Part shown: positions 1 through 64,000 of the stretch, piece by piece
Numbering within the stretch: position 1 is the first letter of the stretch
How the letters are laid out: the number at the start of each line of letters is the position of its first letter
Origin: Bacteroidota bacterium
GTDB taxonomy: Bacteria; Bacteroidota; Ignavibacteria; Ignavibacteriales; Ignavibacteriaceae
DNA length: 64,000 nt
Direction: 5' to 3'
Assembly: GCA_022564295.1 (NCBI GenBank)
Contig: JADFLR010000011.1
Span: 62,001-126,000, forward strand
Notes under the pieces: generated by a model
Told to the model about the DNA's origin: nothing
Seen by the model: only the letters and a program-made list of their open reading frames with translations
Databases searched by the model: none
Position numbers and translations under genes: made by a program

Positions 1-593
1 GTTCAATATATCTACCCTCAATAGATTCTTTGGATGGAATATATTCAAGCAAAGAATTATAATATTTTCTTTTACTGCCAGGATATCTTAAAAAAAACAA
101 TTTATACTTCTAATATTTTGAAGAATAACTAAATATTATGATCTAAAATTTCGTCTCTGTTTTTTATTATAACATTATTTTGATCTGAGTATATAGCCAA
201 CTTAACCACCCCAGTTCATTTGCTCAATTAAAAAGTTAATCCAACAATTAACTGACATCGGTCAAAATATATTTAGAATTGTTCAAGCACTGCCTTACCC
301 ATCGTATCGGCATCCCCGCCTGTAAATGAGAAAATTTAGGGAGGATATATAAACAACCCATAGTACCAGTTTAAAGTTAAGCAGTTAAAAGCAATAACCC
401 AACAATTATTTTGTAAAAAGCTTGGTAAGAGACGAAAGATTAGAAGCCCACCTACATTTCCGCCTTCGCTTAAGTTTACTATACATAACTTTAGTGTAGT
501 AGAGCCGCATCGGATAAATAATTTCGGCGGGCAGACTCCCCGTCAAGCCGGGGTTCGCAATGACGGGCGGAAACCGGGAAACTTTAAAATAGA

Positions 594-616
594 AAAGGCG
601 CCCTTAAGACGCCTTT
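594..616 (-). terminator. Rho-independent terminator of first RRM gene
   Basis: AAAGGCG-cccttaaga-CGCCTTT inverted repeat just 3' of the minus-strand RRM ORF, followed by a T-rich stretch on the minus strand. Confidence 0.7.
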
Positions 617-640
617 CAGAAATCAGAACAGAATATCTAC

Positions 641-892
641 TTAGTCGCGAGATTTAGCTTCATTAACTACAATATTTCTTCCATTTAATTCCGAATCATT
701 TAATGCTTTCATAGCATTACTTGCATCTGAAGAACTCTCCATCTCAACAAATCCAAAACCTCTGGATCTACTCGTGTCGCGGTCCATAATAACTTTTGCA
801 GAAACTACAAAACCATGTTTTTCAAATGTTTGCTTTAACTCTTCGTCGTTAACCGACCAGGGGAGAGAACCCACAAATAACTTAGTGCTCAC
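641..892 (-). CDS. RRM-domain RNA-binding protein (83 aa)
   Basis: RNP motifs LFVGSLPW and SRGFGFVEM. Confidence 0.9.
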   Translation of the reverse strand: MSTKLFVGSLPWSVNDEELKQTFEKHGFVVSAKVIMDRDTSRSRGFGFVEMESSSDASNAMKALNDSELNGRNIVVNEAKSRD

Positions 893-1226
893 AAGGAACC
901 TCTAATAAATAATATATAAAATTCCGGTCTATTTCCGGAGGGTGCGAAGATAATCAAATTACGTGCCATTAACCAATTAATTCTCTAACCTGTACTTTTT
1001 AGTCAAAATTAGCAGTTACTTTTTGCGGGATGGAATTCGTGAGACCCTTTGCTTCGACAAGCTCAGCACAGGCTGACCCAGGGTGACGGAAGAAGTGAGA
1101 CGAAAGAATTGGGTCTCGCCTGCATTTCCATCTTCGCTAAAGCTACTGTGGATAAATCACTACGAAGGGCAGGAATGAGAAGTTAGAAACGAGATCCCGA
1201 AATAAATTCGGGATGACTGTTGTTGA

Positions 1227-1490
1227 TCAAACGTTAACACCTTTCCACTCGTCTCTTTTAAAAAGGAAGTAAACTGCAATTGTAAAAATTGTTTCGGATA
1301 TTATAATTGCCCAGTAAATACCAACTGCTTCAATGGAGAGCTCTATTGCAAGTAAGTATGCAAGTGGTATCTGCAGCATCCAGAACATAAAGAAGTTAAT
1401 TGGTATTGCAAGAAGCAAAATTGCACGATTGATGTTTCCGCTTAAAATATTTGATTCCCTGCCGGCGAGTGCAAGCCGAAAGAGATTTCA
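1227..1490 (-). pseudogene. C-terminal remnant of a MATE-family efflux protein
   Basis: ILSGNINRAILLLAIPINFFMFWMLQIPLAYLLA...VGIYWAIIISETIFTIAVYFLFKRDEWKGVNV resembles only a MATE C-terminus; upstream frame closes near 1490. Confidence 0.5.
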
Positions 1491-1647
1491 AACGGAGTAG
1501 AGTTTTTTAATTAGTGTGCTCACTTAATATCTATAAATAAAAATTTATTATCGATCATTCCAATGGAAGCAAGACAAAAGATAAGAAACGTAGAGGGGAA
1601 GAAGTAAAAAGCAAAGCGAAAATCAATTTTAGTGGTTATACAAAAAA

Positions 1648-1668
1648 AAGGCGTCTCTAAGACGCCTT
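1648..1668 (-). terminator. Terminator of second RRM gene
   Basis: AAGGCGTC-tctaa-GACGCCTT followed by T-run on minus strand. Confidence 0.75.
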
Positions 1669-1689
1669 ATATGAATTCAAATATAAATA

Positions 1690-2013
<324 letters not shown>

Positions 2014-2344
2014 CTTGAACTCCTAAAAAAATTATTAAAGTAATTTGTGCCGGTAAAATTTTTTAATTAACATACTGTAGAACAAAAGCCGGTTCCAGAT
2101 AGGTTATTTACTAAAATTTTAAGCATGCGCTGGAAAATTACATTTTATTTGATTAATGGACAAACGCCAAAGATTGATAAATTTATTCAGACACAGCACT
2201 TATTAACTCAATAATCCGCCGCTTCAATTTTGTATGTACTCCCACAGTTTCATTTATTTGTATCAGTAATCGCTCAGCCATCTTACTTACCCGGCCGGGC
2301 ACCCGGTTATTTTCAGGAAGGACAGGGCTTATTAAGCATAAAAA

Positions 2345-2363
2345 AAGCGCCCTTAAGGCGCTT
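2345..2363 (-). terminator. Terminator of third RRM gene
   Basis: AAGCGCC-cttaa-GGCGCTT followed by T-run on minus strand. Confidence 0.75.
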
Positions 2364-2390
2364 GTCAGAACTTAACACTAGAATATCTTT

Positions 2391-2642
2391 TTAGTCTCTT
2401 GATTTAGCTTCATTAACTACGATATTTCTTCCGCTTAATTCCGAATCATTTAATGCTCTTGTTGCTTTCTGAGCATCGTCGGCACTCTCCATCTCAACAA
2501 ATCCGAATCCTCTTGATCTGCCGGTAGTACGGTCTGTAATTACCTTGGCAGAAACAACGTTTCCGTGCGTTTTAAATGTTTCCATTAATTTTTGATCGTC
2601 AACCGACCATGGGAGAGAACCCACAAATAATTTAGTACTCAC
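2391..2642 (-). CDS. RRM-domain RNA-binding protein (83 aa), close paralog of 641..892
   Basis: LFVGSLPWSVDDQKL, SRGFGFVEM; nearly identical N- and C-termini to 641..892. Confidence 0.9.
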   Translation of the reverse strand: MSTKLFVGSLPWSVDDQKLMETFKTHGNVVSAKVITDRTTGRSRGFGFVEMESADDAQKATRALNDSELSGRNIVVNEAKSRD

Positions 2643-2953
2643 TAGAACTCCAATAAATGGTTAATAAAAAACCGGAATATTCCGGCAGTGCAAAACTATA
2701 TATAATAGTAACAATTACCTAACTAAATATTCATAACATTTATTTTAATATTTATATTACAAATCAAAAACAACAGCCGAATTTCCTGAATATTGAGTTT
2801 GTTAGGCATGTAACAGTTAAAACTACAATTCATAAGATGTGAGAATATTATCGATAGTGAGGTGGCTTGCATCCTGTCTCTATTTTTGGCAGACAGGTGC
2901 CGGTATGCGGGCTTGCGCCAACCAGGGGATTTCTTAATTTTCATAAAAGGTCA

Positions 2954-3946
2954 TCAATTCCAGGGTAACTGAGCCCGGGTTTTCCAGTATTTCCGTGGCG
3001 ACTCGGTCATACTATTAATGAAATCTAAATCACTTTTACTCAAAACAACTTTCAGTGCTTTCAAATTAGAGTTAAGCTGTTCCTTAGTTACTGCACCGCT
3101 AAGAACGGTAGTGGTCCAGGGTTGCTGTAATATATAAACTATGGCTATTGTGTCGATACCAACATTATATTTATTGGCGATACCTTGTAGTGCTTTCCTC
3201 TTAGCAGAAAAAGCAGCAGTGGTATTTTTACTTGTTAACCTGCCGTTTGCAAGGGCTTCTTTTACAATAATTCCAAAACCGGATTGGGATGCTGTTTCCA
3301 GCACATCCGAAGTTGATCGTTCTAAAATATTCCAGGTTACCTGAACCGACTGAAACAGGAAATCATCTTCGCGTTTTACTGTTAGCGCTTTTTTAAGTGT
3401 TTCTGTTTGTTTCCCACCGCTGAGCGATAGACCGATAATTGTTCCTGAGGCTCTCAATTCCCAGAGTTTGTTCAACACCTGGGAATTATCTAAAACTCCG
3501 CTTTCTATTGTCGCGGAGTGAATGTGATAAATATTCAATCTCTCTCCCAGCAATGCATTGGATTCTTTCCATTGACGATCCAGAACTTCTATGGAATGTT
3601 CCTTAATCTCGTGCTTCTCTGTTTCAACTGCCCAATCAGCTGTGTAAGTATAGCCCCACTTCGATCCAACGACAACAGTTTCCCTCCTGTCATTTCCCTT
3701 AAGCCAATGTGATAAAAAGGACTCCGCTTTTCCATAACTTCTTGCAACATCAAAATAGCGGATACCATTTGCGTAAGCAGCATCTAAAATTTTTACTGTG
3801 TTTAATTGCATAGCTGTCACATCGTAATTTGATTTTAAATCAATACCGTGCCCAAGATTTATGTATCCCGGGCGACCTAGTGCGGCTATCCCGAGACCAA
3901 TTTTGGAAACTTTCAGCCTTGTATTTCCAAATCGAAATAATTCCAT
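2954..3946 (-). CDS. Aldo/keto reductase family protein
   Basis: RYFDVARSYGKAESFLSHWL, GSKWGY and C-terminal AKR architecture. Confidence 0.85.
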   Translation of the reverse strand: MELFRFGNTRLKVSKIGLGIAALGRPGYINLGHGIDLKSNYDVTAMQLNTVKILDAAYANGIRYFDVARSYGKAESFLSHWLKGNDRRETVVVGSKWGYTYTADWAVETEKHEIKEHSIEVLDRQWKESNALLGERLNIYHIHSATIESGVLDNSQVLNKLWELRASGTIIGLSLSGGKQTETLKKALTVKREDDFLFQSVQVTWNILERSTSDVLETASQSGFGIIVKEALANGRLTSKNTTAAFSAKRKALQGIANKYNVGIDTIAIVYILQQPWTTTVLSGAVTKEQLNSNLKALKVVLSKSDLDFINSMTESPRKYWKTRAQLPWN

Positions 3947-4208
3947 TTCTATAATATTATGATTTAAAGGGGGTTTAATCTATGCAACAAGATAGGAAAT
4001 TTAAAAGCAAAAATGACGCAGTACAAATTAGATTGTAAATAAAATAGAAAGTAATAGATTTATAAACTCTTGCTGCAAATCGTGAATTTTAAGATAATTT
4101 ATGGCTGGAAGATTAATATCCGTTTGCTTCTATTGATAATTAATTATTAAGTTAACCTCAACATCAATTGTTATTATTCTAATTATTAAATCATTACAGG
4201 AGAACATT

Positions 4209-4664
4209 ATGATCAGGAAAATTACAGGAGTAATTGTTGGGTATATAGCAATGGTGGCATTTGTATTTATAAGTTTTACAGTTCTTTATCTTATACTTGG
4301 TGCGGAAGGTTCCTTTGAGCCGGGGACATATAAGGTATCCACAGTATGGATTGTATTTAGCATTATTTTTAGTCTTATTGCTGCTGTACTAGGCGGTTAT
4401 GTTTGCATGTTAATTGCAAAGACAAAAAAAACCGCTATGGTTTTAGCAGGAATAGTCTTTGTATTGGGAATAATTATTGCTATTCCTGCTTTAGGCGAAG
4501 CCGGTGTGGAATCAAATAAAGTTCGCGAGGGGAGTGTTTCAAATACAGAAGCAATGCAAAATGCCGAGCAACCAGCCATAACTTTAATACTTAATCCTAT
4601 TCTTGGAGTCATTGGTGTGATTGCGGGCGCAGGATTGTGGAGAGAAAAGAAAGTAGAAGTTTAG
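4209..4664 (+). CDS. Small integral membrane protein, unknown function
   Basis: 151 aa, four hydrophobic segments, RBS-like AGGAG upstream. Confidence 0.65.
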   Translation: MIRKITGVIVGYIAMVAFVFISFTVLYLILGAEGSFEPGTYKVSTVWIVFSIIFSLIAAVLGGYVCMLIAKTKKTAMVLAGIVFVLGIIIAIPALGEAGVESNKVREGSVSNTEAMQNAEQPAITLILNPILGVIGVIAGAGLWREKKVEV

Positions 4665-4694
4665 TAAAATAATAACGGTTTTTCTTTTTTGCTG

Positions 4695-4722
4695 TATCAC
4701 AGAATGCTAATCTGTGTTACGG
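4695..4722. repeat. REP-like palindrome, copy 1
   Basis: tatCACAGAatgctaaTCTGTGttac between convergent genes; sister copy near 6496. Confidence 0.5.
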
Positions 4723-4725
4723 ATT

Positions 4726-6360
4726 TTATAATATCCGGGGGGAGTTGAGCTTAATATCTGAATATTTCCATGCTTCCTTAAATCTTTTTTGTACTTCAGC
4801 GGCTTTATTGTTCTCGTTCAGTTTTAGCAGTGCCTGGTGCAATCCATATAATGCCCAGCCGTTTTCAGGTAAATCACTTAAGTTTTCCTCAAAAACTTTC
4901 TGTGCTTCTTCGTATCTTCCTGTTTCAATTAAAACCGCACCAAGATTTAATCTGCAGGGATAAAACCATGTCGGCGGCTCATCGTAACTTAATGTGTTTT
5001 CAAGTTCAACTGCGCTTTGCAGATGCGAAATTGCCGTTGCATAATCTTTCTTTTTAGCAGCAAGTTCGCCGCTCAAAACTTCGTGCCCAATCTTAAGTAA
5101 AGTACCAGCAGAGTTTATTCCCCAAATAGAAAGGTCTTCAACACTTTTATTAAAACGAAGCTGTTCAAGTTCGGAAAGTTCTTTCTCAGCCTTTTCCAAA
5201 TCATCATTTGCAATAAAAGCCATTCCTCTTGCATAATGCCATACGCCTAACGGGTACAATTGTAACTTCTCTGGTTCTTGGTAGTTTAATATTTCCTCCC
5301 ATTTACCAAAAGTGACGTAAGCGTAAAGAGGAATTACAGCAAAGTGCTGAAGCGTTTTGTATCCGCAAAGATTCATTAAAGAATCGGGTTGCTGTTGTGA
5401 AGTTTTAAGTGCTGCAAAAATTGCTGTTTTGCTATCGCCTTCCAGAGAAGCGGTTGCCCAAAGAAAGTGATAGTTGTGAGGATAGTATGCGAGCGAGTAG
5501 AATCCCTGCTGGTTGCACTGGTTAATATATTCCTCATTCGATTTTACAGCCCGCAGGTTGGCAAGCGTACCTTCGTGATATTTGCCTGTTCTTATATAAA
5601 TATGTGCCGGCATATGAACAAGATGTCCTGCACCCGGTGCAAGAAATCTTAGTTTATCTGCGCTTGCATTTCCCCGTTCGGGATTTTTAGATGCTTCAAT
5701 CGCATGAATATACAAATGATTTGAACCATGATGATCCGGATTTTTTTCAATTACGCTTTCAAAAGTAGAGAGTATTTCACCCGTCCATGGCTGCTGTGTT
5801 CCATCTTTTAACCAGTAATCCCATGGATGAAGATCCATAACTGATTCGCCAAACATAGTTGCAGCATCAAGGTCATCAGGATATTTATCCTTCAGAATTC
5901 TCATTGCATCAGAGTATGCCTGATCAAGAGGGGTCCTGTCTTCAAGCTCTTCATTAGTGTATCTTTTTGAAAGAGCTATTACATAATCTTTTTCTCTTTG
6001 TGTTTCATTATCCAGTAACGAAATAGCTTTTTGTATTGCTTCATACGAGGTAGATACTGTGGCTGCGTCCATTGGCAGGTTTATGTTTGGTCCCAGCACA
6101 TAAGCCATACCCCAATATGCCATTGCACAATTCGAATCTAATCTTGCTGCCTCTTCAAACGATCGGAAAGATTCTTCATGATTAAAACCGTATGCAAGAA
6201 TTATTCCCTGGTTAATGTATTTCTGCGCAAGCTCTGAGTTAGTGGTTACAGGAAAATCCATTGTGCCAAGGTTATCAAATAACGGGGCTTGTTTATCCGT
6301 TTTTGTACCGCAGCCGATAAGTATAATTGATAGAAAGAATATTGTGATGGTATAACGCAT
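4726..6360 (-). CDS. TPR-repeat lipoprotein
   Basis: Lipobox-like LIIGCGT N-terminus; FEEAARLDSNCAMAYWGMAYVLG TPR-like repeats. Confidence 0.85.
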   Translation of the reverse strand: MRYTITIFFLSIILIGCGTKTDKQAPLFDNLGTMDFPVTTNSELAQKYINQGIILAYGFNHEESFRSFEEAARLDSNCAMAYWGMAYVLGPNINLPMDAATVSTSYEAIQKAISLLDNETQREKDYVIALSKRYTNEELEDRTPLDQAYSDAMRILKDKYPDDLDAATMFGESVMDLHPWDYWLKDGTQQPWTGEILSTFESVIEKNPDHHGSNHLYIHAIEASKNPERGNASADKLRFLAPGAGHLVHMPAHIYIRTGKYHEGTLANLRAVKSNEEYINQCNQQGFYSLAYYPHNYHFLWATASLEGDSKTAIFAALKTSQQQPDSLMNLCGYKTLQHFAVIPLYAYVTFGKWEEILNYQEPEKLQLYPLGVWHYARGMAFIANDDLEKAEKELSELEQLRFNKSVEDLSIWGINSAGTLLKIGHEVLSGELAAKKKDYATAISHLQSAVELENTLSYDEPPTWFYPCRLNLGAVLIETGRYEEAQKVFEENLSDLPENGWALYGLHQALLKLNENNKAAEVQKRFKEAWKYSDIKLNSPRIL

Positions 6361-6495
6361 AATTGCTTCGTGTAGTATTATTTCTTAACCCTTATAATGA
6401 AGAGCAGGAATATTAATGGAAAAGACGATTCAAATTTTCTTTATTGAAGCTACAAATATTAATAACCACCAGCAAAACATCGCTAACTGATTTCT

Positions 6496-6524
6496 ATATC
6501 ACAGAATAGTATTCTGTGTTGCAA
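6496..6524. repeat. REP-like palindrome, copy 2
   Basis: tatCACAGAATagtATTCTGTGttgc just 3' of the MOSC C-terminal ORF. Confidence 0.5.
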
Positions 6525-6535
6525 ATGTAATTTTT

Positions 6536-7168
6536 TTAATTTGTAATGTTGATTGTTATTTCATCACCCACATTTACCTTGCCGGTTCCTTCGGCAACCA
6601 GGTTCATCCCGAACATCACCTTGTTATCTTGTTGTCTGAAAGCAGCCAATGTTTTTAATGGTTCTTTACCTTTCACGCCCGTATTCTGATCGATGGTTGT
6701 AATAACACAACGCGGACAGGGTTTTGTGGAATGAAAAACCATATTGCCTATTTTAATAGTCTTCCAATTATCTTCATCAAAAGGGTTGCCGCTGTTAAAA
6801 ACAAAGTTTGTTCTGAAGCGGCTCATCGGAAGCTGTTTTTCCAAACGTTTGTTAAGATCGTTTAATGATTCTTCCCCTATAATTAAAAACGGATGGCTGT
6901 CTGCAAAACCAACCATTTTGTTATTTGCATATTTTGGGTCGACTTTTCTCTTTGTTGAGTCGGGCATATAAACCAGAAAGCATTTAAAACCGATTGCTTC
7001 CGTAAACCAATCATTAGCGTCGCTGTTGTATTTTAATGCGGTAATATTGTCTTGCCATATTTGTACGTTTATTGCTTCATCATCATAAGGCAAAGGACGG
7101 ATGTTTAATGAAGAAATTTTATTCTGTTTGTGTTTAATTGTGAGAAGATCATTATTAATTTCAACCAA
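6536..7168 (-). pseudogene. C-terminal part of a MOSC-domain protein, separated from its N-terminus by an insert
   Basis: VEINNDLLTIKHKQNK...CPRCVITTIDQNTGVKGKEPLKTLAAFR...FGMNLVAEGTGKVNVGDEI is MOSC core; N-terminal MOSC_N part lies at 9230..9418. Confidence 0.8.
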
Positions 7169-7177
7169 TAGCAGGAT

Positions 7178-7612
7178 TCATATGTGGGTTATCGTGGCAG
7201 CGGTTATTTTGGATAATCTGTCGGCAACAACCGAACGATGGCACTGTAAAGCATTGCTCTCATAACACATTAAACCAATGCTTGGCTTATTAAGCTGAGA
7301 GAGGAAATCCGTGATGATTTCAGAATTGTCGTCTAAATACTCTCCATAGACCTCCATACTATAATGTCCTTCTTTTCTCATGACCTGCATCAATGATTGT
7401 GGGGTTCCGAGGTTCTTATGATGCTCATATGCGATATTGTTCTCTTTCAACTTATCCTTCAGTTTCGTTTTAGAAAATCCAGTCTTTCTACTGTTCGCTC
7501 TTATCCTTACATCTATTAACAAATCAACTTTTTGACTTTTCAACAAATCAATAAACTCATCAATAGATCTTCCTTCATAACCTATTGTAAATATCTTCTT
7601 CAATATTCTCAT
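7178..7612 (-). CDS. DUF488-family protein
   Basis: IFTIGYEGRSIDEFIDLLKSQKVDLLIDVR, HHKNLGTP, LMCYESNALQCHRSVVADRL. Confidence 0.9.
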   Translation of the reverse strand: MRILKKIFTIGYEGRSIDEFIDLLKSQKVDLLIDVRIRANSRKTGFSKTKLKDKLKENNIAYEHHKNLGTPQSLMQVMRKEGHYSMEVYGEYLDDNSEIITDFLSQLNKPSIGLMCYESNALQCHRSVVADRLSKITAATITHI

Positions 7613-7684
7613 CTTATTATTTCTTTAATTCTGTTATGATAATGTTTTCTAAGTCCATGCAAGCGTTATCAGGATTACCCTACT

Positions 7685-8518
7685 TCATTCTTCATAGTCC
7701 TTAATTACAAAAGTAACTTTAGCTTTTGACCTAGGGTCATCTGATTTATCCTCAGCATCTATATCTAGCGGCAAGTTCAATATTATTCTCTTATGTTTTT
7801 GAGTATTTTCCCAAAGCTTTTTATCCATTTTTACATCGTCAGTCCTTCCTGACAGATGAATGTCTGCTAAATGGGCATCATGAGCTGACTCCATTTTTTT
7901 ATCACGATGCTGGCTTTTAGGTGTATATTGATAAACACTGTGCTTATTATATTTGCTTTTAAAATACTGCTTTGACTTTACAGTCATTGCTATTTCAGTG
8001 TATGGGCTTTGCCGAGTTTTGGCAAAAAAATCAAAATTTCCAAAGCCAAGTATCCAAGCAACAACCTCAGTTCCGATTTCCGTAGTTTTACCAATATTTA
8101 CATTTATCTTTATCAATGTGAAATTGGTAAGAGCTATCTTTTTAGATAAGATTTTCCATTTGGTTACTTTTTTTGCAATATCAACAAACTTTGTAAGGTC
8201 TTTATTACTTAAAACATCTGGCAAAATAATACTCAGGGCTTGGATGTTATTATCCTTCATTGAAGCTACTATCTCGCTATTAATTTTGTTTAGGAGTTCC
8301 TCACTTACTATGCCCTTAATACATATTCTTTTCCAATCAAATTGCTCTGGATTGCTAGACATTAATACCGCGTAATAACACCCTTGCTTTGCGCTTTTGT
8401 GCCACTCAGATTGCACACGTAGAACTTCTTCACATGTTGGCATAGAATCTTTAATTATGTTGTATTGGAGATTAGTATTGGGTGTAGTTGTCAGGGCAAG
8501 GAAGTCCTTCCCAATCAC
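7685..8518 (-). CDS. Protein of unknown function, insert cargo
   Basis: 277-aa ORF; VVAWILGFGNFDFFAKTRQSPYTEIAMTVK and AHLADIHL look like conserved-family segments; true start may be the internal ATG (MPTCEEV). Confidence 0.75.
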   Translation of the reverse strand: MIGKDFLALTTTPNTNLQYNIIKDSMPTCEEVLRVQSEWHKSAKQGCYYAVLMSSNPEQFDWKRICIKGIVSEELLNKINSEIVASMKDNNIQALSIILPDVLSNKDLTKFVDIAKKVTKWKILSKKIALTNFTLIKINVNIGKTTEIGTEVVAWILGFGNFDFFAKTRQSPYTEIAMTVKSKQYFKSKYNKHSVYQYTPKSQHRDKKMESAHDAHLADIHLSGRTDDVKMDKKLWENTQKHKRIILNLPLDIDAEDKSDDPRSKAKVTFVIKDYEE

Positions 8519-8885
8519 TTAGAATTGTGGAGGATACCTGAAATCCATGTGTATTGTACTTTGAGTTCAAGTCTTTTTGGATTTCCATATATTTATCCTC
8601 TGACTTTTCATCATCTACCTCTAGCCAAATCAAAAGGCAATTATCGTAAAAATCAAATCCCAATTTTGACTCTTTTAGTTTTAGATTTCTCTTCGAGGCT
8701 TCCTCAATATAATCCCTCATCATTAACTCTGCCACACGATGTTCAATTTCCTTCTTTTCCTCAAGGACATTGAGAGAGGAAATATCTGTTTTGCCACGCG
8801 AATTACTTTTAAGGGACTTGATATAATCAGCAATCCATTCAGAATTATTACTTTCTGATGGTGATGACAAGATTTCTTTGCTCAT
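8472..8885 (-). CDS. Protein of unknown function, insert cargo
   Basis: 137-aa ORF overlapping the 5' end of 7685..8518 by 47 bp in a different frame. Confidence 0.65.
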   Translation of the reverse strand: MSKEILSSPSESNNSEWIADYIKSLKSNSRGKTDISSLNVLEEKKEIEHRVAELMMRDYIEEASKRNLKLKESKLGFDFYDNCLLIWLEVDDEKSEDKYMEIQKDLNSKYNTHGFQVSSTILSDWEGLPCPDNYTQY

Positions 8886-9229
8886 TTGATAATTTATTTA
8901 GAGTAACTAGTTCTAAATAGGACACCTCTAAAAATTAATTTTGTCCAGTTTTTAATTAACGCAAATTTATATAATAAGTTTCTAAAAACCTAATTTTTCA
9001 CCCTCTTTTTTCTATCTATCTATCAGTGACTCACAATCAAGTGTTCTGAGGGTATAATCACCTAAATTTATGCGACCTTACTTTTTGCATTTGCTCATTA
9101 TACTTGAATCGTACTGTTAAATATCAAATCTCAATAATAATTACAAATAAGTTCCGCTTAAGAATTATCAATTTAGAACTTTGTTTTGTTTGTGCGTAAC
9201 TGTTAGAAGATTATTATTTCTGTCAACCT

Positions 9230-9418
9230 TTATAATGCCATTTGTGGAAAGGACCTCTGAGTAATAAAATGGTTCACTTCATCAACAAGCATCCACCTAC
9301 GGTCGTATTGCAAACCCCGCTCTTCAACTGCTGATGATTGAAGAGATATACCGCCAAGTGATTTTATGGGGTAGATATAAATACCGGTTATTTTATATTG
9401 GCTCACGCTGTTATTCAA
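9230..9418 (-). pseudogene. N-terminal MOSC_N fragment of the split MOSC gene
   Basis: ITGIYIYPIKSLGGISLQSSAVEERGLQYDRRWMLVDE...ITQRSFPQMAL then stop at the insert boundary. Confidence 0.85.
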
Positions 9419-9615
9419 GATTCATTAGACGGTTAGGAAATTACAATATTCAATCTCCAAATAACAAATAATAATCAAATTTAAATTGTCAAATCATAAA
9501 TTTAGAACGGTTTAGCGTATAATTAGCCCTAATAAAATAATTGGCAACATACTATAACATTATTCATTGAAAATTTAAATTTAGTTTTTGAGATTTGTTT
9601 GTTGTTTGAATTTTG

Positions 9616-10872
9616 CTATTTGTTATTTTGTATAGTTATAAGTGTAATTTCCGGCGTAGAATTATAACGCAACGGTGCAAGAGACATTCCCAGTCCGCGT
9701 GTTACGATCATCAGCATGCCCGCGTGACTGCTGGAAGCAGGCAGGTCACCAAACCAAAAGTCTCCCCGGATATATTTTGTTTCAATCATAGTTGGAGTTA
9801 ACTGTATAAAAGGAAATACCAGAGAAAGCTGACCACCATGTGTGTGCCCGCAAAGATAAAGATCAAAATGATTTTTCTGTGCGGCTTTAATAAGGTTTTT
9901 CCTCGGTTGATGAGTTAAGAAAATCTTTAAATCTCCTGTGCAGTTGGATGACAAGCTGTCTAACATTTCATCCTGCACTTTACCAACATAGGTGTTTGTA
10001 ACAAATGTAATCCCGACTTCAGCATCATCTACAGCAATAATTTTCTTTCCGTTGTCAATCATCGTTACATTATTAAGTTGCAAAGCATTTTTTATTTCCT
10101 TAATGCTTCTTTTGTAATCGTTCCTGTAAGCCCAGTTATCATGATCACCAACACAAGAGTAAACACCATACTTTGCTTTTAGCTTTCCGACTTCGCTTGC
10201 ACTTAACCCAATGTATTTTGGTCCTGTTGTTATAAAATCGCCTGCTATAAGAACAAGATCGGGATTAAGTTCATTTACCTTGCTTATAAAATTACTGAGC
10301 CGTCCTTCATCGGTATAATGATCCGCCTGAATATCCGAGATGAAAACGATTTTAAATTTATTAAGTTCATCAGGCAAACCCTCTTTTTTTAGCTCTACTG
10401 TTCTTACCGAAACAGTGTTGTAATCGTAGATAACTCTTATTGGAATGTAAATTATAAAGAATCCAACCAACACCAATGTAACTATCGATTGAACACGTAA
10501 AAACTTATCCCGATGTTTTCTGTAGTAAGGAAGCAGTATAAGTTTTAAGAAATCAATAATCAGAAAATATATTCCAACCTGGGTCATGAGAATGAAGAAA
10601 ATCCAGAATGGATATATCAGCAAGTAATCAATTATTTTATTATCAGGAGAAGAAACATATTCCCCTGACATTGCGAAATAAGTAAAAATGCCAACCAGCG
10701 CTATTGGATAAAGATTTATCCAGATAAGAAATATCCGTCTTATTACCGTATATTTTTTTTGATAATATTTTGGGAAGAGATTTCTTACTGAGAGATTGGT
10801 TTTCTTTATAAAGTATAACTCAACTGCAAGCAGTAAAGCTATTCCGATAAGGAGACGAAGTATAATCCACAT
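9616..10872 (-). CDS. Membrane-anchored metallophosphoesterase
   Basis: FISDIQADHY, AGDFIT, GDHDNWAY, LCGHTHGGQ metallophosphatase motifs after TM segments. Confidence 0.9.
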   Translation of the reverse strand: MWIILRLLIGIALLLAVELYFIKKTNLSVRNLFPKYYQKKYTVIRRIFLIWINLYPIALVGIFTYFAMSGEYVSSPDNKIIDYLLIYPFWIFFILMTQVGIYFLIIDFLKLILLPYYRKHRDKFLRVQSIVTLVLVGFFIIYIPIRVIYDYNTVSVRTVELKKEGLPDELNKFKIVFISDIQADHYTDEGRLSNFISKVNELNPDLVLIAGDFITTGPKYIGLSASEVGKLKAKYGVYSCVGDHDNWAYRNDYKRSIKEIKNALQLNNVTMIDNGKKIIAVDDAEVGITFVTNTYVGKVQDEMLDSLSSNCTGDLKIFLTHQPRKNLIKAAQKNHFDLYLCGHTHGGQLSLVFPFIQLTPTMIETKYIRGDFWFGDLPASSSHAGMLMIVTRGLGMSLAPLRYNSTPEITLITIQNNK

Positions 10873-10926
10873 TTAGCAAATAATTTTGTTTAAATAAAAA
10901 ATAATTTTATAACAAAATTTAGTTAA

Positions 10927-11673
10927 TTAAAATTCAATAACTTTTACACTTTGGACAAACGATAACATTCTCTGATGGTGAGTTCCTTTCCAGTAATTTT
11001 TTTTGCATGCCGGACATCGGGAGAATTCCATCTGGGACTTTGAGACTTTGGGAGGGAGATCATCAATTATTTCATTCTTAGAAATTGGTTTCAACACCGA
11101 GTTGCAGGTAATGCAGCGAGAAAATTCTTTAATATTATTTTTTAAATCAAAACGTTTTATTACTTCAATAACCTGTTCTTTAACTTTTGTGGTTCTTACC
11201 CAATAGCCATGGGTCACTTTACTGCGTTTGAGAATTCCTCTATCCCTTGTTAAAATTGCACGCTTTTCTGTTAATGAAAGATTTACAATTTTATCATCAT
11301 CGAAATCGTTTTTATAAAACACATCAAAGCCCATCATTCTTAAATAGCGCGTAAGCTTTCCTAAATGTACATCGGCAATAAACTTCGGTTCCCGTAATGG
11401 ATTTGGTCTTAAGTGTTGAACGTTTGTGATATCGAGTGATTCGAAAACCGGGTAAATAGATATATCATCACAATCATTAATCAAATAATCAAATCCAACA
11501 GATTTACCATTAATAAGAATCAAATCAACCTCTGTGTGTGGAACTCCTAATGATTCTATGACATCTTTCACTGAGGCACGGTCGATATATTCATGTGCAA
11601 ACCTAACTTTTCGTTTTTCTTCGGGAAGAAAGTCGTTTAATTCCTCGTAAAATCTAAAGTATATTCTGTGCAT
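10927..11673 (-). CDS. Mut7-C RNase-domain protein with N-terminal ubiquitin-like domain
   Basis: FIADVHLGKLTRYLRMMGFDVFYKNDFDDD, ILTRDRGILKR, CxxC pairs. Confidence 0.9.
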   Translation of the reverse strand: MHRIYFRFYEELNDFLPEEKRKVRFAHEYIDRASVKDVIESLGVPHTEVDLILINGKSVGFDYLINDCDDISIYPVFESLDITNVQHLRPNPLREPKFIADVHLGKLTRYLRMMGFDVFYKNDFDDDKIVNLSLTEKRAILTRDRGILKRSKVTHGYWVRTTKVKEQVIEVIKRFDLKNNIKEFSRCITCNSVLKPISKNEIIDDLPPKVSKSQMEFSRCPACKKNYWKGTHHQRMLSFVQSVKVIEF

Positions 11674-11925
11674 AATGATTTTGTGATGCCCGGTGAATTA
11701 AGTCTGTGTTGCACAAGTCTGAATTGTCATTCTGAATGGAGCGTAGCGGGATGAAGAATCCCACCCCATATAATTGAGACACTTTATACGGCAACTGCCG
11801 GATTCAGTGTTATAAAAATCACTTCTGCAACAGTCTCTTAAGTAAGGAATAAACAAAATATTCTTCTGCAATTTCGCAAAAAGATTATCTTGCGGAAGTT
11901 CTTTTGTTTCTTCTCAACTTTGTTT

Positions 11926-11950
11926 CGCAGGACAATTGTCCTGCGCTACG
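11926..11950. repeat. REP-like palindrome overlapping the stop of the downstream AKR gene
   Basis: Perfect palindrome CGCAGGACAATTGTCCTGCG; on the minus strand preceded by GTAG. Confidence 0.6.
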
Positions 11951-12935
11951 AAAAAACATTGTTAATAAATTCAAACTCCTCATCTGTTAATGGTTTATCC
12001 ATTGCGGATAAATTAACTTTAACCTGATGAAGATTTCTGAAACCTGGAATTACTGCACCCATAAATTTATGATGAAGCAGATACTGCAACGACATCCTTG
12101 CAAGATCTTCAGTGCTTGATCCGAAATTTTCTTTTAGCTTTGCAAGTTTTGGTTCGAGCTCTGCAAGTTTCTCAACTGAAAACCTTTCCAGCCCTTTCCT
12201 GTGATCGCCATCTTCAAATTTAGGCGGATTATCCTTATGATATTTATCAAGTAAAAGTCCCTGTCCCAAAGGACGAAATGCAACAAAAGAAATTTCGTTT
12301 TCTTCCATCAGCTTTCTTGTAGGCGAACCTTCTCCAATAAAAGGTTTTTCCATAGCATTAGCCCAGCTTTGAATTACTTCCGGTTTAACTTTCGGAATCA
12401 GTTTTTGAAAATCCTCATTGGAATACGCAGACTGCCCGATCAATCGAATTTTACCTTCATCGCGTAAGCGGTGCATTTCTTCAATGGCATCATCAAGATA
12501 TTCGTCATTATCACCAAATTGTCCGTGATGGAAATAGTAAAGATCAATGTAATCCCTTTTAAGGTTAATTAAAGATTGCTCACACTGATGCCTGATGTGT
12601 GCAGGCTCAAATGCGTGCACGGCAGTACCGGGAAACCATCCTATTTTTGTTGAAATGATAAAGTTGTTTGTTCTGCTGCCGAGTATTCTTGCAAGCATTC
12701 TCTCTGCTTTGCCGTTTCCATAAACATCCGCATTATCAAAATGGTTTACGCCGTTATCAATTGCATAGTTTATTGCTTCGGTAATTTCTTTTTCATCAAC
12801 ATTTGCCCAGCCGTTAGGCATTCCGTTTACCCAGTTCAAACCGCCCATTGTCCAGCAGCCCAGAGATATTTCCGAGACTTCTATTTCAGATTTTCCAAGT
12901 TTACGGCATTTCATTTGGACCTCTTGTTTTGTCAA
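11946..12935 (-). CDS. Aldo/keto reductase
   Basis: LGCWTMGG, GVNHFDNADVYGNGKAERMLA, YIDLYYFHH. Confidence 0.9.
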   Translation of the reverse strand: MTKQEVQMKCRKLGKSEIEVSEISLGCWTMGGLNWVNGMPNGWANVDEKEITEAINYAIDNGVNHFDNADVYGNGKAERMLARILGSRTNNFIISTKIGWFPGTAVHAFEPAHIRHQCEQSLINLKRDYIDLYYFHHGQFGDNDEYLDDAIEEMHRLRDEGKIRLIGQSAYSNEDFQKLIPKVKPEVIQSWANAMEKPFIGEGSPTRKLMEENEISFVAFRPLGQGLLLDKYHKDNPPKFEDGDHRKGLERFSVEKLAELEPKLAKLKENFGSSTEDLARMSLQYLLHHKFMGAVIPGFRNLHQVKVNLSAMDKPLTDEEFEFINNVFS

Positions 12936-12977
12936 TAATACAAGTTATTATATGCAGCGAGGTAATTTATTAATAAA

Positions 12978-13057
12978 AGATTGCTTCGTCGCCATGCTCC
13001 TCGAAATTACAAATTGATGGTCATTGCGAATCCCGATTCATCGGGATGAAGCAATCT
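12978..13057. repeat. Intergenic repeat forming a long inverted repeat
   Basis: AGATTGCTTC...GAAGCAATCT arms; contains GTCGCCATGCTCCTCG and ATCCCGATTCATCGGGAT. Confidence 0.65.
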
Positions 13058-13292
13058 GATTATATAAGTCATTCCATTCAGGATTCATTGCGTTTATAAG
13101 GTCAATTTTCTTTTTTCGTGATCCGGCTTTTATTTGTTTCTCTCTTGCAATAGCATTATATGGATCGTTGAAGATTTCATAATAAACTAGTTTTGTACAA
13201 TTGTATTTCTTCGTAAAGCCATAAATTATTTTTTCTTTGTGTTCATAGAGATTGCTTCGTCGCCATGCGCCTCGCAATGACATATTAATCAC
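13038..13292 (-). pseudogene. GIY-YIG endonuclease-like ORF missing its N-terminal catalytic part, ends encoded by the flanking repeat
   Basis: LYEHKEKIIYGFTKKYNCTKLVYYEIFNDPYNAIAREKQIKAGSRKKKIDLINAMNPEWNDLY is the GIY-YIG C-terminal half; SLRGAWRRSN and IASSR are repeat-derived. Confidence 0.7.
13249..13282. repeat. Second copy of the GIY-YIG-flanking repeat
   Basis: AGATTGCTTCGTCGCCATGCGCCTCGCAATGACA, about 85% like 12978..13010. Confidence 0.7.
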
Positions 13293-14278
13293 TTTCTATT
13301 CTTATCAATCCACTTAGCAGCATCTTTGGCGAAGTATGTAAGTATCATATCTGCACCGGCACGTTTAATTGAGGTAAGAGATTCAATCATAACGCGTTCT
13401 TCATCAATCCAGTCATTTTGTCCCGCGGCTTTAATCATCGAGTACTCACCACTTACCTGGTAAGCAGCAGTTGGCATACCGAATTTTTCTTTAACTTTTC
13501 TTATAACATCGAGATAAGGTCCGGCAGGTTTAACCATAACAATATCGGCGCCTTCTTCTATGTCTGCTTCAACTTCTCTTAATGCTTCATTAATATTTCC
13601 AATATCCATCTGGTGCGATTTTCTGTCTCCGAATGCGGGAGTTGATTCAGCAGCATCGCGGAACGGACCGTAATAACCGGAAGAATATTTTGCCGCATAG
13701 CTCATAATTGGAATTTTGGTGAATCCTTTATAATCCAGCGCCTTTCTTATTACGAAGACTCTTCCGTCCATCATATCCGATGGCGCAACCATATCGGCGC
13801 CCGCTTCTGCATGTGATACAGCTTCTTTTGCAAGCAATGTCAGTGTTTCATCATTTAGAATTTCTTCGCCGTCTAATAATCCGCAATGACCATGGGACGT
13901 GTATTCGCACAAACATACATCTGTAATAATAACCAGATCGTTAACTTCTTTCTTAATTGCCCTGATAGATTTTTGCACTATGCCGTTTGGATCGTAAGCT
14001 TCGGAGCCCTGTTCATCTTTGTGTTCCGGGATTCCAAAAAGAATAATTGCGGGGATTCCGAGATCCTGTACCTCTTTACATTCTTTAACAAGAGTATCAA
14101 TTGAATGTTGAAATACTCCCGGCATTGATTTAACAGGGTTTTTAATCTTCTCACCAGGTACAACAAAAAGCGGATATATCAAATCATTTTTTGAAAGTAC
14201 CGTTTCACACACAATATCTCTAACTATGGGGTTGTAACGTAATCTTCTGAATCTTTTAAACTTGAATTTATTTTCCAT
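13289..14278 (-). CDS. hemB: Delta-aminolevulinic acid dehydratase (porphobilinogen synthase)
   Basis: [27 protein letters not shown]-like [35 protein letters not shown]. Confidence 0.97.
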
Positions 14279-14351
14279 CTTTTTTCCTAATTCTTTGTGA
14301 CTCAGCGTCTTAGTGGTTTCTTTTCACCGCAGAGGCGCGAAGACGCTAAGT

Positions 14352-15731
14352 TTATTGTAAACTATTAATTTTGTTTAGGACTAACTCCGCGTTCTTAATA
14401 CAGTCACCTACAGAAATACCGCCGCGGTAGTTACCGCTTAGAAAAATTCCTCTATTATCTTTTTCAAAGTGATCAAAATAATTTTCGTGTTCTACATAGC
14501 CTATTGTGTATTGTGGAATTGCTTTTTCCCAGAATCTTTTTGCGAGATGAATCGGCTCGCCTTTTATTTTCATCAACTCTTCAAACTCCCGTTTAACAGT
14601 TTTTATTAGTTCTTCTTCGTCATCATAAATAAAACCGGGATTGCGTGAACCCCCGATGAACAATGTAAACGACGCCTTATTATCTTCAGCCCGGTTAGGA
14701 AAAATAACCGAATTCCATATTGCCCCGAGAAAAGATTTCTCTTCTTTAGAGGGAATTAAAAATCCGAAACCGTCTAGCGGCTGCCCAATATCATCTTTGT
14801 TGTAAACAAGATACAAAACAAGCACCGGCGGATAATAAACAGCAGCCAAGTGTTTTTTGAGCCCATCATTAAAATGACCGAACAACTCGCCGGCAGTATA
14901 AGCAGGAATTGTTGAGAGAACAATATCAGTTAAAAGAGTTAAGCTTTGTTCGCCCTCGTTATAAGTTACTCCATAATTTCCATCAGAGGTTTTTTTGATT
15001 GAAACAACTTCTGCATTTAATTTTACTTTGCTCCCAAGATGGTTCGCAATTGCTTCGGGCAGAACTTTCATACCATCTTTGAACGAGATCATCTTTGTGC
15101 TTTGCTTCGATTGTTCTTTTCTCTTTTTCCTTTTGCGAATGCTTCGTATTGTTCCAACGATCAATCCACCATATTCTTCTTCGAGAGCGTACAGTTTTGG
15201 GAATGCAGATTTTATACTTAAGTCTTCAGGGTTGCCGGCATAAACTCCTGCAACAAAAGGATTGATTGCATAATCTAAAAACTCCTGCCCGAGTCTTCTT
15301 GTAACGAACTCTGCTATACTCTGATAATAACCATCCTGCGATTTTCCAACAAACGGCTCTTTCATTAATCTTAATTTTGCTTTACCTGAAAAAAGTCTCG
15401 ACTTTATAAACGCGGGTGGTGAGATTGGAAGAGCGTGTAACTGATTATTACGAAGGATGTATCTTTTGTTCCCTTTTTTGTTCGCATAAACAAACTGCTC
15501 TGTTAAGTTCAACTCTTCAACAAGCTGTGCGATCAATGGAGTTGTTTCCAGAGCACTGTTCGGTCCGCGGTCAAAAAGCAGTCCGTTCTCAATCACAGTT
15601 TCAATAGAGCCGCCAACCTTATCGTTCTTCTCCAAAACAGTTACATCATAACTATCGTTATGAAGAAGGTATGCTGTTGTTAACCCTGAAATCCCTGCAC
15701 CTAATACAATTACTTTTTTATTACTTGCCAT
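14352..15731 (-). CDS. hemY: Protoporphyrinogen oxidase, FAD-dependent
   Basis: VIVLGAGISGLTTAYLL Rossmann motif, FDRGPNS, GNYRGGISVGDCI C-terminus. Confidence 0.9.
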   Translation of the reverse strand: MASNKKVIVLGAGISGLTTAYLLHNDSYDVTVLEKNDKVGGSIETVIENGLLFDRGPNSALETTPLIAQLVEELNLTEQFVYANKKGNKRYILRNNQLHALPISPPAFIKSRLFSGKAKLRLMKEPFVGKSQDGYYQSIAEFVTRRLGQEFLDYAINPFVAGVYAGNPEDLSIKSAFPKLYALEEEYGGLIVGTIRSIRKRKKRKEQSKQSTKMISFKDGMKVLPEAIANHLGSKVKLNAEVVSIKKTSDGNYGVTYNEGEQSLTLLTDIVLSTIPAYTAGELFGHFNDGLKKHLAAVYYPPVLVLYLVYNKDDIGQPLDGFGFLIPSKEEKSFLGAIWNSVIFPNRAEDNKASFTLFIGGSRNPGFIYDDEEELIKTVKREFEELMKIKGEPIHLAKRFWEKAIPQYTIGYVEHENYFDHFEKDNRGIFLSGNYRGGISVGDCIKNAELVLNKINSLQ

Positions 15732-15894
15732 TGTTTCTAGTTAAATAATATTTGATTGGCAAATTTACGGAAATATAGTATTTCTTTGCAGGAAATTTTT
15801 TATACCGCTCTTAATTAGAGTCAGAACGAGATAATTGTTTAATGCAACTATTCATCTGTCATAAAATGAAAAGATAATTTTTTAATCAAAAAAA

Positions 15895-15918
15895 ACCCCG
15901 TCATAAAAATAGCGGGGT
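15895..15918 (-). terminator. Terminator of isocitrate lyase gene
   Basis: ACCCCG...CGGGGT stem with T-run on minus strand. Confidence 0.8.
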
Positions 15919-15945
15919 CTTATATCTTTTCAATACATGAACTGT

Positions 15946-17325
15946 TTAACCTGTTTTAAACTTTCTTTGTTTTAAGTTAGGCAGCGGCTGTTTGTTTACA
16001 TCCGGGCTATTATCGATATTATGAATTTTAACCTCTGTATCATCCTTACCATTTTCAGGGAACTGTTCTTCTTCGGTTGAATCTTCTAAAGCATTAACAG
16101 AAGTGATGCCCCCCATTATTGTTTTGTTAACCTCATCAAAATATCCTGCACCAACAAAACTCTGATGTTTTATTGCTCTGAACCCCCTTTCCTTTTCAAG
16201 TTTGAATTCCCTTTCTTGAAGTTTTGAATATGCAGCCATACCATTTTTACCATAATGATAAGCCAGATCGAACATAATGTAATTTAGCGAATGGAATCCA
16301 GCTAATGTTACAAACTGATATTTATAACCCATAGCAGCAAGTTCAGTTTGAAACTTTGCAATTGTTGCTTCATCAAGATTAAGCTTCCAGTTAAACGAAG
16401 GTGAGCAATTGTAAGCAAGTAATTTATCAGGATATATTTTCTTTATAGCTTCGGCAAATATCCTTGCTTCTTCAAGATCAGGATGGGAGGTTTCGCACCA
16501 TAACAGATCAGCATATGGAGCATAAGCCAATCCTCTCGCTATTGCAGAAGTTATACCTTTTTCAATTTTGAAGAACCCTTCAGCAGTTCTTTCCCCGGTT
16601 AGAAATTGATGATCATATTCATCAATATCACTTGTTAATAATCCTGCTGAGTTTGCATCTGTTCTTGCAAATAGTACGGTTGGAACTCCCATTACATCAG
16701 CAGCTAATCTTGCAGAAATTAGTTTTTGAATTGCTTCTTTTGTTGGGACAAGAACTTTGCCGCCCATGTGTCCACACTTTTTCGCTGAAGAAAGTTGGTC
16801 TTCAAAATGAACACCGGCAGCACCGGCTTCAATCATTGCTTTCATTAATTCAAAAGCATTTAAAACTCCGCCGAATCCAGCTTCGGCATCAGCAAGAATT
16901 GGTGCAAACCAGTTTACTTCGTTTTGTCCTGATGAATAACAAATCTGGTCTGAACGAAGCAAGGCATTGTTAATTCTTTTTACCAGATTAGGAACACTGT
17001 CAGCAGGATACAAACTTTGATCCGGATAAGTTTGTCCTGAACTATTGGCATCGCCGGCAACCTGCCATCCACTAACATAAATTGATTTTAATCCCGCCTG
17101 CACTTGCTGTACTGCCTGGTTTCCTGTTTGTGCACCGAGAGCACGAACAAGGTCTTCGGTATGGAGAAGATCCCACAGTCTTTCTGCTCCTAACCGGGCT
17201 AAAGTATACTCTATTTGAATAGAACCTCTCAGGAGTAATACATCCGCTGCTGAGTATGGACGAACAATTCCATTCCATCTTGGATCTGTTTTCCATTGTT
17301 CTTGTAATTGTTGTACTTCGTTCAT
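15946..17325 (-). CDS. aceA: Isocitrate lyase with C-terminal extension
   Basis: [14 protein letters not shown] signature, [24 protein letters not shown]. Confidence 0.96.
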
Positions 17326-17675
17326 TAAACCGTCTCCGATTAATTAAGTAAAAAAAATATTCTTATGAAGTTTAGTTAAGAGTTCGTGTTATAAAATATT
17401 AGACTGACGAGAGAAATAGTTTTAATATTTGCTGTTAGCCAAATTTTGTGTATAAGTGGTTAAGACAACAATAGTACCATTAAAATTGTTTGAAAACGAT
17501 GAAAATCTTAACAATGCTTGTATTAATTAGAGAAAAGGTTTTATTAAGTGACAAAATAAGTATCATGTAAATCAAGCTTAAAAACGATGATGTGTCATCA
17601 ATTATTTGACTTTTACTTTTTGAATCTTGATATTTCAATATAGCATCAAGCAGCCAACTAACTTATGAGATAATT

Positions 17676-18878
17676 ATGTCGTTAACCATACTTTGCATTT
17701 CATCGTATGAAAAAGGATACGACTTTATGCGTGAGTGTAAAGAACAGGGATGCCGTGTTCTTCTTCTAACCTCCGAAAGTTTAAAAGACGCTCACTGGCC
17801 CAAAGAGTCCATAGATGAAACATTTTACATTCACGATAGAAATAAAGCATGGGATATGAAAGATGTTATCTATGGAGTGAGTTATGTTGCCAGAAAAGAA
17901 AAGTTAGATAGAATAGTTGCACTCGATGATTTTGATGTTGAAAGAGCTGCTGCTCTAAGAGAGCACTTGCGCATTCCGGGAATGGGCGATACAACCGCAC
18001 GTTACTTTAGAGATAAACTTGCGATGCGCACACAAGCAACATCAAGAGGCATTCCAGTTCCCGAATTTCTGCATATACTTAACCATGAGGAAATCAGCCA
18101 GTTCGCAAAACAGGTAAAGTTTCCTTTTATAGTAAAAGCAAGATTATTAGCCGGCGCACATGGTTTAAAGAAAGTTAATAATGAAGCGGAGCTATGGAAC
18201 AGAATTAATGAACTCGGTGATGAACAATCTTTCTTTTTAATGGAAAGATTTGTGCCGGGAAATATTTATCATGTTGATTCCATTGTTTATGAAAATGAGG
18301 TTCGCTTTGCTTTAGCAAGCCGGTATGGGAAACCGCCTTTCGAAGTTGCACATTCGGGCAGGGTATTTACAAGTCGAACGGTTTTGCGCGATTCGGAGAT
18401 AGAGCAGAAGTTGCTGGAATTAAATGAAAAAGTAATTAAAGCAATGGGTTTGCTAAGAGGAGTTTCACATACTGAGTTTATTGAAGCGGATGAGGATGGG
18501 AAACTATATTTTCTGGAAACATCTGCAAGGGTTGGTGGAGCAAATATTGCAGATCTTGTAGAAGCAGCTTCGGGAATAAATCATTGGAGAGAGTGGGCGA
18601 AGATTGAAATACAAAGAGACGTCGGCGATTATGAATATCCGCAGGTAAAGAATAATTATGCGGGAATTATTCAATCGCTTGCAAAACAGGAATGGCCGGA
18701 TCTAACCAATTATAATGATCCCGAAGTTATCTGGAAACTGAATAAAAGATTTCACGCAGGACTAATCATCCGTTCTGATAATCCGGAAAGAGTTGAGGCA
18801 CTGTTAGATACTTACGTACAAAGATTCTACGATGATTTTTTTGCAACCGCACCGATGAAGGAAAAGCCGGGAGATTAG
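17676..18878 (+). CDS. ATP-grasp domain protein
   Basis: FPFIVKARLLAGAHGLKKV, VPGNIYHVDSIV, FLETSARVGG. Confidence 0.85.
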   Translation: MSLTILCISSYEKGYDFMRECKEQGCRVLLLTSESLKDAHWPKESIDETFYIHDRNKAWDMKDVIYGVSYVARKEKLDRIVALDDFDVERAAALREHLRIPGMGDTTARYFRDKLAMRTQATSRGIPVPEFLHILNHEEISQFAKQVKFPFIVKARLLAGAHGLKKVNNEAELWNRINELGDEQSFFLMERFVPGNIYHVDSIVYENEVRFALASRYGKPPFEVAHSGRVFTSRTVLRDSEIEQKLLELNEKVIKAMGLLRGVSHTEFIEADEDGKLYFLETSARVGGANIADLVEAASGINHWREWAKIEIQRDVGDYEYPQVKNNYAGIIQSLAKQEWPDLTNYNDPEVIWKLNKRFHAGLIIRSDNPERVEALLDTYVQRFYDDFFATAPMKEKPGD

Positions 18879-20263
18879 ACTGTCCTCGAATACTTCGCTT
18901 TATCTTCTTTTCTCTCAATGTAACCGTCAAAATTCATTGCTATGTTGCGGATGAGAAGCCTGCCCATATCTTTAACTTTTATTCCATTGTCCGATATTTC
19001 GAGCAACCCATCATTTTGCATCTCTCTCAGTCCGCCGTCGGCGGAGTTCAGTCCCTTCGCAAAGTAATCCTTAAAGTTAATATTGAACTTTTCTTCTATT
19101 GATTTAAAGTCCAGTTCGAAATCGCACATCAAACGCATTATTACTTCACGTCTGATATGATCATCATCGCTAAGCTTGTAACCCTTTGCCGTGGGAATTA
19201 ATTCATCATCTATTGCTTGGTAATATTCTTTTTCTGTTTTGTAATTCTGTGCGTAAATATTTTTTAGCTGGCTTATTGATGTAATTCCCATTGCGTAGAG
19301 ATCTGTACCTGCATTTGTGCTGTATCCTTGAAAATTTCTGTAAAGTTTTTTTTCTGTAAGTGCTATAGACAAATCATCGTTGGGTTTGGCGAAGTGATCC
19401 ATCCCAATAAAAACATAACCTGCATCTGTAAGCTGTTCGATGGATGATTTTAATATTTCCAACCTAACTTCAGGAGTAGGAAGATCTTCCTGATGAATTA
19501 ATGCCATATGCTTTTTTAACCATGGAACGTAGGCAAAGTTAAATAATGCTATTCTATCCGGAGAAACATCAATAATTTTTTCAACAGTTTCTGCAAAGCT
19601 TTTAGCTGTTTGGAAAGGCAATCCGTATATCAAATCAAGGTTTATACTTTGATAACCGAGTTCTCTTACCCACTCAACGGCTTGTCGTGTAATATCTTCC
19701 GGCTGAATTCTGTTAATTGCTTTCTGAACTTTTTCGTTAAAATCCTGTACACCCATGCTTATTCTGTTAAAGTTGTTATTGCGCAATGCTTCAAGGTGTG
19801 CTTTTGTTAATTCACGCGGATCAATCTCGCAACTGTTCTCAGAGGTTTCACTAAACTCGAATGAATGACTGATATACGAAGCAAGTAAATTAATTTCATC
19901 CGGGTTTAAATGAGTTGGTGTTCCTCCGCCCCAATGGTGCTGTGCAACCTTCCTGTCGGGCAAAAGATATGTTCTTAAAAGATCAATTTCCTTTTGAACG
20001 TATTTTATGTATTCCTTTATACGATCGCGGTTTCTTGTTATAAGCATATTACATCCGCAGAAAAAGCAAAGTGTATCGCAATAAGGAAGATGAAAATAAA
20101 GCGATAGATCAGGGAGCCCTTCGCCGTAATTGGTTTTTACAATTTCATCCACATAGTCTTCATTTGTAAAGCTCTCATTAAAGTGAGGTGCAGTGGGATA
20201 ACTTGTATAGCGTGGTCCCGGTTTATCGTACTTTTTAAACTTTTTTAAATCTATTTCAAACAC
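18875..20263 (-). CDS. hemN: Oxygen-independent coproporphyrinogen III dehydrogenase (radical SAM)
   Basis: LPYCDTLCFFCGCN radical SAM motif, GPRYTSYPTA, GMDHFAKPNDDL. Confidence 0.97.
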   Translation of the reverse strand: MFEIDLKKFKKYDKPGPRYTSYPTAPHFNESFTNEDYVDEIVKTNYGEGLPDLSLYFHLPYCDTLCFFCGCNMLITRNRDRIKEYIKYVQKEIDLLRTYLLPDRKVAQHHWGGGTPTHLNPDEINLLASYISHSFEFSETSENSCEIDPRELTKAHLEALRNNNFNRISMGVQDFNEKVQKAINRIQPEDITRQAVEWVRELGYQSINLDLIYGLPFQTAKSFAETVEKIIDVSPDRIALFNFAYVPWLKKHMALIHQEDLPTPEVRLEILKSSIEQLTDAGYVFIGMDHFAKPNDDLSIALTEKKLYRNFQGYSTNAGTDLYAMGITSISQLKNIYAQNYKTEKEYYQAIDDELIPTAKGYKLSDDDHIRREVIMRLMCDFELDFKSIEEKFNINFKDYFAKGLNSADGGLREMQNDGLLEISDNGIKVKDMGRLLIRNIAMNFDGYIERKEDKAKYSRTV

Positions 20264-20407
20264 TATTTACTCCTTTTTTCTTCCTCCATCAAAAAAACTT
20301 ACATGTTTCAAAACTCACTAATGTCACTCTGAACATAGTGAGGAGGCTCACTATATAATCAACGAGATTCTTCATCCCTATGAATAGGGATTCAGAATGA
20401 CAATTAC

Positions 20408-21487
20408 TCAAATTTTAATAACCTTAGTACTAACATCGTTATCATGAAATGCCTGACTGTCTTCTTTCACAAAATCTACTAATGCTTTTGCATGCTCTGG
20501 TTTAATATCCGGTAAAATACCATGCCCAAGATTAAAGATATGTCCATTGCCTTCTCCGTATGATTGAAGAACTTTTTTTGCTTCTCGTCTAATAAAACCC
20601 GGTTCTGCATAAAGGACAGTTGGATCAAGATTGCCCTGTATTGCAACTTTATTTCCAATTTTATCTCTTGCCTTTGCAAGATCAATTGTCCAATCAATAC
20701 CAATTACATCGGCACCACAGTCGGCAGTTGTTCTCATTCTGTAATGAACACCTTTGGGAAAATAGATGATTGGTTCATCGTTTCGTTTTATTTTTGAGAT
20801 CACCTGGTTTACATACTTTAAAGCGAAGACAAGATAATCTCTTGGCGATAACATTCCCGCCCATGTATCGAATATTTGCACGGCATTCGCGCCGGCTTCA
20901 ATCTGTGCAGAAAGATAATCCGCAACAGCATTGGTAAGTTTATTCAGTATTTTATGGGCAAGTTCAGGATTATTATAAATTAGTTTCTTTACATTTGAAA
21001 AAGTTTTACTGCCGTGACCTTCAACCATATAGGTAAGCAAAGTCCATGGCGCACCGCTAAAACCTATCAAGGGTACTCTTCCGCTAAGCTCTTTTTTTGT
21101 TAGTGAAATTGCATCGAGAACATACTTAAGATTTTCCTGTGCTGTTATCTGTTTTAAGTTCTCCGCATCCTTTTCGGTTCTTATAGGATGATCAAACACG
21201 GGTCCTTTTCCATCGAACATTTCCAAATGCATTCCCATCGCTTCGGGAATAACGAGTATATCGGAAAAAATAATTGCAGCATCTACACCTATTAAATCAA
21301 CAGGCTGAATTGTAACTTCTGCAGCAAGTTCCGGTGTTTTACACATTGTTAAAAAGTCGTTGTTTGCTCTAACCGCTCTGTATTCAGGCAAATATCTCCC
21401 GGCTTGTCTCATAATCCAAATCGGGGTTCTTTCAACAGGTTGTTTTTTACAGGCTCTTAAAAAGAGGTCGTTTTGTAACTGTTCCAA
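20408..21487 (-). CDS. hemE: Uroporphyrinogen decarboxylase
   Basis: PVERTPIWIMRQAGRYLPEYR, GFSGAPWTLLTYMVEG, FNLGHGILPDI. Confidence 0.97.
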   Translation of the reverse strand: MEQLQNDLFLRACKKQPVERTPIWIMRQAGRYLPEYRAVRANNDFLTMCKTPELAAEVTIQPVDLIGVDAAIIFSDILVIPEAMGMHLEMFDGKGPVFDHPIRTEKDAENLKQITAQENLKYVLDAISLTKKELSGRVPLIGFSGAPWTLLTYMVEGHGSKTFSNVKKLIYNNPELAHKILNKLTNAVADYLSAQIEAGANAVQIFDTWAGMLSPRDYLVFALKYVNQVISKIKRNDEPIIYFPKGVHYRMRTTADCGADVIGIDWTIDLAKARDKIGNKVAIQGNLDPTVLYAEPGFIRREAKKVLQSYGEGNGHIFNLGHGILPDIKPEHAKALVDFVKEDSQAFHDNDVSTKVIKI

Positions 21488-21505
21488 TAATATCTCCTTA
21501 ACGTT

Positions 21506-22927
21506 TTAAGAATTATAGTAACCGATAATTTTTTTAATTAATCCATCAGTGGTGTACTCATCCGGCATTATATTAACTTTTACGCGTCTGTTTTCTATTG
21601 TGGCTTTTGTTGTTGGACCTATTGCCGCAACATCATATTTATTAAAATATTCAGCAGGATTAATAACATTTAATATCTGCAAAAAGTTTTCAAAGGTTGA
21701 CGGACTTGTAAAAATAAAAAGATCGGGGTTGCTATATTTTAACTTTTCCAAATTACTTTTTAAGTGCTCTTTAGTTGGAAGAGAAACGTTGTAAACCGGA
21801 ACCGATTTTATAATCGCACCAAGGTCTTTTAAACCACGCGGCAGTTCTTCTCTTCCAATAGCCGAACGCGGTATAAATACAAATTTATCTTTTAAATTGA
21901 ATTTAGAAAGTTTTTCAATAACACCTTCCGAACTAAACTTTTCAGGAACAATGCTAACAGGAATATCATACCGGTTACAAATGGCGGAAGTTTTATTTCC
22001 AACAGCAACAACATTTATCTTTTCAAAATTGATATCAACATTTAATTCACGGCATCTTAAGCTGAACATCTCAACAGCATGAGCGGAAGTAAAAATTATA
22101 AAATCGATCTTATCAGGATTAATTACAACGGAATCAAAACTATCCCAACTTGACGGCGGTACAATTTCCAAAGTAGGAAATACAATTACATTTGCCCCAA
22201 ATCTTGTTAATTTCGAAGCAGACTCTTTTGATTGTTCAATTGTTCTTGTTAGAACTATATTTTTATTTTTTAGCGGAAGAACAACATGGTTTTTAAAGCC
22301 GGAGTAAAGAGCATGAATTATAAACTCAAACAATCTCTCTCTCTCAATTATTTTCTGTTCCCTGTTTATCAAGCGATCGATATCCCTTTGAACAGTTCCA
22401 TAAATACTTCCTAATATTGAATTAGCAGTGAACTCATCATCAACTTCTCTGAAAAGATTATCTTTTATTCCGTTCCTGATGATCCCCGCCAATTGCTCTT
22501 TGAGCTGGTCTTCAAGATTACGTAATTTATTACAAAGGTTACTTTCGGAATTCAGAGATTCCTTTTTGTACATCAAAAAGAAGTTCTGGTATTTCATCAT
22601 GAACATATAAACATGTAAAATGAATGTACGAAGAGAATCAATACTGTTATGTTCCGATCTTATCTTTTCCGCCAGTGAATTAAGAAGGTTCTCCATTCTC
22701 AAACTCATAATTGAAAAATAGAGTTCCTCCTTTGATGTGAAATAATTGTAAACAGTTCCTTTTGCAACGCCTATCATTTTGGCAACATCTTCCATCATAA
22801 CCTCGTGATAGCTCTTTTGCGAAAAGAGTTCGGCTGCTGCATCAAGAATGCGCTCTCTTTTAATCTGTTTTTTTGTCACTTTTTTTTCTTTTACCAGCAT
22901 CATTTTTATTTTTATCTTATATTCCAA
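21506..22927 (-). CDS. hemD: Fusion of a TetR/AcrR-type regulator (N-term) and uroporphyrinogen-III synthase (C-term)
   Basis: One ORF: ILDAAAELFSQKSYHEVMMEDVAKMIGVAKGTVYNYFTSKEELY (TetR HTH), then LKNKNIVLTRTIEQSKE...FIIFTSAHAVEMF...DLFIFTSPSTFENF (HemD). Confidence 0.93.
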   Translation of the reverse strand: MEYKIKIKMMLVKEKKVTKKQIKRERILDAAAELFSQKSYHEVMMEDVAKMIGVAKGTVYNYFTSKEELYFSIMSLRMENLLNSLAEKIRSEHNSIDSLRTFILHVYMFMMKYQNFFLMYKKESLNSESNLCNKLRNLEDQLKEQLAGIIRNGIKDNLFREVDDEFTANSILGSIYGTVQRDIDRLINREQKIIERERLFEFIIHALYSGFKNHVVLPLKNKNIVLTRTIEQSKESASKLTRFGANVIVFPTLEIVPPSSWDSFDSVVINPDKIDFIIFTSAHAVEMFSLRCRELNVDINFEKINVVAVGNKTSAICNRYDIPVSIVPEKFSSEGVIEKLSKFNLKDKFVFIPRSAIGREELPRGLKDLGAIIKSVPVYNVSLPTKEHLKSNLEKLKYSNPDLFIFTSPSTFENFLQILNVINPAEYFNKYDVAAIGPTTKATIENRRVKVNIMPDEYTTDGLIKKIIGYYNS

Positions 22928-23523
22928 TCGTTCAAAGCTAATACGTCTCCGTGAACCGGATCAATCAGCATTTCCTTTCCCCTTCCGCGGTAACCGAAAT
23001 CTCCTTCAAATTCATGGATGGTTGATACAATGTACCACACATAAATTTGTCTTTCGGGATTCCAGATAAAACCAACTTGCCAATCTTTAATACCTTTTTC
23101 CAACCCGTATCTTTTAGCAATTGATATTGCACCTTCAGTGTCAATCTGCCAATTACAATCAGTGGGTTTTTCTTTACAATTTGGAATTCCGATAACATCT
23201 CTTTTTTTAACTACATTACCGATACTGTCAACAGTAAAAATAATTACTGTATTTACATAAGGTTTCTCCGGTAAGTAAAGGCGGTAAGCTATTTCGTAAT
23301 ATGGTGGAGCGTATTTTGTCCTTACAAAATCCGGAGTAATGTAGCTGCTAAAAAACTCCTCACCGGTTTTCGAGATGATAAACTCATTTGCTTTATTAAG
23401 CACATCAATCGGTACACTTGCCTCCTCCTTTTTGCCGCAGTTTGAACAACTGCAGGAATAAATTGCCCAGCTAATTACTAAAATTGTAATTCCGAACAAC
23501 ACAAATTTTAGAAATAGTTTCAT
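22912..23523 (-). CDS. Putative lipoprotein/exported protein in the hem operon
   Basis: Signal-like N-terminus with YSCSCSNC; overlaps hemD fusion start and hemC stop. Confidence 0.7.
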   Translation of the reverse strand: MKLFLKFVLFGITILVISWAIYSCSCSNCGKKEEASVPIDVLNKANEFIISKTGEEFFSSYITPDFVRTKYAPPYYEIAYRLYLPEKPYVNTVIIFTVDSIGNVVKKRDVIGIPNCKEKPTDCNWQIDTEGAISIAKRYGLEKGIKDWQVGFIWNPERQIYVWYIVSTIHEFEGDFGYRGRGKEMLIDPVHGDVLALNDWNIR

Positions 23524-24467
23524 GACCTCCTCGAGCTGTTATAGATTTCTTTTAAAACTGATTTTGCACCGGCTTTAAGTAATTCTTTTGCGAGTGATTT
23601 ACCTAATAGCTCCGGTTTCTTTTTACTTCCCCGCATCCTTTTTCTAAAAGTTATGGTTCCGTCTAAAGAACCAACCATTGCATCAAGATAAAGTCCGTTC
23701 GGTTTTAGTTCAGCAAATGCTCCGATAGGAACCTGGCAGCCGCCTTCCAGAGTTTTAAGCAAAGATCTTTCTGCAAGCACTGCACTGTAAGTATCTTCGT
23801 GATGAATTTTTTGGAGCAGCTCATCAATAAATATATTATCTTTATGAATTTCTATTCCCAACGCACCTTGCCCAACGGCAGGCAGCATCAAATTGGTGGG
23901 GATGTAGGACGATATATACTTTTTCAATTTTAATCTTTCAACACCGGCTCTTGCTAATATTATTGCATCCCAATTGGATTTTAAAAATTTTTTTATTCGT
24001 GTCGGAACGTTTCCCCTAAGTTCTACGGTCGTTATATCAGGGCGAAGATGTAATAACTGACATTCCCTGCGTAATGAACCGGTGGCAACCGTTGCTCCTT
24101 CTTTAAGGTTTAAAATTGTAACTCCTTTTTTTCTTGCGATAAGTACATCTTCCGCACCGTGCCTTTTTGTAACGGCGGATAGTTTTAAGCCATCGGGTAT
24201 TTGAGTTTGTAAATCTTTTAAACTGTGTACTGCAAGGTCAATCTTTTTTTCTAAAAGTTGTATCTCAAGTTCTTTTGTAAACAGACTTTTATCGCCAATT
24301 TTGGAAAGAGGGAAATTGAGAATCTTATCACCCATGGTTTTAATTATTTTAATATCAACAACAATGTTGCGGTTTTTTCTTTCCAGTTCTTTTTTAACAA
24401 AGTTTGCTTGCCAAAGTGCAAGGTCGCTTCCACGAGAGCCGATTACTACCTTTGTTTTTTTATTCAT
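23520..24467 (-). CDS. hemC: Hydroxymethylbilane synthase
   Basis: VIGSRGSDLALWQANFV, VHSLKDLQT, GSLRRECQLL, ALGIEI. Confidence 0.97.
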   Translation of the reverse strand: MNKKTKVVIGSRGSDLALWQANFVKKELERKNRNIVVDIKIIKTMGDKILNFPLSKIGDKSLFTKELEIQLLEKKIDLAVHSLKDLQTQIPDGLKLSAVTKRHGAEDVLIARKKGVTILNLKEGATVATGSLRRECQLLHLRPDITTVELRGNVPTRIKKFLKSNWDAIILARAGVERLKLKKYISSYIPTNLMLPAVGQGALGIEIHKDNIFIDELLQKIHHEDTYSAVLAERSLLKTLEGGCQVPIGAFAELKPNGLYLDAMVGSLDGTITFRKRMRGSKKKPELLGKSLAKELLKAGAKSVLKEIYNSSRRS

Positions 24468-24476
24468 TATATGATT

Positions 24477-25763
24477 TTACTTTTTTTCTTTGTTGTTTTC
24501 AGGTTTATCAATTCCGAACAAGCTTTTTATTATTCCCATTTTTTCGGCAGACTCTTCCGCACCGGTTCCTCTCTCATTTATTTTTCTTAGTTCAATTGTT
24601 GGATGATGCAGTATTTTATTGATTATTCGCTTTGTTACCATTTCAAGTCTTTCTCTGTCTTCGGAAGAAAATTTATTTATGTTTTTTTCAACCTCTTCCG
24701 CTCGTATTTCATCAAAATGATCTCGTAAGCTTTTAATTGTTGGTGCCGATTTAAGAGAATTGTACCATTCAAAAAACGAATCGAGTTCTTCATCTATTAT
24801 TTTTTCTACTTTAGGAATTTCTTCCTTTCGCTTTGTAACGTTTTGTTCTACAATAATATTAAGCGAATCGATGTCATGGTAAAAAACATATTCAATATTT
24901 TTTGTAGCGGGATCTATATCTCTCGGAACGGCGATATCCATAAGAACCATTGAAGCAAAACTTCTCTTTTTCATAGCAGCTTCAACATCGTTTCTCGTAA
25001 TAATTATTCCTTCTGCACTCGTTGCACTGATTATGATATCAAACTTGTGAAGGTGATCATTAAAGGTATCAAATGGAAACACAGCAGTCTTCAAATCAGC
25101 CGCAAGTTTTTCTGCTTTTTCAAAAGTTCTATTGGTTAATGCAAGCCTACCTATACCTCTATCTCTTAAATGCTTTGCGGCAATCTCACCCGTTTCCCCG
25201 GTTCCAATAATTAGCGCTGATTTTTTAGAAAGATTAGAAAATATTTTTTCAATCAATTGAACCGATGCATAACTAATAGTAACTGCTCCTTCGCTAATTG
25301 CAGTTTCCGATATGGCACGCTTGCCAACCCTTATTGCCGAATCAAAAACTCTCCTCATTAATAATCCTACAAATTGCATTTCTTCGGCAATGTTAAATGC
25401 GTTTTTAACCTGCTTATAAATTTGATTATCCCCAATTAACATGGAATCAATTCCTGACGTAACAGAGAAAAGATGTTTAACAGAATCACGTGATATAAAA
25501 GTTTGAAAATTTTCGGGAGATGTGGTTATTGAACTCTTATATTCCATAATAAATTTTTGAAGCTCTAGATGAGTAGTTTGAGAATTGACTGGAATGCCGT
25601 ATATCTCAGTTCGGTTGCAGGTTGAAAGCAGCAAACCTTCTTTAAGAAAATTGTCTTTAGCTTTTTTTATTAATTCGTGCACTTCATCATCGCTTAGATG
25701 AAGTGCTTCTCTAAGCTGAACTGGTGCGGTTTTGTGATTTATTGACACTGCTAATAGTTGCAT
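24477..25763 (-). CDS. hemA: Glutamyl-tRNA reductase
   Basis: LLSTCNRTEIY, SVTSGIDSMLIGDNQIYKQVK, GTGETGEIAAKHL. Confidence 0.97.
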   Translation of the reverse strand: MQLLAVSINHKTAPVQLREALHLSDDEVHELIKKAKDNFLKEGLLLSTCNRTEIYGIPVNSQTTHLELQKFIMEYKSSITTSPENFQTFISRDSVKHLFSVTSGIDSMLIGDNQIYKQVKNAFNIAEEMQFVGLLMRRVFDSAIRVGKRAISETAISEGAVTISYASVQLIEKIFSNLSKKSALIIGTGETGEIAAKHLRDRGIGRLALTNRTFEKAEKLAADLKTAVFPFDTFNDHLHKFDIIISATSAEGIIITRNDVEAAMKKRSFASMVLMDIAVPRDIDPATKNIEYVFYHDIDSLNIIVEQNVTKRKEEIPKVEKIIDEELDSFFEWYNSLKSAPTIKSLRDHFDEIRAEEVEKNINKFSSEDRERLEMVTKRIINKILHHPTIELRKINERGTGAEESAEKMGIIKSLFGIDKPENNKEKK

Positions 25764-25769
25764 TAAAAA

Positions 25770-26594
25770 TTAATAGAATGAATGAAAACTACGTGATAAG
25801 AAATTTGTTAGTATCGTAGAAAATATTGCAATCACAAATCCTGTTATTGAAAGAAGAACAAGTTTTTTTCCACGCCACCTGGAGAAGATTTTTGTAAATA
25901 TTCCAATTCCGTAAAGCAGCCAAACAAGAGCTGTACCTATTAGTTTGGGGTCTATAAATGAAAACTTTGGAAATGCCTGCGGCAGCCATATAACTCCGAT
26001 TATTATCGCAATGGTTAGAAGAATAAAACCAAGCACTGCCGAATAAAAACTTAACTTCTCTAAAACTTCAAGATTCGGAAGACGGTTGAATATTAGACCA
26101 AAGCGGTTGTCCTTAAGATCTTTATACAATGTAAGATATAAAAAACCGTACACGGCAGAAATTGTGAACCCGGAATAACCCAACAAAGCATTGATGACAT
26201 GAATACCAAGCAAATTGTTCTTTAAAACTTCTTTTACTTCAAACTGATCAACAATAAACATGGATGAAATCAGCTGGAATACAAAAGAGATGATAATAAT
26301 AAATGGACCTGTTCCTCTTATATCAGTAATCAATTCTAAAAGGAAGTAAGAAAATGTTATTGAAAAAGCCAGAACGGTAAAAATCTCAAATACATTTGTT
26401 ATGGGCGGGTGCTCAAACTCAAATGTTCTAATCATTAAATAAAATAAATGTATGAGTAAAGTGATGAAGATGAAAAGACGTTTTACATTAATAAATTTCT
26501 TTTCACCCCTCATAAAATCATAGAAATATACTGAAAATGTTCCCAGGTATAATATGGGAAGAAGAATGTTTAGAAAGTGTATAACAGGGAGCAT
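25770..26594 (-). CDS. HemX/CcsA-like cytochrome c assembly membrane protein
   Basis: Multi-TM protein directly upstream of hemA; HVINALLGYSGFTISAVYGFLYL. Confidence 0.8.
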   Translation of the reverse strand: MLPVIHFLNILLPILYLGTFSVYFYDFMRGEKKFINVKRLFIFITLLIHLFYLMIRTFEFEHPPITNVFEIFTVLAFSITFSYFLLELITDIRGTGPFIIIISFVFQLISSMFIVDQFEVKEVLKNNLLGIHVINALLGYSGFTISAVYGFLYLTLYKDLKDNRFGLIFNRLPNLEVLEKLSFYSAVLGFILLTIAIIIGVIWLPQAFPKFSFIDPKLIGTALVWLLYGIGIFTKIFSRWRGKKLVLLSITGFVIAIFSTILTNFLSRSFHSFY

Positions 26595-26703
26595 TCTAAT
26601 TTACCTTTTAAAAATGACTTGCCAGTCGAAAATTAAAAAATTAACCAACCAAAAGCAATATAAATTCTGACCAGCAAGTCATTTTAATGTCATTATCTGT
26701 GGA

Positions 26704-27573
26704 TTAATTTCCTCCCAGGATTAGTGGCAAACCATCTTTACCAGATCCGATAATAATAACCTTAGTATTCGGAGAACTAGCCAACTTTTCAGTTGCTTCA
26801 ATTCCTTTCCATTTTAGTAACATGTTGCTTATATTTACCGATACAATATCCTGAAAGTCTGCAATACCTCTGGCTTCAATTCTTTTTCTATCAGCTTCCT
26901 GCTCTTCTTTTTGCAGGATGAATGCCATTCTCTGAGCATCCTGTTCAGCTTGTAATTTCTCTTCGATAGATTGTGTTAAGCGCGCCGGAAGTTGTATTTG
27001 TCTTAATGGAGCCTGCTCTACAGTAATGCCTCTTGGACCAACTAATTTTCCCAGTTCGTCTAAAATTTCTCCGGCAAGCTTTTCACGGGAAGCAGTATAG
27101 AGAGCCTTTGCTTCGTAACGAGCCGTTACACCCCTTACAACGGAACGAAACTGCGGGACTAAAATAATTTCCGCGTACTCTGGTCCCACTGTTTTATAAA
27201 TTTCATTTGCCATATCAGAATTTAACTTAAAAAGCAAACTTATTTCCAGATTAACACTTAGCCCCTCTTTAGATGGAACGGACATCATCTCTTTCAATTC
27301 CTGAGTTTTGATGCTCATCTTTTCAATCTTTGCCATAGGATTAACCAGGCTAACCCCGGGTTTCAAAGTTTCATCACTAACATTTCCCAGAAAGTCTATA
27401 ACTCCGGTATGCCCAGCAGGAATAATAGTCCAGCATTGCGTAAGTGCAATTACCAGCGCAACAGCAATCCCTATTAAAGCAAAAGTTGCTTCCTGTTTGT
27501 TCCTCTTTTTTTTAGCATTTTTATGTACAAAAAATGCAACTACACCAGCGATTAATGCAATTATAAATAGCAT
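26704..27573 (-). CDS. SPFH/prohibitin-family protein
   Basis: VIPAGHTGVIDFLGNVSDETLKPGVSLVNP, FRSVVRGVTARYEAKALYTASREKLAGEI. Confidence 0.92.
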   Translation of the reverse strand: MLFIIALIAGVVAFFVHKNAKKKRNKQEATFALIGIAVALVIALTQCWTIIPAGHTGVIDFLGNVSDETLKPGVSLVNPMAKIEKMSIKTQELKEMMSVPSKEGLSVNLEISLLFKLNSDMANEIYKTVGPEYAEIILVPQFRSVVRGVTARYEAKALYTASREKLAGEILDELGKLVGPRGITVEQAPLRQIQLPARLTQSIEEKLQAEQDAQRMAFILQKEEQEADRKRIEARGIADFQDIVSVNISNMLLKWKGIEATEKLASSPNTKVIIIGSGKDGLPLILGGN

Positions 27574-27720
27574 AATACTACCTCTTCTAATTAATTTATA
27601 AAATGTATGAATTAAATTTACAGTAAAAAGTTTTCTGTTAAGGTTTAAATTATGTAAAAAAGATTAGAGATGCAGGAGGAAAAGTAAAGACGGCAGAAAT
27701 AATCTACCGCTTTAAGAAGT

Positions 27721-28170
27721 TTACTTATATTCTTTTAAAAACCCCACAAATTCAATTCTGTGTGATTCTTCCATTCCTAGAAGTCGTATACATAAATCTT
27801 GTGTAACGTAATCTAAGCCGTCACATAATTTAATTATTTTGTTGTACTGCTTAATAGCACCATCCTCAGCAGTTATAACACCTTCTATAACAGAAACGAC
27901 ATCGGTAGTATCTTCTTTGGTTTGAAGAAATGACTGCACAGGTTTAAGATCTGCTGAGCCGGGAACAAGTCCGCCGAGTTCTTTAATACGTTTTGCTAAT
28001 GATTGAGCGTGTCCTATCTCTTCAGTAACGTCCAGCGCCAGAGATTTTTTTATTTCTTCAGCCCTTACACCGTCAAGATTAATTGAGTTTGAAATGTAGT
28101 TTATTACTGTTTCAATTTCCATCCAGTAACTTTTAATCAGGTTTTCGATTATTTCTTTTCTCTTTTCCAT
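27721..28170 (-). CDS. Ferritin-like four-helix-bundle protein
   Basis: Spaced E/H residues: YWMEIETVINYISNSI, EEIGHAQSLAKRI, MEESHRIEFVGFL. Confidence 0.75.
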   Translation of the reverse strand: MEKRKEIIENLIKSYWMEIETVINYISNSINLDGVRAEEIKKSLALDVTEEIGHAQSLAKRIKELGGLVPGSADLKPVQSFLQTKEDTTDVVSVIEGVITAEDGAIKQYNKIIKLCDGLDYVTQDLCIRLLGMEESHRIEFVGFLKEYK

Positions 28171-28181
28171 TTTATTATTCC

Positions 28182-29486
28182 CTATTTTATTATTCTTTTG
28201 ATGAGTTTGGGTTTAGTGGTCTTTTGTTTTGAAAATGTTATTGCGTTTAAAATTATTTCTTTCGCTGTGTTTATTTTATCCATCGATTGAGAATGAAGTA
28301 CTGCAACAACACCTCCTTTTTTAATTTTGCCGCCTAATTTTATTTTAAAAACTATTCCTGCTTTCGGATCGATTTTATCCGTTTTAGTTTTTCTGCCGGC
28401 TCCGAGCTCAAGAGCAGCCATTCCTATTTGAAATGTATTGATCCCTTTAACATAACCGTCTTTGGTTGATTTTAATTTGGTTATGAATTTGGATTTTGGA
28501 TATTTTTCAGGATGACGTATGAATTTTGTACTACCGCCTTGAAGCTCAACCATCTGAACAAATTTCTCGAAAGCTTTTCCATTGTTGATCTGTTCTTTTG
28601 CAATTTCAACACCTCTCTTTATCGAACCCGCTATGCCGCCGAGATAGATCATTGCGCCGGAAAGGTTTAAGCTTAAATCAAGCAGATCTCCTTTCTGTTC
28701 GCCACGCAATATCTTTATCGATTCATAAACCTCAAGCCAGTTGCCGATGTAATCTCCTAACGGTTGATTCATATCTGTAATGAAAGCGATTACTTTTTTG
28801 TTGAATGCCTTTGCAGTGCTTATAAGAGAGTTGGCAAGTTCGATTGCATCTTTTGTCTCTCTCATAAATGCACCACTGCCGGTTTTCACATCTAACACTA
28901 ATCCGTCTATTCCTTCCGCAAGTTTTTTACTCATTATGCTGCCGGTAATTAAAGGAATGGATTCAACTGTTCCTGTAACATCGCGTAATGAATAAATCAG
29001 TTTATCTGCGGGAGCAATATCTTTTGTTTGCCCAATTAAAACAGCACCGCATTTTTTCAATACAGATTTATATTCCTTTAATGAAAGATCGGTTCTGAAT
29101 CCGGGGATCGATTCGAGTTTATCTAGCGTTCCGCCAGTGTGCCCGAGTCCGCGTCCCGATATCATCGGCACGTTTACTCCTGCTGCAGCAACAATAGGCG
29201 CAAGTATCAACGATGTTTTATCTCCCACGCCGCCTGTTGAGTGTTTATCTATCTTTGGTCCTTTAATCGAAGAAAGATCGATCACCTTTCCACTGTGCAG
29301 CATTGCTTCGGTAAGATGTGATGTTTCTGCTTTTGTCATTCCTTTTAATAGTATCGCCATCAGCAGAGCAGAAAATTGATAATCAGGAGTTTTGCCTTTA
29401 GTGTATGAGTTGATAAGAAAAATTATTTCCTCTTTCGAAAGAGCTTTCCCGGTTCGTTTTTTTATTATTAATTCGACGGTGTTCAT
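28182..29486 (-). CDS. Thymidine/pyrimidine-nucleoside phosphorylase
   Basis: KIDKHSTGGVGDKTSLILAPIVAA, SGRGLGHTGGTLDKLESIPG. Confidence 0.96.
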   Translation of the reverse strand: MNTVELIIKKRTGKALSKEEIIFLINSYTKGKTPDYQFSALLMAILLKGMTKAETSHLTEAMLHSGKVIDLSSIKGPKIDKHSTGGVGDKTSLILAPIVAAAGVNVPMISGRGLGHTGGTLDKLESIPGFRTDLSLKEYKSVLKKCGAVLIGQTKDIAPADKLIYSLRDVTGTVESIPLITGSIMSKKLAEGIDGLVLDVKTGSGAFMRETKDAIELANSLISTAKAFNKKVIAFITDMNQPLGDYIGNWLEVYESIKILRGEQKGDLLDLSLNLSGAMIYLGGIAGSIKRGVEIAKEQINNGKAFEKFVQMVELQGGSTKFIRHPEKYPKSKFITKLKSTKDGYVKGINTFQIGMAALELGAGRKTKTDKIDPKAGIVFKIKLGGKIKKGGVVAVLHSQSMDKINTAKEIILNAITFSKQKTTKPKLIKRIIK

Positions 29487-29577
29487 AATAGAAATTTACA
29501 AAGAATTAAAATCTTAATGAAGAAATGATCTGTAAATAATATTGATATAGCTATAAGCCACTCTTATTCAATTTAAT

Positions 29578-31413
29578 TTGTTTACCCTTTTATTAATGAT
29601 TAATTTTCGCCCTCAAAATTATTTAATGAAAAAGATCAAAATGAAATTTAAAAGAAGAACACACACTTGCGGAGAATTAAAACCAACAAACGCTGATGAA
29701 AAGGTTGTACTTAACGGCTGGGTTAATAGAAAACGTGATCTGGGGGGAGTTATTTTTATCGAATTACGAGACCGCTACGGAGTGACCCAGGTTATTATTG
29801 AACCTGAACATAATCCGGAAGCACACCAAATTGGAAAAGAATTAAGAAATGAATTTGTTGTTTCTATTGAGGGAACAGTAAGACAAAGACCGGATGATCA
29901 AATAAACAAAGATGTGACAACCGGCGAAATAGATGTTATTGTAGATAAGCTTGTTATTCTGAACGAAGCCGAAACACCTCCATTTTCTATCAAAGATGAA
30001 GTTGATGCATTTGAAGACTTGAGACTTAAGTACAGGTATCTCGATCTGCGCAGACCCGTTCTTCAAAAAACACTATTACTCCGCCATCGTATGTACCAGT
30101 TGGTAAGAAAATATTTTGATAAAAATTCCTTTGTTGAAATTGAAACGCCTGTCCTGATGAAAAGTACTCCCGAGGGCGCAAGAGATTATCTTGTGCCGAG
30201 CAGAATACACAAAGGCAAATTTTATGCTCTGCCACAATCTCCTCAAACTTACAAGCAACTGTTAATGGTATCCGGTTTCGACCGGTACTTTCAGATAGTT
30301 AAATGTTTTAGAGATGAAGATCAGCGTGCAGACCGCCAGCCGGAGTTTACCCAAATAGATGTTGAAATGTCTTTTGTCGATATCGATGATGTTTTTGAAA
30401 TCGTTGAAGGGCTGATGAAAGTTTTATTTAAAGACATTTGGCAACTTGAACTCCAAACACCAATACAGCGCCTTACATTTGATGATGCGTTTGAAAAATA
30501 CGGAACTGATAAACCAGACCTTCGTTTTGATTTAGAGTTACAAACATTAAATAGTGTATTTGAAAAATCGGGATTTAAAGTATTTAAAGATGCTGTTAAC
30601 AACGGCGGAGTTGTTTCGGCATTAGTGGCGCCGGGTTGTGCCGCATACAGCAGAAACCAAATTGATAATCTTACAACGCATGTTAAAAAATTAGGCGCTA
30701 AAGGTTTGGTCTGGATGAAAGTAAATGAAAATGGAATCGATTCACCTGTTGCTAAGTTTCTCGCCGATGATGAAAAGCAAAATCTTATTAAATCTTTAAG
30801 CGCAAAGTCGGGCGACCTGATTTTAATACTTGCCGGTAAACGATTAAAAACTCTAAATCAAATGGGCGGGCTAAGAATAGAAATGGCAAAACGGTTGGAA
30901 CTTCTTAACCCGGATTCAAAACCAAAACTATTATGGGTAACTGATTTCCCGTTACTGGAATGGGATGAAGAAACAAATAGGTTTTATGCTATGCATCACC
31001 CCTTTACTTCACCCCGATTAGAAGATGTTGAACTGCTTGATACCGATCCCGGTAAATTAAAAGCAAGAGCTTACGATCTTGTATTAAACGGGCACGAAAT
31101 AGCAGGCGGAAGTATAAGAATTCATAGCTCGGAATTACAGGCAAAGATGTTTAAAGTATTGGGTATTTCAAAAGGGGAAGCAGAGAAGAAGTTTGGTTTT
31201 CTGATGAATGCTTTTAAGTATGGTGCTCCGCCGCACGGAGGAATTGCTTTCGGTTTTGATAGAATGGTTATGATCTTTGCCGGAGAGACATCAATACGGG
31301 ATACGATTGCATTTCCCAAAACAACAAGCGCAGTCTCTTTGATGGATGATTCGCCTTCGGAAGTAAGTGAAGAGCAGTTGAAGGAACTTCATATCAGAAT
31401 AAGAGAAGAATAG
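29578..31413 (+). CDS. aspS: Aspartyl-tRNA synthetase; start probably the internal ATG near 29641
   Basis: RTHTCGELKPTNADEKVVLNGWVNRKRDLGGVIFIELRDRYG, FRDEDQRADRQPEFTQID, GGIAFGFDRMVM. Confidence 0.97.
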   Translation: MFTLLLMINFRPQNYLMKKIKMKFKRRTHTCGELKPTNADEKVVLNGWVNRKRDLGGVIFIELRDRYGVTQVIIEPEHNPEAHQIGKELRNEFVVSIEGTVRQRPDDQINKDVTTGEIDVIVDKLVILNEAETPPFSIKDEVDAFEDLRLKYRYLDLRRPVLQKTLLLRHRMYQLVRKYFDKNSFVEIETPVLMKSTPEGARDYLVPSRIHKGKFYALPQSPQTYKQLLMVSGFDRYFQIVKCFRDEDQRADRQPEFTQIDVEMSFVDIDDVFEIVEGLMKVLFKDIWQLELQTPIQRLTFDDAFEKYGTDKPDLRFDLELQTLNSVFEKSGFKVFKDAVNNGGVVSALVAPGCAAYSRNQIDNLTTHVKKLGAKGLVWMKVNENGIDSPVAKFLADDEKQNLIKSLSAKSGDLILILAGKRLKTLNQMGGLRIEMAKRLELLNPDSKPKLLWVTDFPLLEWDEETNRFYAMHHPFTSPRLEDVELLDTDPGKLKARAYDLVLNGHEIAGGSIRIHSSELQAKMFKVLGISKGEAEKKFGFLMNAFKYGAPPHGGIAFGFDRMVMIFAGETSIRDTIAFPKTTSAVSLMDDSPSEVSEEQLKELHIRIREE

Positions 31414-32297
31414 ATTTCGTTTATCTTCTATAGAGAATTAAGCACTCTTGCATTTTACTACTTGTACCAAAGTTTTGCTAAAAGTCTTTTTTAGTAAACA
31501 CATTATAATGTAAATATAAAAACCAACATACATCTTCCTAGTCGGGTTGCTTTACTAAGATTCTAATAACAGTTTAATTCAAAATTCCATATTACAATCG
31601 CAGGGCTAGACACTTCTTTTTTTTGATTGCAAATCTGGAAGGGGAGCGGGCTCTTAATAAATATCCGTGATTAAAGATTATGTTTTCTTAATAGGCAGTT
31701 CATTTTCTATAGAAGGTATGATGCCATACTAATAAAATCTGGTTGGGGTGTAATCCAGCATTTAGTTCAACCCGACAATTCACATTTACATTAATGTGGT
31801 TAAAAATACATACTACAACGGCGATCTGCTTGTGAGGTTAGTTTTTTTTGAAGAAAGTTTAAACCTTACTCATGTTCAACTATTAAGTAAATTATTCATT
31901 ATTCATCCGCAAAAACTTTCTAAAAAGAAGTCATTTTCAAATAACCATTTAAATTTTACCAATAAATAGTAATTATTTCCTTTGTTTTGTTAATTACAAT
32001 CCACTTAAAAATTGATTTTAACTTCATGGAAAAAATTGCTCAGAAAAAGTTGGCACATTTTTTATACTACCCAAAATCTATAGCTGTTTATTTAAAAAAC
32101 AATGCAAAATCTAAAAAAATAAATAACTTTTCGCCTTGAGATAACGCTTTTCATGAGAAAAAGTTACCTGTAATACTTACAACAGCAACAATTTCTTTAC
32201 GAAATAATAACAAATCGAGCTATTCTGCTGTACTTGCTTATTGGCATATTTTTAGAATATCTCGACGCCAATAATAAAATAAGAAAGGCTGTTTAAT

Positions 32298-32678
32298 TTG
32301 GGTCAGCAGCAGTTATTGTTAGTTCTGTTAGGCATAGTAGTCGTTGGAGTTGCTATTGTTGTAGCAATAAACCTTTTCAGAGGAAATGCCATAGACAGAA
32401 AAAGAGAAATACTGATAAACGAAAGCCATAACATTGGTTCAATTGCAATAGCATTTTATAAAAAACCGAGAATGATGGGTGGAGGAGGTAAAAGATTTAC
32501 CGGTTGGACTATCCCCTCATCGTTGGTAGCAACAGTAAACGGATCTTATACTGCTCAGGTTTCTCCGGATAATATAGTAATAATTGGCACGGGAACTGAA
32601 GTAGTAACTGACAATGATTCGATAAAGGTTCAAACAGTAGTAACAGCAGATGCAATAAATTCAATAATAATTAACTAA
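32298..32678 (+). CDS. Pilin-like protein 1 (TTG start)
   Basis: MGQQQLLLVLLGIVVVGVAIVVAINLF hydrophobic N-helix; KKPRMMGGGGKRFTGWTIP shared with 32748..33122. Confidence 0.7.
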   Translation: MGQQQLLLVLLGIVVVGVAIVVAINLFRGNAIDRKREILINESHNIGSIAIAFYKKPRMMGGGGKRFTGWTIPSSLVATVNGSYTAQVSPDNIVIIGTGTEVVTDNDSIKVQTVVTADAINSIIIN

Positions 32679-32747
32679 GCTCTTAATCTTCTTAATAAGT
32701 AGTTAAATTAATTAAATAATCCTTCAAACAAACATAGGAGTAATAAA

Positions 32748-33122
32748 ATGGGTCAGCAACAACTTCTCTTAATCGTTCTTGGTGTTATCGTAGTTGGTAT
32801 CGCAGTTGTAGTAGGTATTAACTTGTTTAATGCCAGTGCTGAAGAAGCAAACAAAGACGGTATCGTATCAGACTGTACAAATCTTGGTGCAATGGCACAG
32901 CAGTATTACAAAAAACCAGGATCAATGGGCGGTGGCGGAAATAGCTTTGTAGGTTGGGTAATTCCTACAGGTTTAGATTCTACAGCCAACGGTACATATG
33001 TAGCAAGCGGGCTTAGCCTCACAAATGCAACAATTACCGGGACACCTTTTTCTGGTACCAGTTATGGTTGGACAGTTACAACAACAGTGAGTGGATCAAC
33101 AATTTCTACGGTTATAAACTAA
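32748..33122 (+). CDS. Pilin-like protein 2 (major candidate)
   Basis: MGQQQLLLIVLGVIVVGIAVVVGINLF N-helix; KKPGSMGGGGNSFVGWVIP; upstream of PilC/PilB/PilT/secretin. Confidence 0.75.
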   Translation: MGQQQLLLIVLGVIVVGIAVVVGINLFNASAEEANKDGIVSDCTNLGAMAQQYYKKPGSMGGGGNSFVGWVIPTGLDSTANGTYVASGLSLTNATITGTPFSGTSYGWTVTTTVSGSTISTVIN

Positions 33123-33146
33123 ACTTAGTAGGTACGATCCTATTTT

Positions 33147-33173
33147 GGGCTGTAAAAGTAATTTTTACAGCCC
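33147..33173 (+). terminator. Terminator after pilin-like 2
   Basis: GGGCTGTAAAA-gtaat-TTTTACAGCCC followed by T-rich tract. Confidence 0.8.
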
Positions 33174-33304
33174 TTTCTTTTTTTAAAAGAATTTTTTGAC
33201 CTCTTCTTATAAAATAATTTTAGTTGCACAAAAGATAACCACAAAAATTTCGGAACCATATTTGATATAGAGTAACAACGTTTAATAATTAAAGAGAAAA
33301 AACG

Positions 33305-34681
33305 ATGGTTGAGTTTAAATTTACCGCACAACGACTTAATGGTCAAAACATTTCAGGTACTTTGTCTGCGGTTTCTGCCTCAGAGGGAAAAAAGAAAATA
33401 CAGAAGTTGGCAGAAAAGAATAAACTTAAGCTGAACACAATTCAGAAAAAATCCACTTACCTTTATAAGGTAAGAAAAGGTAATGAAAAACCGATAAGGG
33501 GTGATCAAAAAGCTTTTAGTAAAAAGGAAGTGGAAGAAGCACTTAGCCGGCTGGGGTACAAAGTTTTATCAGTAAATAAAAAACTTCTGGATTTTCAGAG
33601 GAAACCCCCAATCGCTGAGATAGTAACTTTTGTAAAAATAAGTGCCGAACTACTTGATCAGAAATTAGCTTACAGCGAAGTTTTAACTCTTCTTATTAAT
33701 GACACACCAAATCCCGCTTTAAAAAGCACTTTAAAAGAAATTAATAATGATTTGAAAAAAGGAGCAGACAGTGAGGTCACCTTTCAAAAATACCAGGGAA
33801 TATTTGGCAAGTTTACCGCTTATATGCTCGGGCTTGCTTCCAAAAGCGGAAACATGGCTGAGATTTATCTCGCTACTGCAAAGTTCCTCGAAAGAAGGCA
33901 GGAATTCAGGAAAAGTTTGCGCAGTGCATTAATAACACCGGCGGTAACAATGTTTGTTTTATTCGGTGCAGTTATGTTTTATGTTGGATACATCTTTCCG
34001 GAAACCGCAAAACTTTTTATTAGGTTCGGTATTGAACTTCCACCAATGACCGCATTCACACTTACGTTTAGTGATTTTTTAATCGAAAATCCCCTACTTA
34101 TTACAGCCGTAATGTTTCTACCCCCCATCGCGATGGTACTTTACGGAAAAACAAAAAAAGGCAGGTTGTTGTATGATAGATACATTTTGAAGTTGCCTGT
34201 TATTGGCTCTCTGATTCATAAAACACTTATCGAAGTTTTCTGCCGTGTATTTTATACTCTTTATCATGGTTCTGCTGATAGTATAGAGCCGATAAGAATA
34301 GCTTCAGAAGCAGCAGGCAATATATATTTTGAGAGCAGGATAAAACAAATAGCTATACCCTTGATGCTTAAGAAGGGAGTTGGAATGACAGAAGCATTCG
34401 AGGCGTCCGGGGTGTTTACCGAGACAGCATTATCAAGATTTCATTCCGGTGAAGAATCCGGAACAATTAAAAACACAGCTTTAATGTTGGCTAATTATTA
34501 TGAGAGCGAGACAGTCTATCGTTTAAAGAACCTGATTGAAATTATCCAGGTTATAATTGCAATGGTAATAATGGTCGTTATGATTGCGCTCACTTTAGTA
34601 TCAGCCGAGACTGCAACTGTAAGACCTAAAAGTCCGGGTGTAGGTAGCACTACAATTGAAGTGGAGAGAAATATCGGATGA
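33305..34681 (+). CDS. PilC/GspF-family inner-membrane platform protein
   Basis: GspF domains: FVKISAELLDQKLAYSEVLTLL, LKLPVIGSLIHKTLIEVFCRVFYTL, FHSGEESGTI. Confidence 0.9.
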   Translation: MVEFKFTAQRLNGQNISGTLSAVSASEGKKKIQKLAEKNKLKLNTIQKKSTYLYKVRKGNEKPIRGDQKAFSKKEVEEALSRLGYKVLSVNKKLLDFQRKPPIAEIVTFVKISAELLDQKLAYSEVLTLLINDTPNPALKSTLKEINNDLKKGADSEVTFQKYQGIFGKFTAYMLGLASKSGNMAEIYLATAKFLERRQEFRKSLRSALITPAVTMFVLFGAVMFYVGYIFPETAKLFIRFGIELPPMTAFTLTFSDFLIENPLLITAVMFLPPIAMVLYGKTKKGRLLYDRYILKLPVIGSLIHKTLIEVFCRVFYTLYHGSADSIEPIRIASEAAGNIYFESRIKQIAIPLMLKKGVGMTEAFEASGVFTETALSRFHSGEESGTIKNTALMLANYYESETVYRLKNLIEIIQVIIAMVIMVVMIALTLVSAETATVRPKSPGVGSTTIEVERNIG

Positions 34682-36471
34682 TCGACACAAATCTTGAAAT
34701 GACGGATAAAATCGGTTATCTGCTATTTAAAAAAGGTATAATCGATTCAGCTATTCTCGAAAAGGCATTGCTTGCTAAAGCAAATGATAATCATAAGATA
34801 AAAAGAAATCTTGCACAAATACTTGTAGAGGATTTTAATTTTGATCACGACAGGATATTCAGGGAAGTAGCTATTCTCTACGCTTTTCGCGAGCTGGAAA
34901 CAAAGCCCGAAGAAATCCCCGAAGAACGTATTGAATCAATAAAGAATATGATAGATCAGGCGGATGAATCGCTAAAAGAGTTGATGATAAATCACCATGT
35001 TATTCCTTTTATGTATGATGAAAGAATAAAGGATAAGCTTATACTCGCGTCTATCGATCCTACTGACAGGTATATACCACGTATAGCATTTGGACTGAAT
35101 GCTAAAAAGTATGAAGTAATATTTATAAAAAAATCAGATTACGAAAAGCTTATTAAAATAATTCTTCCGCCCGAAAACGAATTTTTAAAGGCAATGGAGG
35201 AAGATGAAGATCTTTTCCACGTGGAAGAATCTGATGAAAATGTTGTTGATGAAGAAGAACTCGATTCGGAAATAAATAGAAGCGCTTTAATAAATCTGAT
35301 TGAAGGCGCTTTGATAGAAGCTGTTAGAAAAGGTGCAAGCGATATCCATTTTATCCCCTGCTCGGGAAAAAAAACTGAAATATATATGAGAGTTGATGGT
35401 GCTTTACAATTATGGCATGTACAGGAAAGCACTTTACCGGAAGCTGTAGTGGCAGTAGTTAAGGATCGTGGAAAGGGAATGGATAGGTTTGAAAGAGAAA
35501 TGGGTCAGGATGGGTTTATACAACGCGAGATAGATCACCACATAATTAGGTTCAGAGTATCAGTTCTACCGGTAGTAGGCACAGAAATAAAAAATAAATT
35601 TGAAAGTGTTGTAATACGTATTTTAGACGATAGAAATGTTATCAGAGACCTTGAAAAATTAGGTTTAACTGGATATGCAAAAAAAGCATTTGTAAAAGCT
35701 ATCAACCAGCCGCAAGGAATGGTAATATTAACCGGACCAACAGGTAGCGGTAAAAGTACAACGCTTGTTGCCGCACTTTATCAGGTGATTACTCCCGAAG
35801 TTAATGTTCTTACCGTTGAAGATCCGGTTGAATATGTTATTGAAGGAGCCCGCCAGCTTAAGATTGGCCGCAAAATGAATTTTGAAATGGCAATCAGGTC
35901 AATTCTTAGGCATGATCCGGATATTGTTTTAGTGGGTGAGATGAGAGACAAAGAAACTGCTGAAACTGCAATTAAACTTGCAAATACAGGGCATTTAACA
36001 TTTTCAACTCTTCATACTAATGATGCCCCCAGTGCAGTTGCACGTCTTTATAAAATGGGAATAGAACCTTTTTTGATAGCTTATGCAATTAATCTCATAG
36101 TGGCACAGAGGTTGATTAGAACGTTTTGTAGTAAATGTAAAAAGAGATTAAGTAATTTTGACGAATCATTGATGAGCGCAGCCGGATTAGATATAGCAGA
36201 ATGGAGAAACCACACTGTTTATAAGCCGGTAGGCTGTGATGAATGCAGCGGCTCCGGCTATAAAGGAAGAATGGCAATACACGAAGCTCTTTACTTTACA
36301 AAAGAAATCCGTCAGCTAATCGTCAAATCTGGCGTCGAAGTTGACGAAGAGAGCATAAGAATTCAGGCAAAAAAAGATGGATCTTATAATCTAAGGGATT
36401 CCGGACTTGCAAAAGTAAAGCTTGGCTTAACATCAATTGAAGAGGTTCTTTCTTCAACATCAGATGAGTAA
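34678..36471 (+). CDS. PilB/GspE-family assembly ATPase
   Basis: TGPTGSGKSTTLVAAL Walker A, VEDPVEY, VGEMRDKETAETAIKLANTGHLTFSTLHTND, CxxC zinc motif. Confidence 0.96.
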   Translation: MIDTNLEMTDKIGYLLFKKGIIDSAILEKALLAKANDNHKIKRNLAQILVEDFNFDHDRIFREVAILYAFRELETKPEEIPEERIESIKNMIDQADESLKELMINHHVIPFMYDERIKDKLILASIDPTDRYIPRIAFGLNAKKYEVIFIKKSDYEKLIKIILPPENEFLKAMEEDEDLFHVEESDENVVDEEELDSEINRSALINLIEGALIEAVRKGASDIHFIPCSGKKTEIYMRVDGALQLWHVQESTLPEAVVAVVKDRGKGMDRFEREMGQDGFIQREIDHHIIRFRVSVLPVVGTEIKNKFESVVIRILDDRNVIRDLEKLGLTGYAKKAFVKAINQPQGMVILTGPTGSGKSTTLVAALYQVITPEVNVLTVEDPVEYVIEGARQLKIGRKMNFEMAIRSILRHDPDIVLVGEMRDKETAETAIKLANTGHLTFSTLHTNDAPSAVARLYKMGIEPFLIAYAINLIVAQRLIRTFCSKCKKRLSNFDESLMSAAGLDIAEWRNHTVYKPVGCDECSGSGYKGRMAIHEALYFTKEIRQLIVKSGVEVDEESIRIQAKKDGSYNLRDSGLAKVKLGLTSIEEVLSSTSDE

Positions 36472-36671
36472 ATCAGTTGGTAGAATTGTTTTCTTTACTT
36501 AGGGTTAGGTTAATCAATTAAAAATATATATATGTAATAACAGTCTAAATAGTTCAAATAAAAGAAATTAAATATATTTATTAAAGTGATACTTTTACAA
36601 AATTTTTTTTTATATTATATATATTGAAGTTAACGATAATAGGATACAAACAAATTAGGTAGATTATTACA

Positions 36672-37919
36672 GTGTTTGAAAGCCCCATTGCAACCGCAAC
36701 TGAAGAAAAAGGAATTCTTGAGAATTTTATAAGTACAATTCCCGAATCGATTTTTGGCCCCGATAGAGTTAGATTTATTGTGGAAAACGCCATTAAATTA
36801 GATGAACAGGATAAAATAGTACTTAGAAATTATGTAAATAAAATTCTTACATATATGATTGAAAACGATGCTTCGGATATTGAAATTGGCGGGCACGGTA
36901 ATGAAGGTTATATATGGATGAGAATTCATGGAAAAAAGGAAAGAGTTAAAGAGTTACAACAATTTAGTGAAGATGAAGCCGCATTAATAATTATTAATCT
37001 TTTTAACGAAAATCAAAAAGAACATCTGCTAAAAAACAGAAACCTCGATTTTAGTTATACCTACTTTTACGAAACCAGGAAACTTAATGTACGATTCAGA
37101 GCCGACGCCTATTTTGATCTTGATACATTAGCCATGAATATGCGACTGATAAACCTGTTTATTCGTCCATTGGCATCATTAGAGTTTCATCCGCTAACAA
37201 TAAGATCATTCAGTCATAATTATATAAAGTTTGGTTTAACAATAATTACAGGAATAACCGGTTCAGGCAAATCATCTACCTTAGATTCTATAATCGATCA
37301 TCATAATAAATTCGATCCCGCACATATAATTATTATAGCATCTCCAGTAGAGTATGTTCATACATCGAATATTTCTCTTATAAAACATAGGGAGATAGGT
37401 CGTGATGTTCTTTCATTCAAAGATGGAATAGTTCAGGCATTACGGCAGGATCCTGATATCATTGTTGTGGGTGAGATGCGCGACCCCGAGACTATAATGG
37501 CAGCACTTGAAGTAACCGATACAGGTCATAAAGTATTTTCCACGTTACACACTTCCTCTGCAACTGAATCGCTGGATAGAATAATTGCTGAGGTTCATCC
37601 AATAGAGCAGGAACGTGTACGAAACCGTTTGGCTGATGTGCTTATTTCGGTAGTATCCCAAAAACTGGTTCCTACATTAGAGGGTAAAAGAGTACTTGCT
37701 AAAGAGGTGCTTATAGTTACACCGAGCGTAAGGGCAGCTATTAAAAACAATAACACAAGCGAAATATATATGATGATCAACCAAGGCAGTGCACAGGGAA
37801 TGATAACTATGGAACAGGATCTTAAAAGACTTTATATGCAGAAAAAGATCTCACTGGAAACTGCAATTACATACGCAAATAATAAAACAAGAATACAACA
37901 AATATTATTAGTAAAATGA
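36672..37919 (+). CDS. PilT-family ATPase
   Basis: GITGSGKSSTLDSIIDHHN, ALRQDPDIIVVGEMRDPETIMAALEVTDTGHKVFSTLHTSS. Confidence 0.93.
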   Translation: MFESPIATATEEKGILENFISTIPESIFGPDRVRFIVENAIKLDEQDKIVLRNYVNKILTYMIENDASDIEIGGHGNEGYIWMRIHGKKERVKELQQFSEDEAALIIINLFNENQKEHLLKNRNLDFSYTYFYETRKLNVRFRADAYFDLDTLAMNMRLINLFIRPLASLEFHPLTIRSFSHNYIKFGLTIITGITGSGKSSTLDSIIDHHNKFDPAHIIIIASPVEYVHTSNISLIKHREIGRDVLSFKDGIVQALRQDPDIIVVGEMRDPETIMAALEVTDTGHKVFSTLHTSSATESLDRIIAEVHPIEQERVRNRLADVLISVVSQKLVPTLEGKRVLAKEVLIVTPSVRAAIKNNNTSEIYMMINQGSAQGMITMEQDLKRLYMQKKISLETAITYANNKTRIQQILLVK

Positions 37920-39463
37920 AACCATTAGTCTGCATATACTGTGAAGGAAACGACACAAAACTTGCTGTAGTCGGTAAAGATAAAGATTCCGATAAAGTAA
38001 AAGTATTCAGAACTGCCTCGGTTAGTATTACGCCTTCAGCTGTTGATATTGAAGCCGGAGCCACTGGAATTAGTTTGGATGACGGACTTCAACTTGAAGG
38101 ATTGGAAGGGGAATCAACCACAATTGAAAGTAATGTTGAAGATTCCAGTATTGATGAAATTCAAAAAGTGCTTTCGGGACTTAACTTATCCCAGTATTCT
38201 TTTATTCCCGCATTAACAGAGCCATCTATTTATTACCATCTGTACGAAGGTTCGAGATCGAGCAAACCTGCAAAACTAAAGCAAGCTATTATTGATGAAA
38301 TACTTGAAACAAAAAATGTATCGGTTGAGAAAGATAGTATTGATTTTACTGAACTATCCGATAAGTCTCTGCTTTCAGTATTTCTAGTTGGGGAAGTTGC
38401 CTGCATAAACCTTATTAATTCAGTTGCGGCTAAAAATGGTAAAAGATTTTACAGTGTGCCAACAGTTAAAAGTTCCGATATTTCTCTGGCTTATTATGTT
38501 GCTAAGAAAAAGAAATTCTTCCCCGACGACCATTCCCTTATTGTTTACATAGGAAAAGAATACAGCAAATTAATCTTTCTGCAGGGTAGAAGATTAAAAC
38601 ACATCGGAACTACACTTGATATTGGTGTTTCAAACCTCCATACGTATGATGTTTACTTCTCAAAAATTCTTCTTGAAATGGAGAACGGAGGAATACCATC
38701 ATTAGATAATATTATTGTTTGTGGTGAAGACGATTCCGAAAACCTAATTCTTTCCTTCTACGGAACATTTCCTGAAGCAAATGTTAGCCGGCTTGAATTT
38801 GATGACCTGGATTTAACCGATATTGATGAAGAAACCAAAGAAAGATTTTCTGCATTCAGCATTCTAATTGCTACAGCTGTAGATTATTACGATGAGCTCA
38901 GCGGACTGCATGAAGGTATAAATCTCCTTCCTAAATCAGTTAGTGAAGAACAGAAATTTTTTCAATTCTCCTGGCAAAGTTATGCAATTCTTCCCTTGCT
39001 TTTTGTTGTCGGCTTTTTAATAACACAAGAGGTATTAGAAAACAGCAGCACACTTTCTAAACTTGATGCCGAAATTACAGAAAAAACTTTACTTATGAGA
39101 CAAAACCAGGAAACACTTGGCAAAATAGCGCAACTGGAAGGGAAGATCAGCAGTTTCGACCAGACACAAGCAATATTAGATTCGGCTACTGCGGGTACAG
39201 GCGTTTGGAATGAGATTCTTAGGGACATTTCCAAGTTTACCAGCAAGAAAAAAAGTATCTGGTTGTCAAAACTTTCAAGAAGAGACCAGCAAACTGTAAT
39301 TGCCGAAGGATATTCACTCTCTCGATATGCATTAACTGATTTTGCTTATTCGATTGAACAGGCAACGTTAAACAGTATGCTATATGAATCGTTGAGAGAC
39401 CGGAATGCATATAAGTTCAACCTAACTTTTAATATATCAACTTATCCAAAAGAAAATGAATAA
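37916..39463 (+). CDS. PilM/PilN-like pilus assembly protein
   Basis: Actin-like N-terminal region, C-terminal TM (YAILPLLFVVGFLITQEVL) and coiled coil; position between PilT and PilO-like genes. Confidence 0.65.
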   Translation: MKPLVCIYCEGNDTKLAVVGKDKDSDKVKVFRTASVSITPSAVDIEAGATGISLDDGLQLEGLEGESTTIESNVEDSSIDEIQKVLSGLNLSQYSFIPALTEPSIYYHLYEGSRSSKPAKLKQAIIDEILETKNVSVEKDSIDFTELSDKSLLSVFLVGEVACINLINSVAAKNGKRFYSVPTVKSSDISLAYYVAKKKKFFPDDHSLIVYIGKEYSKLIFLQGRRLKHIGTTLDIGVSNLHTYDVYFSKILLEMENGGIPSLDNIIVCGEDDSENLILSFYGTFPEANVSRLEFDDLDLTDIDEETKERFSAFSILIATAVDYYDELSGLHEGINLLPKSVSEEQKFFQFSWQSYAILPLLFVVGFLITQEVLENSSTLSKLDAEITEKTLLMRQNQETLGKIAQLEGKISSFDQTQAILDSATAGTGVWNEILRDISKFTSKKKSIWLSKLSRRDQQTVIAEGYSLSRYALTDFAYSIEQATLNSMLYESLRDRNAYKFNLTFNISTYPKENE

Positions 39464-40331
39464 GAAATTAAGAAGCACATTAAGTTTATTAGGGTTGCTG
39501 CTGCTTATAGTATTAATTGGTGGAATTTACATTTTTATGTTTCAGCGAAGTGATCTAAATGATAAGAAGGAAAAGCTGAACGAGATGAATGCAAACTCAT
39601 ACGATCCCGTTGAACTTGCCGCAAGATATGAACAGCTAAAGGTGAGGTCTGCAATTTTAGATTCGGTTCTGCAAAGCAGAAAATTTAACATTCCCAAAGA
39701 TCTTTCTTCAATTAAGTTTTTTAACTTTATAAATAATGTTGTTTCCAATTTTTCGGAACATACACAGGTTAACATTGAGTTTCAGAAAAGAGAACAGCAG
39801 AAAGATTTTTTCTTTTATGAATACAAACTTACCGGCAGCGGATTCTACAACGAAGTTTTCCGGCTTATTTATTCTATAGAGCAAAGCAAGGAACTTAAAA
39901 AAATCACTACGCTGAATATTAGTAATATGATCAAAACAGATGAAGAAGGAATTCCTTTGTTTCTGATAAGTTTTGAGATGAACTCACAAGTATATTTTTC
40001 TAATGACAGTAGATTTGCTCCCGAAGAACTTGTCGAAAATGACCTTAGAACTGGTCCGATTTATGATGCTTTCTATCCGCTGATAAGGAATGAGATTCCC
40101 CCGAATGTTGACGAATTACTTGATGTTCAAGGCAGCAAACTTCTTGCGCTCATTCCCGAAGGTGCCTTTATCGCTGATACACATGGTAACACATATCTCG
40201 TTTGGGAAGGTGAACAGGTTTACCTCGGTTACCTAACCCAGATAGATTACGAAGAAAACACTGTGAATTTTATTCTTAATAAAGGCGGAATAATTGAAAA
40301 GATAACTCTTGAACTGGATCGAGAAAATTAA
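39456..40331 (+). CDS. PilO-like pilus assembly protein
   Basis: Single N-terminal TM, coiled coil, alignment-complex position upstream of secretin. Confidence 0.55.
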   Translation: MNKKLRSTLSLLGLLLLIVLIGGIYIFMFQRSDLNDKKEKLNEMNANSYDPVELAARYEQLKVRSAILDSVLQSRKFNIPKDLSSIKFFNFINNVVSNFSEHTQVNIEFQKREQQKDFFFYEYKLTGSGFYNEVFRLIYSIEQSKELKKITTLNISNMIKTDEEGIPLFLISFEMNSQVYFSNDSRFAPEELVENDLRTGPIYDAFYPLIRNEIPPNVDELLDVQGSKLLALIPEGAFIADTHGNTYLVWEGEQVYLGYLTQIDYEENTVNFILNKGGIIEKITLELDREN

Positions 40332-40355
40332 TAAAAACTGATTGAGAGAAATATT

Positions 40356-41603
40356 ATGAAAACAATTGTAACATACTTTATTCTATCTCTTTTTCTGGTA
40401 CTGCAAATCTTCCCGCAAAAATACTGGGAGCGAAGATTTAAGGATTATACAAATCCAGATGAACTTGTAACAATGTCCGAGTCACTTCCTTTCAATCAGG
40501 CAGTTGAACTTTTAAGCAAGGTTAGTGAAAGCATTACGGGCAAAAGAATTGTAAGTACTATTGAAAAGACAGATCCGATTGGTGTTGAAATAGTTAATAT
40601 GCCGTACGATAAAGCCCTGCTTATTATTGTGCAATATGCTAATCTCATCTTTGATGAAAAGCAGGATATCATTGTTATTAAAAGCAAGAAAGTTGATGAA
40701 CAGCGTTCGGTAGATACCTATGCGTCGGTGGATTCAAGAGAGGTGAAAATATCGGCAGTATTTTTTGAAATGGATGTTCAAAAATCTAAAAAGATAGGAA
40801 TTGATTGGAATATTTTACTTAGTGGCGAAAGTATAGATTTAGCCGGTTTGTTAAGATCAGAGTCCAGCAGCGAAACGGGTGAAGAAGGAGGCGGAGGTTC
40901 GACCCAAAGCGGCTTACAATCCGAGTTTAATTTGGGTATTGCTTCAGATTTTTCCATAGGTAGTTTTTTTGGTCAGGCAACTGCACTTTTTAGGTTTTTT
41001 GAAGACGAAGGTTTGGGCGAAATTATTTCGAGTCCAAGTATTATTGTAAGAGATAAAAGTAAAGGCAGCATTCAGGTTGGTTCCGATTTTTCTGTAAGAA
41101 CTAGAGACTTTGCAGGCAATACCGTTGAAAAATTCTTCCCGACAGGAACAATTATAGAGGTTACACCTTACATTCATAATGAAGAAGGATTGGATTATAT
41201 TTTACTTGATATTCTTGTAGAAAGAAGTTCCTTCTCTCAAAACGAAACCACAACAGAAATTAGAAAGACGAACGCAACTACACAGGTAATAATGCTTGAT
41301 GGAGAAGAAACCGTAATAGGCGGATTGTTTGTTAACGAAGAAGTAAAAGTACGAAACGGTATTCCGTTTCTTAAAGACCTTCCGTGGTGGGTATTTGGTA
41401 TAAGGTATCTTACAGGAAGTGATGAAACAATTATCAGGAAAAAAGAACTCATCATCTTACTTAAAGCTGAATTAGTACCTACACTGAAAGAAAGATTCGC
41501 TCATCCGAATACAAAGAATGTTATTAAAACTCAGATCGAAAGAGACCGGGAGCGAATTAAATATTACAAAACAGATGGAATTTCCAATAAGGAATATAAT
41601 TAA
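40356..41603 (+). CDS. Secretin (PilQ/GspD-like), short form
   Basis: ISSPSIIVRDKSKGSIQVG, GTIIEVTPYIHNEEGLDYILLDI, VIGGLFVNEEVKVRNGIPFLKDLPW secretin core. Confidence 0.9.
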   Translation: MKTIVTYFILSLFLVLQIFPQKYWERRFKDYTNPDELVTMSESLPFNQAVELLSKVSESITGKRIVSTIEKTDPIGVEIVNMPYDKALLIIVQYANLIFDEKQDIIVIKSKKVDEQRSVDTYASVDSREVKISAVFFEMDVQKSKKIGIDWNILLSGESIDLAGLLRSESSSETGEEGGGGSTQSGLQSEFNLGIASDFSIGSFFGQATALFRFFEDEGLGEIISSPSIIVRDKSKGSIQVGSDFSVRTRDFAGNTVEKFFPTGTIIEVTPYIHNEEGLDYILLDILVERSSFSQNETTTEIRKTNATTQVIMLDGEETVIGGLFVNEEVKVRNGIPFLKDLPWWVFGIRYLTGSDETIIRKKELIILLKAELVPTLKERFAHPNTKNVIKTQIERDRERIKYYKTDGISNKEYN

Positions 41604-41605
41604 TT

Positions 41606-41971
41606 ATGGAATCTATTTTAATTGTTGATGATGACGTTAACATTTGCACTATGCTATCGGAAGAGTTAACGGAAATTGGATACGACACATATTTTCTTAC
41701 AAGTGGCCAAGGTGTTTTGGAATATGTTCAAAACAACCAGGTCGATCTGATTCTGCTCGATCTTAAAATGCCCAGTAAGAATGGATTCGAAGTTTTGCAG
41801 GAACTTCATTACAATAACCTCAACATTAGGGTTATAGTGCTTACTGCATATGCTGATGTTCAAAGTGCAATTGAAGCGGCAAATTTGGGAGCCAGCGATT
41901 TTATAAGTAAACCATATGATTTTGATGAGCTATTAATAACAATTCGTAAAACAGTTCAGCGAGAAGTATAG
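41606..41971 (+). CDS. Single-domain response regulator
   Basis: ILIVDDDVNICTML, LILLDLKMPSKNGFEVL, SKPYDFDEL. Confidence 0.93.
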   Translation: MESILIVDDDVNICTMLSEELTEIGYDTYFLTSGQGVLEYVQNNQVDLILLDLKMPSKNGFEVLQELHYNNLNIRVIVLTAYADVQSAIEAANLGASDFISKPYDFDELLITIRKTVQREV

Positions 41972-41974
41972 TGT

Positions 41975-44900
41975 ATGAAAATCAGTTTAAGAATTATACT
42001 CATAAATTTTGTGGTGGTTGTACTGGTAATGGGCGTTACAGCAATTGCTTTCTATTCTATAATGTACAAAACGCTTACTTCTCAAAAATCGAAAGGACTG
42101 ATTACTTCTGCAAATAATTTTGCCTACGCTTACCACAAAACGCTTCTTAATTCCGAAGATGAATTTATAGGGCTGACCTCCGAAAATATTGATAATATTT
42201 TCAGGTATAGAAACCTAAGAACAAACAATCTGGATTTCGTTCTTGAAGCTCAACGGAATGGCAAAAAAAGAATTATTAGAAAATCATATACTTCCGATGT
42301 AAACATTCCTAAAAAACCTTTTACGCTGGATAGGTTTTTAGAACATAATCCTTATGCGATCATCTCAGAAGCAAAAGATTCTGAAAGAGTAATTTATTAT
42401 GGTTTAATTTTAGATGAAGAACTGCTAAATGAGTTGGCCGGAAAAATCAGTGCCGATGTTGCTGTTATCTGGAACGATATTCCCGCATACTTTTCGAACT
42501 CTGCAGTAAATAAAAATCACATTTATATTCTTGCTCAAGCAGGTAAGTATTTAAATGGGAAAAAGAATTTTGAAATTTACACACAGGGCATAGAATCGAA
42601 CGATATACTTGCAACACTATACAAACCAGCTACCGATCATCAGCATAACAAAGAAATCTCCTTTCTGATGTTTACACAAATGGGCGAAGCTGCCGAGTTG
42701 CGTTCAACTCTGAGAGATCTTTTTATAACAATTGGAATAACAGGAATTGCACTCTCGCTGATACTCACGTTTCTTTTTACAGGAAAACTGAGAAAGCAAA
42801 TAATAGATTTAAGCAATGCCACAGAAAAAACTAAATTAGGAGATTTTCAAAACAAAATCACCATACGCAGTAAGGATGAAATAGGAAAACTGGGGCAGGC
42901 ATTTAATTTAATGTTAGACGAACTTGCTAAAAATCAAAAAGCAAAAAAAGAGTATTCAGAATTTATAACGTTAATTAATCAAAACCCGTCACTGAATGAG
43001 ATATCTGAAGCAGCGCTTAATAAAATAATAAGCACATGTGGATTTGTTGTTGGTGCTCTCTATTCTGTTGAAGATGATGAACTGCGGCTATTGAGTGCAT
43101 ATGGATTTGAAAAAGCAAAAAGCGTTAAAAAAGAAAATTTTGGTTTCTCCGATCGTGTTGTTCAAAGCAAAGAGATTGTTGAAATTGTTTCGGAAGATGA
43201 GCTGCCGGTTGTTTCCGTTGGACTTGTGAATTTTAAGTTGAAGTACCTTTTATTAGTGCCGGTAATCTATAACAACAAAGTAATTTCGGTGCTCGAGCTT
43301 GGTTCGGTAAACAAACCCACTGAAGAAGCAAGAGAGTACCTGGAGAAGATAAAAGATCAGCTTGCTATTGGTCTTACTAATGCAAAAGCATTGGTGCAGC
43401 TTGAGGATTTCGTTGGAGAGCTTAAAAAACTTAATGATGATTATTACAAACAAAATGTGAAAATTAAAAAACAGAACGATTCCCTGGTTAAACTTCATCA
43501 GGAATTAAAAGAGCAGGCAGGAGAACTCGAAATTCAGAAACAGAAAGCTGTTGAATCCACCAAGTTAAAATCTCAGTTTCTTGCAAGTATGTCGCACGAA
43601 CTCCGCACACCGATGAATTCAATATTAGGGCTTACAGAACTGATTATAGAAAAAGCAGATTTAAATGAGAAAAATCAGGAACGGCTGGGCGTGGTGCTTA
43701 ACAGCGGACGAAGATTAATGACATTAATAAATGATATCCTCGATCTCTCTAAAATTGAAGCGGGAAAAATGGAAATCAGAACAGAAGAAGTGCTGCTTGA
43801 AGAACTGATTGGTGAAGTATCAAATTCCATTTCCCCGTTGGTTATGAATAAAGGGATTGAATTTAATATTGAACGTGAGATTAACACAAGAATTGTAATT
43901 CACACAGATAGGGGAAGGCTTGTTCAGGTTTTAATTAACTTATTAGGCAATGCAACTAAGTTTACAGAGAAAGGCGAGGTAAAATTAAAAATTTCAAGTT
44001 CGGATGAGAGGCTTGTATTTGATGTAATCGATACCGGTATCGGAATTTCAGAAGAAGATCAGAAAGTTGTGTTTGAAGAGTTCCGGCAGGCGGATGGATC
44101 ATCCTCCAGAAAATATGGAGGAACGGGTCTTGGATTATCTATATGCAAAAAGATTGCTGATCTGCTCGGCGGCAATCTTTCTTTAATAAGCAAGATGGGA
44201 TACGGTTCAACTTTTACTTTTAAGATCCCGCTTAAATATGTTTCATCAAATAAAAAAGAAATATCAGATCATATTGATGTTTCTACTCTTATTAAAAACA
44301 GAAGGCATCCCATTCTTATAATTGATGATAACAAGGAAGTTCGTTATACCATCGGGCAGTATCTTACATCCAGGGGTTATGAAGTTATTTTTGCCGAGGA
44401 TGGTGACAAGGGAATTCAAATGGCAATTGATAAACAACCCTTTGCAATTACTTTGGATATAATGATGCCTAAAAAAGATGGATGGAGCGTTTTAAAAGAG
44501 CTTAAAGAAAATGAAGTGACAAAAGATATTCCTGTAATAGTTATTTCAATTAATGGTGATAAGCAAATTGGTTATGGTGTAAGTGCATTTGAGTATTTCA
44601 TTAAGCCTATCTCTGCAGATAAATTATTATCTGTAATTTCACGCCTGGAAAGTTTAGCAAAGAAAAGGATACAGAAAATTGTACTTGTTGATGATGATGA
44701 ATTTGAGTTTGAAAAATTTAAAAGTGAGTTTAAGGATGAGCAAATCTCGATTGAGTATATAAAAGACAGTGAGTTTGCTTTTAACAAAATTGCAGAGGTT
44801 CAGCCGGATCTTATAATACTTGATTTAATGATGCCTAAAGTTGACGGGATAACACTATCTTACAAATTAAAATCGGATATAAGAACCAAACATATTCCAA

Positions 44901-45514
44901 TATTAATCAGTACTGCAAAAGATTTAAGTGAAGATGAACGAAAATCTCTAAACAATATTGTTGAAGATATTGCGGTTAAATCAAAGGGGCATCCGCTTGA
45001 TGTATTAAAAGTTGTGCGAGATAGGATTGAACTGCACGAACAAAGACCGAAAGTAATTTCCGCCGGCGATAATGAACAGGAAATTAATAGCACAGAAGAA
45101 TCTATCGAAATAGAAGAGACAAAAGAATATATGGGAGAAGTACTTATTGTTGATGATGATCCCGATACATTATTTACCATTGATGAAATGGTGAAAGATT
45201 GTAATTGTAAAACTATTCTTGCAAAGAATGGAATCGAGTGTATGGAAGTTTTAAAACACTCAACTCCCGATTTAATTCTGCTTGATATTATGATGCCCGA
45301 AATGGATGGGTTTGAAACCATTAAAAGCATTCGGAAGGATGAAAAAGTAAAAGACATTCCGGTATTTGCGGTTACTGCAAGAGCGATGGCAAATGATAAA
45401 GATATTATCTTAAAACATGGATTTAACGATTACATACCCAAACCGGTCAAATCGACAATAATTACATTTAAGATTAATCAAGTATTCAAAAAAAATAGGT
45501 GCGTGAGCCAATGA
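41975..45514 (+). CDS. Hybrid histidine kinase: TM-HAMP-GAF-HisKA-HATPase-REC-REC-REC
   Basis: SHELRTPMNSILGL, GGTGLGLSICKKIA; three receiver domains with LDIMMP, LDLMMP, LDIMMP. Confidence 0.93.
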   Translation: MKISLRIILINFVVVVLVMGVTAIAFYSIMYKTLTSQKSKGLITSANNFAYAYHKTLLNSEDEFIGLTSENIDNIFRYRNLRTNNLDFVLEAQRNGKKRIIRKSYTSDVNIPKKPFTLDRFLEHNPYAIISEAKDSERVIYYGLILDEELLNELAGKISADVAVIWNDIPAYFSNSAVNKNHIYILAQAGKYLNGKKNFEIYTQGIESNDILATLYKPATDHQHNKEISFLMFTQMGEAAELRSTLRDLFITIGITGIALSLILTFLFTGKLRKQIIDLSNATEKTKLGDFQNKITIRSKDEIGKLGQAFNLMLDELAKNQKAKKEYSEFITLINQNPSLNEISEAALNKIISTCGFVVGALYSVEDDELRLLSAYGFEKAKSVKKENFGFSDRVVQSKEIVEIVSEDELPVVSVGLVNFKLKYLLLVPVIYNNKVISVLELGSVNKPTEEAREYLEKIKDQLAIGLTNAKALVQLEDFVGELKKLNDDYYKQNVKIKKQNDSLVKLHQELKEQAGELEIQKQKAVESTKLKSQFLASMSHELRTPMNSILGLTELIIEKADLNEKNQERLGVVLNSGRRLMTLINDILDLSKIEAGKMEIRTEEVLLEELIGEVSNSISPLVMNKGIEFNIEREINTRIVIHTDRGRLVQVLINLLGNATKFTEKGEVKLKISSSDERLVFDVIDTGIGISEEDQKVVFEEFRQADGSSSRKYGGTGLGLSICKKIADLLGGNLSLISKMGYGSTFTFKIPLKYVSSNKKEISDHIDVSTLIKNRRHPILIIDDNKEVRYTIGQYLTSRGYEVIFAEDGDKGIQMAIDKQPFAITLDIMMPKKDGWSVLKELKENEVTKDIPVIVISINGDKQIGYGVSAFEYFIKPISADKLLSVISRLESLAKKRIQKIVLVDDDEFEFEKFKSEFKDEQISIEYIKDSEFAFNKIAEVQPDLIILDLMMPKVDGITLSYKLKSDIRTKHIPILISTAKDLSEDERKSLNNIVEDIAVKSKGHPLDVLKVVRDRIELHEQRPKVISAGDNEQEINSTEESIEIEETKEYMGEVLIVDDDPDTLFTIDEMVKDCNCKTILAKNGIECMEVLKHSTPDLILLDIMMPEMDGFETIKSIRKDEKVKDIPVFAVTARAMANDKDIILKHGFNDYIPKPVKSTIITFKINQVFKKNRCVSQ

Positions 45515-46182
45515 AAAGAATTCTTGTAATTGATGATTTACCTGAAAATGTGTTTATGCTGCAGGAACGGCTTGAACACGAAGGTTATGAAGCGTTAACT
45601 GCTTACGATGGTAAAAGCGGAATAGAAAAAGCCATAACTGAAATACCGGATCTTATTCTGCTGGATGTGATGATGCCCGATATCAATGGGTTTGAAGTTT
45701 GTAAAACACTTGTTAACGATAGCAGAACATCTGCTATTCCCATTATTCTTGTTACTGCCAAAACCGGTGCTGAAGATACAAAAGAAGGGCTTGATGCCGG
45801 GGCATATGATTACATTAAAAAACCATTCAATAAAGTTGAACTGCTTGCGAGAGTTAAATCTGCACTTAAACTTTCCGAAGCAAACAAACTATTGGTAGAA
45901 GTAGAAAAGCGGAACACATTTTTTGCAACAGTCGTTACTGCCAATCATAAAATAAAGCAGCCGCTTACTCTCTTAAGCTTATCTTCAGCAGCTATAAAAA
46001 GAGAGTTGAAAAAAGATGAAATCTCAAAAGACACCTTGCTGGGTAAACTCAAATATATCGATATAGCAGTAAAAGAAATTACTGATGTTCTTGACCAATT
46101 GAACGCAATTAAAGAACCGGTTTTATCCGATTATACAAAAAATATAAAGATGATTAAAGTTGAAGCAGACGATGCGGGCTAA
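45499..46182 (+). CDS. Response regulator with C-terminal H-box-like helical domain; start probably ATG at 45511
   Basis: ILVIDDLPENVF, LILLDVMMP, then ANHKIKQPLTLLSLSSAAIKREL without a catalytic ATPase domain. Confidence 0.85.
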   Translation: MREPMKRILVIDDLPENVFMLQERLEHEGYEALTAYDGKSGIEKAITEIPDLILLDVMMPDINGFEVCKTLVNDSRTSAIPIILVTAKTGAEDTKEGLDAGAYDYIKKPFNKVELLARVKSALKLSEANKLLVEVEKRNTFFATVVTANHKIKQPLTLLSLSSAAIKRELKKDEISKDTLLGKLKYIDIAVKEITDVLDQLNAIKEPVLSDYTKNIKMIKVEADDAG

Positions 46183-48167
46183 ATAACGCTTTGAATAGTT
46201 TCTAACATTGTTTCGAAAACATATGGCTTTTGTACCCAGCTTTTAATTTTATACTTGTCCATTATTTCATCAGCATCAAAATCGGTAGTTCCCGAAGAAA
46301 GTATCACCGGTATATCGAAATTTAATTTCCTTATCTTCTCAATTGTTTCTAATCCATTCATCTCCGGCATATTATAATCTATTATTAAAAGGTCAACCTT
46401 TATTTCTTCAGTTAAAACTCTTAATGCTTCTTTGCCCGAAGAAACTTTGATTACATTATAATCATTTGATTCAAGTAGTTCTGCCAATAAGTCACTCAGC
46501 ATTTCTTCGTCGTCTGCAAGAAGAATTATTTTATCGGGCGATGATGGTTTCTTTTCTTTTTGCGGTTCGAAAGCCGGAATGTAAACATCAAACCGAGTAC
46601 CAGCACCAACCTTGCTTGTAACCTCAAGCATACCTTTATGTGCTTTAATTATTCCGTACGAAACATACAGCCCCAGCCCGGAAACCGTCTCTTTGTCTTT
46701 CGTTGAAAAATAAGGATCGAAAATTTTCTGTAAATCTTTTTCTTCAATTCCAGAACCGTCATCCTTAATAGTAAAAAGAACATAATTACCCTTATTAAGC
46801 CAAGGATGATTTATGATGTCCTTTTTTTTGATGGAAATATTTTTTGCCGAAAGTGTTATTGTTCCCTTCCCTTCTATTGCCTCTTTTGCATTTATGCAAA
46901 GGTTTAACAATACCTGGTAAACTTCTGTGCTGTTGCCTAAAATATCGTGCAGGTTTTCATCGACGTGTTCAATATATTTAATAGTGCCGGGGAATGTTTG
47001 TGTAACAACTTTTGAAATTTCATTTATTAAGAGGTTTGGCTTAACAAGTTCTTTCCTCTTCGGAGTTGATTTACCATACGATAGCAATCCTTTTGTAAGG
47101 TCACTTGCCCGTCTAGAACAACTTTCAATGTTATCTATTAACTTCTTTGTTTCATCAGTGTCAGGTACTCTTTTTCTTAATAAATTTAAACTGCCGAAAA
47201 TGCTGGAAAGAAGATTGCCGAAATCGTGAGCCATTCCGCTGGAAAGCTTACCGATTGTTTCAAGTTTTTGCGCCTGTAACAAACGGCTTTCAAGTGCAGT
47301 ATTCAATTCTCTTGTTCTAAGATTGCTTATTGCAAAAGATAAAAGCGCTGACAGTTGCTCAACAATATTTATTTCAAAAGCAGAGTATGTACCTTTACTT
47401 TTTCCAACCATAATAGTTGCTAAAAGCCGGTCTTCAAAAAAACATGGAGAAATTATTAATGATTCGCAGTTAAGAATATCTGTTAGGTTAAAACCGATAT
47501 TGTTAGGATGATTTAATGCCAGCAACGATTTTTTATTTAACAGCAACCATTTGTTAATGAATGAAAAATCAGGATGTATGGCTTTCTCCGCTTCTTTTTC
47601 ATCCTTAATAAATTTATTAGTGTTGTGAAATTGAAATTCATATTTTCCACTGTCATCCTGATAAACGATCAGTCCGAAACTGCTTTTGCTTATTTCCACA
47701 CTTTTTGAAATTATCTGCTCAGAAATGTGTTCAAGCGAATTTTCTTTAACTAGAAGTACAAGAAGTTTCTCAAGTTCGTTTAAAAATGCAATGTTTCGCT
47801 CAACTAACTTCAAATCATTATTTACTCCGGAGTCACTTTGTCTTAACTGAACTAGCTCAATGAAATATCCATTTAACGATTCTTTTTTCGTCTTCTTAAA
47901 AATAGGTGTGATAACAACATTGCTGTTTGAATCATTAAGCGGATGAACAAACGACTTTTTAGACTTAATGTTAGAAAGAATTTTTGTTTCCGAAATAGAA
48001 AACAGATTGGTTATACTTATGCCCTTTATTCTGCCGGCGCGAAAGTTTTTCTTAAAGCTATGATTATACCAGGCGATTTTCAGGTCGTTTTTTGCAAATG
48101 CAACAGCCGCATTCTGAAGAGCTAAAAACTCCTCGGCGGCGTACTTAGAAAGTATATCATTGGACAT
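46179..48167 (-). CDS. Hybrid histidine kinase: GAF-HisKA-HATPase-REC
   Basis: SSGMAHDFGNLLSSIFGSLNLL, TKDKETVSGLGLYVSYGIIKAH, LLIIDYNMPEMNG. Confidence 0.92.
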   Translation of the reverse strand: MSNDILSKYAAEEFLALQNAAVAFAKNDLKIAWYNHSFKKNFRAGRIKGISITNLFSISETKILSNIKSKKSFVHPLNDSNSNVVITPIFKKTKKESLNGYFIELVQLRQSDSGVNNDLKLVERNIAFLNELEKLLVLLVKENSLEHISEQIISKSVEISKSSFGLIVYQDDSGKYEFQFHNTNKFIKDEKEAEKAIHPDFSFINKWLLLNKKSLLALNHPNNIGFNLTDILNCESLIISPCFFEDRLLATIMVGKSKGTYSAFEINIVEQLSALLSFAISNLRTRELNTALESRLLQAQKLETIGKLSSGMAHDFGNLLSSIFGSLNLLRKRVPDTDETKKLIDNIESCSRRASDLTKGLLSYGKSTPKRKELVKPNLLINEISKVVTQTFPGTIKYIEHVDENLHDILGNSTEVYQVLLNLCINAKEAIEGKGTITLSAKNISIKKKDIINHPWLNKGNYVLFTIKDDGSGIEEKDLQKIFDPYFSTKDKETVSGLGLYVSYGIIKAHKGMLEVTSKVGAGTRFDVYIPAFEPQKEKKPSSPDKIILLADDEEMLSDLLAELLESNDYNVIKVSSGKEALRVLTEEIKVDLLIIDYNMPEMNGLETIEKIRKLNFDIPVILSSGTTDFDADEIMDKYKIKSWVQKPYVFETMLETIQSVI

Positions 48168-49552
48168 TAAAAGCTGACGGGTCTTAATTCATACTTCTTA
48201 ATTTTAGTGTAAAGAGTTTTGGGGCTTATTCCAAGCTGGGTAGCTGTTCTTGTTCTATCCCAATGATTTTTGTTCAACACTTTTTGAATATGCCATCTTT
48301 CCAAATCGTCCATACTTAAAATTTCTTCAATATCATCGTTGTCTCCGATTGCCTGATTGTATGTGTCTTTCTGGTAAACATGGGGAAGGTTTAGATCATC
48401 CGGGACAATATATTCACCTTCTGAAAAAATTATTGCGCGTTCTATTATATGGTCAAGTTCGCGAATGTTTCCGTTGAACGAATAATTGAGCAATAATTCT
48501 TCCGTTTCGGGGGATAACCTTTTCAGAGTTCTGACCGGGGATTTCTTTTTAAGAAAATAATTTGCCAGCAGAAGGATATCTTCTCTTCTTTCTCTTAAAG
48601 GTGGTATTATTAAAGTAATTACGTTTAGCCGAAAGAGCAAATCTTTTCTGAAAGTTTTCTTTTCTGATTCTTCTAACAAATTTTTGTTTGTTGCGCCAAT
48701 CACTCTAACATTTGAAGTTAAAGTTGTTATACCGCCAATTCTTCTATACTCTCCGTTTTCCAAAAAGCGTAAAAGTTTTGGTTGAAGGGCTAAACTCAAT
48801 TCGCCAATTTCGTCAAGGAAAAGAGAACCACCATGAGCAATTTCAACCAATCCCTGTTTAGTACTTTTTGCGTCGGTAAATGCACCTTTCTCATGACCAA
48901 ACAACTCACTTTCAATCAGTTGATCGGGCAGCGAGGCACAGTTAATTACCACAAATGGTTCTTCGACTCTTGCAGAATGTTTGTGGATGAATTCTGCCAT
49001 AAGTTCCTTACCGGTTCCTGTTTCACCTTCAATCAAAATATTTGAATCGGCCATTGCAGCTTTGTCTGCCAGGTTTAATACGCGTTTTAATAAAGGGCTT
49101 TCTCCTATAATAGAATCAGATCCTTTTTTATGTATTTCTTTAGTAAGAAGTTCTGTTTTTACAAGAAGGCTTTTATGCTCTAAAGTTCTCTTCAGCGTTA
49201 ATAAAAGATTATCGAATTCATAAGGTTTGGTAATAAAATCGTAAGCGCCGGCTTTAATGCATTCAATTGCTTTTCGCATTTCTCCTTGTGCCGAAAGTAT
49301 AATAACCTGAATTGTAGAATTATATTCGGAAACAAATTTTAAAACTTCTTCCCCCTGCACTTCCTTCATATTAAGATCAAGAAGAAGAACATCAAAAATA
49401 TCAGTTTTTACTTTTTCAATTGCATACTTACCATCATATACAGTATCAACCGCAAAACCTTCTTCAAGCAGTTGTTCTTTTAGTAAGTAACACAGGGTTT
49501 CGTCGTCATCACAAATTAAAACTTTTGTGTTTTTATTTATTGCTCCCGGCAT
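48167..49552 (-). CDS. NtrC-family sigma-54-dependent response regulator
   Basis: REC, GETGTGKELMAEFIH, GAFTDA, DNIRELDH-like GNIRELDHIIERAIIF, C-terminal Fis-type HTH. Confidence 0.96.
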   Translation of the reverse strand: MPGAINKNTKVLICDDDETLCYLLKEQLLEEGFAVDTVYDGKYAIEKVKTDIFDVLLLDLNMKEVQGEEVLKFVSEYNSTIQVIILSAQGEMRKAIECIKAGAYDFITKPYEFDNLLLTLKRTLEHKSLLVKTELLTKEIHKKGSDSIIGESPLLKRVLNLADKAAMADSNILIEGETGTGKELMAEFIHKHSARVEEPFVVINCASLPDQLIESELFGHEKGAFTDAKSTKQGLVEIAHGGSLFLDEIGELSLALQPKLLRFLENGEYRRIGGITTLTSNVRVIGATNKNLLEESEKKTFRKDLLFRLNVITLIIPPLRERREDILLLANYFLKKKSPVRTLKRLSPETEELLLNYSFNGNIRELDHIIERAIIFSEGEYIVPDDLNLPHVYQKDTYNQAIGDNDDIEEILSMDDLERWHIQKVLNKNHWDRTRTATQLGISPKTLYTKIKKYELRPVSF

Positions 49553-49626
49553 AATGTTTATTCCTTAAGTTGCTTAAATTTGTATTAATTTTGCAATATT
49601 CATATATTTGCGTTCTTAATTTTTAA

Positions 49627-49698
49627 GGGCGCGTAGCTCAGTGGTAGAGCATCTGCCTTTTAAGCAGAGGGTCGGTGGTTCGAGACCACCCGCGCTCA
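49627..49698 (+). tRNA. tRNA-Lys (UUU)
   Basis: gggcgcgtagctcagtggtagagcatctgccttttaagcagagggtcggtggttcgagaccacccgcgctca cloverleaf; anticodon TTT in CTTTTAA loop; CCA not encoded. Confidence 0.95.
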
Positions 49699-49938
49699 CT
49701 TAGATTACAAATATAAGTAATTTTTACCGCTTTCGGAAACAAAAATTAAATATTTTTTAAATTTTTAATCTCTATTCCTACCCTTGAGATTTAACTATTT
49801 ATTGCAGAACCAAATAGTTAGGGCATTCATTTAAACCGTCTTGGCAACACTAAAGGATTTTGTAGAAAGTCTTTATTCCGTATTTTATCGACGTACATTA
49901 ATAAAACTTCTTTTTTTAATTCAACAAGATTTTATGTT

Positions 49939-50247
49939 GTGGGCGAAATAGTTTTTTGGACGATAATAAGAACCGCAATAACTATTGCAGCGGTTTGGAT
50001 TTTAAAATCTCATATTGATGACCAACTGTGGTACATTATTACAATAGCTGCAGCTTACCTTATAATAATTCATCCGACAGTTATAGGATTAAAAAAGTTT
50101 GATGTTAAAAGTAAAAATATTCTCGATTCAACTATTTGCTCAAGCTGTGTACACTTCGATCCTTCTGCAATCCTTTGTATGAAACACGATAAGCATCCGA
50201 CCGAAGATTATATTCCCTGCGACGGAATTCATTGGGAACCGAAATGA
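49939..50247 (+). CDS. Small membrane protein with C-terminal Cys-rich motif
   Basis: Two TM segments, then CSSCVHFDPSAILCMKHDKHPTEDYIPCDGIHWEPK; overlaps next ORF by 16 bp. Confidence 0.7.
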   Translation: MGEIVFWTIIRTAITIAAVWILKSHIDDQLWYIITIAAAYLIIIHPTVIGLKKFDVKSKNILDSTICSSCVHFDPSAILCMKHDKHPTEDYIPCDGIHWEPK

Positions 50248-51047
50248 AAAACGGAAAATTACTCGGGGTTCATAAACCTGTAATTGGGATGATACACGTT
50301 GATGCTCTTCCCGGAACACCGAAATACAAAGGCGATGTAGAGAACATTATCAATAGAGCCGTGAAAGAAGCAATGACTTATAAGAATTCCGGTATAGATG
50401 CAATTGCAATTGAGAATATGCATGACTTACCATATTTAAAAATAAATGTCGGCCCCGAAATAATTTCCTTAATGAGCATAATCGGACGAGAAGTTAAAAA
50501 GACATCTCAGCTTCAATGCGGAATTCAAATTCTTGCCGGTGCAAATAAAGAAGCGCTGGCTGCCGCCCATTCAGCCGGGATGGATTTCATTCGTTCTGAA
50601 GGATTTGTCTTTGCACATATTGCAGATGAAGGAGTAATGGAATCAGATGCAGGTGAACTGCTGCGTTACAGAAAGCAGATTGGTGCTGAAGATATTTTGA
50701 TATTTACAGATATAAAAAAGAAACACAGCTCGCATTCAGTCACATCGGATATTGATGTTGTTGAAACAGCAAAAGCTGCGGAGTTTTTCTTAAGCGATGG
50801 TGTGATACTTACTGGTACCTCCACGGGGCAGGAAACAGATATTGATGAATTAAAAAAAGTCGGAAATGTAGTAAACATTCCAGTACTTATTGGTTCCGGT
50901 TTAACAGCAGATAATATTGAGAACTATTTTTCGGCAGCAGATGCATTTATAATCGGCTCGTATTTTAAACAAGGCGGGTATTGGCAAAATGAAGTTGACG
51001 CAGATAGAGTTGAAGCATTGATGAATAAAATCAATAAATTGAGATGA
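50232..51047 (+). CDS. btpA: BtpA-family TIM-barrel protein
   Basis: GMIHVDALPGTPKYKGDVENIINRAVKEAMTYKNSGIDAIAIENMHDLPY, SDGVILTGTSTGQETD. Confidence 0.92.
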   Translation: MGTEMKNGKLLGVHKPVIGMIHVDALPGTPKYKGDVENIINRAVKEAMTYKNSGIDAIAIENMHDLPYLKINVGPEIISLMSIIGREVKKTSQLQCGIQILAGANKEALAAAHSAGMDFIRSEGFVFAHIADEGVMESDAGELLRYRKQIGAEDILIFTDIKKKHSSHSVTSDIDVVETAKAAEFFLSDGVILTGTSTGQETDIDELKKVGNVVNIPVLIGSGLTADNIENYFSAADAFIIGSYFKQGGYWQNEVDADRVEALMNKINKLR

Positions 51048-51062
51048 ATAAATATATTGCGA

Positions 51063-52139
51063 TTACTCAGATGATAATCTTAACAATTCAACAATCATTA
51101 TTAGCGCCTTCTCCATATCTTCAACAAAAATATGTTCATCTAACGAGTGCTCAAGTTGGGCACCGATACCGACCACAGCCATTTCAATTCCATGGTTATT
51201 ATAAATTGATGCATCTGTAAATCCCGTAATGAAAGTTGTTGTGGCATCAATACCGGCTTTTTTCAACGCTTTCTTAGATGCATTTACTGACCAGCTATCT
51301 TCAGGTATTTCCACTGCCTTGCAAAGGTTTTCAATTTTAATTTCTGCTTTAGCACCGTAAGTTTTAACTTCATTTAATATTATTTTTTCCATTTCATCCG
51401 CAAGCGCCTGAGCTTTATCGTGGTTAAGACTTCTGCATTCAGCTAAAAAAGTTGCAGTTTCCGGAACACCGTTTCTAATAATTCCCCCGTTTATTACCCC
51501 AACGTTTGCAGTTGTTTCTTCATCTAACCTGCCAAGCTTAAGAGCAGCTATTGCATTTGCGGTTGCCTGAATTGCATTTATACCTTTTTCTGGTTCCATC
51601 CCAGCATGTGCACTTTTTCCCATAACCTTTACATCAATAGCAAAGTATGAAGGACCTCCGATAACAATTGTATCAAGCGTGTCATTATCTAAAAGGAATC
51701 CTTTCTTTGCTGTTATTTTACTAAAGTCCAGATTTTTAACGCCAATCAATCCAACCTCTTCCTGTCTACTAATTGCAATTTCAACCGGAGGTCTGATTTC
51801 TGCTATGCGCAATGCCTCAAGCATTTCTGCAATACCAGCTTTATCATCAGCAGCTAAAATTGTATCACCCTTCGATCTGATAACACCATCTTGTAATAAT
51901 GGCTGAATACCAACGCCGGGCTTTACTGTATCGGCATGGCACGATAGCAGTATCGGTTCTTTACCTTCGCAACCTTTTGCAGGAAGCTTTGCAATCAGAT
52001 TTCCGTAACTATCCTTTTCTGCATCGGCACCAATTTTAATAAATTCTTTCAGAAGATAATCTATCATCTGTGCTTCGTTGCCAGACACACTATCTATCTT
52101 AACCATTTCAATAAACTGATTTATCATTCTTTCGGACAT
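51063..52139 (-). CDS. M20-family peptidase (tripeptidase T-like)
   Basis: ILLSCHADTVKPG, TILAADDKAGIAEMLEAL, SRQEEVGLIG, GKSAHAGMEPE. Confidence 0.93.
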   Translation of the reverse strand: MSERMINQFIEMVKIDSVSGNEAQMIDYLLKEFIKIGADAEKDSYGNLIAKLPAKGCEGKEPILLSCHADTVKPGVGIQPLLQDGVIRSKGDTILAADDKAGIAEMLEALRIAEIRPPVEIAISRQEEVGLIGVKNLDFSKITAKKGFLLDNDTLDTIVIGGPSYFAIDVKVMGKSAHAGMEPEKGINAIQATANAIAALKLGRLDEETTANVGVINGGIIRNGVPETATFLAECRSLNHDKAQALADEMEKIILNEVKTYGAKAEIKIENLCKAVEIPEDSWSVNASKKALKKAGIDATTTFITGFTDASIYNNHGIEMAVVGIGAQLEHSLDEHIFVEDMEKALIMIVELLRLSSE

Positions 52140-52472
52140 TTTGCAGCGCTTCTTAAATTTGTTTTTTGCTGCAAATTTAATGAATTAGTTGTTTTGGTTA
52201 AAACCCTGGTGAGTGGTGGTCCTATCTTCACTATTTCAAGCCTGTGGTTAGTCAAACGTTTTTTGGTTTACTAAACAGCTTAGCACAGATTGTTCCTACA
52301 AAATAAACATTTAATTATAATACTTGCTGAACAGCATATTTTATCAATAGCAACTGTTTGTAGGCATTATGCCTACATGATTATGAGCAATTCGCCTACT
52401 TCAAGTTAATTCGGAACTAGTATCTTTAACTTATGGGGATAGAACAGATTAGAGAATTATAAAGGGAAAATA

Positions 52473-52871
52473 TTGGTGGCTAATAGATCTTTTAGTGTTG
52501 TTATTTCTGATAATTCAGCAAAGATTAAACATCGTTTGGAAAGAATAACAATTAATATTCCGAATATCAAAATTATTGGGCAGGTCAGAAACTCTGCTTC
52601 TTCAGGAAAAAATATGATGGAAACACCGGATGTTGTTATTCACGAGATAAAAGTACTCTCCGAAAAAAATATTGAATTTATAAAAAAAGTAAAAAAACTC
52701 TTTCCATCAACTATAGTTATTATTATTACTGATATTACAGACAGTTTGTATAAAGCTACGTGTTATGCTTCCGGGGCTGACTATTTCTTTGACAAGCCGG
52801 AGAAATATCAGTTAACAGCAAATGTATTATCCAAATTAGCAAACGGATACATTCCACTTTACTTTAACTAA
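52473..52871 (+). CDS. Degenerate stand-alone receiver domain protein
   Basis: Aligns with 58936..59376 along its length (GADYFFDKPEKYQLTANVLSKL); VVIHEIKVL replaces VVILDIKMP. Confidence 0.8.
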   Translation: MVANRSFSVVISDNSAKIKHRLERITINIPNIKIIGQVRNSASSGKNMMETPDVVIHEIKVLSEKNIEFIKKVKKLFPSTIVIIITDITDSLYKATCYASGADYFFDKPEKYQLTANVLSKLANGYIPLYFN

Positions 52872-53054
52872 GCTTTTTATTGCCAACATATTTTTTTATA
52901 AGTTTTTAAACTCCCTCAATTCTTAATGTTTTTCTCTATAGAAGGAGATCCTTGATTTTTATTATCGAACAATGAACCGTAATTTTATAAATATTATAAA
53001 AAATATTGCGGTTATTATTTTTTTACGATTGGATGAAAACAGCAGGAATAGATC

Positions 53055-56000
53055 ATGAAGCACTACCACGATAAAACTAAACCACAATTGATTGAAGAAA
53101 TCGAATCTCTGAAAAATAGGATTGAAGAACTTGAACAATCGGAATTCAAGTACAAGCTGGCAGAACAAATAATTAAAGCAAATGAAATAAAACTACGCAA
53201 TATTATTGAACATAGTTCAAATCTATTTTATTCCCACACCCCCGATCACGTATTAACATATCTTAGTCCGCAAACAAGAGAATTCTTTGACTGTGAACCT
53301 GAAGAAGTGAGGATAAGATGGAATGAATTTGTAACCGAAAATCCAAATAATGAAATTGGTCTTATCTTAACCGAAAAGGCAATAAAAACCGGCAAAGTCC
53401 AGCCATCCTATGAACTTGAATTAGTTGGTAAAAAAGGGCGGAAACTATGGGTAGAAGTTAACGAAGCTCCTGTGGTTGAGGGAGAGCACACTGTAGCAAT
53501 AGTAGGCGCATTAACAGATATAACCGAGCGCAAGCAGGCGGAGGAAGCCCTGCGGGAGAGCAAGGAGCGTTTTCGGGCCGTAGTGGATACAGCAAACGAT
53601 GCCATTATTACTATTGACAACCGGGGGAACATTGTTGGCTGGAACAATAGTGCAAAGGTTATGTTTGGCTATTCAGTTGACGAAATAATCGGCCAATCGC
53701 TGTCACTGATCATGCCCGAACGATATCATGAAGACCATCGAAACGGTTTACGGCGAGTGGCTTCGGGAGGGGTGACGAAAATTATTGGAAAAACGGTTGA
53801 GTTAGCCGGACTCAGAAAAGATGGCAGCGAATTTCCATTGGAACTTTCTATCTCCACCTGGAAAACAGGCGAGGAAGTTTTCTTTACAGCAATTCTTCGA
53901 GACATTACAGATCGAAAGCGTGCAGAGGCGGCGCTCCGAGCAAGTGAAAATAAATTCCGCTTAGCGATGGAGGCTACAAACGACGGGCTATGGGATTGGA
54001 ATGTGAAAAAGAATGAAACCTATTACAATCCCGCTGCTTACAGAATCTTTGGGTGCGAACCGGGAGAGATGGAAGCGAGTTTCCAATTCTGGAAATCGCA
54101 TATTCATCCTGATGACCTGCAATCTGTAATGGATAAACTCAACTCACATCTCGATGGAAAAACTGAAACCTATCAGGCAGAATATAGGATTACTACAAAA
54201 AGTGGGGATAAAAAGTGGCTTTTATCCAGAGGGAAAGTTGTTGAGCGTGATCCGGATGGTAGTCCAATACGTGTAACCGGAACCGATATAGATATAACCG
54301 GGCGCAAGCGTGCAGAAGAGGCGATGTATGAGTCGGAAGAACGATTCCGGCAGATAGTGGAAAGATCGAGCGATATATTTTACCGCCAGAACATTAACAC
54401 CGGCAAATTCGAATATGTGAGCCCAAAGGTGATGGACATTTTAGGCCGTACACCGGAAGAGATGTACAGTATGGATTTTGAAGAGCAGGCGGCCCAGATT
54501 CACCCCGACGATCTGCCCAACCTGATAGATTTCGTAAAGGATCTGGTTGAAGCGGACAATAGGGGTATTGGATTTATTGAACGCGAGTTCCGCATAATGC
54601 ACAAGTCTGGGGAATACAAATGGGTCCACGGCAGCTATAATCTAATCCGCGACACTAACGGTGAGCCTGAATTCATCGTGGGTGGATTACGGGACATTAC
54701 CGAGCGTAAGCAGGCAGAAGAAGTGTTACAACAAAGCGAGGATAAGTATCGTCACCTCTTCGAAAGCGCCATTGATATGATTCACATCGTAGATGAACAA
54801 TACAGAATCGTCGACATCAACGAGACAGAGCTACGCAAACTCGGGTATTCCCGTAGCGAGCTCATCGGTAAACCTCTTATGAATATCATTCATCCCGACT
54901 TTCGCCCGATCACTCAAGCTGGTATCCCTAAAGTGCGCTCCGGACACACAATCTCATCCTACAACACTGCCCTGAGAACCAAGGACGGTGACACTATCTT
55001 CGTGACAGCCAACGTGGTGCCTATGATAGTGGAAGGGAGATTCTGCGGTGCGCACGCGATCCTCCATGACATTACCGAGCGCAAACGGGCGGAAGAAAAA
55101 CTATTGAAGAGCGAATATTTCTTGAGTGAATCCCAAAAGGTTGCCCATCTTGGTTCTTATGTCCTTGATATTGCAAAAGGGAGGTGGACAAGTTCTGAGA
55201 TCTTGGATGACTTATTTGGCATCGATGATAATTTTATTAAAAATATTGATGGATGGAGTGATATCATACACCCTGATTCACGAGACGAAATACTGAAATA
55301 TTTTGATGAAATTATATTAAAACGGCATCAGAAATTTGATAAGGAATACCGGATAATTCGGATAATGGATGACGAAGAGCGTTGGGTTCATGGACTGGGG
55401 GAACTTGAACTCGATAGTGAGGGTAATCCGGTAAAAATGATAGGCACTATTCAGGACATCACTGAACGAAAAAGATCAGAAGAAGCATTGCGAAAAAGCA
55501 AGGAGAGATACCGAACTTTATATCAAAAGACTCCTGCAATGCTTCATTCGATAGACAAGGAAGGTCGCCTGACAAACGTTAGTAAATACTGGCTAAAAGA
55601 AATGGGATATTCACTTAATGAAGTTCTGGGACATTATTCTACCGACTTTATGACCGAAGAATCAAGCCGCTATGCGAAAGAAGTGATTCTGCCAAAGTTT
55701 TATGAAACAGGCAGTTGTCGCGATGTTCCTTATCAATATGTTAAAAAGAACGGGGAGGTTATGGACGCTCTCCTATCCGCGATAACGGAATATGATGAAA
55801 ACGGCGAATTAATCCACTCTCTATCAGTAATAATAGATGTTACAGATCGTAAGAAAGCCGAGGAATCTTTGAGGCAAAGTGAGGCGCGTCTACGGCAGGT
55901 TATCGATCTGGTACCACACTATATATTTGCTAAGGATTATAAAGGTCGCTTTATCCTTGCAAACCGTGCGAGTGCCGAGTCAATGGGAACTACACCGGAA

Positions 56001-57647
56001 AAAATTATCGGAAAAACTGAAATGGAAATTGCACTCGTAAAAGAGGAAGCTCAGGTTTTTACAAAGGATGATGCCGAGGTTATTTCGAACAGCAAACCGA
56101 AGTTTATTCCTGAGGGTCGGTTTACGGATGTTAAAGGAAAATTACATGTTCTGCAGACAATTAAAATTCCTTTTACAGCATCCGGCACGCAAAGTCCATC
56201 TGTTCTTGGAGTATCGGTTGATATAACCGAGCGTAAGAAGGCAGAAGAAGCGCACCGGGAAAGCGAGGAACGTTTTAGCCGTTTATCAGGGGCAGCATTT
56301 GAAGGGATAGTGATTAGTGACGGCGGAAAAATTGTTGATGTAAACGATCAGTTGGCCAAAATGATGGGATATAAACCGGAAGAAATCATAGGTAAATCCG
56401 CTATGGAATTTGTAGCTCCTGAGTCACGTGAGTTAGTGATGAACAACATTAAATCTGGTACTGAAGGTTCTTATGAGCATTTTGCATTAAAAAATGATGG
56501 CTCTATCTTTCCCGTTGAGGTTCAGGCTAAAATGTTGCCCTATGAAGGGCGTAGTTTTAGAGTTACCGCTATCAGAGATATCACTGAACGAAAAAAGGCG
56601 GAAGAAGCTTTAAAGGAAAGCGAAGAAAAATTTAGAAATCTATCCGATAACTCACCCAATATGATCTTTATAAATCAAGGTGGAAAAATTGTGTATGCAA
56701 ATAAAGGATGTGAAGAATTTATGGGGTACACCCGAGATGAATTTTATTCTTCGCATTTCGATTTCAGGAAATTAATAGAACCGGAGTATTTAGAAGCGTT
56801 GATGGCCAATTTTAAGGGTCATATGGAGGGGAAAGATGTTCCTCCAATGGAATATGCACTCAGAGCTAAGTCAGGTAAGAGAATAGAATCTATCATTAAC
56901 ACAAAATTAATATCTTATGGAGGAAAGTCAGCGATCCTTGGTATAGTTACGGATATTACTGAAAGGAAACAGGCAGAGAAAAGAATAAGAGAATCACATA
57001 ACAGGCTAAGAAGCCTTGCAGAAAGATTGCAAAAGATACGCGAAGAAGAACGCGCAACAATTGCAAGAGAAATTCACGATGACCTTGGGCAATCTTTAAC
57101 TGCTTTAAAAATGGATATTTCCTGGATGAAAAATAATCCGGAAATGGATGCGGAAGCCAAAATGGCTAAATTTGAAATGATGCTTGATCTTACAGACTCT
57201 ACAATTCAAACTGTTAAACGAATTGCAACCGAATTAAGACCCGGCATACTTGATGACCTTGGGTTGATTCCGGCAATTGAGTGGCAGGCGGCTGAATTTC
57301 AAAACAGATTTAAAGTTCAATGTAATGTTTCAATAAACAAATCAGATGTTATCATAAAAGATGAAATATCCATTGCTGTTTTCAGAATATTTCAGGAAAC
57401 CTTAACAAACGTTGCAAGACACTCTAGCGCTAACAAATTAGATGTAAAGCTTAACTTTTATGATGATAATAAATTGGTTATGGAAATTGCTGATAATGGA
57501 GTTGGTATTGATGAAGAACAAATCAATAGTCCAAAGTCGCTAGGTCTTTTTGGAATGAGAGAAAGAGTAAATATTTTGAAAGGGGAAATGGAAATAATTG
57601 GTGAGCATGAAAAAGGTACGACTATTAAAGTTACTATACCATATTAA
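53055..57647 (+). CDS. Ten-PAS-domain sensor histidine kinase, HisKA_3 (NarX/NreB-like) type
   Basis: Ten PAS repeats each ending in D-[IV]-T-[DEG]-R-K linker; TIAREIHDDLGQSLTALKMDISWM, SLGLFGMRERV. Confidence 0.95.
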   Translation: MKHYHDKTKPQLIEEIESLKNRIEELEQSEFKYKLAEQIIKANEIKLRNIIEHSSNLFYSHTPDHVLTYLSPQTREFFDCEPEEVRIRWNEFVTENPNNEIGLILTEKAIKTGKVQPSYELELVGKKGRKLWVEVNEAPVVEGEHTVAIVGALTDITERKQAEEALRESKERFRAVVDTANDAIITIDNRGNIVGWNNSAKVMFGYSVDEIIGQSLSLIMPERYHEDHRNGLRRVASGGVTKIIGKTVELAGLRKDGSEFPLELSISTWKTGEEVFFTAILRDITDRKRAEAALRASENKFRLAMEATNDGLWDWNVKKNETYYNPAAYRIFGCEPGEMEASFQFWKSHIHPDDLQSVMDKLNSHLDGKTETYQAEYRITTKSGDKKWLLSRGKVVERDPDGSPIRVTGTDIDITGRKRAEEAMYESEERFRQIVERSSDIFYRQNINTGKFEYVSPKVMDILGRTPEEMYSMDFEEQAAQIHPDDLPNLIDFVKDLVEADNRGIGFIEREFRIMHKSGEYKWVHGSYNLIRDTNGEPEFIVGGLRDITERKQAEEVLQQSEDKYRHLFESAIDMIHIVDEQYRIVDINETELRKLGYSRSELIGKPLMNIIHPDFRPITQAGIPKVRSGHTISSYNTALRTKDGDTIFVTANVVPMIVEGRFCGAHAILHDITERKRAEEKLLKSEYFLSESQKVAHLGSYVLDIAKGRWTSSEILDDLFGIDDNFIKNIDGWSDIIHPDSRDEILKYFDEIILKRHQKFDKEYRIIRIMDDEERWVHGLGELELDSEGNPVKMIGTIQDITERKRSEEALRKSKERYRTLYQKTPAMLHSIDKEGRLTNVSKYWLKEMGYSLNEVLGHYSTDFMTEESSRYAKEVILPKFYETGSCRDVPYQYVKKNGEVMDALLSAITEYDENGELIHSLSVIIDVTDRKKAEESLRQSEARLRQVIDLVPHYIFAKDYKGRFILANRASAESMGTTPEKIIGKTEMEIALVKEEAQVFTKDDAEVISNSKPKFIPEGRFTDVKGKLHVLQTIKIPFTASGTQSPSVLGVSVDITERKKAEEAHRESEERFSRLSGAAFEGIVISDGGKIVDVNDQLAKMMGYKPEEIIGKSAMEFVAPESRELVMNNIKSGTEGSYEHFALKNDGSIFPVEVQAKMLPYEGRSFRVTAIRDITERKKAEEALKESEEKFRNLSDNSPNMIFINQGGKIVYANKGCEEFMGYTRDEFYSSHFDFRKLIEPEYLEALMANFKGHMEGKDVPPMEYALRAKSGKRIESIINTKLISYGGKSAILGIVTDITERKQAEKRIRESHNRLRSLAERLQKIREEERATIAREIHDDLGQSLTALKMDISWMKNNPEMDAEAKMAKFEMMLDLTDSTIQTVKRIATELRPGILDDLGLIPAIEWQAAEFQNRFKVQCNVSINKSDVIIKDEISIAVFRIFQETLTNVARHSSANKLDVKLNFYDDNKLVMEIADNGVGIDEEQINSPKSLGLFGMRERVNILKGEMEIIGEHEKGTTIKVTIPY

Positions 57648-57965
57648 TCATGGCGGTTTATAAACATTGATATATCATTTAGAATTGCCTCCCTTTAATA
57701 CGGCAGGTGTTTCATAGGGGGCGTAAAATTTTATGATAATATTTATTTGGAATTTTTTCCCAAACTATTCGAAATAATTGTTTAAATTCCTACATTATTT
57801 TATAGTTGATGCGATAATGGATAGGTAACAACAGATGAGAATAGGATAAAATAACAACAAACACTTAAACCCCCAAAAAAGTAAAATATTTTGTTAAAAT
57901 AATTTTATTGTTCAGTATCATTTATTAGTTTTCAGCAGTATGTTTTGAAAGGATTTATTTAACAA

Positions 57966-58592
57966 ATGAAAATATTAATCGCAGACGATCACGCGGTTGT
58001 AAGGGCGGGGTTAAAACAAATTCTAACGGGTGTTTCAGGTGTTACTGAAATTGATGGTGTTGCCAACGGCAAGGAACTTATGCAGAAAATAAAAGAGAAG
58101 GACTTCGACGTTGTTGTTCTCGATATTTCAATGCCCGGCAAAAGTGGGTTGGAGGTACTAAAGGAATTAAAGAATGCAAAGCCAAAAATACCTGTGCTTA
58201 TGCTAAGCATGTTCCCCGAAGGACAATATGCTGTGCGTGTTCTTAAAGCTGGTGCATCTGGTTACCTTACAAAAGACAGTGCTTCGGAAGAATTAGTTAA
58301 CGCTGTAGAAAAAATTTATTTGGGGAGGAAATATATCACTCCTTCGTTAGCTGAAAAACTGGCAGATTTTTCATGGGAAGGAGATAAATTTCCGCATGAA
58401 AAATTATCCGATCGTGAGTTTGATATATTCAAAATGATTGCTTCGGGTAATACCGTAAAAGAAGTTGCTGCCAATCTATTTCTAAGTGTCAAAACTGTTA
58501 GCACTTATAAAGCAAGAATTTATGAAAAAATGAAATTGCAAACCAGAGTGGATATCACATCTTATGCAATTAAAAATAAATTGATTGATTGA
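57966..58592 (+). CDS. NarL/FixJ-family response regulator (REC-LuxR HTH)
   Basis: ILIADDHAVVRAGLKQIL, VVVLDISMPGKSGLEVL, LSDREFDIFKMIASGNTVKEVAANLFLSVKTVSTYKARIYEKM. Confidence 0.96.
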   Translation: MKILIADDHAVVRAGLKQILTGVSGVTEIDGVANGKELMQKIKEKDFDVVVLDISMPGKSGLEVLKELKNAKPKIPVLMLSMFPEGQYAVRVLKAGASGYLTKDSASEELVNAVEKIYLGRKYITPSLAEKLADFSWEGDKFPHEKLSDREFDIFKMIASGNTVKEVAANLFLSVKTVSTYKARIYEKMKLQTRVDITSYAIKNKLID

Positions 58593-58935
58593 TAGAAAAC
58601 TTTTGCAATATTTAATAATTGAATCGCTTCATCGTTACCCTCCCTGGTGATGACGAAAATGATGTTGTTCAACTAAAAGCAATTTAAAATAACCCACCAA
58701 TTTTGTGCTCTTTACATCAGAAACAAATATAAATAACATTACTAAGATATGATCTCGTTAAAAAGACCAATATTTCTGCGTGCGTTTAGATAGTATTTAA
58801 ATACGAAACCGAAACAATCAGTCCTAAACTTTTGTAGGACTGAGGACTACAGAAATATCAGATTATTACCTATACTACCTTTCAGTACTATTTTCTATGT
58901 TTAAATGAAAATTAAAGGAGCATTGGATAAATCAA

Positions 58936-59376
58936 ATGAATTTCTGCCCCGTACAATTAAAAAATCCTCCTAAGATTACAGTAGAGGAAATCATGAATGT
59001 TGTTCTTGTAGATGATTCTCTGCTCGTTCGCGAGCGCGTTGCAAATATTATTTCCGAAATGCCCGGTGTTAAAGTAATAGGTGAAGCGGGTAATTCACTT
59101 GAAGCAATCGAAGTTGTGAGAAAGACAAATCCTGATGTGGTAATACTCGATATAAAGATGCCGGGAGAAAGTGGTCTGCAGGTTTTGAGAAAACTTAGGA
59201 ATGAATTTGAAGAGCTGAAGATTATTATGCTGACAAATTATCCTGACTCACAATATAAAGCGGAATGTTTAATGCACGGGGCGGATTATTTTTTAAACAA
59301 ATCGGATGAGTTCGATAAGTTACCTGAAGTGTTTAGCAAGTTGGGTAAGAAAAACAATAGTAGGTTTAACAAATAA
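58936..59376 (+). CDS. Stand-alone receiver domain protein; start probably ATG at 58993
   Basis: NVVLVDDSLLVRERVANII, DVVILDIKMPGESGLQVLRKL, no output domain. Confidence 0.88.
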   Translation: MNFCPVQLKNPPKITVEEIMNVVLVDDSLLVRERVANIISEMPGVKVIGEAGNSLEAIEVVRKTNPDVVILDIKMPGESGLQVLRKLRNEFEELKIIMLTNYPDSQYKAECLMHGADYFLNKSDEFDKLPEVFSKLGKKNNSRFNK

Positions 59377-59616
59377 ATTAATGTTGACTGAACATTAGAA
59401 TTGGGCGGAACTTTAACAGTAAAAAGCGAGGATGCAATGGAAACTATTTCCACTTTTGAATTCCCGGAAGGTTAATGAAATAGCAGATTGGGTGCGATAA
59501 TGTATTGTTGTTATATCAATACTTTTTTTAAACGAGAAAATATCGTTTAAATATCGAATAATTGAATTTAATAACTGAATGGAGGAAACACTTATTACCT
59601 GTTTTTTAATACTTTA

Positions 59617-59721
59617 AGGGAAGGAATTACTAAGGGAATCAAGAACATCCTTAGCCTCCACTAACTCTATCTTGAGTCTCGCTTACTTTGATTACCATGG
59701 TAAATAGGTAATCCCTTCCCT
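59617..59721. repeat. Inverted repeat enclosing about 77 nt
   Basis: AGGGAAGGAATTAC (59617-59630) versus GTAATCCCTTCCCT (59708-59721), 13/14 complementary. Confidence 0.55.
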
Positions 59722-59824
59722 TCATTTTATCATTTAGGTTAGCACTAAATCTCGCCTTGGAAACAATCAATATACTAATTTCAGGAAATGCAAATTAATA
59801 ATATTCTGAGTTTTAAAAGATTAA

Positions 59825-59853
59825 CGTAGGTCAGGACAATGTCCTGACTTACG
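59825..59853. repeat. REP-like palindrome
   Basis: CGTAGGTCAGGACAATGTCCTGACTTACG; shares CAGGACAA(T)TGTCCTG core with 11926..11945. Confidence 0.65.
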
Positions 59854-59865
59854 CATAACCCATTT

Positions 59866-60069
59866 TTGTATAATGAATTTTCGAAGATCAGTTTTGCTTA
59901 TGTTAACGTATCAGATGCAAAAGAACTTGCTGCACAGAATTCCGTTATTACAGCTCCATCAAGCGTATTCTTTTTTGATGGCAAAAAATTACTTAGAAAA
60001 TCCAGAAACATAAATCTAAATGAATTAAAGGAAGACTTAGAGCGCCCTTATTCTTTTCTGTTTGAATAA
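59866..60069 (+). pseudogene. C-terminal thioredoxin-fold remnant
   Basis: FAYVNVSDAKELAAQNSVITAPSSVFFFDGKKLLRKSRNINLNELKEDL: post-CxxC half of a thioredoxin-like protein, N-terminal half missing. Confidence 0.45.
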
Positions 60070-60120
60070 GGGTCTTTTCAAAACCGGTGTAGTTACTATC
60101 TAATAAAATGAGAGACAAAA

Positions 60121-60792
60121 ATGAAGAAATATCCTTCAATTCTTTTACTGCCGATTTTACTCACAATTATTTCTTGTGATATTGAAAACATAATAAACGA
60201 TCTGCAGGATGGAAAGATCACAGCAAAAGAAAAGCTGGAAGAAGTAATGAACAAAGCAAAAAGTGATTTTGCACAAGACGCAGTGGTTGCATCTATTTAC
60301 GGCAGAGAAGTAAGCACATCCGGCGAAATAGATTTGCTGAACACCGATTCTTTTAATGCATTTGTTTACGTTGTGCAATCTAATTCTCTGCAAGCGAATG
60401 AATTTTACATTCCCGTCTTTGGATCAGAACCTATCAAATCACCGGTGAATTTTGAAACAATGCTTTCCTTTATAAAAGATTCATCTGCAAAGGATATAAT
60501 GGGAACCGTGCTTGGCACACTTGCCGTAGTTGCTATCGATCCTTCGGCAAATTACATCGACAGCCCGGAAGTACTAAATTTATTATTGCCGAGAAATGAT
60601 GTGAAAACTTTCAGAACAGCAAATCAAAATTCAAAAATTGATATGTTTCTTTTTCCGGGAAAATCTATAGACAGTACAAGCATAATTAACTCGGCAGATT
60701 GGATAATTAATTTTTATGGTGATACTTCTTCGTTAGTATTATGGCTGCACCCCGGCAACAGTTCCGGTACGATTGATCTCCTATCTGATTAA
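60121..60792 (+). CDS. Predicted lipoprotein, unknown function
   Basis: Signal plus lipobox LLTIISCDIE; 223 aa. Confidence 0.75.
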   Translation: MKKYPSILLLPILLTIISCDIENIINDLQDGKITAKEKLEEVMNKAKSDFAQDAVVASIYGREVSTSGEIDLLNTDSFNAFVYVVQSNSLQANEFYIPVFGSEPIKSPVNFETMLSFIKDSSAKDIMGTVLGTLAVVAIDPSANYIDSPEVLNLLLPRNDVKTFRTANQNSKIDMFLFPGKSIDSTSIINSADWIINFYGDTSSLVLWLHPGNSSGTIDLLSD

Positions 60793-60903
60793 TAAGGCTA
60801 ATTATAAACTGGGAGAATAGCTTCATTTATAGATTACAATGGCGATAGAATTAGCAGAAAGAATAATTTCAAAATCTACTGGCTCCTGAGCTCTTAATTC
60901 TGA

Positions 60904-61878
60904 CTACTCCCTAATTATTTTAATACTTCCTTTTTCAGGGATTTTTATTTTATAAACTTTTCGGTTTCGATTGCTGAGGTAATTATCTCTTAACCAGGGA
61001 TTGTAAAGTTTCAATGTTTTGTAGTTTAATCCTAATGCAATTGAATAATCTGCAAAATCATTTACCGAAGAGTCCAAAGTTATTTCAAAATATTTTAGTG
61101 GTTTATAAAGCTCATCATCTTTTATATCAAAACCATAAGCTTTGCTGTTTTGCATTATATATTTAAAGGCAATACTGCGTGCAATGTATCTGCTTGTTTC
61201 GGGATTAAGCACAAGGTTGTAATAGTTTTCGGTCTTCTGTCGCTCTATTTGCTTATCTGTTCCGTTAGTTCCCATATTGTAAGAAGCCGCTGCCATGGTC
61301 CACGATTCATACTTTTCATAAGCATCTTTTAAATACTCACAAGCCGCCTGTGTTGATTTTTCAACATGGTATCTTTCATCAATCTGGCTGTTTATTTCGA
61401 GACCATATTTTTTCCCGGCAGCTTTCATAAACTGCCAAAAGCCCGTAGCCCCGGCAGGTGATACGACGTTTTCAAGTGTGCTTTCGCTAACGCAAAGATA
61501 TTTGAAATCATCCGGCACATTGTTCTTTTTTAAAATCGGTTCGATTACCGGGAACCACCTGTTCGCTCTTTTTATTGCAAGTATTGTTAATGAGTGAAAG
61601 TACGTGTTTACAATAAACTCTCTTTCAATACGTTCAAGCACTTCAAAATTTTCAACCGGAACTCTCTCTCCGGCAAACTCGATTTGACCGGGTATAGTAG
61701 GTGTTACTATTTTGTAACCTTGCGGAAATTGTTCGTCCGGGTTTAACTTAGTTTCGGTCAAATTATCATTAGCTAAAAAAACACTTGCAGATAAAATTAC
61801 AGCCGCAACTGCTATGGTAACACCAAGTATAAAATAAAACGCTTTTGATTTTGCAGCCCTCACTTTTATGTACCTCAT
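60904..61878 (-). CDS. Lytic transglycosylase (SLT domain)
   Basis: CVSESTLENVVSPAGATGFWQFMKAAGKKYGLEI, AAASYNMG. Confidence 0.9.
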   Translation of the reverse strand: MRYIKVRAAKSKAFYFILGVTIAVAAVILSASVFLANDNLTETKLNPDEQFPQGYKIVTPTIPGQIEFAGERVPVENFEVLERIEREFIVNTYFHSLTILAIKRANRWFPVIEPILKKNNVPDDFKYLCVSESTLENVVSPAGATGFWQFMKAAGKKYGLEINSQIDERYHVEKSTQAACEYLKDAYEKYESWTMAAASYNMGTNGTDKQIERQKTENYYNLVLNPETSRYIARSIAFKYIMQNSKAYGFDIKDDELYKPLKYFEITLDSSVNDFADYSIALGLNYKTLKLYNPWLRDNYLSNRNRKVYKIKIPEKGSIKIIRE

Positions 61879-62015
61879 TTAAATTGTTAAGAATGCTTTT
61901 ATAAAGAGCAAGTATATAAGAAAATATATTTAAAAGTGAAAGCCATTTTGCTTATTATGAAGAAAAAACTATTTGCTCTTATTATATTTAACTAATTAAA
62001 AATAAAAGTGTAAAA

Positions 62016-62486
62016 ATGAACGAAGTAAAATCGAACAAGCAATATCATCCGCAGATGCATTCTGCAGAACATATTTTAAACCAAACAATGATAAGAATGT
62101 TTAACTGCGGCAGGTCATTCAGCAATCACATAGAAAAGAAAAAATCAAAATGCGATTACCACTTTGAAAGAGACTTAACCGGCGCAGAACTTGAAGAAAT
62201 TGAAAGAAGAGTAAACGAAGTTATTCAAAACGATTTGAAAGTTGTTGAAGAATTTATTTCAAAAGATGATGCAGGGAAAGAATATAACTTAGCCAAATTG
62301 CCGGATGAAGCTGGCGATACAATTAGAATAATAAAAATTGGTGATTACGACGCCTGCCCGTGCAGCGGTCTGCACGTTTCGCACACAAATGAAATTGGTA
62401 GGTTTAAAATAATCTCAACCAGTTTTAATGATGGTAAGTTGAGAGTAAGATTCAAGTTATTTGATGGGTTAAGTGAAAAACTTTAA
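62016..62486 (+). CDS. AlaX-like alanyl-tRNA editing domain protein
   Basis: HPQMHSAEHILNQTMIRMF, CDYHFE, DACPCSGLHVSHTNEIGRFKI. Confidence 0.85.
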   Translation: MNEVKSNKQYHPQMHSAEHILNQTMIRMFNCGRSFSNHIEKKKSKCDYHFERDLTGAELEEIERRVNEVIQNDLKVVEEFISKDDAGKEYNLAKLPDEAGDTIRIIKIGDYDACPCSGLHVSHTNEIGRFKIISTSFNDGKLRVRFKLFDGLSEKL

Positions 62487-63042
62487 TATTTTAAAACATC
62501 GTCAATCCAACCGCTTGAATGAGTATGATTACGCAAACCCAAATTGGTACTATGTTACAATCTGCACAAAGGATAAAAACTGTGTCTTTGGCAAAGTGAG
62601 AAATGGCAAGTTAGTTTTAAATAAATTTGGGATACTTGCAAAGGATGAGTGGATCAGAACCAAGGAGATTCGACCAAACATAGATTTAGATTATTATATC
62701 ATCATGCCAAACCATATCCATGGCATAATAATAATTGAAAGTAGGGGCGTAATGCATTTCGCCCCTACAAATGAGTTTAAATCACCGTCACAAACATTGG
62801 GCTCAATTATTCGTGGGTTTAAATCTATAGTAACGAAAAGAATAAACCGGATGAAAAGCACACATGGCAATCCAATCTGGCAAAGAAACTATTACGACCA
62901 CATAATCCGAAATGAACGAGATTTGTACAGAATTAGAAAGTACATTCAGTTAAATCCATTAAAGTGGGAAATTGATGAACACTTTAGTAAGATATTGTTT
63001 TTCATTTGTTTCAAACAAAAGAAATTGGGAAGTTTAAAATAA
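62473..63042 (+). mobile_element. REP-associated tyrosine transposase (RAYT/TnpA_REP, Y1 family)
   Basis: NPNWYYVTICTKDKNCVFG, DYYIIMPNHIHGIIII (HxH), GNPIWQRNYYDHIIRNERDLYRIRKYIQLNPLKW. Confidence 0.93.
62741..62768. repeat. REP-like palindrome inside the RAYT ORF
   Basis: GTAGGGGCGTAATGCATTTCGCCCCTAC, palindromic except one base pair. Confidence 0.8.
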
Positions 63043-63101
63043 TCTCAACAGGTTATAATGACAGTATATTAAGAATTAGATTTAATCTGTTTGATGATTA
63101 A
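63021..63101 (+). pseudogene. Second copy of the alaX 3' end
   Basis: EIGKFKIISTGYNDSILRIRFNLFDD* versus EIGRFKIISTSFNDGKLRVRFKLFDG in 62016..62486. Confidence 0.85.
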
Positions 63102-63158
63102 AACGAAGATGAAGCTATCTCTAAAGTAACGTATTAGATGTATAAGTGGTTTCCTAAC

Positions 63159-63301
63159 GAGTAACTTTGTTTCGCTTCTCTGAAGCTTTGTTTTTTTGAT
63201 AGGATTATTTACTGATTTGCCGCTGCTCTGCAGCTAATAAAGTAACTACAATAATTTGTTGGTAAGGTGTTTTTCATTATTCATTAAAGCCGCAGAGCGG
63301 C
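63159..63301. repeat. Left flanking direct repeat of IS200-type element
   Basis: gagtaa..ttgtttcgcttctctgaagct...gctgctctgcagctaa...cattaaagccgcagagcggc; matches 63864..64000. Confidence 0.8.
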
Positions 63302-63407
63302 AGTATATTAGTAATTTTTGCACAACAGATACTAAGCTCCGAAAGAACGGCACAATTTTAAATATTATAGATAAAAGATTAATTATAATTTTATTTGGAT
63401 AATAAAA

Positions 63408-63869
63408 ATGGCAAACACTTATACTCAATTATACGTTCAAATTATATTTTCTCCTCGTGGCAGACAAAACCTCATTCACAACAGAATTAAAAATGATATT
63501 TACAAATACATAGTCGGAATTATTAAAAAGAAAAATCAAAAACCAATGATCATCAACGGTATGCCAGACCATGTGCACATCTTCCTCGGCTTTTCACCAG
63601 ACATTGCAATTTCAGATCTTGTGAGAGATATTAAATCGAATTCGACTAACTTCATTAACGACAACAAATTAATTCAAGGTAAATTTTCGTGGCAGAAAGG
63701 TTTTGGTGCATTTACATACAGCAAATCTCAAGTTCCTATGGTTGTGAGGTATATAAAAAATCAAGAGGAACATCATCGCAGAAAAACTTTTAAAGAAGAA
63801 TATCTTGAATTATTAGAAAAATTCGGTGTCGATTATAAAAAACAATATTTGTTCGAATGGTATGAGTAA
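63408..63869 (+). mobile_element. IS200/IS605-type Y1 transposase TnpA
   Basis: TQLYVQIIFSPRGRQNLI, INGMPDHVHIFLGFSPDIAISDLVRDIKSNSTNFIN, FSWQKGFGAFTYSKSQ, YIKNQEEHHRRKTF. Confidence 0.95.
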
Positions 63870-64000
63870 TATTGTTTCGCTTCTCTGAAGCTCTGTAGTT
63901 TTTGGTAAGATTCTTTTACTAAAATGTCGCTGCTCTGCAGCTAAAAAGATGTCCGCAAAATTCTATTAGTAGAGGAGATTTCCTTTTCCATTAAAGCCGC
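63864..64000. repeat. Right flanking direct repeat of IS200-type element (runs off window)
   Basis: gagtaatattgtttcgcttctctgaagctctg...gtcgctgctctgcagcta...cattaaagccgc. Confidence 0.8.

Follow-up and report, generated by a model that had tools for sequence, protein, structure and literature searches.

Chromosomal hotspots that lack mobile elements, with recombination at the flanking core genes, have been described (Oliveira et al. 2017, PMC5635113), as has homology-facilitated illegitimate recombination, in which homology on one side and a non-homologous join on the other would leave a gene stub beside the cargo (PMC3240628). The locus analysed here resembles the former in its differing content at one place, its conserved flanking genes and its lack of a mobility gene, but one of the flanking genes is itself broken and only a handful of genomes are compared. 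It resembles the latter in the gene stub, but both MOSC copies are truncated here, so that one simple event would be insufficient unless the donor piece was already partial. Proteins of the MOSC_N-MOSC type (PF03476 and PF03473) are normally intact, as the original prediction for this locus had assumed in describing them as usually one polypeptide, and intact homologues of ~270 aa are present in many relatives. Both pieces found here align to them, whereas the only copy detected in this genome is in two pieces, and no intact MOSC gene was found in it by tblastn or homologue search. The locus is best read as recombination debris at a variable chromosomal spot and not as a clean cassette insertion.

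The window, the whole stretch of 64,000 nucleotides that was analysed, carries the following features, given from the upstream to the downstream flank.

9616..10872, minus strand: upstream flank, metallophosphoesterase-like gene (MPE), named from sequence reading and not from a family search
9230..9418, minus strand: MOSC_A, 5' remnant of a MOSC_N-MOSC gene, 62 codons followed by TAA, from Pfam and alignment to intact relatives
9177..9228, minus strand: tail of MOSC_A in the shifted frame, VDRNNNLLTVTHKQNK, copy 1 of a 52-nt direct repeat
7172..9176, minus strand: actual cargo of ~2.0 kb between the two MOSC copies, edges from local alignment and repeat search
8472..8885, minus strand: ORF-A, 137 aa, no Pfam family
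7685..8518, minus strand: ORF-B, 277 aa from GTG, match to phrog_34888
7178..7612, minus strand: DUF488 protein, 144 aa, PF04343 (E 1.6e-24)
7115..7166, minus strand: start of MOSC_B, VEINNDLLTIKHKQNK, copy 2 of the direct repeat, 79% identical
6536..7168, minus strand: MOSC_B, 5'-truncated MOSC gene, 210 codons open from TTG
4726..6360, minus strand: downstream flank, 544-aa TPR-like gene, named from sequence reading

The 62-aa ORF of MOSC_A matches MOSC_N (PF03476, E 5.5e-17, profile positions 3-57 of 119), in agreement with its earlier reading as a MOSC_N start. MOSC_B is the matching remainder, as had been proposed: MOSC_N continues in it (64-117 of 119, E 0.017), and it has a complete MOSC domain (PF03473, E 9.9e-26) and retains the CPRC motif. 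Its open frame, including the codons before TTG, comprises 213 codons, and its nearest homologue is in the relative G002 (76% at the amino acid level). The coordinates and ORFs of the original prediction are correct, and the frames of both pieces coincide, so that the join at 9232/7171 indeed gives an open frame. From this arrangement a recent, clean, in-frame capture of a three-gene cassette of 2,061 bp, a length divisible by 3, had been proposed.

Alignment of the junctions with relatives revealed that MOSC homology extends ~55 bp inside the supposed insert, to about 9177, past a 1-nt deletion at codon 62 that produced the TAA ending the 62-aa ORF. The gene-strand sequence just within the supposed insert, GGTTGACAGAAATAATAATCTTCTAACAGTTACGCACAAACAAAACAAAG, is MOSC sequence. 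Past the one-base frameshift MOSC_A reads IKVDRNNNLLTVTHKQNK, which duplicates the start of MOSC_B, LVEINNDLLTIKHKQNK, and its protein continues in the shifted frame as KVDRNNNLLTVTHKQNK, the same part of the protein. The overlap of the halves measures ~18 codons (17-18), or 51-52 nt, and was shown in three ways. Local alignment gave the two stretches a score of 65, compared with at most 41 in 300 shuffles, a blind repeat search returned 7115-7166 and 9177-9228 as its top direct repeat (52 nt, 79% identical, spacing 2062), and tblastn with the extended 5' piece as query gave a separate match for the tail at contig positions 71180-71242. In a clean cassette insertion the gene halves would abut without overlap or duplication; here they overlap and share a duplicated stretch. 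The claim that 2,061 bp were inserted cleanly and in frame is incorrect, and the boundaries given for the insert are misplaced, the left edge lying near 9177 instead of at 9232 and the cargo proper being ~2.0 kb (about 7172-9176). The divisibility by 3 arose from where the frameshift happened to fall, and the TAT triplets offered as a possible 3-bp target duplication are not one, because one of the two edges was wrong. The one-base frameshift had hidden the overlap, and the insertion thus seemed clean and in frame. Aligning the halves to intact homologues was the check that the original prediction had itself proposed, with overlapping halves named as grounds for giving it up. What stands of it is an acquired cargo at an interrupted MOSC locus; its recent and clean entry into one gene does not, since the halves overlap and are diverged.

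Within the 51-nt overlap, MOSC_A is identical to MOSC_B at 40/51 positions, MOSC_B to G002 at 44/51, and MOSC_A to G001 and G002 at 39/51 and 38/51, respectively. MOSC_A, which differs from MOSC_B at 11/51 sites, is as distant from it as from the genes of other species; the overlap is only 51-52 nt long, so that allele assignments rest on few sites and the resident copy cannot be told from 51 bases. Since the resemblance between the copies does not exceed that to the genes of other species, sequence comparison identifies MOSC_A and MOSC_B as two alleles or paralogues; they are not the ends of a single gene that was split recently. Over stretches that include the overlap, DNA identity to G002 is 82.8% for MOSC_A (9376-9181) and 82.9% for MOSC_B (7166-6495), and the neighbouring MPE gene, at 80.9%, is close to the ~83% of both pieces. 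The dN/dS ratio against G002 is about 0.23 for MOSC_B and about 0.22 for MOSC_A, the frame of the latter being restored for this comparison only. Conserved residues are retained in both pieces, their divergence from G002 is of the purifying type, and neither looks decayed. With purifying-type ratios in both pieces, the difference between A and B thus looks mostly older than the breakage. The tail of MOSC_A is closer to G001 (VDR.N, TTACGCAC) than is its first part, as might be left by a crossover near codon 62, but this is suggestive only.

The MPE gene adjoins an intact MOSC gene in most relatives. A search of related genomes for the empty site, proposed as a further check, found the undisturbed arrangement: MPE is followed directly by MOSC, without cargo, in G003, G004 and G006 and, across the family and order, at L008, L010, L012, L013 and L017. 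Immediately upstream of MOSC_A lies DNA matching the spacer between MPE and MOSC in G004 (9462-9278, 76.8%), and thus MOSC_A sits in the common position. The 544-aa TPR-like gene is downstream of MOSC in G006 too. In G001 and G002, thrABC lies between MPE and MOSC; this thrABC-type operon (L044:6899-11643 and L046:1851-6590) is absent from most relatives, and its thrA-like gene is a single ORF of 814 codons in G001 but two ORFs in G002 (9199-9801 and 10012-11643). Loss of thrABC was set aside as a cause, as other threonine-synthase-like genes are present in this genome (G000) and nothing follows from it. A relic of the MOSC 3' end lies ~245 bp after the intact MOSC in G003, and another, which aligns with many gaps, lies in G033 just beyond the hydrolase-like gene (named from sequence reading) that follows its intact MOSC. 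Both relics represent the opposite gene end from the break in this genome. Beyond the relic in G003 is a gene resembling REP-associated (RAYT) transposases, again named from sequence reading. The interval holds nothing in G003, G004 and G006, thrABC in G001 and G002, the cargo in this genome and other ORFs in G033, and such differing content in one interval of relatives fits a chromosomal hotspot of gene turnover. The MPE-MOSC interval varies, and partial MOSC copies have been left behind on more than one occasion. No relative with two full tandem MOSC copies was found among those examined, nor was another genome with the same cargo or with tandem MOSC copies as an identical intermediate.

The cargo comprises three intact, co-oriented genes, ORF-A, ORF-B and DUF488, and a stretch of ~290 bp in which no gene was recognised (about 8886-9176). 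This gap has no match to an Rfam RNA, which ruled out a retron, riboswitch or other RNA there. As the original prediction stated, there is no transposase or integrase among the three ORFs between the MOSC pieces. Neither terminal nor inverted repeats were found by repeat search at the true cargo ends. A transposase with terminal inverted repeats, as in a transposon insertion, is absent, and in place of identical short direct repeats the edges bear copies that are 79% identical. No second DNA copy of the cargo was found in the genome beyond one 49-nt match of 80%. Since the site is free of cargo in relatives and ORF-B has no relatives in near kin or in the phylum sample, acquisition of the cargo inside the interrupted MOSC locus is supported.

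Several explanations were weighed against these observations. The entry of a compact cassette into one MOSC gene, clean, recent and in frame, draws on the open frame across the join and on intact homologues of about equal length, but the 5' piece runs 17-18 codons past the proposed edge into the part covered by the 3' piece, in copies only ~78-79% identical; the overlap refutes this explanation unless it is an assembly error, and we regard it as very improbable. An assembly chimera, in which the alleles of two strains were joined around unrelated DNA, could be imagined in a draft assembly of 59 contigs. Against it, the reported contamination is low (0.24%), the cargo genes are intact and co-oriented, and the gene order of relatives is kept on both sides, which makes such a chimera highly unlikely.

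Direct copies of one MOSC segment on either side of the cargo might also be produced by an element making a long (~50-80 bp) target duplication whose copies diverged afterwards. A fresh target-site duplication consists of identical copies. Here 11 of 51 sites differ, yet conserved residues and low dN/dS are maintained, for which neutral decay after insertion is an inadequate account, and transposase and terminal repeats are lacking; we give this route a slim chance. Ancestral tandem MOSC paralogues, with the cargo arriving between them and deletion taking the 3' part from the first copy and the 5' part from the second, have a small but appreciable chance of being the origin. Second partial MOSC copies do stand beside intact ones in G003 and G033, but two full copies in tandem are seen in none of the relatives examined, and the break points are separated by no more than ~18 codons, a closeness that independent deletions would not tend to produce.

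The explanation that we favour, and hold to be reasonably probable, is that a recombination-prone accessory interval gained the cargo by MOSC-homology-assisted, partly illegitimate recombination, without a transposase of its own, by which two diverged MOSC copies, alleles or paralogues, were joined. The recombination-prone accessory site would be the MOSC-occupied interval behind the MPE gene. The three-gene cargo would have entered through short MOSC homology and at least one illegitimate join, without a transposase, and the event would have placed MOSC_A, with homology ending near codon 79, before the cargo and the 5'-truncated MOSC_B behind it. The 52-nt imperfect repeat would then be the leftover overlap of the two MOSC copies. 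The route might have been one crossover of the resident gene with a molecule that bore the cargo and a short stretch of MOSC, or else homology-facilitated illegitimate recombination at one of the ends; we infer both the route and the direction of events. A lost transposable element is possible.

ORF-B probably starts at the ATG at 8443, which would give 252 aa beginning 28 nt after the ORF-A stop. It matches phrog_34888 (E 1.7e-6), the family of Cellulophaga phage phi17:2 gp004, and scores 34.4 bits against a 13-member profile of the gp004 family, with common motifs through to the C-terminus (GC..A..P...W, KTRQSP, AH and SKAKVTF-like). By profile and motifs, ORF-B is a predicted remote relative of this large-phage protein family; it differs from it in being longer, ~26% identical, chromosomal and without an adjoining UDG-like gene. 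A viral collection yielded 13 loci of phrog_34888 with one query and more by profile. The family occurs in viral contigs L069-L092, without a Pfam match (e.g. L068:1682-2230 and L068:2972-3409). In 15/17 distinct viral contigs a gene with an IGQAPP...PYDTT motif lies at most ~2.3 kb from the gp004 family gene, and the four such genes that were tested belong to the UDG superfamily (PF03167). This neighbourhood suggests a common role of the gp004 family and its UDG-superfamily neighbour in phage DNA-base metabolism or protection. Searches of Pfam and the PDB gave no relative. ORF-B has no relatives in 60 near kin, and of 398 genomes sampled across the phylum this one alone matches; two further matches there (E ~0.008) were judged to be chance. 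A pattern scan of genome and viral contigs found none, nor were there any in plasmids. A PNKP-phosphatase match (E 0.12) was rejected as noise, and the AlphaFold prediction of ORF-B made without relatives was unusable (mean pLDDT 65.9 for ORF-A, moderate, and 33.9 for ORF-B).

ORF-A has one credible, distant relative in the same phylum, in G147 (E 1e-8). The gene that directly follows this relative matches HEPN weakly (E 0.045), and an IS1595-type transposase gene is nearby. In G147 (L126:6187-6738 and 5715-6257) the ORF-A relative overlaps the start of the HEPN-like gene, beside the transposase gene, and the two together look like a two-gene toxin-antitoxin-like pair. No ORF-A relatives were found in plasmids or phages. 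Its predicted structure gave no Foldseek match at E <= 0.001, and matches to designed helical PDB proteins were judged to be low-complexity helix matches.

The DUF488 protein scores 87.3 bits, above the curated cut-off of 22.2, with a full-length match to PF04343. It is only ~37-40% identical to its best relatives, which lack ORF-A and ORF-B in the neighbourhoods examined. Its only PADLOC matches are to candidate (PDC) models, which makes the defence label a candidate one, and we found no literature on DUF488 function. Elsewhere, a DUF488 gene is paired with a gene of ~275 aa in a recurrent two-gene unit (L127:6027-6482 and 6439-7257; L131:5566-7288; L132:4834-6592). This partner type, VxTxKTYP..S..Y.E.VCTAG...G.WIR(I/L)(Y/F)P(I/V)P(F/Y)R, is absent from the window cargo. 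The frame of MOSC_B starts directly behind the DUF488 TGA, in the same frame (DUF488-TGA-ATC-CTG-CTA-TTG, window 7166-7180), a coincidence expected by chance one time in three. Because the right-hand join sets MOSC_B immediately behind this stop, MOSC_B may be translated by re-initiation after DUF488; readthrough of the TGA would yield a DUF488-MOSC fusion.

The cargo looks like an uncharacterised phage-conflict module of a defence or toxin-antitoxin-like kind, a function that we infer. More specifically, ORF-A could be the partner or antitoxin-like protein of differing effectors, HEPN-like in G147 and phage-gp004-like here, with DUF488 as the third component and the 5'-truncated MOSC_B recruited as a fourth operon gene, but we consider this full scheme rather unlikely.

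The case is ordinary in kind, and its orphan cargo is moderately interesting. It indicates that what looks like a clean insertion in frame can turn out to be a recombination scar, and it is one example, worked through here, of cargo gained without a transposase at a core-gene interval, partial MOSC copies being present in two relatives. In addition, ORF-B, an orphan on the chromosome, is connected with a large-phage protein family that is uncharacterised and accompanies a UDG-like gene.
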